From the IMG/VR virus record IMGVR_UViG_3300028840_002249, positions 1 through 22,546 of that record: a stretch of DNA of 22,546 nt. One strand, written 5' to 3'. The translations under genes and the position numbers were made by a program. The notes under the pieces are model-generated. The model was given only the letters and a program-made list of their open reading frames with translations. It was not told the DNA's origin and did no database searches. Below are positions 1-22,546 of this stretch, piece after piece. Source of the stretch: a virus. Each line of letters opens with the position of its first letter. Position 1 is the stretch's first letter.

Positions 1-618
1 CCTGTTGATGATAACGGTTTTGGGGCTATGGAGGCTTTTATTGAAAGAGCTAAAATAAGCCCATTATATCAAAATATAATGGGTGGCCAAGAACTTGGTG
101 AAGAAGCCATCATGCGTAATGCTGGTGCAACTGGTGGTTTAAGATCAGGAAATGTACAAGGTAATATGTATGACTACATTACCCAACTTCAGAACCAAGC
201 TTTGTTGAGTTCATACAATGAGCAATTACAGGGTCTTCAGGGTATGGCAGGTTTACAAACAAACCAGAATGCAATTGCTCAGCAGATGGGTAATATTGGA
301 CAAACTTATGCACAAGGTCAAACTGCTGCTGCTACTGCCCAGAATCAAGGGGTTACAAATTGGCTTAATACTGGACTCGGTATTGGTGGTTTGATTATGG
401 CTTCTGATATTCGCCTCAAGAAAAATATAAAGAAAATCGGTAAAGTCAGTGGCTTCAACTTCTATTCTTTTGACTGGAATTCTATTGCAGAAAAACTGGG
501 CCTCACAGGATCAACTTTGGGATGTATGGCTCATGAAGTATATGATGTTAAACCTGAAGCAATTGTTCTCAGAAATGATTTTATGTGGATAAATTACTCA
601 ATGATAGGAGTATTCTAA
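1..618 (+). CDS. Virion protein with C-terminal S74-type chaperone tail (5' partial)
   Basis: The reading frame is open from base 1 with no stop, and the ATG at 28 has no convincing ribosome binding site, so the start lies upstream of the window. The first two thirds are rich in Gln, Asn, Ala and Gly and look like a helical internal virion or tail-associated protein. After a short Gly/Ile-rich hydrophobic patch (GLGIGGLIM) comes SDIRLKKNIKKIG, then GFNFYSFDWN, GCMAHEVYDVKPEAI and WINY. This is the short form of the intramolecular chaperone/peptidase S74 domain often found at the C-terminus of phage virion proteins. The Ser of SDIR is at the position used for self-cleavage in endosialidase-type chaperones; whether this short form cleaves cannot be told. 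The next gene starts 2 bases after the stop. The domain call is fairly secure; the virion position is inferred. Confidence 0.72.
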   Translation, partial: PVDDNGFGAMEAFIERAKISPLYQNIMGGQELGEEAIMRNAGATGGLRSGNVQGNMYDYITQLQNQALLSSYNEQLQGLQGMAGLQTNQNAIAQQMGNIGQTYAQGQTAAATAQNQGVTNWLNTGLGIGGLIMASDIRLKKNIKKIGKVSGFNFYSFDWNSIAEKLGLTGSTLGCMAHEVYDVKPEAIVLRNDFMWINYSMIGVF

Positions 619-619
619 A

Positions 620-2389
620 ATGAGAGGTAATCCATTCTATGTAGATCCAGGCGGAAACCTTCTTCCAGGGCTGCAAGCTCTTCAACGGGGTATGCTTATT
701 GGTGATAAAAAACAAGCAATAGAGGATGCAGAGGCAAAAAAGAAGAAAGCTGCTGCAGCTGCTATTGCAGCATACAAAACCAATGACCCAGACATAATCG
801 CAGAAACTATCCTCAAGAACCCAGAGATAGGTGAAACTCTTGGTGAGTTATATGATAAACGCCGTGATTATGCTAAAGAAGATTACGCCTCTTCTTTGGA
901 ATCACTATTAACAGAAATTGAAACCACTGGTACTTTAAAAGAGGAAGAAACGCCACCACCGGGTGCAGATGGGATTATTGAAGAAGACCTTCCTCCAGAT
1001 GTAGTTCCACCTCCGACTGCTCCTGGAGGCCTCCAAGGCATCGCTGGGGGCACCCCTCCCCCAGTTGCGGCATCTGCACCCGGTGGAAAACCAACTACTA
1101 AAACTGATATTGTAAAAAGTGTTTTTAGGAAAAACCCTGAAGCTGGCAAAAAGATGATTGAGTATGAGTTTGCCAAAAATGATCCTGACCGATATAAAGC
1201 TTGGAAAGAAGTTTACCGTGGTGATTCTAAAGGAACCAAAAGTTCCATTAAGAAAATGATCGATGAACGCCAAGCTCTTTTAGACCAAGGATTAAAACCT
1301 GATGATCCAAAAGTCAAAGCTTATGATAGAAAACTTTGGCCTGAAAATGAAGGAGCTCCTAGTAACTTAAAAAAGATGATTGATGAAAGAGCTACTTTTT
1401 TAGAAAATGGAGCTGATCCAAATAGCGATATTATCAAAGGCTATAACAATCGTATTTTGGGTGAGGCTGCTGATAAAGTTTATAGTCCTAGTCCATTAAA
1501 GAAACTCATTCAAGAACGCCAACAGTATATTAAAGATGGCATGAAGCTCGATGACCCCATAATTAAAGCTTATGACAATAAAATTGCTGGTATCGATATT
1601 GATATTGAAGAACTTTCACAAGAAGAAATTGATATGTGGGGTGCTTGGATAAATGCAACAGGAAAAATGCCTTCTGTTGGTCGCGGTAAACAAGCCACTA
1701 AAATTAGGGCAGCTATTCTTAAAAGTGCTGCTCGACAAGCTATTGGCGGAACAGGTATTGGTGATCCAAAGAAAACACCATTAAAAGCAGCTATGGAAGT
1801 TGTTGGGAAACAAGCCGATACAAAAGCAATTGGTGTAGCTCTTGGACAACTTGAGAAACAAACAGCCATGATGTCTAGTTTTGTTACCAATATGGATAAG
1901 CAAGTTGTCAGATTTAATGAAATAGCAAGAGAGCTTGACCAAGGTGGTATTAGAATTCTTAATGTTCCTCGTAGACTGTGGAGGAGCAAAATTATGGGTC
2001 ATCCATTACAAGCAAAATATGACATGTATCTCACAGAAATTGAGTCTGAAATTGGTAAACTTGCTACAGGTTCAGCTGCATCAGTTGCTGAACTTTCAAC
2101 TGGTGCACAAGAAAGATGGGATAAAATCCATGATAAAAATCTAAGCGCTGAAGATATTATCTCTTTAATTAATGAGACATCTCATGCAGCTAAAATGCGA
2201 ATGAGAAGTGTGGAAGACACATTAGAAGCAACTCGCAAAAGAATGCGAGATAGAAGATATAAGAAAACTCAAGTAACAGAACCTGGTGGAAAACTCCCAG
2301 TTGTTGGATCAAAAGAAGAATACGATAAACTTGATTCAGGTGATTTTTATATTAATAAAAAAACTGGAAAGAAAACGAGGAAACCATAA
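620..2389 (+). CDS. Virion-associated protein with three 40-residue repeats, 589 aa
   Basis: No enzyme family was recognised. The start is supported by AGGAG about 9 bases upstream. Residues about 30-50 are a Lys/Ala-rich helical stretch. Residues about 110-160 are a Pro/Gly-rich acidic linker that probably stays unfolded. From residue 208 three units of about 40 residues follow (at 208, 248 and 291), each beginning S-x-[IL]-KK-[ML]-I-[DQ]-ER and ending in a D-x-K-A-Y-D-x-K type segment. The C-terminal half is Lys/Arg/Glu-rich and predicted helical, with a basic end. It is joined to the next gene by a TAATG overlap, so the two are probably translated together. By position between the S74 gene and the transglycosylase protein it may be an internal (ejection) protein analogous in place to T7 gp15; this rests on position only. 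Confidence 0.72.
   Translation: MRGNPFYVDPGGNLLPGLQALQRGMLIGDKKQAIEDAEAKKKKAAAAAIAAYKTNDPDIIAETILKNPEIGETLGELYDKRRDYAKEDYASSLESLLTEIETTGTLKEEETPPPGADGIIEEDLPPDVVPPPTAPGGLQGIAGGTPPPVAASAPGGKPTTKTDIVKSVFRKNPEAGKKMIEYEFAKNDPDRYKAWKEVYRGDSKGTKSSIKKMIDERQALLDQGLKPDDPKVKAYDRKLWPENEGAPSNLKKMIDERATFLENGADPNSDIIKGYNNRILGEAADKVYSPSPLKKLIQERQQYIKDGMKLDDPIIKAYDNKIAGIDIDIEELSQEEIDMWGAWINATGKMPSVGRGKQATKIRAAILKSAARQAIGGTGIGDPKKTPLKAAMEVVGKQADTKAIGVALGQLEKQTAMMSSFVTNMDKQVVRFNEIARELDQGGIRILNVPRRLWRSKIMGHPLQAKYDMYLTEIESEIGKLATGSAASVAELSTGAQERWDKIHDKNLSAEDIISLINETSHAAKMRMRSVEDTLEATRKRMRDRRYKKTQVTEPGGKLPVVGSKEEYDKLDSGDFYINKKTGKKTRKP
1241..1594 (+). repeat. Three in-frame protein repeats of about 40 residues
   Basis: Three degenerate direct repeats begin at 1241, 1361 and 1490, encoding SSIKKMIDERQALL, SNLKKMIDERATFL and SPLKKLIQERQQYI. 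Each is followed by a Gly/Asp-Pro turn and a K-[AG]-Y-[DN]-x-[KR]-[LI] segment. The similarity is clear at protein level but has decayed at DNA level, so the duplication is old and maintained by selection on the protein. Confidence 0.8.
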
Positions 2390-5300
2390 TGGAAGAATAT
2401 GAGTATAACTTTGATGTTACGAAAGAAGCTGAGCCATACATAAATAAAGTTAATTCTACTGAAGAGCTTTATGGTTTACCGAAAAATATGTTGGCGAATT
2501 TAATTCATACTGAAAGTGGATTTAATCCTGAAGCTTTAGGTCCTGAAACTAAATATGGTAAAGCTCAAGGCATAACTCAAATTATTCCTCAATTCCATCC
2601 AGATATAGATCCTTATGATCCTGAAGCCTCAATAGATTATGCTGGAAGTAAGCTAAGAGAATATTATGAGGAATTTGGCAGCTGGGATGCTGCTATTGCA
2701 TCATGGAATGCCGGTCCTACTAATATGAGAAAGCATGGGTTAGAAGGCATAGGAAAAATCAAAGGCTTCAAAGAAACACAAAACTATCTCAAAAAGATAA
2801 ACGCAAATAGAAGAGTTATTCAAGCTCAACAATCTCTTGAACCCAATGAAACTGATGAATTTGGTGGGCAACCTGCAGAAGAGGCTGATGAATGGGGTGG
2901 TATACCTGTCAAAGAAGAACCTGAAACAGATGAATTTGGTGGACAGGTATATGAAGATCCAAGAGATATGAAATGGGAAAAACCGCTTCCTTTGGGACAG
3001 CGTATAATTGATGAACAAGTTAGACCAGTTCTTCAAGGCCTCGGTAGCGCTGCAGGTCTTATAATAGGTGGTGGAGGTGGCGCTGTTGGTGGTACTGCTG
3101 TTGCCCCAGTTGCTGGAACCATCGCTGGAACTGCTGCAGGTGGTGTTGCAGGTGGCGCTTTAGGATATGCTATGGGTGATGAAATAGCAGATCTTCTCCA
3201 GGAATGGCTGGGGTATTATGAACCTAAACCTGTAATATTAAACCTTAAGGAAGCTGGTAAAAATGTTGTAGAAGGTCTTACTTATGAAATGGGTGGAGCT
3301 GCTGTTGGACCGGCTATGGGCGCAATGGCACCTTCAGTGGTAAAACAAGGAAAAGGTCTTGGAAGAATACCTGGAGTGAAAAGAGCTACAAAGTTTGTAA
3401 GTGATATGCTTCCAAGGACTGATAAAGGAGCTAAAAAACAAGCCGGTGAAATACTTGCAGCTTATACTGCAAGTGGCCCTTTAATGGTTAAAAATGCAGA
3501 AGAAGCTAAGATGTTAGAGGACATGATTCCTGGTCTTAAATTTGATTTAGGCCAATTAACTGGGGATGCTGGCGTTGTAAAATTCATGAAAGAAGGTGTT
3601 GATGATGCTGGTGAATTGGCTGCTGCACGAGCTGAACGAATAGCCAGTAATACTAAAGCAATCAATGACTTTATTAAGAAAACAAAAGGGGCTAGAGGGG
3701 TTGATGATCCAAGAAGAGCTCTTAAAGCTATACGATCAATGTCTGATGAAATACAGTCGCTTGCCAAAGAAAACATGGAAAGACAAACAACTGCTTTGAG
3801 GTCTGAAACAGGTCCAACTGAAAGAGGCCAAACAATTCGTGGTTTCTTAGAATCAGGAGAAAAACAAGCTCGTAAAAAAGCAGAAGAATTATTTGATAAA
3901 GTTCCTGAACAAGACCAAATTGTCGATGATCTTATTGATGGTTTTGAGAACATCTTGAAACCTAAACATGCCACTGAAGGCAGAGATAAATTTCCTAAAG
4001 TATTGCGTGATGCTTTAGAAATCATGAAGAAAGGTGGTAAGAAAAAAGCAGCTGATGATGATATAATGAAGACTGCTCGTAAAGTCTATGAAAACGTTGA
4101 AGAACAATTACCAAAAGAAACTCCAACTGCTCATGCTTATAGAATCGCAAGATCAGGAAAATATACTCCTGCTGAAGCTAGAGCTAAAGCAGATATTTTC
4201 TACAAACAATCTGAAAAACTTGTAAAAGAAGATCCCCAGAAAGCTATGGAAATGGCTCAAAAAGGATCTAATTGGCGTGAAGCTGCTGAAGCTATGGAAG
4301 GTGCTCCTCAACATAAGGGTTGGGATAAAGTTCCTGGTGAAGCAGCCGAAGAAACAGAAAGAGTTGTTGAGCCTACAATGACTCTTAAAGATATCCAGGG
4401 CTTAAGAAGTGAAATCCTGGAAGACCTTAGAACTGCTAAAGATAAAAATCTGCCTAGAAGTCTTCGTAAACGCTTAGTACAAGCCGTTGATTTAATAGAT
4501 AAAAAACTTGGAGCAACGGCAGAAACAGATGAAGTAGTTTATCATATTGCTAAAAGGCCATATAAAGGTGGTAAACCAGATAAGGGAGCATATGTTGCTG
4601 GTAAAAGACAAGATGGAACTTATACAGGTGAAGATTTTGTTGAAGAATTTGCTGGTGATCCTGTTTACGGCTACGGTGAAAAAGTACATGCTATTGTAGT
4701 ACCCAAAGATGCTAAAATTCTTGATTTAAAAAGTGGATCAAAAGATGCCAAACAGTTTATGAAAGAGTTTGGTGCAGAAAATTATGATGATATGTATAAT
4801 TTCTGGGCTGATGCTGGTGATGAACTAGGGAAAAAAGCTCGTAAACTGGGATACGAGGGTGTTCAATTCAATGAAGAACGATATTTCACAAAAGAGTTAT
4901 TCGATAGATCTACTTCTAAAGGCGTCTTTAAACCTGGAGAGATTCCAAAAACAGCTGGTAAAGCTCCTAGCCAACAGCTTCAGGAAGCTCAAAAGTTTTT
5001 CCGTGAAAATGTCATTGAAAAATATGGCAAAGGTACTGCAGGACGAGTATTGCGTGGTGAAGAGACTATTTCAGATCCTATGGTTGCTGATGCATTCTTT
5101 AAGCCAGGATTTAAAGGTGAGCAAACTGCTGCAGATTTCATGAAAGTATTTGGTGACAATAAACAAGCAAAACAGGCAATGAAAGAACATATAAACCAAA
5201 AAATCCTTGGTTTAAGAAGCCCACAGACTGATGAAATTACTAAAGCTTCTTTAACAAGATTTTTGAGAAATCATCAATGGGCAATCAAAAAATTAGGATT

Positions 5301-6051
5301 AGGCAAAGAATATAGTTCTTTATACAAAGCTAGATTGGCGGCAGATAAAGCATTAGCCGCTAGTAAAGAATTTGAAAAATCAGCTGCTTCACGAGCTTTA
5401 AATGCTGATGTGAATGAATTCATAAAAACGGCTTTTTCTAAAGGCTCTAAAAGAGAGTCTGCCATAGATATGATGAAGCAGTTAGATACAGCTCTTAAGC
5501 CTTTTAGTAAAGCTGATAGAAAGAGAGCTACTAAAGGCTTGCAAAGCGCATTTATAGATGAAATCTTAACAGAAGTTCCTTTGGAAGGGACAACAAGGGA
5601 ATTATTTGCTGCCGATAAGATGGCTTCACAATTCAGAAAATATGATCCAGCTTTAAAAGTAATATTTAAAGACAATCCAGAAAAGCTTAAAGCTATGCAT
5701 GCTGTTAGAAAAGCTGTAAAAGCTTTGCAATACCAAACCGGTGAGAAAGCAGAAATTGGTGAAAGGTATGCTGCTGATGTTTTTAGAAGAATGGCTTTCT
5801 TACATGGACATACAGCTGTTGCGGCTGTTGATATTTCAAGAAAAATGATTAGATCTTTACGTGGCATAAGTAAAGAGAAAATACATAAGTATGTTAATCG
5901 TGGTATTCTTGACCCAGAAGTGGCATACGAATTAATGCAAGCTGCCAAAGGTGGTTCCAAAAAGAAAATTGATCACAAAATATATAGCAGTTTAGTTCGC
6001 TTAGGTTTAATAGCTCCCCAAAGAAAAGAAGATGAAAGGAGTAAGCGCTAA
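2389..6051 (+). CDS. Giant internal virion protein with lytic transglycosylase domain, 1220 aa
   Basis: The N-terminus (residues about 15-135) is an SLT/goose-lysozyme-like lytic transglycosylase: HTESGFNP holds the probable catalytic Glu42, followed by YGKAQGITQI and AIASWNAGP. It would cut peptidoglycan during genome ejection, as T7 gp16 does. Residues about 154-185 carry three copies of a TDEFGGQ-like motif. Residues about 217-265 are a Gly/Ala zipper able to insert in a membrane. A long helical, Lys/Glu-rich body follows. Residues about 713-840 (VVYHIAKRPYKGG ... KLGYEGVQF) resemble the ADP-ribosyltransferase-like modules of phage polyvalent proteins; this part is tentative. The C-terminus is helical and basic. 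Both junctions are TAATG overlaps. The size, the N-terminal transglycosylase and the membrane zipper all fit an ejected inner-core protein. The transglycosylase call is strong and the rest is inference. Confidence 0.85.
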   Translation: MEEYEYNFDVTKEAEPYINKVNSTEELYGLPKNMLANLIHTESGFNPEALGPETKYGKAQGITQIIPQFHPDIDPYDPEASIDYAGSKLREYYEEFGSWDAAIASWNAGPTNMRKHGLEGIGKIKGFKETQNYLKKINANRRVIQAQQSLEPNETDEFGGQPAEEADEWGGIPVKEEPETDEFGGQVYEDPRDMKWEKPLPLGQRIIDEQVRPVLQGLGSAAGLIIGGGGGAVGGTAVAPVAGTIAGTAAGGVAGGALGYAMGDEIADLLQEWLGYYEPKPVILNLKEAGKNVVEGLTYEMGGAAVGPAMGAMAPSVVKQGKGLGRIPGVKRATKFVSDMLPRTDKGAKKQAGEILAAYTASGPLMVKNAEEAKMLEDMIPGLKFDLGQLTGDAGVVKFMKEGVDDAGELAAARAERIASNTKAINDFIKKTKGARGVDDPRRALKAIRSMSDEIQSLAKENMERQTTALRSETGPTERGQTIRGFLESGEKQARKKAEELFDKVPEQDQIVDDLIDGFENILKPKHATEGRDKFPKVLRDALEIMKKGGKKKAADDDIMKTARKVYENVEEQLPKETPTAHAYRIARSGKYTPAEARAKADIFYKQSEKLVKEDPQKAMEMAQKGSNWREAAEAMEGAPQHKGWDKVPGEAAEETERVVEPTMTLKDIQGLRSEILEDLRTAKDKNLPRSLRKRLVQAVDLIDKKLGATAETDEVVYHIAKRPYKGGKPDKGAYVAGKRQDGTYTGEDFVEEFAGDPVYGYGEKVHAIVVPKDAKILDLKSGSKDAKQFMKEFGAENYDDMYNFWADAGDELGKKARKLGYEGVQFNEERYFTKELFDRSTSKGVFKPGEIPKTAGKAPSQQLQEAQKFFRENVIEKYGKGTAGRVLRGEETISDPMVADAFFKPGFKGEQTAADFMKVFGDNKQAKQAMKEHINQKILGLRSPQTDEITKASLTRFLRNHQWAIKKLGLGKEYSSLYKARLAADKALAASKEFEKSAASRALNADVNEFIKTAFSKGSKRESAIDMMKQLDTALKPFSKADRKRATKGLQSAFIDEILTEVPLEGTTRELFAADKMASQFRKYDPALKVIFKDNPEKLKAMHAVRKAVKALQYQTGEKAEIGERYAADVFRRMAFLHGHTAVAAVDISRKMIRSLRGISKEKIHKYVNRGILDPEVAYELMQAAKGGSKKKIDHKIYSSLVRLGLIAPQRKEDERSKR

Positions 6052-6869
6052 TGACTTCCAGTTTGGTTATTTTTGCTCCACAATATTTCCCATTAGCAGA
6101 TGCTGGTGCACCAGCAGGTGGTGGTAGCCTTTATATTGGTGAACCTGATACTGATCCCACTGATTCTGATAATCAAATAACTGTTCAAGCTTTAGATGAG
6201 GATGGTACTTTAAATACAATATCACAACCAATTACTTTAAGTGGAGGTGGTATTCCATTATATAATGGCTCACCGGTATCTCTTTATGTTACACAAGCAT
6301 ATTCAATGACAGTTTTAGATATTAATGGTGCTCAGCTGTTTTATGTACCTGATTCGCCAGCATATGTACTTTCAGATACTCTTGATATAACTGGTCCAAT
6401 TAACTCTGAATTAGGCGTGACATCAGATGCTTGGCCATCCAATAACAATCTCGCACAATTTGATGGCAATGATCCTGCAGGTATTGAAGACTCAGGAGAA
6501 AGTGTAAGTTCAATTGGCGTATTAGATACTCCTGCTGAATGGACTGCCCAACAAAATAACGATGAAACAGCCATTACCAGTTCCAGTAATTCTGTAGCAT
6601 GGAATGTGAATACTGCTCAAATAGCTGTTCATACATTAACTGAGAATACTACAATAGCAGCTCCTACAAATCTCAAACAAGGCGGTTATTATTCTCTTAG
6701 GGTTGTGCAAGCTGCAGGTGTATATACTTTAGCATGGAATGCTATTTTTGATTGGGGCTCAGGATCTGCATCTGCAGCTCCTGCAGCAGATGGTGATGAA
6801 ATTCTTGTAACGTTTTATTATAATGGAACTATTATGATGGCTGTTGAGTCTTTTAGGAAGGAAGCTTAA
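6051..6869 (+). CDS. Tail protein with P22-tailspike-type head-binding domain, 272 aa
   Basis: Residues about 5-105 match the head-binding domain of the P22 tailspike: GGSLYIGEPDTDP, DNQITVQALDEDG, ISQPI, GIPLYNGSP, YSMTVLDINGAQLFYV. In P22 this domain attaches the tailspike to the virion. After a linker rich in Asn, Asp and Ser, residues about 180-272 form a beta-rich module (HTLTENTTIAAP, GGYYSLRVVQAAGVYTLAWN, GDEILVTFYYNG) of the kind seen at the ends of phage tail fibres. There is no room for the right-handed beta-helix endorhamnosidase of P22, so this is probably an adaptor or a short fibre rather than a sugar-cutting spike. It overlaps both neighbours by TAATG. The N-terminal domain is strongly supported; the C-terminal function is inferred. 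Confidence 0.83.
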   Translation: MTSSLVIFAPQYFPLADAGAPAGGGSLYIGEPDTDPTDSDNQITVQALDEDGTLNTISQPITLSGGGIPLYNGSPVSLYVTQAYSMTVLDINGAQLFYVPDSPAYVLSDTLDITGPINSELGVTSDAWPSNNNLAQFDGNDPAGIEDSGESVSSIGVLDTPAEWTAQQNNDETAITSSSNSVAWNVNTAQIAVHTLTENTTIAAPTNLKQGGYYSLRVVQAAGVYTLAWNAIFDWGSGSASAAPAADGDEILVTFYYNGTIMMAVESFRKEA

Positions 6870-7564
6870 TGTTACCTTTTGTAAAGCCAATGATAATGAC
6901 TAATGGTAGTGGTAGTGGTTATTTAATCGACGTTTGTACTGAACCTAACTTAACAATATATGATCCAGGTGGATTAGATATAATAGATTTAGTTGGCACT
7001 GATAGAAATCCTGGATGTGCGGGTATATTTTATAATAATGTACCACGAGATGAAAACTTACAAGTTTATGTAGACATGGGTACTAATTACTTTGGATCAA
7101 CATTTGAAATAAAATTTGAAATGGATATTGAATCTTGTCTACTATATGGTATGGCTAGTTTATTATCTTTGTCAAATGTTGCACCACAAAGTCAAGCGCA
7201 ATTAGAAGCTACTACTGAAGGAATGAATCTTAAAACTTCTAGAAATCTTAACAAAGTACTATGGAGGTTAAGAGATGAGGGTACAGGCAATGAAGACAGC
7301 AGCTATTCAGTAGCAAGTTTTTCCACTAATACTCCTCGTTTATGGTGTAATTTTATCAGAAATCCAGTAACTACACTGACAATGCAATGGTGGGAAGATG
7401 CTGATAGAACTTCAAAATATATAGGAGACTCAGTAATAACATGCGATTCTTTTGATAAGTTTAGATATATCTATTTATTTCAGAATAGATTTCAGGCTGG
7501 TAAAACTGATACTATAAGGGGGTATGGTTATAATTATGAGATTATTTCACCGCTAGTTACTTAA
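6869..7564 (+). CDS. Unidentified protein, probably tail or receptor-binding, 231 aa
   Basis: No family was recognised. The protein looks beta-rich, with no signal peptide, coiled coil or membrane segment, and is rich in Asn, Thr, Ser, Tyr and Trp. Segments such as TFEIKFEMDIES, TLTMQWWEDADR and FDKFRYIYLFQNRFQ alternate polar and hydrophobic residues as in jelly-roll or lectin-like folds. It starts by TAATG overlap with the head-binding tail protein and is the last gene of the late strand, where receptor-binding proteins or their accessory factors often sit. Its stop codon shares a TTAA palindrome with the stop of the convergent helicase gene, and no clear terminator separates them. The gene call is good; the role is a guess from position. 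Confidence 0.7.
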   Translation: MLPFVKPMIMTNGSGSGYLIDVCTEPNLTIYDPGGLDIIDLVGTDRNPGCAGIFYNNVPRDENLQVYVDMGTNYFGSTFEIKFEMDIESCLLYGMASLLSLSNVAPQSQAQLEATTEGMNLKTSRNLNKVLWRLRDEGTGNEDSSYSVASFSTNTPRLWCNFIRNPVTTLTMQWWEDADRTSKYIGDSVITCDSFDKFRYIYLFQNRFQAGKTDTIRGYGYNYEIISPLVT

Positions 7565-8904
7565 CGCTTTAAAGCATCCAATAATTTTCTTTGGGTTGCA
7601 TCATCTGACGCTAACACTTTAGCCACTCGTTGATCTACTGTATCTTCCATAACTAAATGATTAACAACCACATGATTAGATTCTTGACCTTGCCGCCTTA
7701 ATCTACCATTTAACTGTTGATAATCTTCGAGGCTCCATGTCAGAGCAAACCACAATAATATATGTCCACCAGCTTGAAGATTCACGCTTTTACTCAGACT
7801 CCGTGGATGACAGAGTAGAAGAGGTAAATCTCCTTCATTCCACGCATTTATATAATACTTACGTTCACTTGGTTTTGTTCCCCCGACGATACATGGTACA
7901 TTACTATCAATAAATTCTTTAATCATTTTCAGCTCAAACTTAAACTGTATTGGACAGAGTATAGGTTGGCCTGCAGAACTCTCTAATAAATTCTTTAGAG
8001 CATTGACTTTAATCTGATGCAATGGATAAAAGCTACCATCTTTCTGATCAGTATATACCGCCCCTTGAATAAACTGTCTAAGTTTCATTGATAATCCAGC
8101 CGCACTGAACGCTGTTGCACCAGCTTCTTCAAATTCAAGAAAGAAGTTATCTTCCAATTCTTTATATTGTGATCGTAATTGTGGGGGTAACTTTAATACA
8201 ATATCATTGTAAATAAACCTGGGTAAATCTAAATGATCATCACCTTCAAGCCTATAAGTAATATCTTTAACTTTGTCTCTTATGGCTTCAAAACCACCCT
8301 TGCGAAGAGTTGTCTTATATAATGGTGGGCCAGTGTAATTAAAATACCTTCCTCTGAATCTATAGTAACTTGAGAATAACCGCTCACCTTTATCCAGCAT
8401 ATAGTATTGTGACCAGAGATTGTGGTATCCTTTTGGTGCAGGAGTGGCAGACAGGTCTAATCTATAATCACTCCATAATGGCATCATCTTTCTCAGGGTT
8501 TTAAATCTTAAGGTTGTTGGTGATTTGATAAGTGAAGACTCATCTAGTATTAACATACGTCTTTTCCATCGCACTTTCCCGCTGGTCATCTCATTATTAA
8601 ACCACTTTAGTCCATCATAGTTTATTAATAAAAAATCAGCATCTGAATGGTGCAATACATTGCTTTTGTTTGGTCCATGTAAAATACTATAAGTAAACTC
8701 TGGATACCATTTTTCAATCTCTTTAGGCCATGTGTCATAGATAGCATCTAGATTTCCAAACACAATAGCCGGTTGTTTAATAATCTTTTTGACCGTCATA
8801 GATACAACAGTCTTACCCAAGCCTAGATCCATAGCAAGAAACACAGTCTTATTCCGTAAACAGAATTCAACTGCTTTCTTTTGGTACTCGTGTAGCTTCA
8901 GCAT
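7561..8904 (-). CDS. SNF2/SF2-type DEAD-box-like helicase, 447 aa
   Basis: This is a superfamily 2 helicase of the phage SNF2-like group. It begins with a Q-motif-like LHEYQKKAV, then Walker A MDLGLGKTVVS (Lys31), motif II LILDESSLIK (Asp121, DESS instead of DEAH), and motif III LSATPAPKG. The C-terminal RecA-like lobe has LSKSVNLQAGGHILLWF and motif VI QLNGRLRRQGQ with the arginine finger. About 450 residues is usual for these phage proteins, which are typically found with polymerase A, VRR-NUC, DUF2800, DUF2815 and VapE genes as here. It is expected to be an ATP-driven dsDNA translocase or helicase in replication or recombination. The start has GAGG about 9 bases upstream and overlaps the preceding gene by 38 bases. 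Confidence 0.92.
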   Translation of the reverse strand: MLKLHEYQKKAVEFCLRNKTVFLAMDLGLGKTVVSMTVKKIIKQPAIVFGNLDAIYDTWPKEIEKWYPEFTYSILHGPNKSNVLHHSDADFLLINYDGLKWFNNEMTSGKVRWKRRMLILDESSLIKSPTTLRFKTLRKMMPLWSDYRLDLSATPAPKGYHNLWSQYYMLDKGERLFSSYYRFRGRYFNYTGPPLYKTTLRKGGFEAIRDKVKDITYRLEGDDHLDLPRFIYNDIVLKLPPQLRSQYKELEDNFFLEFEEAGATAFSAAGLSMKLRQFIQGAVYTDQKDGSFYPLHQIKVNALKNLLESSAGQPILCPIQFKFELKMIKEFIDSNVPCIVGGTKPSERKYYINAWNEGDLPLLLCHPRSLSKSVNLQAGGHILLWFALTWSLEDYQQLNGRLRRQGQESNHVVVNHLVMEDTVDQRVAKVLASDDATQRKLLDALKR

Positions 8905-9058
8905 CTTTTAATTCCTCTTCTTCAAGGTAATCTTCTAATCCATGATAGGCAGCAAACTCATCACAATAGTATCCACATTCTTTACCTTTTTTGTCTGTGT
9001 AATACCAAGTCATAAATTTGCCTTTATAAACTTTTAATGGTTCTAATTTTTGGCTCAT
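8867..9058 (-). CDS. Small hypothetical protein, 63 aa
   Basis: This is a short, unrecognised protein. It is basic in the first half (LEPLKVYKGKFMTWYYTDKKGKECGYYCDEF) and acidic later (LEDYLEEEELKDAE). Two Cys six residues apart are too few for a clear metal site. An AAAGG-like ribosome binding site lies about 12 bases upstream, and the gene overlaps the helicase start by 38 bases, which argues that it is translated and coupled to it. It is the first gene after a 163-base gap. Confidence 0.6.
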   Translation of the reverse strand: MSQKLEPLKVYKGKFMTWYYTDKKGKECGYYCDEFAAYHGLEDYLEEEELKDAEATRVPKESS

Positions 9059-9200
9059 CGTTTATACATATCCTTTCAATCCAGAATTGTCTACATTATC
9101 GTTTTAAGAAAACTAATAGGGTAAGTAGAGCCTTCTAAATTTTATCGTTCATGATCGTATAGAAGGCCCATTTAGTTCATATCAGTCCTAACTATCGTTT
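9056..9200. repeat. ATCG-core repeat cluster with inverted repeat in a gene-free gap
   Basis: The gap between the 63-residue and 84-residue genes (9059-9221) holds four copies of an 8-base element close to TATCGTTT, with ATCG cores at 9057, 9098, 9144 and 9194 (spacing 41, 46 and 50 bases) and a further ATCG at 9154. Copies 3 and the extra core lie inside an inverted repeat, GCCTTCTA (9130-9137) and TAGAAGGC (9160-9167), with a 22-base loop. No T-run follows on either strand, so it is a poor terminator. The layout could be operators or replication iterons. No convincing promoter was found in the gap. Confidence 0.5.
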
Positions 9201-9221
9201 ATATCAAAAATATTAAAAGTC

Positions 9222-9476
9222 TCAGACTTCTTTATCCGGATCCGTTTTAGCAATACCAAAAGAATATACTTTTTGATTTTTCAAATAGTTTAAGACCTCT
9301 GAACGCTCATAAAGAATAGCTTTGCTTGTTGGCTTAATGTGATCTATGAATTTTTGTTTACCCTGAATATGATAACTACGAAGATCCCGGATTCTTTTAG
9401 GCTCAACTCCTAAGAAACTGGCTAACTCTTGTTCGCTAATATACATCTCTTGGATGTACTCTAATAATGTCGACAT
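9222..9476 (-). CDS. Helix-turn-helix protein, excisionase/MerR-like, 84 aa
   Basis: The chosen ATG at 9476 is preceded by a near-perfect AAGGAGGTG 5 bases upstream; a longer reading frame to 9563 lies inside the ligase gene and is rejected. ISEQELASFLGVEPKRIRDLRSY reads as a helix-turn-helix of the excisionase/HTH_17 type, followed by KPTSKAILYERSEVLNYLKNQ, the usual wing that ends such domains. It probably binds DNA as a small regulator or accessory replication protein, and it sits next to the ATCG repeat gap that it could bind. Its ribosome binding site is encoded by the last codons of the ligase gene. Function is inferred from the motif only. Confidence 0.75.
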   Translation of the reverse strand: MSTLLEYIQEMYISEQELASFLGVEPKRIRDLRSYHIQGKQKFIDHIKPTSKAILYERSEVLNYLKNQKVYSFGIAKTDPDKEV

Positions 9477-9477
9477 A

Positions 9478-10638
9478 CTACACCTCCTTGTCTGGGCGGA
9501 AGTCAAAGAATCTAGCGTGCCGCATATTGCCATCATCAGTTTCTTCCATGTAATGAATTTCAATCATCATACCAATGATTAGTTTAGGTTTTTTCCAATA
9601 CGTTTCCCGTTGATGATCACTCCAGCCACCTCCAACTTTATTTGGTTTACCTTTAAAATTCACTATAACACCGCCAAGTTGACCTGTGTATTTTCCTTTG
9701 CCTTCATAAATATCAAGGACTTTTGCGTCATAAGTTTTAAGTGGTTTCATCTTCATCCAACGGTATGAACGATTACCAACATATTCATAATCATATGGAG
9801 TGATAACTGCACCTTCATATCCTTGCCTACGACACAGTTTATAAAACATTTCAACATCATCTCTGTTGTGAAGAAGTTGTCGCTTGATCTTGTGGATATC
9901 AGGGCCAATAAAATGCAAATCATCCATCATAGTAATTCGATGAATAAGAGGTTCTTTAATTGTTGGTAACTCAATCATTTTAAACTGAGCATCAGGTGTA
10001 GGATCATCACTTCGTATCCATCCAGAACCTACTTGAAATGAAACTCCTGGGACAACTAACTCACCATCAATATCTTGAGTTATATCCTTCAACTGTTTTT
10101 GCAAATGACCAAGCCCTACATACTCATGACCATTACGTGAAAAGAATTTGCCTTGTTTAAATGTGCCACGAACACCATCAATTTTAGTCGATCCCCAACA
10201 TGGATAACTAAGACGATGTTCTTCAAACAATTTTGCCAGCATAACATCGTGTGTTGGTATTAACCCAGGCAATGCTTTGTTAATGGTTTTAATGCCCATG
10301 CCCATGCGAAGATCTTTTTTGAGAATCTTCTGAAATAAATCAGCCGAAGCACGTGTCATTCTTTTGGTATGGTTGTTAACTACTGTTTGAGCCTGATAGC
10401 CTGAGATTCTTCTTTTAGATAACTGGTTAAGAATCCCCCAGGTTTCATCAGAAAACTGTTCGTTACCCGTACCAGGAGAACATTTGGTTAAATAGTATTT
10501 GATGTATGGATTATATGCGGCATACAAATACTTGCTGATGCTTGGATTCATATTCAGCATATGAATCTTAGAATGGCCTCTAGTTGTCGCAACCACACTA
10601 ATTATGGATGCGGCTTTGTCACTACTCATTGGATCCAT
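9478..10638 (-). CDS. ATP-dependent DNA ligase, 386 aa
   Basis: This is a nucleotidyltransferase-superfamily DNA ligase. Motif I is STKIDGVRG with the AMP-accepting Lys152, motif III is FSRNG (about 166-170), motif IIIa/DGELVV follows at 191, motif IV is YEGAVI, and motif V is WMKMKP. After these comes an OB-fold tail ending RHARFFDFRPDK, as in T7-like and other small ATP ligases. The N-terminal 130 residues form a helical extra domain, making it longer than minimal ligases. It would seal nicks during phage replication. The ATG at 10638 has AGGAGG 5 bases upstream, inside a 28-base junction that is duplicated 184 bases away. It overlaps the preceding gene by 17 bases. The call is strong. Confidence 0.93.
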   Translation of the reverse strand: MDPMSSDKAASIISVVATTRGHSKIHMLNMNPSISKYLYAAYNPYIKYYLTKCSPGTGNEQFSDETWGILNQLSKRRISGYQAQTVVNNHTKRMTRASADLFQKILKKDLRMGMGIKTINKALPGLIPTHDVMLAKLFEEHRLSYPCWGSTKIDGVRGTFKQGKFFSRNGHEYVGLGHLQKQLKDITQDIDGELVVPGVSFQVGSGWIRSDDPTPDAQFKMIELPTIKEPLIHRITMMDDLHFIGPDIHKIKRQLLHNRDDVEMFYKLCRRQGYEGAVITPYDYEYVGNRSYRWMKMKPLKTYDAKVLDIYEGKGKYTGQLGGVIVNFKGKPNKVGGGWSDHQRETYWKKPKLIIGMMIEIHYMEETDDGNMRHARFFDFRPDKEV

Positions 10639-10822
10639 TTAATTCCTCCTTTAGTTTACCTGTCGGTTTGAATACAGTCCCAGGACCATTATCCCAATCC
10701 ATTCTGCCTTCATGCCCAGGACAATAATCTCTGGGCCATGGAGAAGTCCCACCATGGTGAGAACCATAAGTGAATCCACAGTTCCCACACAGCTCTCGTA
10801 AGTAGTCAGTCATTGGATCCAT
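10622..10822 (-). CDS. Small zinc-binding-type protein, 66 aa
   Basis: A CGNCGFTYGSHH segment (Cys12, Cys15, His22, His23) and a later YCPGHEG (Cys34, His37) make a plausible zinc ribbon or knuckle. The rest is Gly/Pro/Trp-rich with WDNGPGTVF. Small proteins of this pattern are common in phage replication regions, but no function is known to me. It starts at the same AGGAGG-AATTA-ATGGATCC cassette as the ligase gene, overlaps the nuclease gene before it by 17 bases and the ligase after it by 17 bases, and ends ELNGSNE, close to the ELNGSND end of the nuclease because both gene ends read through the same duplicated junction. Confidence 0.75.
   Translation of the reverse strand: MDPMTDYLRELCGNCGFTYGSHHGGTSPWPRDYCPGHEGRMDWDNGPGTVFKPTGKLKEELNGSNE
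10626..10653 (-). repeat. 28-base duplicated gene junction, copy 1
   Basis: This is identical over 28 bases to 10810-10837. It contains the end of the zinc-protein gene, an AGGAGG ribosome binding site and the start ATGGATCCAATGA of the ligase gene. Confidence 0.9.
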
Positions 10823-11117
10823 TTAATTCCTCCTTTATCACAGCTATGAGGGTATCGACTTTTTCTTTACTGTCAATGACCACAACGTTATTGCCAAGGT
10901 GGTTTAAGTATTGTAAGACTTTTAACTGTAGCGGGGTTGGTGCTTTACCAGGAGCCTTACACTCGACAAATACTATCCGTCCTTGCGGGAAGCAACAGAT
11001 TCTATCAGGAACTGCTCTATTACTTGGGGACGAAAATTTGTAAGCTTTACCACCGTGTAATTGTACCTTATAGACAAGATACTTTTCAATATCTCGTTCA
11101 CGCAGTTTTGCTTTCAT
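10806..11117 (-). CDS. VRR-NUC domain nuclease, 103 aa
   Basis: This is a stand-alone VRR-NUC (PD-(D/E)XK superfamily) nuclease. The fold elements are in order: an N-terminal RERDIEKYLVYKVQLHGGKAYKF, then NRAVPDRICCFPQGRIVFVECKAPGKAPTPLQ with the expected Asp38, Glu52-x-Lys54 and Gln64, and a final GNNVVVIDS strand. At about 100 residues it has the usual size for phage members, which act as structure-specific endonucleases and probably resolve branched DNA made during replication or recombination. AAGGAGA lies about 10 bases upstream of the ATG. The start overlaps the stop of the Acb2/Tad1-like gene by 4 bases. The family call is strong and the exact substrate is not known. Confidence 0.93.
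   Translation of the reverse strand: MKAKLRERDIEKYLVYKVQLHGGKAYKFSSPSNRAVPDRICCFPQGRIVFVECKAPGKAPTPLQLKVLQYLNHLGNNVVVIDSKEKVDTLIAVIKEELNGSND
10810..10837 (-). repeat. 28-base duplicated gene junction, copy 2
   Basis: This is identical over 28 bases to 10626-10653. It holds the end of the VRR-NUC gene, an AGGAGG ribosome binding site and the start of the zinc-protein gene, so two successive gene boundaries use the same sequence. Confidence 0.9.
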
Positions 11118-11416
11118 GGTATTAGCTCTCCTTCTACTCCACGTTCAATTCGATTTGCTGTTCGTTTCTCAAGCCACATAAGAGCTTCTTCCAGTTTTGT
11201 AATGGCAATTGAATTTTCGCGGCATTTAAATTTGCCACCATGAAGTTTTTCATTGAGGTGTTTAATCCTGTGAATAAGGACTTTAATAACCTCTTCATTT
11301 GTGACCCCATCAATTTCAAGACCTGATTCTCCTTTGAAATAAAATTGCAATTTCATAAAATCATCTTCAACAAAAGTCTCCATAACATAATTGTGACAAT
11401 CATCCATACATTTCAT
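11114..11416 (-). CDS. Acb2/Tad1-like hairpin protein, candidate anti-defence sponge, 100 aa
   Basis: Residues about 40-90 form a helical hairpin: EEVIKVLIHRIKHLNEKL, a short turn, and then RENSIAITKLEEALMWLEKRT. The second helix closely follows the R-E-x-S-x-A-x-T-K-L-E-E-A-x-M-W pattern of the Acb2/Tad1 hairpin family. Characterised members of that family sequester nucleotide signals of CBASS or Thoeris immunity; many phage members are untested. The N-terminal 35 residues are an extra segment, and the protein ends ERGVEGELIP. AGGAGG lies 7 bases upstream of the ATG, just past the polymerase stop. The gene sits inside the replication operon, which would give early expression. The family assignment is by motif memory and moderately sure; the anti-defence role is inference. 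Confidence 0.65.
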   Translation of the reverse strand: MKCMDDCHNYVMETFVEDDFMKLQFYFKGESGLEIDGVTNEEVIKVLIHRIKHLNEKLHGGKFKCRENSIAITKLEEALMWLEKRTANRIERGVEGELIP

Positions 11417-11428
11417 AATTTACCTCCT

Positions 11429-13333
11429 TTACATTTTTCTGTAGCGTTTTTCAATTACACCTTCAGTCTTCAAAGGTAAGCCAGCTGCCCATTCAGGCAT
11501 ATTACACAAATGAATATTAACACCATTTAATGTGGTTTCATCACAGCGTTCATCCACCTCAAGGATAACTTCATCATGAACGGAACCTATAATTTTAAAG
11601 CCTGCATAGTCTAGATTAAGTTTTCCTTCAGCTATAATATCTCTTGACAGCGCTTGGATAATGTTTTCAACGAATCGGCCAGGGATGATTTTTAATCGTT
11701 GCCACTTTTTAGTATATGGGTTGATGCCCATTGCAGTTACTTCAGGTCCATAGTCACCTTCCCTAATCTCAGGTTTATTGTAATATAAATTACGACCTGA
11801 AGGTATAGTTAACTGTAACCATGGAGTTTTATTACGGTCACGTATCAACTTAAATTGACACTTAGGTACTTCAAAAGGGATACCTGGATTTGTGATAGCA
11901 TTAATTGCTGCAGTTCTGCATTGATACCAAAAAGAAACAACGAGGCTATATCTCGTTCTCCAGGCGTTTACACCCTCTTGAGCAACTGATTCAGAAACAG
12001 GAGTTCCATAGCCTTCCATATATTTCATAAATCCTCGCCAACCTAGGCCATAACCGCAGCCAAGAACGAGTTGTTTACCCATGTATCTTTCTTGATCTGT
12101 AATATTATCATAAGGTTTCTTGAGAAGAAAAGCTGCCATGTCTTTATACTGATCAAGGCCTTTACGAAATAACTCAAGAGTCTTATGATCATCAACTGTC
12201 CAAGCTAATCCACGATTCTCAATACCTGTATAGTCAACGTAGCAGAGTTTCTTTCCCTTTGGTGCACAAATCATTCCTCGTATGATAGACTTAGCAGCAT
12301 TGATAGGATCATCTTCAATAATCTCATAGTTCATGAATTGATCTATAATTGGCTGTGCATCGGTTACTTTAGATCTAGGCAGGTTATGTAGCTGAAAATC
12401 TAAACCACCCCATCTACCTGTTGATGCAGCATAATATCTCAAGTTATCATAAATACGTTTGTCATGACACCTGTCTATCAGTTTGAGGTATTTAGCTGTA
12501 GAAGACCTTCCCAATTCTTGGCGAAGCTGAAGCACAGTTCTTTGTTTTTCAGTAAGATCAACACGGTTTAATAGTTTCTCAACAGTAGCTGCTTGAAGAT
12601 TGGGAACAACCATTCCTTGATTGCGAAGCCACTCAACTATTCGTTTATTTTGAGTGGCCTTAGTTACTTTATTATCTGTGAGACTTGGAAGCAATTCATT
12701 CATGTCTTCTTTGTAAATTTCTGTTAGCCTATAGATTACTTTAGCAGCGTCAATATCTATAGGCAAACCGTTGTCATTTATTTTAACGGTTAATTCCCAG
12801 ATCTTTTGCTCTTTATCTGAAAGCTTAGATGCGGGTAGAGCATTCAACAGCTCATGCATAGAATTAACATCATCTTTACAGTACTGATAGAATTCCATAA
12901 GATCGACATGAGCATATTCAAACGGTGGAGTGCAAATCTTTTTAATGAGGGCTTTACCACGAGGATTTTTCTTGAGTTTTAAATCAAGATCATCACCTGC
13001 AGCAGCAAGTGATTGGTGATAAGTAAAACGACCACAAATAGCCATGACATCTATCCAAAAAGAATGGTGTATTCGTGGGAAATCATATTTAGGGCCAAGA
13101 GTATTCCATACAGCTATATCAAATTGTGCATTATGAGCATAAAATTTATGTATAGAATAATCAGTTACAAAGTCAGGAAGTGGATCACCTGGTTTCCACA
13201 ATTCTGTAGGTTGATCATCAATTTTATATGCCATACAAATAATATCTGCTTCTCTACCTGCAAGATATTTTTTGCGGCCATGCTTTATTAGATCAACTTC
13301 AGATCTAGTTTCAAAATCTATGCCAATTAACAT
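11429..13333 (-). CDS. Family A DNA polymerase with 3'-5' exonuclease, 634 aa
   Basis: This is the replicative polymerase. The exonuclease domain has IGIDFETRS (Asp6, Glu8), AHNAQFD (Asp72) and YCKDD (Tyr151, Asp155). The polymerase domain has TGRWGG, motif A CYVDYTGIENRGLAW (Asp367; DYTGIENR instead of the usual DYSQIELR), motif B GKQLVLGCGYGLGWRGF, and motif C GSVHDEVILEV. There is no 5'-3' exonuclease domain, as is usual for phage enzymes. The ATG at 13333 is chosen because AGGAGG lies 4 bases upstream and MLIGIDFE begins directly at the exonuclease domain; the reading frame upstream to 13351 has no support. The start overlaps the preceding stop as TAATG, so translation is probably coupled. 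The call is very secure. Confidence 0.96.
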   Translation of the reverse strand: MLIGIDFETRSEVDLIKHGRKKYLAGREADIICMAYKIDDQPTELWKPGDPLPDFVTDYSIHKFYAHNAQFDIAVWNTLGPKYDFPRIHHSFWIDVMAICGRFTYHQSLAAAGDDLDLKLKKNPRGKALIKKICTPPFEYAHVDLMEFYQYCKDDVNSMHELLNALPASKLSDKEQKIWELTVKINDNGLPIDIDAAKVIYRLTEIYKEDMNELLPSLTDNKVTKATQNKRIVEWLRNQGMVVPNLQAATVEKLLNRVDLTEKQRTVLQLRQELGRSSTAKYLKLIDRCHDKRIYDNLRYYAASTGRWGGLDFQLHNLPRSKVTDAQPIIDQFMNYEIIEDDPINAAKSIIRGMICAPKGKKLCYVDYTGIENRGLAWTVDDHKTLELFRKGLDQYKDMAAFLLKKPYDNITDQERYMGKQLVLGCGYGLGWRGFMKYMEGYGTPVSESVAQEGVNAWRTRYSLVVSFWYQCRTAAINAITNPGIPFEVPKCQFKLIRDRNKTPWLQLTIPSGRNLYYNKPEIREGDYGPEVTAMGINPYTKKWQRLKIIPGRFVENIIQALSRDIIAEGKLNLDYAGFKIIGSVHDEVILEVDERCDETTLNGVNIHLCNMPEWAAGLPLKTEGVIEKRYRKM

Positions 13334-13749
13334 TAGACCTCCTTCCAGCATTCACTGCACATAACACGTTGTGTAACTGGAATATGCATAGCATAGTTAT
13401 TGCCAAGCATAGGTTGGTCACACAAAGTTTTAATGGCATTTTTATCTGCTAAATGCCATTGCCCTAATCTTTTAACCCAGTCAATTTTATTTGATATTTT
13501 AAACACCCAATTGACTAAGTCTTCAGCATTTCCATAATGCGTTTTTCCGTTTAATACCCACCTATTTGTACTAGGATAGAAAGCAATGGTACCAAAAGAA
13601 ACTTTAAAATTAAGTTGATAGCCGGCATTATAAACTTCGTAGTCGGCTTCTATTTTATTCAGATATCGCATGTTAGATTCTAGCCTAGATTCTCTTTCAT
13701 CTTTGGCCATTTCTTTAAGAAAACGGAAATCATCACCCATATCACCCAT
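13333..13749 (-). CDS. Hypothetical protein upstream of the polymerase, 138 aa
   Basis: No family was recognised. The N-terminal 35 residues are charged and helical (FRFLKEMAKDERESRLESNMRYL). The middle contains beta-like segments (YQLNFKVSFGTIAFYPSTNRWVLNGKTHYGNAEDLVNWVF). There are two Cys near the end (CSEC). AGGAGGT is 6 bases before the ATG. The gene is coupled to the DNA polymerase by TAATG, suggesting a replication role, and it is the first gene after the structured RNA at 13771-13908, whose last hairpin ends just before its ribosome binding site. Its expression may therefore depend on that RNA. Confidence 0.7.
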   Translation of the reverse strand: MGDMGDDFRFLKEMAKDERESRLESNMRYLNKIEADYEVYNAGYQLNFKVSFGTIAFYPSTNRWVLNGKTHYGNAEDLVNWVFKISNKIDWVKRLGQWHLADKNAIKTLCDQPMLGNNYAMHIPVTQRVMCSECWKEV

Positions 13750-13770
13750 GATTTTACCTCCTTATGATGA

Positions 13771-13908
13771 GAGGGTTGGCACCCTGGCATACGGTTCAGT
13801 TTAAGGTGCCAACCCTCCGGCTCCCCCATTGGAGCCTATTGCGGATTCGTGGCTACGGTCCTCTGCCGGCACATACCGAGCGTGACATTCCCCGACAGTG
13901 AATCCACA
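13771..13908 (-). ncRNA. Candidate structured RNA in the ssDNA-binding/polymerase intergenic gap
   Basis: Nearly the whole 138-base gap is self-complementary. Stem 1 pairs 13900-13908 with 13840-13848 (9 bp). Inside it stem 2 pairs 13892-13898 with 13863-13869 (7 bp), and 13875-13878 can pair with 13856-13859, crossing stem 2 as a pseudoknot. Next is a 6-bp hairpin, GGCTCC/GGAGCC (13819-13824 with 13831-13836). Last is a perfect 13-bp hairpin (13771-13783 with 13805-13817, loop 21). In stems 1 and 2 the only non-Watson-Crick pairs are G-U on the minus strand but A-C on the plus strand, which points to an RNA made in the direction of the operon. The block is much richer in G and C than its surroundings. 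I could not match it to a known riboswitch or ribozyme. Confidence 0.6.
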
Positions 13909-13920
13909 AATTCTGTAGGT

Positions 13921-14505
13921 TTACTCCAAGTCACCGTCAGTTGCGGGATCAGCTGCAGCCACATTATCAACAGCTTCATCTGTATATGCGCTGAATGCGT
14001 CCTCAGCTTTCTGACGACCATCAAGACGTTCACCTTCTTTAACCATCAAAAGGTTATTCAGGCCACATCCGACGCCACGATTACCTGCTTGGTTATACGG
14101 GAAGAAGTTAACATCTGCTCTTCCGTAACAACCTGAGTAGAAATCGTCGGGATCAAAGATTGGGACGGGTGAGGAGTCTTTTTGAGCTTTGACAACGCCC
14201 GGCTTGTTCTTCGATGTAGCATTGATGAAAAAACACCCTTTGTATTCAGGGCCTCGGTTACCTTGGTCAAATTCTTCATCACCGTCACGGATGGGAAGCC
14301 TGAGACCTTTCACTTGAGCCTGGGTGAACTTGTTGTTTTCAATGCCTTTTTGAACAGCATCATTAATGGCGGACTGTAGAGCTTTGATACCTTCCTTGTC
14401 CTCTTTTGAAACTAACATGGAAACAGAGTATTTGAGATCTCCAGAAGGTGTGGGTTTGGGTTCGAAACAATTGAGATATGAAAATCTTACAAGAGTTGTA
14501 ATCAT
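13921..14505 (-). CDS. DUF2815 family ssDNA-binding-type protein, 194 aa
   Basis: This matches the DUF2815 family found in phage replication modules and regarded as OB-fold single-strand DNA-binding-like. Typical segments are TTLVRFSYLNCFEPK, GDLKYSVSMLVSKED, LPIRDGDEEF, PEYKGCFFINATSKNKPGVV, DFYSGCYGRADVNFFPYNQAGNRGVGCGLNNLLMV. The tail (about 165-194) is acidic and ends DGDLE. Acidic tails on single-strand binding proteins commonly dock partner proteins. AGGAGG lies 6 bases before the ATG. Codons are more G/C-ending than in most neighbours, like the acidic 171-residue protein, consistent with high expression. It directly precedes the structured RNA. Family call is firm; the exact role is inferred from the family. 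Confidence 0.88.
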   Translation of the reverse strand: MITTLVRFSYLNCFEPKPTPSGDLKYSVSMLVSKEDKEGIKALQSAINDAVQKGIENNKFTQAQVKGLRLPIRDGDEEFDQGNRGPEYKGCFFINATSKNKPGVVKAQKDSSPVPIFDPDDFYSGCYGRADVNFFPYNQAGNRGVGCGLNNLLMVKEGERLDGRQKAEDAFSAYTDEAVDNVAAADPATDGDLE

Positions 14506-14513
14506 TTTGCCTC

Positions 14514-14705
14514 CTATTCATTTTGCAGAATATCTGCTATTTTGTGTTTGACATATTGCACTAGTCCATTGACAGATTTATCTATTTCGTTCTTGACATT
14601 GTCATCTTCAGTAAGATCTTTTTCAATAGCAATATCAAGCCTAATAGATTCATATGGTGCACTTTGAACAGTGCGGCCATACGAAATTCTTACTCGTTTA
14701 GCCAT
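14514..14705 (-). CDS. Small conserved-type phage protein, 63 aa
   Basis: The start at 14705 (MAKRVRISYGRTVQ) is preferred because AGGAGG sits 8 bases upstream; the in-frame GTG and ATG at 14714 and 14711 are too close to it or overlap it. The protein begins with a beta-like segment (RVRISYGRTVQSAPYESIRLDIAIEKDL) and ends with a helix (VNGLVQYVKHKIADIL). Short proteins with this SYGRT...YESIRLD pattern accompany ssDNA-binding genes in phages, but I know no function. It overlaps the preceding gene by 8 bases and stops 8 bases before the DUF2815 start. Confidence 0.75.
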   Translation of the reverse strand: MAKRVRISYGRTVQSAPYESIRLDIAIEKDLTEDDNVKNEIDKSVNGLVQYVKHKIADILQNE

Positions 14706-15066
14706 TTGCATCACCTCCTTTCTTACTATATCCGTTGTCTAAACGTTTATAGTTATTCTTGAGAACCTCATGGAACTTTAATTCAAGATCCTCAGACGTT
14801 ATATGCAACTCTTCACAGATAGATACCAAAAAGAAAATAATATCGACAGCTTCACGAGTTGCATTATTTTTATCAAATGTTTGATTTCTGGCACTGCGCC
14901 AAGGTTTCCATGGTACACTATCAACTAATTCAGCAAGCTCCATCATAAGAGCCAAACTGCTGTTTCTCATTGACTGCATTCTTTGTTCAAGTGTATCAAA
15001 TGGTCTATTGTGACCAAGGTGCTTATGATAATCTTCAATCAGTTTAAACATGGTTGCTACCTTCAT
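14698..15066 (-). CDS. All-alpha NTP pyrophosphatase, MazG/dUTPase-like, 122 aa
   Basis: The protein is all helical. LALMMELAELVDSVPWKPWR followed by ATREAVDIIFFLVSICEEL holds the E-x3-E...E-x2-D metal-binding pattern of the MazG/all-alpha dUTPase superfamily, and the W-K-x-W plus final NNYKRLDNGY favour the dimeric dUTPase side. It would hydrolyse a (d)NTP to the monophosphate, most usefully dUTP to dUMP, feeding the ThyX encoded two genes upstream. The start is uncertain: ATG 15066 has AAGGAG 12 bases upstream, ATG 15051 has a weaker GAAGG at 8 bases. Both overlap the dCMP deaminase gene. Family call good; substrate inferred from neighbours. Confidence 0.8.
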   Translation of the reverse strand: MKVATMFKLIEDYHKHLGHNRPFDTLEQRMQSMRNSSLALMMELAELVDSVPWKPWRSARNQTFDKNNATREAVDIIFFLVSICEELHITSEDLELKFHEVLKNNYKRLDNGYSKKGGDANG

Positions 15067-15481
15067 AATGTACCCAATCTCCTTCCCACATATCTTTAGC
15101 ATATGTATGTCTGTGTTCATTTAAGAAAACAATCCGCTTACAACTTGTATTCATTATGATGCGGATACAAGAGACACACGGACTGAGGGTTAAATAAATT
15201 GTGTGTATTTGTTCTGGAACTCTACACTGTAATAAGGCATTTTGTTCAGCATGAGCTGATGGGCATTCATTCGGGTCATTAAGCTTTTCTTTAACACAAT
15301 AACCTTTGTCAATACAGTGTATATACCCCCGAGGAGACCCATTATAACCTGTAGCAATGATTTCATTTGCTGCATTCACGATGACACAGCCGACTTGCTT
15401 GTCTAAACAAGTAGACCGCTGTGCCATAGCCAATGCAACTCTTAAATATGCTTTATCTGCGGAAATCCGGGACATTTGCAT
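15044..15481 (-). CDS. dCMP (deoxycytidylate) deaminase, 145 aa
   Basis: This is a zinc-dependent cytidine/deoxycytidylate deaminase. SAHAEQNAL holds the zinc ligand His77 and the proton-shuttling Glu79, and SPCVSCIRII supplies Cys102 and Cys105. GYNGSPRGYIHC is the usual substrate-side loop, and the N-terminal CLDKQVGCVIV strand and 145-residue length fit the dCMP deaminase group. It converts dCMP to dUMP, the substrate of the adjacent thymidylate synthase. ATG 15481 has GAAGAG 7 bases upstream; the ATG two codons later is an alternative. It overlaps the ThyX gene by 29 bases and the pyrophosphatase gene by about 20, so the three are probably coupled. Confidence 0.93.
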   Translation of the reverse strand: MQMSRISADKAYLRVALAMAQRSTCLDKQVGCVIVNAANEIIATGYNGSPRGYIHCIDKGYCVKEKLNDPNECPSAHAEQNALLQCRVPEQIHTIYLTLSPCVSCIRIIMNTSCKRIVFLNEHRHTYAKDMWEGDWVHYEGSNHV

Positions 15482-16145
15482 CGATACACTCTTCAGCTTT
15501 CATTTTACCTTGGGTACAACCACCAAGAGTTTCACAGTCAGGACCGACCAAAGTAAAAAGCTCAGGCCACCATAGTAAACAGATGTGTCGCATTTTCTGA
15601 GCAAAATAATGCATCTCTGGTACATTACGTCTACAAAGTCTTTGGTTGAAAAAGTTAATCAATGAACGAGCATTAACTGTCCAAAGCAAATTCACGGCTT
15701 TTGCATTTGGAAGAACTTGCCGAGCTTCTTCCTTTGGAATACCAATACTAATCAAGTATGAATACATTTCATCAGCTTGATCTATAAATTCTTTGACAGC
15801 ATCCATTTCAAGCATGTGAGAATCAAGGACATTTGGAAATTTATTGTATGTGGTATAGTGTTGGCTTGCAGATGTGAATGATCCCATGCGATGGCGAGTT
15901 ATTTGTGCCAAAAAAGATCTGGAAACATTTTCAATTAGAACAGTGATGAAGCAATGTTCTAATGGTGATGTATGATTTGCATTAAACAGGAATTCAGTTA
16001 ATCTAACTGCAGCATTTTGGCTGACTGATTTACTCAATTCCTGTTTTTGTGTGAGATTGCAAGCTAATGATACAACCTCACGAGGATTTTTTGTTTCCTG
16101 GATTATTTTAATTTTTAATGCTGAATACGGTTTTAATTCACTCAT
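15453..16145 (-). CDS. thyX: Flavin-dependent thymidylate synthase ThyX, 230 aa
   Basis: This is a ThyX-family enzyme, which makes dTMP from dUMP using FAD, NADPH and methylenetetrahydrofolate. SPLEH (about 60-64) and RHRMGSFTSASQHY (84-97) are the flavin and nucleotide-binding signatures. The second keeps the RHR-x7-S core (Ser94) but has His96 where the family normally has the Arg of S-x-R-Y, and Thr-Ser in place of the frequent Asn-Glu. LPNAKAVNLLWTVNARSLINFFNQRL and a final WPELF complete the fold. The start is at 16145, where GGAGGGGG lies about 7 bases upstream; the longer frame is inside the previous gene. It overlaps Nmad1 by 8 bases. It is most likely a true dTMP synthase, with an altered pyrimidine product a possibility. 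Confidence 0.92.
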   Translation of the reverse strand: MSELKPYSALKIKIIQETKNPREVVSLACNLTQKQELSKSVSQNAAVRLTEFLFNANHTSPLEHCFITVLIENVSRSFLAQITRHRMGSFTSASQHYTTYNKFPNVLDSHMLEMDAVKEFIDQADEMYSYLISIGIPKEEARQVLPNAKAVNLLWTVNARSLINFFNQRLCRRNVPEMHYFAQKMRHICLLWWPELFTLVGPDCETLGGCTQGKMKAEECIDANVPDFRR

Positions 16146-16407
16146 CAAGCACCCCCTCCAGATATTCATACATATAGCTTGCATAGTTAATTAGATCAAG
16201 AAGATTATCTTTCACAGACTCATTCTTAATCTCTGCCTCAGTTAAATTGGCAATATTAACCAGCCGTTTTGTTTTCACATGAATCATCTGTATATATGAT
16301 TTAGCGCCAAAAGGGAAATAGTCTTTAATACCACCATAATCACGTTTCATGGCACGTATATCATGTGCTGCAAGAAAAGCGGGTGATAACTTTTTGTCGT
16401 TTTCCAT
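16138..16407 (-). CDS. Nmad1/DUF1599 domain protein, 89 aa
   Basis: KRDYGGIKDYFPFGAKSYIQMIHVKTKRLVNI followed by EIKNESVKDNLLDLINYASYMYEYL matches DUF1599, also named nucleotide modification associated domain 1. The family resembles the all-alpha MazG-type folds and keeps the pattern K-x2-R-L, N-E-S-x2-D-x2-L-D-L-x-N-Y. Family members recur beside nucleotide-metabolism genes and may act on modified nucleotides, but the reaction is not established. It is the first gene after the terminator at 16423-16457, with GGAGG about 10 bases before its ATG, and overlaps thyX by 8 bases. Family call fairly sure; function unknown. Confidence 0.8.
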   Translation of the reverse strand: MENDKKLSPAFLAAHDIRAMKRDYGGIKDYFPFGAKSYIQMIHVKTKRLVNIANLTEAEIKNESVKDNLLDLINYASYMYEYLEGVLDE

Positions 16408-16422
16408 CGTTTTGTCCTCCAG

Positions 16423-16457
16423 ATAAAAAGAAAAGGCTACGCCGTAGCGTAGCCTTT
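16423..16457 (-). terminator. Rho-independent terminator after the acidic protein gene
   Basis: A perfect 11-bp stem, AAAGGCTACGC with GCGTAGCCTTT (16432-16442 and 16447-16457), has a 4-base loop and is followed on the minus strand by TTTTCTTTTT. It lies 24 bases past the stop of the 171-residue gene and just before the Nmad1 gene, so downstream genes need read-through or another signal. Confidence 0.9.
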
Positions 16458-16481
16458 AGTTAATCCCAATGTCTGAGGGGT

Positions 16482-16997
16482 TTATTCGAGGTCGTCACCT
16501 TCACTTTCGGCCTCATCAGCCTCAACTTCATCATCGCCGTCATCATCGCCATCATCTGCGGGTTCTTCAGAAGGTGCGGCAGCCAGGACAGCTTCGGCTT
16601 TGCCCAGGAGAATCTCAGAGAGTTCGAGTTCCGCTTCGGCCTTGATGTATTTCAATTCTTTCTCGCGGTTTTCTATGTCCGCTTCATAGGCCTTTTGAGC
16701 GTTGGTGAAAGCAGTGGATGCACGATTGGACCGTTTCTGTGCTTTTTCCACAGCTTCTGCAGGGGTAAGGACTTTACCTGTGGTTCCGCCGCCAGCTGCA
16801 CGATGTGCTTCCCATTCTTCCGAGGAAACAATCTTCCACGTTCCGTCATCCTGTTTCATCGGGCAGTGACCCATCATCCGAAGATAGGTAAACTGTGAAG
16901 CCAGGCCTTTTTCTGTGGTTCCGGTTAACTCCAGGAGGGATTCTTTTGTAGCTCCTCCCTCTTCAATAGCCTTTTTGATGATGTCTCTCATCGCCAT
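16482..16997 (-). CDS. Acidic-tailed winged-helix-like protein in its own transcription unit, 171 aa
   Basis: The N-terminal 65 residues (MRDIIKKAIEEGGATKESLLELTGTTEKGLASQFTYLRMMGHCP, then DDGTWKIVSSEEWEAHRA) read as a winged-helix DNA-binding-type domain. Residues about 75-140 are a long charged helix or coiled coil (AVEKAQKRSNRASTAFTNAQKAYEADIENREKELKYIKAEAELE). The last 30 residues are almost all Asp, Glu and Ala and end GDDLE, like the GDLE end of the DUF2815 protein. The gene has its own promoter, operator-like inverted repeats, leader and terminator, and G/C-ending codons, all suggesting strong separate expression. The ATG has GGAG 9-10 bases upstream. It could be a nucleoid-like, ssDNA-handling or DNA-mimic protein; none is proven. 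Confidence 0.82.
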   Translation of the reverse strand: MAMRDIIKKAIEEGGATKESLLELTGTTEKGLASQFTYLRMMGHCPMKQDDGTWKIVSSEEWEAHRAAGGGTTGKVLTPAEAVEKAQKRSNRASTAFTNAQKAYEADIENREKELKYIKAEAELELSEILLGKAEAVLAAAPSEEPADDGDDDGDDEVEADEAESEGDDLE

Positions 16998-17033
16998 AGT
17001 AAAATACTCCTTTGTTTGAGGGTTGTTGTTAAT

Positions 17034-17052
17034 GATTGCACCTGTTGCAATC
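17034..17052. promoter_or_regulatory. Inverted repeat in the leader, operator-like
   Basis: GATTGCA and TGCAATC (17034-17040, 17046-17052) are a perfect 7-base inverted repeat with a 5-base spacer, lying just downstream of the -10 box of the promoter at 17062-17092. It is well placed for a dimeric repressor or a small leader hairpin. Confidence 0.5.
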
Positions 17053-17061
17053 GTCTAATTA

Positions 17062-17092
17062 ATAATAGCATAGTTTATGCCAAAAGTAAACG
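17062..17092 (-). promoter_or_regulatory. Sigma-70-type promoter of the acidic protein gene
   Basis: On the minus strand -35 TTTACT (17085-17090), a 17-base spacer and -10 TATTAT (17062-17067) precede the 171-residue gene by about 65 bases. The spacer holds an operator-like inverted repeat, GCATA-x3-TATGC (17068-17080). The block CGTTTACTTTTGG around the -35 is identical in the promoter at 21333-21363. Confidence 0.75.
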
Positions 17093-17127
17093 ATCCGCAC
17101 AAGAAAAACTTCAAATTTATTTGGATA

Positions 17128-18288
17128 CTATTCAAGTTTCTCCGGAGCTTGATGATTTGCAAAAACATCCACCGCAGTTGTTGTATCTTGTATAGCTGGA
17201 CGCTTATCAGATAAACCAACAAGAGTGATCTTCCCTTCTGGCTGTTCATACAACTTTTTGAAGTCATCATTCTTTTTCAACGACTTAACTTCTTTTTCCA
17301 ACTGACTGGGTGACCGCAATTTGGAAACAAATAGATCATCTATTTCCGTATTTTCAGACAGCCATTCCACAGCTTTCTTTGTGTCAATCCATTTACGATT
17401 AGATCTGCCACGTACAAGCTTCACACCGGGAAAAGAAACACCTTTAAGCATTTCTGTTTGCACATAAAGTATGATACTTTTGATGGCTTTCTCTACCATA
17501 GGAGCTTGATCAATTAAACTAACCAACTCTTCAGGAGTAGGGCATTCAGCAAGTTTAGCATTGGCTTCAAAAATTCTAGTTGCCAAGCTCTGCACATAAT
17601 CAAATCTTGTGCGGCAATGATTTTGTGCTTCACACCATCTGCATTGTTCTATGCCTGGATTGAACTCATCAATTTCGCTTGCAGCTTTGTTGATAGCAAC
17701 TGCAAGTGTGCCGTGTACCCACTCATAAAGCTCTTCAATTGTAAGTTCCCAAGAACTGAAGTTCTCAATAGCAGGTTGGACAATGTGAACAGTAACCGTC
17801 TGGATGGTAGTTGGCCACCCTATGGCACCAGCTGCATACGCTAATAACTGAGGATTTTCTTTGGCATACACTGGAACTCCAGAACCAAACTTCCAGTCAA
17901 TTACATCCACATGACGTTTGATTGGATCTATGACTTGATAGTCAGAAGTTCCCCATACATCTGGTATACCCCAGTCGCTTAGGTCAATCCGAGTTTCAGA
18001 TTTCACCATATAATTGGTGTGACCTTTGCTTGCCAAAAGAATTTCTAGAAAATCCTCGCATTCGCGTATCAGGAATTGATCATCTTTATCAAGATAATCG
18101 TATCCTGATTCCACGCCAGAGTAATACCTATCAAAAACTTTGTGCAGCATAGTGCCGTGTGCAGCATAACTGCTTGGCTTATCCTCTGAGATAGCTTTGG
18201 TTAGCGCCAATGACGCGATCAGGCCAACACTCCCAGGACATTCTATAATCCTTTTGAGTCTTGACGGTGAATAATTCGAATGATCCAT
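17128..18288 (-). CDS. DUF2800 Cas4/RecB-like nuclease, 386 aa
   Basis: This is a PD-(D/E)XK nuclease of the DUF2800 family. SPSRLKRIIECPGS supplies Cys17; CRWCEAQNHC supplies Cys216, Cys219 and Cys225, together a Cas4-type four-cysteine iron-sulfur site. AAHGTMLHKVFDRY (His44, His49) is the N-terminal nuclease motif, GTSDYQVI (Asp116) and VDVIDWKFG (Asp131, Lys133) are the catalytic core, and ENPQLLAYA (Gln147) is the QhXXY helix. The C-terminal 130 residues, with IDTKKAVEWL and helical segments, are usual for the family. It probably acts as a single-strand exonuclease in replication or recombination. AAGGAGA lies about 5 bases before the ATG. The family call is strong; the activity is inferred from conserved residues. 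Confidence 0.91.
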   Translation of the reverse strand: MDHSNYSPSRLKRIIECPGSVGLIASLALTKAISEDKPSSYAAHGTMLHKVFDRYYSGVESGYDYLDKDDQFLIRECEDFLEILLASKGHTNYMVKSETRIDLSDWGIPDVWGTSDYQVIDPIKRHVDVIDWKFGSGVPVYAKENPQLLAYAAGAIGWPTTIQTVTVHIVQPAIENFSSWELTIEELYEWVHGTLAVAINKAASEIDEFNPGIEQCRWCEAQNHCRTRFDYVQSLATRIFEANAKLAECPTPEELVSLIDQAPMVEKAIKSIILYVQTEMLKGVSFPGVKLVRGRSNRKWIDTKKAVEWLSENTEIDDLFVSKLRSPSQLEKEVKSLKKNDDFKKLYEQPEGKITLVGLSDKRPAIQDTTTAVDVFANHQAPEKLE

Positions 18289-18312
18289 AAGCTCTCCTTT
18301 CGTTAAGGGTTA

Positions 18313-18726
18313 TTAATCACAAACCCATTCATATTGCTCAACTTTTTTGATTCCGACAAATACTTTTCTGCAAGTATCATCAACCTTCAATTCAAAGTTG
18401 AGTGCAATAACAGGTCTTTTACCATTGCCAAAAACTGGGTTTGGACATTCATATTTTACTCTGATTCGTCCATTGTAAAAATCAGGATCAGTAGTTTCAA
18501 TTCCTTGAGACCAAAAGAAATCATCAAGGAAACAAAGGGTTTCTCTTTTAGTCATAGAATTTACATAGCTGTTTATTCCGTCATAATCACACCATATAGA
18601 ACTGAATTGGATTTCTTTTTGCAGCTTGATCATCATAGGCCACAAAGACTTTGTTCTTTCAATTTCTCTGATAGCTTCACCGTTTTCTTTGAGCTGATCT
18701 TTAATCACAGTTTGATATGTTTTCAT
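18313..18726 (-). CDS. Hypothetical protein, 137 aa
   Basis: Not recognised. The N-terminal half is helical and charged (KDQLKENGEAIREIERTKSLWPMMIKLQKEIQFSSIW); the C-terminal half is beta-like (GRIRVKYECPNPVFGNGKRPVIALNFELKVDDTCRKVFVGIKKVEQYEW). No catalytic motif or membrane segment is seen. GGAAGGAAA precedes the ATG by about 8 bases. It lies between the 38-residue membrane protein and the DUF2800 nuclease, and by position may assist DNA processing, though nothing in the protein shows this. Confidence 0.68.
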   Translation of the reverse strand: MKTYQTVIKDQLKENGEAIREIERTKSLWPMMIKLQKEIQFSSIWCDYDGINSYVNSMTKRETLCFLDDFFWSQGIETTDPDFYNGRIRVKYECPNPVFGNGKRPVIALNFELKVDDTCRKVFVGIKKVEQYEWVCD

Positions 18727-18745
18727 TTTGACATTTCCTTCCGGT

Positions 18746-18862
18746 CTATTTTAGACCACAATAAAAGATTAAACTCCATGTTGCTAAACAAAATAAGAAT
18801 GGCCAAACGATTCTTTTCATGAATCCTAGTTTTGATGATGCATAACCTGGTTTTACTTTCAT
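18746..18862 (-). CDS. Small single-pass membrane protein, 38 aa
   Basis: This short frame has an excellent AAAGGAGG about 8 bases before the ATG and fills the gap between two genes. It reads MKVKPGYASSKLGFMKRIV followed by a hydrophobic segment, WPFLFCLATWSLIFYCGL, and ends after one Lys. The positive N-terminus and single transmembrane helix suggest an inner-membrane protein with the N-terminus inside. Its ribosome binding site comes directly after the 18881-18954 hairpin. No family was recognised. Confidence 0.72.
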   Translation of the reverse strand: MKVKPGYASSKLGFMKRIVWPFLFCLATWSLIFYCGLK

Positions 18863-18880
18863 TTTACTGCCTCCTTTGGT

Positions 18881-18954
18881 TTAATTAATAAGCGTCACAT
18901 CCCAACCAGGCTTCTGCATTACCATGATGTTGGGATGTGAGGTTTATTAATTAA
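18881..18954 (-). other. Long two-part intercistronic hairpin spanning stop codon to ribosome site
   Basis: An 11-bp outer stem (18881-18891 with 18944-18954) and a 12-bp inner stem (18895-18906 with 18929-18940) are separated by a 3x3 internal loop and closed by a 22-base loop. The outer arm contains the stop codon of the 68-residue gene, and the other arm ends just before the AGGAGG of the 38-residue gene. There is no T-run, so it is not a standard terminator. The shape resembles phage RNase III processing sites. Confidence 0.75.
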
Positions 18955-19157
18955 TCCATATTCTCTCCTTTCTTTGAGTTAACCGCATTCTCGCCTGCAA
19001 AAATAAAGCTTGCCCAGGTGAATTTATCACATTTGCAATCATTTATTTTACAGGCGCCGTGGCCGACGGCCAGACCATTAAGTAAATCCAAATGATCAGT
19101 TTTTTCATGACCACAATCACATAATTCGCCGATGATTGTTTCGAAAGATTCTGCCAC
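18951..19157 (-). CDS. Small Cys/His-rich zinc-binding-type protein, GTG start, 68 aa
   Basis: LCDCGHEKTDH (Cys13, Cys15, His17, His22) and GHGACKINDCKCDKFTW (His33, Cys36, Cys41, Cys43) look like a small zinc-binding fold of a type widespread in phages and actinobacteria, ending in a C-x-C-x-x-F signature. The function is not known to me. The start is GTG, supported by AGGAGG 4 bases upstream and the absence of a better ATG. The stop codon lies inside the outer arm of the 18881-18954 hairpin, so the end of this gene and the start of the next would be held together in the mRNA. Confidence 0.8.
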   Translation of the reverse strand: MAESFETIIGELCDCGHEKTDHLDLLNGLAVGHGACKINDCKCDKFTWASFIFAGENAVNSKKGENMD

Positions 19158-19165
19158 AGTTCCTC

Positions 19166-19501
19166 CTAGTTCGTCAGTTTAGAGTGAACCCAATCAGCAA
19201 AAGCAATTTCACCATCAAAATCATAATTGCCTGAATTCATTGCAAAATCTCTCAGCTCTTCTACCATACAGCGTAGAGGAGTTGAGGATTCTTTTGCTTC
19301 AATCAGATAGTTAGTGCAATCTGGGGTAATTGCTTTAAGAGACCGGCCAGTTACTGTTTCACAATTACGAATGATGTCTTTGATGCTGATCATTGCTTCA
19401 GTCTCCAGGGCTTCAATCTCCTGCATTTTTGTGGGCTTAGTTTTGATACCCAACTCAGCTTCAAGTTCTTTGATACGATTTGCCATTTGTGCTTTTGTCA
19501 T
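19166..19501 (-). CDS. Hypothetical helical protein, 111 aa
   Basis: Not recognised. Residues 1-40 form a probable coiled coil (MANRIKELEAELGI, MQEIEALETEAMISIKDII). The remainder is mixed, with a conserved-looking SGNYDFDGEIAFADWVHSKL end. AGGAGG lies 8 bases before the ATG. It follows the 65-residue gene by 12 bases, in a run of small early genes with no clear role. Confidence 0.68.
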   Translation of the reverse strand: MTKAQMANRIKELEAELGIKTKPTKMQEIEALETEAMISIKDIIRNCETVTGRSLKAITPDCTNYLIEAKESSTPLRCMVEELRDFAMNSGNYDFDGEIAFADWVHSKLTN

Positions 19502-19513
19502 TTTGAATTCCTC

Positions 19514-19711
19514 CTAGTTTGCGGGTTTAATGATTTTGATTAGAACAAGTTCCTCTACCATTAAGTATTGATGAATAAGTAAAGCAGCTTTGGAGGCCAT
19601 TTCTTCTCGAGTTATAAGACCATCAATATAATGCTGATCTAATTTCATGAGTTCATTCTCAAGTTCATGGTCAATTTCCAAACCGACTTCAATATTAGCT
19701 ATACTTATCAT
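19514..19711 (-). CDS. Hypothetical small protein, 65 aa
   Basis: The ATG at 19711 is preferred: AGGAGG lies 9 bases upstream, whereas the ATG at 19720 directly abuts that site. The protein is helical (EIDHELENELMKLDQHYIDGLITREEMASKAALLIHQYLMVEELVLI). It starts one base after the stop of the previous gene, so translation is probably coupled. No family was recognised. Confidence 0.65.
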   Translation of the reverse strand: MISIANIEVGLEIDHELENELMKLDQHYIDGLITREEMASKAALLIHQYLMVEELVLIKIIKPAN

Positions 19712-19712
19712 G

Positions 19713-19910
19713 CTATTCATCCTCCTGACCAGGGTCAATGCCACCTGTATAAACTACAATAGAGATGTCACGTACAGGTCGTCCGGCTGGTCTGCTGAGT
19801 TCTTGTGGAAAATAAACAGTCCAAGGTTTTTTGCCAACAGTAGTGACATACCTATCACCACCAACATTTGTCGCTGCTTTAACAAGCTCAAAATCATACC
19901 TGTCTTTCAT
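19713..19910 (-). CDS. Hypothetical small protein, 65 aa
   Basis: A short, mixed-charge protein with beta-like segments (RYVTTVGKKPWTVYFPQEL, VRDISIVVYTGG) and a Pro/Arg-rich middle. AAAGGAG is about 8 bases before the ATG. It is the first gene after the large hairpin at 19950-20071, and its end encodes the ribosome site of the following gene. No family was recognised. Confidence 0.65.
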   Translation of the reverse strand: MKDRYDFELVKAATNVGGDRYVTTVGKKPWTVYFPQELSRPAGRPVRDISIVVYTGGIDPGQEDE

Positions 19911-19949
19911 GTTTGACTCCTTTCATTTTGTGAGTTGACGTTGTGCTGC

Positions 19950-20071
19950 TGTTAATCCGTAATGATAATCCTTTGGTCAGTCTCTCACCATTAAGCCGGG
20001 ACTGATATTAACGCCACTTTCAGGGGCAATGTTCTTACCTGTAGGCAAAGGATTATCATAGCTGATTAACA
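19950..20071 (-). other. Large branched intercistronic RNA hairpin
   Basis: An 8-bp outer stem (19950-19957 with 20064-20071) and a 14-bp inner stem (19962-19975 with 20046-20059) flank a 4x4 internal loop. The 70-base apical region can form at least one further hairpin (19977-19982 with 20000-20005) and a short CAGG/CCTG pair (20021-20024 with 20038-20041), giving a branched structure. The outer arm contains the stop codon of the 83-residue gene. It has no T-run. It was compared by eye with tRNA and common riboswitches with no match. Confidence 0.7.
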
Positions 20072-20317
20072 ACCAATCAAAATCAAATCAGCTTTTTTGT
20101 TATACCTAATTTCAACCCTTTCTCCTGGACCAAAATCGCGTTTACTGCAGTATCTTCCGCCACCACCAAGTGATTCATACACAAAATCTTTACCGCCGAA
20201 CCAATCAGCTAACGCAGCATCAGATGTCTTGTAATCACGGCCATAAGCAGGACTTACAATGTGATAACCTTCATCATAGTGATCTTTACAATCACAATCT
20301 GCAAAGTAATTACACAT
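20066..20317 (-). CDS. Hypothetical Cys-containing protein, 83 aa
   Basis: The N-terminus CNYFADCDCKDHYDEGYH has three Cys and two His that might bind a metal. The rest is Gly-rich with a basic, beta-like end (GGGGRYCSKRDFGPGERVEIRYNKKADLILIGC). AAAGGAGA is about 6 bases before the ATG, and the start overlaps the preceding gene by 8 bases. The stop is part of the 19950-20071 hairpin. No family was recognised. Confidence 0.68.
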   Translation of the reverse strand: MCNYFADCDCKDHYDEGYHIVSPAYGRDYKTSDAALADWFGGKDFVYESLGGGGRYCSKRDFGPGERVEIRYNKKADLILIGC

Positions 20318-20702
20318 TACGCTCTCCTTTCAATGAATTTAAATAAGCACTGCCATAATAAAGTTCAGGTTTGACAGAGAATCTGCCACATTCAGATAAA
20401 AATGGATTTGTGATTGTTACACCATTATGTTTAAATGGTTTGCCAATCAAGGAAGAGTTTGGTGTAGGCTGGTAGTCAGGAAGCTCTTGATCATCATAGA
20501 GCTCAGCACAATATTTGTCATAGTGATATTCACCTTCATCACCCATGAATTCTCCGATAGAATTGTATTTACAAACAACTTCATCAGAGATAACTAAGAT
20601 CTTGCCTGATTTCAATTTAATGATATCAAGCATTACATTTCCGCCTGAATTCCAGGTCTCAATGGACTTAATGAATTCAGAACCTTTGCTACAATCATAC
20701 AT
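20310..20702 (-). CDS. Hypothetical protein, 130 aa
   Basis: The ATG at 20702 is chosen because GGGAGG is 7 bases upstream; the ATG two codons earlier almost touches that site. The protein begins MYDCSKGSEFIKSIETWNSGG, then has a beta-like KLKSGKILVISDEVVCKYNS, an acidic Tyr-rich segment and a Pro/Asn-rich end. No motif of known function is visible. It overlaps the next gene by 8 bases. Confidence 0.68.
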   Translation of the reverse strand: MYDCSKGSEFIKSIETWNSGGNVMLDIIKLKSGKILVISDEVVCKYNSIGEFMGDEGEYHYDKYCAELYDDQELPDYQPTPNSSLIGKPFKHNGVTITNPFLSECGRFSVKPELYYGSAYLNSLKGERNV

Positions 20703-20714
20703 ATTCATTCCTCC

Positions 20715-20837
20715 CTATTCCCACATAAAGCGGAACTCATCTTTGACAGAACTAAACCATGTTAATCCGATTGTAAGTTCAATGTCAAGTAAAGTTATTA
20801 ATTGTCTCATACAGACTAAATCATTTTTCCATTTCAC
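20715..20837 (-). CDS. Small protein with GTG start, 40 aa
   Basis: A GTG start is supported by AGGAGGT 4-5 bases upstream, which overlaps the stop of the previous small gene. It encodes VKWKNDLVCMRQLITLLDIE and then LTIGLTWFSSVKDEFRFMWE. It is moderately hydrophobic in the middle but not a clear membrane helix. Tight packing between two genes with strong ribosome sites supports it. No family was recognised. Confidence 0.62.
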   Translation of the reverse strand: MKWKNDLVCMRQLITLLDIELTIGLTWFSSVKDEFRFMWE

Positions 20838-20846
20838 AATGACCTC

Positions 20847-20954
20847 CTATAAAACATAAACTATAAGGTAGATCCAAAAAATAGAAAGCAGGAATCCAAC
20901 GATTTGCCAGAACCTGCTCTCACCGAGTGTTTTGTCAATCTTTAACCAATTCAT
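20847..20954 (-). CDS. Small single-pass membrane protein, 35 aa
   Basis: MNWLKIDKTLGESRF is followed by a hydrophobic helix, WQIVGFLLSIFWIYLIVYVL, running to the stop. GGAGAAG lies about 7 bases before the ATG, which is separated by 2 bases from the preceding stop. It is a likely inner-membrane miniprotein of the early operon; function unknown. With the 38-residue protein it makes two such proteins in this gene run. Confidence 0.68.
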   Translation of the reverse strand: MNWLKIDKTLGESRFWQIVGFLLSIFWIYLIVYVL

Positions 20955-20956
20955 AA

Positions 20957-21166
20957 TTACTTCTCCAAATTTTTTGAATGGTAGTAACATAATTTTCCTG
21001 GATGCAATGGATGAAATGGTTGCATGATTATTTCAGGATCATCACTCCAAGGTATTTTCCTACCAGTCAACCATTCTTCCCGTTTTGTTTCGCTTTTATC
21101 AACAATAAAGATTGCTTGTTGATTGCAAGCACCAAACCTACCAAAATGTTCACAAGTTTTTGGCAC
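20957..21166 (-). CDS. Small Cys/His protein with GTG start, 69 aa
   Basis: TCEHFGRFGACNQQA (Cys5, His7, Cys14) and LCYYHSK (Cys60, His63) at the two ends may form a zinc site closing a loop. The middle is charged (DKSETKREEWLTGRKIPWSDDPEIIM). The GTG start has GGAGG 8 bases upstream and shares its first G with the TAG stop of the preceding 36-residue gene. The function is unknown. Confidence 0.72.
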   Translation of the reverse strand: MPKTCEHFGRFGACNQQAIFIVDKSETKREEWLTGRKIPWSDDPEIIMQPFHPLHPGKLCYYHSKNLEK

Positions 21167-21276
21167 TACTTTTTCCTCCGATTTTGACGTTTTGACATTT
21201 TGGACATTTTGGATTTGCGTTTCCGCTCTATCCGCATTTGACGTTTTTCCTTGTCATTCATATAGCGTTGTTTCAC
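21166..21276 (-). CDS. Very basic miniprotein with GTG start, 36 aa
   Basis: Starting at GTG with AAGGTGGTGA 5-9 bases upstream, it reads VKQRYMNDKEKRQMRIERKR and then KSKMSKMSKRQNRRKK, about half of it Lys or Arg. It is the first gene after the promoter at 21333-21363 and joins the next gene by TAGTG. The second half is encoded by quasi-repeats of 9 bases (ATTTTGACG-like on the plus strand, about 21181-21216). It may bind nucleic acid; no family was recognised. Confidence 0.65.
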   Translation of the reverse strand: MKQRYMNDKEKRQMRIERKRKSKMSKMSKRQNRRKK

Positions 21277-21332
21277 TTTTTCTCACCACCTTTCTAGAAG
21301 TTATTTTGTGTTCTTTTTCAACCATCTTTTAA

Positions 21333-21363
21333 ATTATACCACAATTACTACCAAAAGTAAACG
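21333..21363 (-). promoter_or_regulatory. Strong sigma-70-type promoter of the early small-gene run
   Basis: On the minus strand -35 TTTACT (21356-21361), a 17-base spacer and a perfect -10 TATAAT (21333-21338) lie just after the VapE gene. The 13-base block CGTTTACTTTTGG is identical to that of the promoter at 17062-17092, suggesting shared regulation. Confidence 0.82.
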
Positions 21364-21393
21364 TTTTTTATTAGAAAAACTACAAATAATTCT

Positions 21394-22546
21394 CTAAAAA
21401 CTATCTATAAGTTGGGGAGGCATATTGTACCGAGTATATTGGGTTTGTGTTATAATTCCGTCCTGGATGAATGCATTTTTACTAGTTCTCAATGGAATCT
21501 TTTTATCAACAGTATCAGAATACTTTCCGCACAATCTTTTTAAGAGATGTTTTAATTCGGCAGGTCTAATAACAGCTTCAGGGTATCGTTGTTTAATAGC
21601 ACCAGTAATTTCACTTATTTTCAGAATATCTTTGTTTGCTTGTATATTACCGTTGTCATAAGGAACTGGTGTATCATGGGTTAACATATCAAAATCAAAT
21701 ACTTCCCGCATTATAATTTCAAGATTTGATTGTGATCTAAAAGCTTCATTTTCTCTATATTGTTTTTGTAATATCTTTCCATCTAACTTCCAGGGATGTA
21801 TACCATTCATCATTGCTTTCTTACCTTCAGTAATATAATATCTATAAAAATGGTGCCAGTTTATTTTCATCATAGCATCAGTATCAATCCACTTTACTTT
21901 AACCAATGCTAACCGACGATTACTATCCTGCTCAAACGGTAAAGTTCTTTTATTAGTGGTACCTACAAGCACCGCATTCTTGGGTTCCTTCTTCACTTCT
22001 TTCTCATAGATGGGTACATAATCAATAGTATCGCTGGTTACAAGTGACTTAAACAGTGAATCATTTTTCTTATTGTAAAATATTTCAAACTCATCAACTA
22101 CTACCAACGCAGACGATACCAAAGAAGCACTGAAATCTCGTATACTTTTCGCACCACCCAGAGTCTCAGTTGAGTTCGTCACGAAATGAGTTCTTAATGC
22201 CGCAGGAAACAACATCGACCAAAATGTAGTTTTTCGACATGCTTCAGGTCCCGTCAATATCAACATGAAACTTCTTTGGGATAGTATTCTCTCGGGATTA
22301 TATATCGGCATTACTAATTCGAAGAAGAGTGTATTGAAGAATGTCTTCACCATCTCTGGATCTTGACCGTCTCCTAAAGTAAGACATGACATCAGATAGT
22401 CTATATTAGAACATTCAATGTCAGTTCCTTTCTCAATTATATCTTCTGGTAAATCTTCTGGCTTTGTTTCCAACCACATCTTAAGCATGTTTGATTGTTT
22501 GACATGCCCTAACAAATAGAAATTAAACAGCTGCATAATAGGACCA
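21394..22546 (-). CDS. VapE-type (virulence-associated E) ATPase/helicase, 5' partial
   Basis: The frame is open to the window edge, so the ATG at 22536 is probably internal and the N-terminus (often primase-like) lies outside. The visible part is the VapE P-loop domain: LILTGPEACRKTTFW at the Walker A site, LVVVDEFEIF as Walker B, VLVGTTNK as sensor 1 and DSNRRLALVKV with the arginine finger. The Walker A loop is unusual, with Cys-Arg where most members have Gly before the Lys. The last 130 residues hold a helical C-terminal region. It would act as the replication helicase/primase of the phage, alongside polymerase A, DUF2800 and SNF2 genes. The stop lies 31 bases upstream of the promoter that serves the following genes. 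Confidence 0.88.
   Translation of the reverse strand, partial: GPIMQLFNFYLLGHVKQSNMLKMWLETKPEDLPEDIIEKGTDIECSNIDYLMSCLTLGDGQDPEMVKTFFNTLFFELVMPIYNPERILSQRSFMLILTGPEACRKTTFWSMLFPAALRTHFVTNSTETLGGAKSIRDFSASLVSSALVVVDEFEIFYNKKNDSLFKSLVTSDTIDYVPIYEKEVKKEPKNAVLVGTTNKRTLPFEQDSNRRLALVKVKWIDTDAMMKINWHHFYRYYITEGKKAMMNGIHPWKLDGKILQKQYRENEAFRSQSNLEIIMREVFDFDMLTHDTPVPYDNGNIQANKDILKISEITGAIKQRYPEAVIRPAELKHLLKRLCGKYSDTVDKKIPLRTSKNAFIQDGIITQTQYTRYNMPPQLIDSF

Follow-up and report, generated by a model that had tools for sequence, protein, structure and literature searches.

A stem-loop past the stop codon of phage DUF2815-type SSB genes as a candidate message-stabilising element

Introduction

What does the structured gap that follows the single-stranded DNA-binding protein (SSB) gene in IMG/VR virus record IMGVR_UViG_3300028840_002249 do, and do related phages carry it as well? 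The window, that is, the whole stretch of DNA analysed here, comprises 22,546 nucleotides of this record. A previous reading of the letters alone (the sequence-only reading) had pointed to a G+C-rich element in an AT-rich genome, and the composition agrees with this: G+C is 0.594 at 13771–13908 against 0.381 for the window.

Structure and gene neighbourhood of the gap

The SSB gene (13921–14505, minus strand) belongs to the DUF2815/Enc34 ssDNA-binding family (Pfam PF10991, Enc34_ssDNA-bd, E 5e-52), and the element follows its 3′ end. The non-coding gap is real, as had been proposed, but by the ORF limits it measures 171 nt (13750–13920, minus strand) rather than 138. The SSB gene was also placed correctly on one side of it; the polymerase gene is not directly next on the other, where a 138-aa ORF with an ATG start (13333–13749, minus strand) intervenes. 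This ORF matched PHROG 27571 (unknown function; E 5.5e-6) and gave no match in a Pfam search. It is followed by the family A DNA polymerase gene (11429–13351, minus strand; PF00476, E 1.5e-20). The Shine-Dalgarno sequence of the 138-aa ORF, AAGGAGG, was read from the sequence at 13757–13763 (minus strand).

Our folding analysis of 13765–13915 on the minus strand gave a minimum free energy (MFE) of −65.8 kcal/mol, compared with −49.8 ± 3.8 kcal/mol for dinucleotide shuffles (z −4.2), and none of 200 shuffles was as stable; the gap thus passed the comparison with shuffled sequence that the sequence-only reading had suggested. All the stems it had named, and the 4-bp pseudoknot pairing, were found by sequence on the minus strand. 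Stem 1 pairs 13900–13909 with 13839–13848 (10 bp, one G-U) and stem 2 pairs 13892–13898 with 13863–13869 (7 bp, one G-U), so that the single non-Watson-Crick pair of each stem is indeed G-U in the minus-strand RNA. A possible pseudoknot of 4 bp joins 13875–13878 to 13856–13859. These three pairings make up module 1 (13839–13909), which exists in the sequence and is unsupported. Hairpin 3, GGCUCC-AAUGGG-GGAGCC (13819–13836), has a perfect 6-bp stem (13831–13836 with 13819–13824). Hairpin 4 (13771–13817) has a perfect 13-bp stem (13805–13817 with 13771–13783) and ends 7 nt before the AAGGAGG, close to the ribosome site as described.

The excess stability sits in the 3′ half, with z −5.5 for hairpin 4 and z −3.2 for hairpin 3. 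Stems 1 and 2 reached z −1.5, module 1 gave z −0.6 (MFE p 0.26) if measured from the stop codon, and its best inverted repeat had p 0.03. A scan of 140-nt pieces ranked the fold energy of the gap as the second most negative in the window, behind the coding region 946–1090; z-scores below that of the gap were found at other window sites, several of them within the same operon. The same operon has further structured gaps besides this one.

Near relatives and covariation

IMG/VR contains about 15 relatives whose SSB is 70–84% identical to that of the window, and the closest one with shared gap sequence is contig L004 (82% SSB identity). Hairpin 3 is letter-identical in L004. Hairpin 4 differs by three double compensatory pair changes and one one-sided change, with no broken pair, around a common loop, AAACUGAAC; the compensation count stood at 59/500 against the shuffle control, which is a weak control because it uses two sequences only. 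Module 1, with stems 1 and 2 and the pseudoknot, is entirely absent from the L004 gap and is known from a single sequence. Exact searches of IMG/VR found no match to its core, and found hairpin 3 in the L004 contig only. Compensatory changes, which the sequence-only reading had proposed to look for, were seen in hairpin 4 and not in stems 1 and 2, and its single integrated fold of 138 nt is not supported, since module 1 is missing from L004 and taken alone is no more stable than shuffles. Comparative support is limited to the 3′ half, that is, to hairpins 3 and 4. The gap here consists of two supported hairpins and one unsupported module.

Most other near relatives have a simple strong hairpin at this position, and its letters are mostly unrelated; examples are GAGGGACCC-CTCG-GGGTCCCTC, AAAGGGGCACCA-CAATA-TGGTGCCCCTTT and TGGGGCTC-TTCG-GAGCCCCA. 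The end of the hairpin frequently lies only a few bases 5′ of the next Shine-Dalgarno sequence. Two more distant relatives, L031 and L032 (58–60% SSB identity), have in common a 154–157-nt gap with five helices, in which none of 36 pairs is broken and 10 are kept by double changes, a result equalled by 1 of 500 column shuffles. The proposal of an operon-strand RNA element is supported, and the compensatory changes of hairpin 4 and these covarying multi-helix gaps are signs of selection on it. A regulatory leader, a ribozyme or a sequence-specific operator for the DUF2815 protein, all of which had been suggested, is disfavoured, because conserved letters would be expected of them while the relatives of 71–84% protein identity have a hairpin and few share its sequence; the letters drift freely.

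In L205, about 35 nt past the SSB stop (1277–1318, coordinates approximate), an H-type pseudoknot has two 8-bp stems, TTCATCAG/CTGATGAG and AGACTAGG/CCTAGTCT, within a 12-bp outer stem. Pseudoknots were weakly enriched overall: 15.7% of SSB junctions had one that reached p ≤ 0.02, compared with 7.2% among control gaps. Striking as the L205 example is, we did not retain the pseudoknot as a common architecture, given this weak overall enrichment.

SSB junctions in a wider set of phages

The comparison was extended to relatives from IMG/VR and GTDB genomes. Genes were called with a simple script, and the controls were built on the same calls; thresholds were chosen during exploration, so the p-values given are descriptive. 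A strong inverted repeat, in some cases running on into the 5′ part of the following gene, was found at 84 of 140 distinct post-SSB junctions, with mostly unrelated letters, and 56 were without one. Post-SSB gaps are longer (median 66 nt, compared with 8 nt for the remaining same-strand junctions on those contigs) and more stably folded (mean z −2.14 versus −0.96 at the other same-strand junctions, p 8e-8). Where an ORF lies between SSB and polymerase, z below −2 was found after SSB in 15 of 56 cases and before polymerase in 6 of 56. The position thus tracks the 3′ end of SSB more than the polymerase start, which favours a 3′ element over a leader of the polymerase gene.

Taking one junction per 80%-identity cluster, 26 helix mismatches read as G-U on the operon strand and one as A-C, and two other thresholds gave 21:3 and 31:3. 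This asymmetry indicates that the element is operon-strand RNA. It marks RNA in general rather than SSB junctions in particular, because the control hairpins lean likewise (20:4). The composition of the arms gave a different picture: the 5′ arm had more G than C in 37 clusters and the reverse held in 7 (80% identity), while the control-gap hairpins showed no polarity (24:25). At broader 60% clusters the ratio was 12:1, and there was no bias among the five clusters at 50%. The G-rich 5′ arm is a feature special to SSB junctions.

Cultured phages also carry the hairpin in the gap. Brevibacillus phage Emery has a plain version, GGGGGAGAC-GAAA-GTTTCCCC, and others were found in Enterococcus phage phiFL4A, Corynebacterium phage Stiles and Streptococcus phage Javan630.

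Structure within polymerase codons

Many phages have no gap, the polymerase gene starting directly at the end of the SSB gene. In these the structure was found in the first 32 codons of the polymerase gene, counted from the DIET-type exonuclease motif: their mean z against synonymous-codon shuffles was −1.83, while later parts of the gene gave −0.6 to +0.1 (contrast p 4e-10). Where the gap is longer, these codons had z of −0.6 to −0.7 (contrast p 1e-5). By cluster, the coding-hairpin contrast had p 4e-4 at 80% identity and was marginal at 65% (p 0.05). Cultured examples are Clostridioides phage phiCDKH02 and Acutalibacter phage Fontainebleau.

Known RNA classes

No match to Rfam 15 was found at gathering score in the window or at the junctions scanned in 53 loci of relatives, and no known ribozyme class appeared in the window gap at E up to 5, so the statement that no known class fits could be upheld. 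The DUF2815 RNA (RF03084) is named after the same gene family and likewise has a hairpin, then a Shine-Dalgarno sequence and AUG. Our search with this model gave 19 bits (E 0.35) at 13747–13827 on the minus strand, which is below the gathering cut-off of 41.2 bits. RF03084 had no match at the relatives' junctions scanned, and a scan of about 600 genomes yielded one sub-threshold match, whose 3-kb locus is without a DUF2815 gene. No tRNA or tmRNA was found, and a DNA similarity search of named phages gave no match. The junction structure is not described in the literature searched, most subscription journals lying outside the scope of that search.

Discussion

Phages generally make SSB in excess over polymerase. 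On the patterns above, we give an even chance to the reading that the element is an intra-operon 3′ stem-loop which would stabilise the SSB message by selective RNA processing and stabilisation. The long transcript from SSB to polymerase would be cleaved or trimmed, and the helix would halt 3′-to-5′ exonucleases. A stable SSB message would remain while the downstream part (small ORF and polymerase) would decay faster, so that one transcript may yield much SSB and little polymerase. Such a hairpin would act through its helix and not its letters. This reading fits because the element has a fixed place and free letters, is read as RNA, mostly has no U-tail, and lies between a gene needed in bulk and one needed at a low level.

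A comparable system has been reported in the cip-cel and other operons of Clostridium cellulolyticum. There, stem-loops at processing sites lie inside operons at the 3′ ends of genes with high transcription; 28 of 33 are without a U-run, and stem-loop energy correlates with transcript ratios (PMC4423207). The phage element is similar in being an intra-operon stem-loop 3′ of a presumed high-expression gene, mostly without a U-run, and the energies are alike (average −23.5 kcal/mol at the 3′ sites of C. cellulolyticum, PMC4423207; median −22.8 at SSB junctions). The window element is likewise stable, lies 3′ of a gene within an operon and is without a U-run, as is usual for stabilising stem-loops. 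Unlike those of C. cellulolyticum, the phage element is tied to one gene family, has a G-rich 5′ arm and can enter the codons of the next gene.

Several findings speak against the stabilising stem-loop. The G-rich 5′ arm is clear, though a 3′-protecting helix needs none; ribosomes would open a hairpin within translated polymerase codons; and 56 of the 140 junctions are without a strong repeat, while the operon has other intergenic hairpins. We consider it rather improbable that, in phages with DUF2815/gp2.5-type SSB, an RNA element fixed in position just past the SSB stop (in the gap or the first polymerase codons) and recognisable by a helix with a G-rich 5′ arm, with no conserved letters, would serve as a dedicated SSB/polymerase expression switch of a previously undescribed kind, possibly read by SSB itself.

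A leaky terminator or pause hairpin (attenuator), at which some RNA polymerases would be released after SSB and fewer reach the polymerase gene, is unlikely, if the least so of the remaining alternatives. Some relatives do have a U-tail (L025, L036 and L037), and the operon contains a conserved, true terminator-like hairpin elsewhere (16432–16457). An intrinsic terminator is a G+C-rich hairpin directly followed by a T-run, but no T-run follows hairpin 4 in the window, where TCATCATAAGG comes next; the gap was not called in a terminator scan (whose loop limit was 8), and a U-tail was rarer in SSB hairpins (14 of 54, with 40 lacking it) than in control hairpins (22 of 56). In gapless phages, moreover, the structure lies in translated codons. 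We hold it to be somewhat less probable still that the hairpin and its flanks control initiation at the next gene, for example as a re-initiation insulator or through an anti-Shine-Dalgarno box past the SSB stop, which would pair with the next Shine-Dalgarno sequence and be opened by the terminating ribosome. The frequent ending of the hairpin just 5′ of that sequence agrees with such a device, and in predicted folds of near relatives CCUUU/UCCU-like boxes past the SSB stop pair with it. Suggestive as the box is in a few near relatives, it was rejected as a general feature, since box pairing overall was not above that of shuffled boxes (mean z −0.22, KS p 0.15); the element also trails SSB when the gene that follows is a different one.

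That the SSB protein binds its own operon RNA is very unlikely. The site adjoins the SSB gene, L205 has its H-type pseudoknot and the window a weak 4-bp one, and there is a precedent in the T4 gene 32 mRNA, where a pseudoknot operator of conserved fold lies upstream of the SSB start next to an A+U-rich ribosome-binding site (PMC3014915). The resemblance is that an RNA structure adjoins a phage SSB gene, with a possible pseudoknot in a few members; unlike the T4 operator (PMC3014915), the present element is downstream of the gene and mostly a plain hairpin with free letters, the 4-bp pseudoknot is unsupported, and pseudoknots are only weakly enriched. None of these three alternatives (terminator, translational device, SSB-bound operator) plainly accounts for the G-rich 5′ arm. 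The perfect inverted repeats within a replication module might also suggest a DNA-level element, such as a replication origin, a cruciform or a single-strand hairpin. This is extremely unlikely and is disfavoured by the strand asymmetry, as operon-strand reading turns nearly all mismatches into G-U pairs (26:1) and also yields several UUCG tetraloops. Phage T4 has stable CUUCGG intercistronic hairpins between its genes. Several near relatives similarly have C(UUCG)G or UCCG loops; unlike the T4 hairpins, most members, including the window, are without a UUCG loop, and the element is tied to one gene.

The components are thus of a known kind, intra-operon mRNA hairpins, while the association with one gene, the arm polarity and the shift into coding sequence seem to be new. 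Recurrence of the element across many phages of many hosts, even moving into coding sequence, suggests that selection acts at the RNA level on the ratio of SSB to polymerase. Sequence or covariance searches miss elements of this sort, in which the letters are free to change.

Other structures in the window and relatives

Our scan also revealed a 30-nt inverted repeat at 18877–18958 (minus strand; 90% complementary, 22-nt loop, core CACATCCCAAC...GTTGGGATGTG) between two small operon genes and just 5′ of a ribosome site; with z −5.6 it is a stronger outlier than the 13750–13920 gap. At 19962–20059 (minus strand), also between operon genes, a 14-bp perfect stem encloses a 70-nt structured interior (z −2.7). 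The terminator-like hairpin at 16432–16457 (minus strand), AAAGGCTACGC-TACG-GCGTAGCCTTT followed by TCTTTTT, lies mid-operon just 5′ of a ribosome site, and counterparts with the same A-tract/T-tail shape and a similar CTGGAGG context were found in L182, L183, L184, L185, L186, L187 and L190. Two structures are within genes. One is at 946–1090 (plus strand), in a Pro/Gly-rich stretch of a 589-aa ORF, with a 16-bp stem CCACCGGGTGCAGATG/CATCTGCACCCGGTGG and inner hairpins; no other site in the window has so negative a fold energy (z −6.2). The other is a strong inverted repeat, AAACAGGAATT...AATTCCTGTTT, at 15984–16046 (minus strand) in the thymidylate synthase (ThyX) gene (region z −6.6).

Promoter-like sites, TTTACTTTTGGYA...TAT(A/T)AT, repeatedly precede replication genes, at 17062–17090 (minus strand) of the window and in relatives. 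One such site lies within a CTTTCTTTGGTA/TACCAAAGAAAG inverted repeat in L186 (6443–6534) and L188 (6059–6150), and the repeat is a likely operator. The related IMG/VR phage contig L182 has a long tandem array of CACAATGTAGTGTAC-like units at 184–436. The close relative L102 (JAFCGI010000013.1) belongs to a metagenome bin that bears the title Candidatus Pacearchaeota archaeon; this assignment is doubtful, because the equally long IMG/VR contig L201 is filed as a virus.
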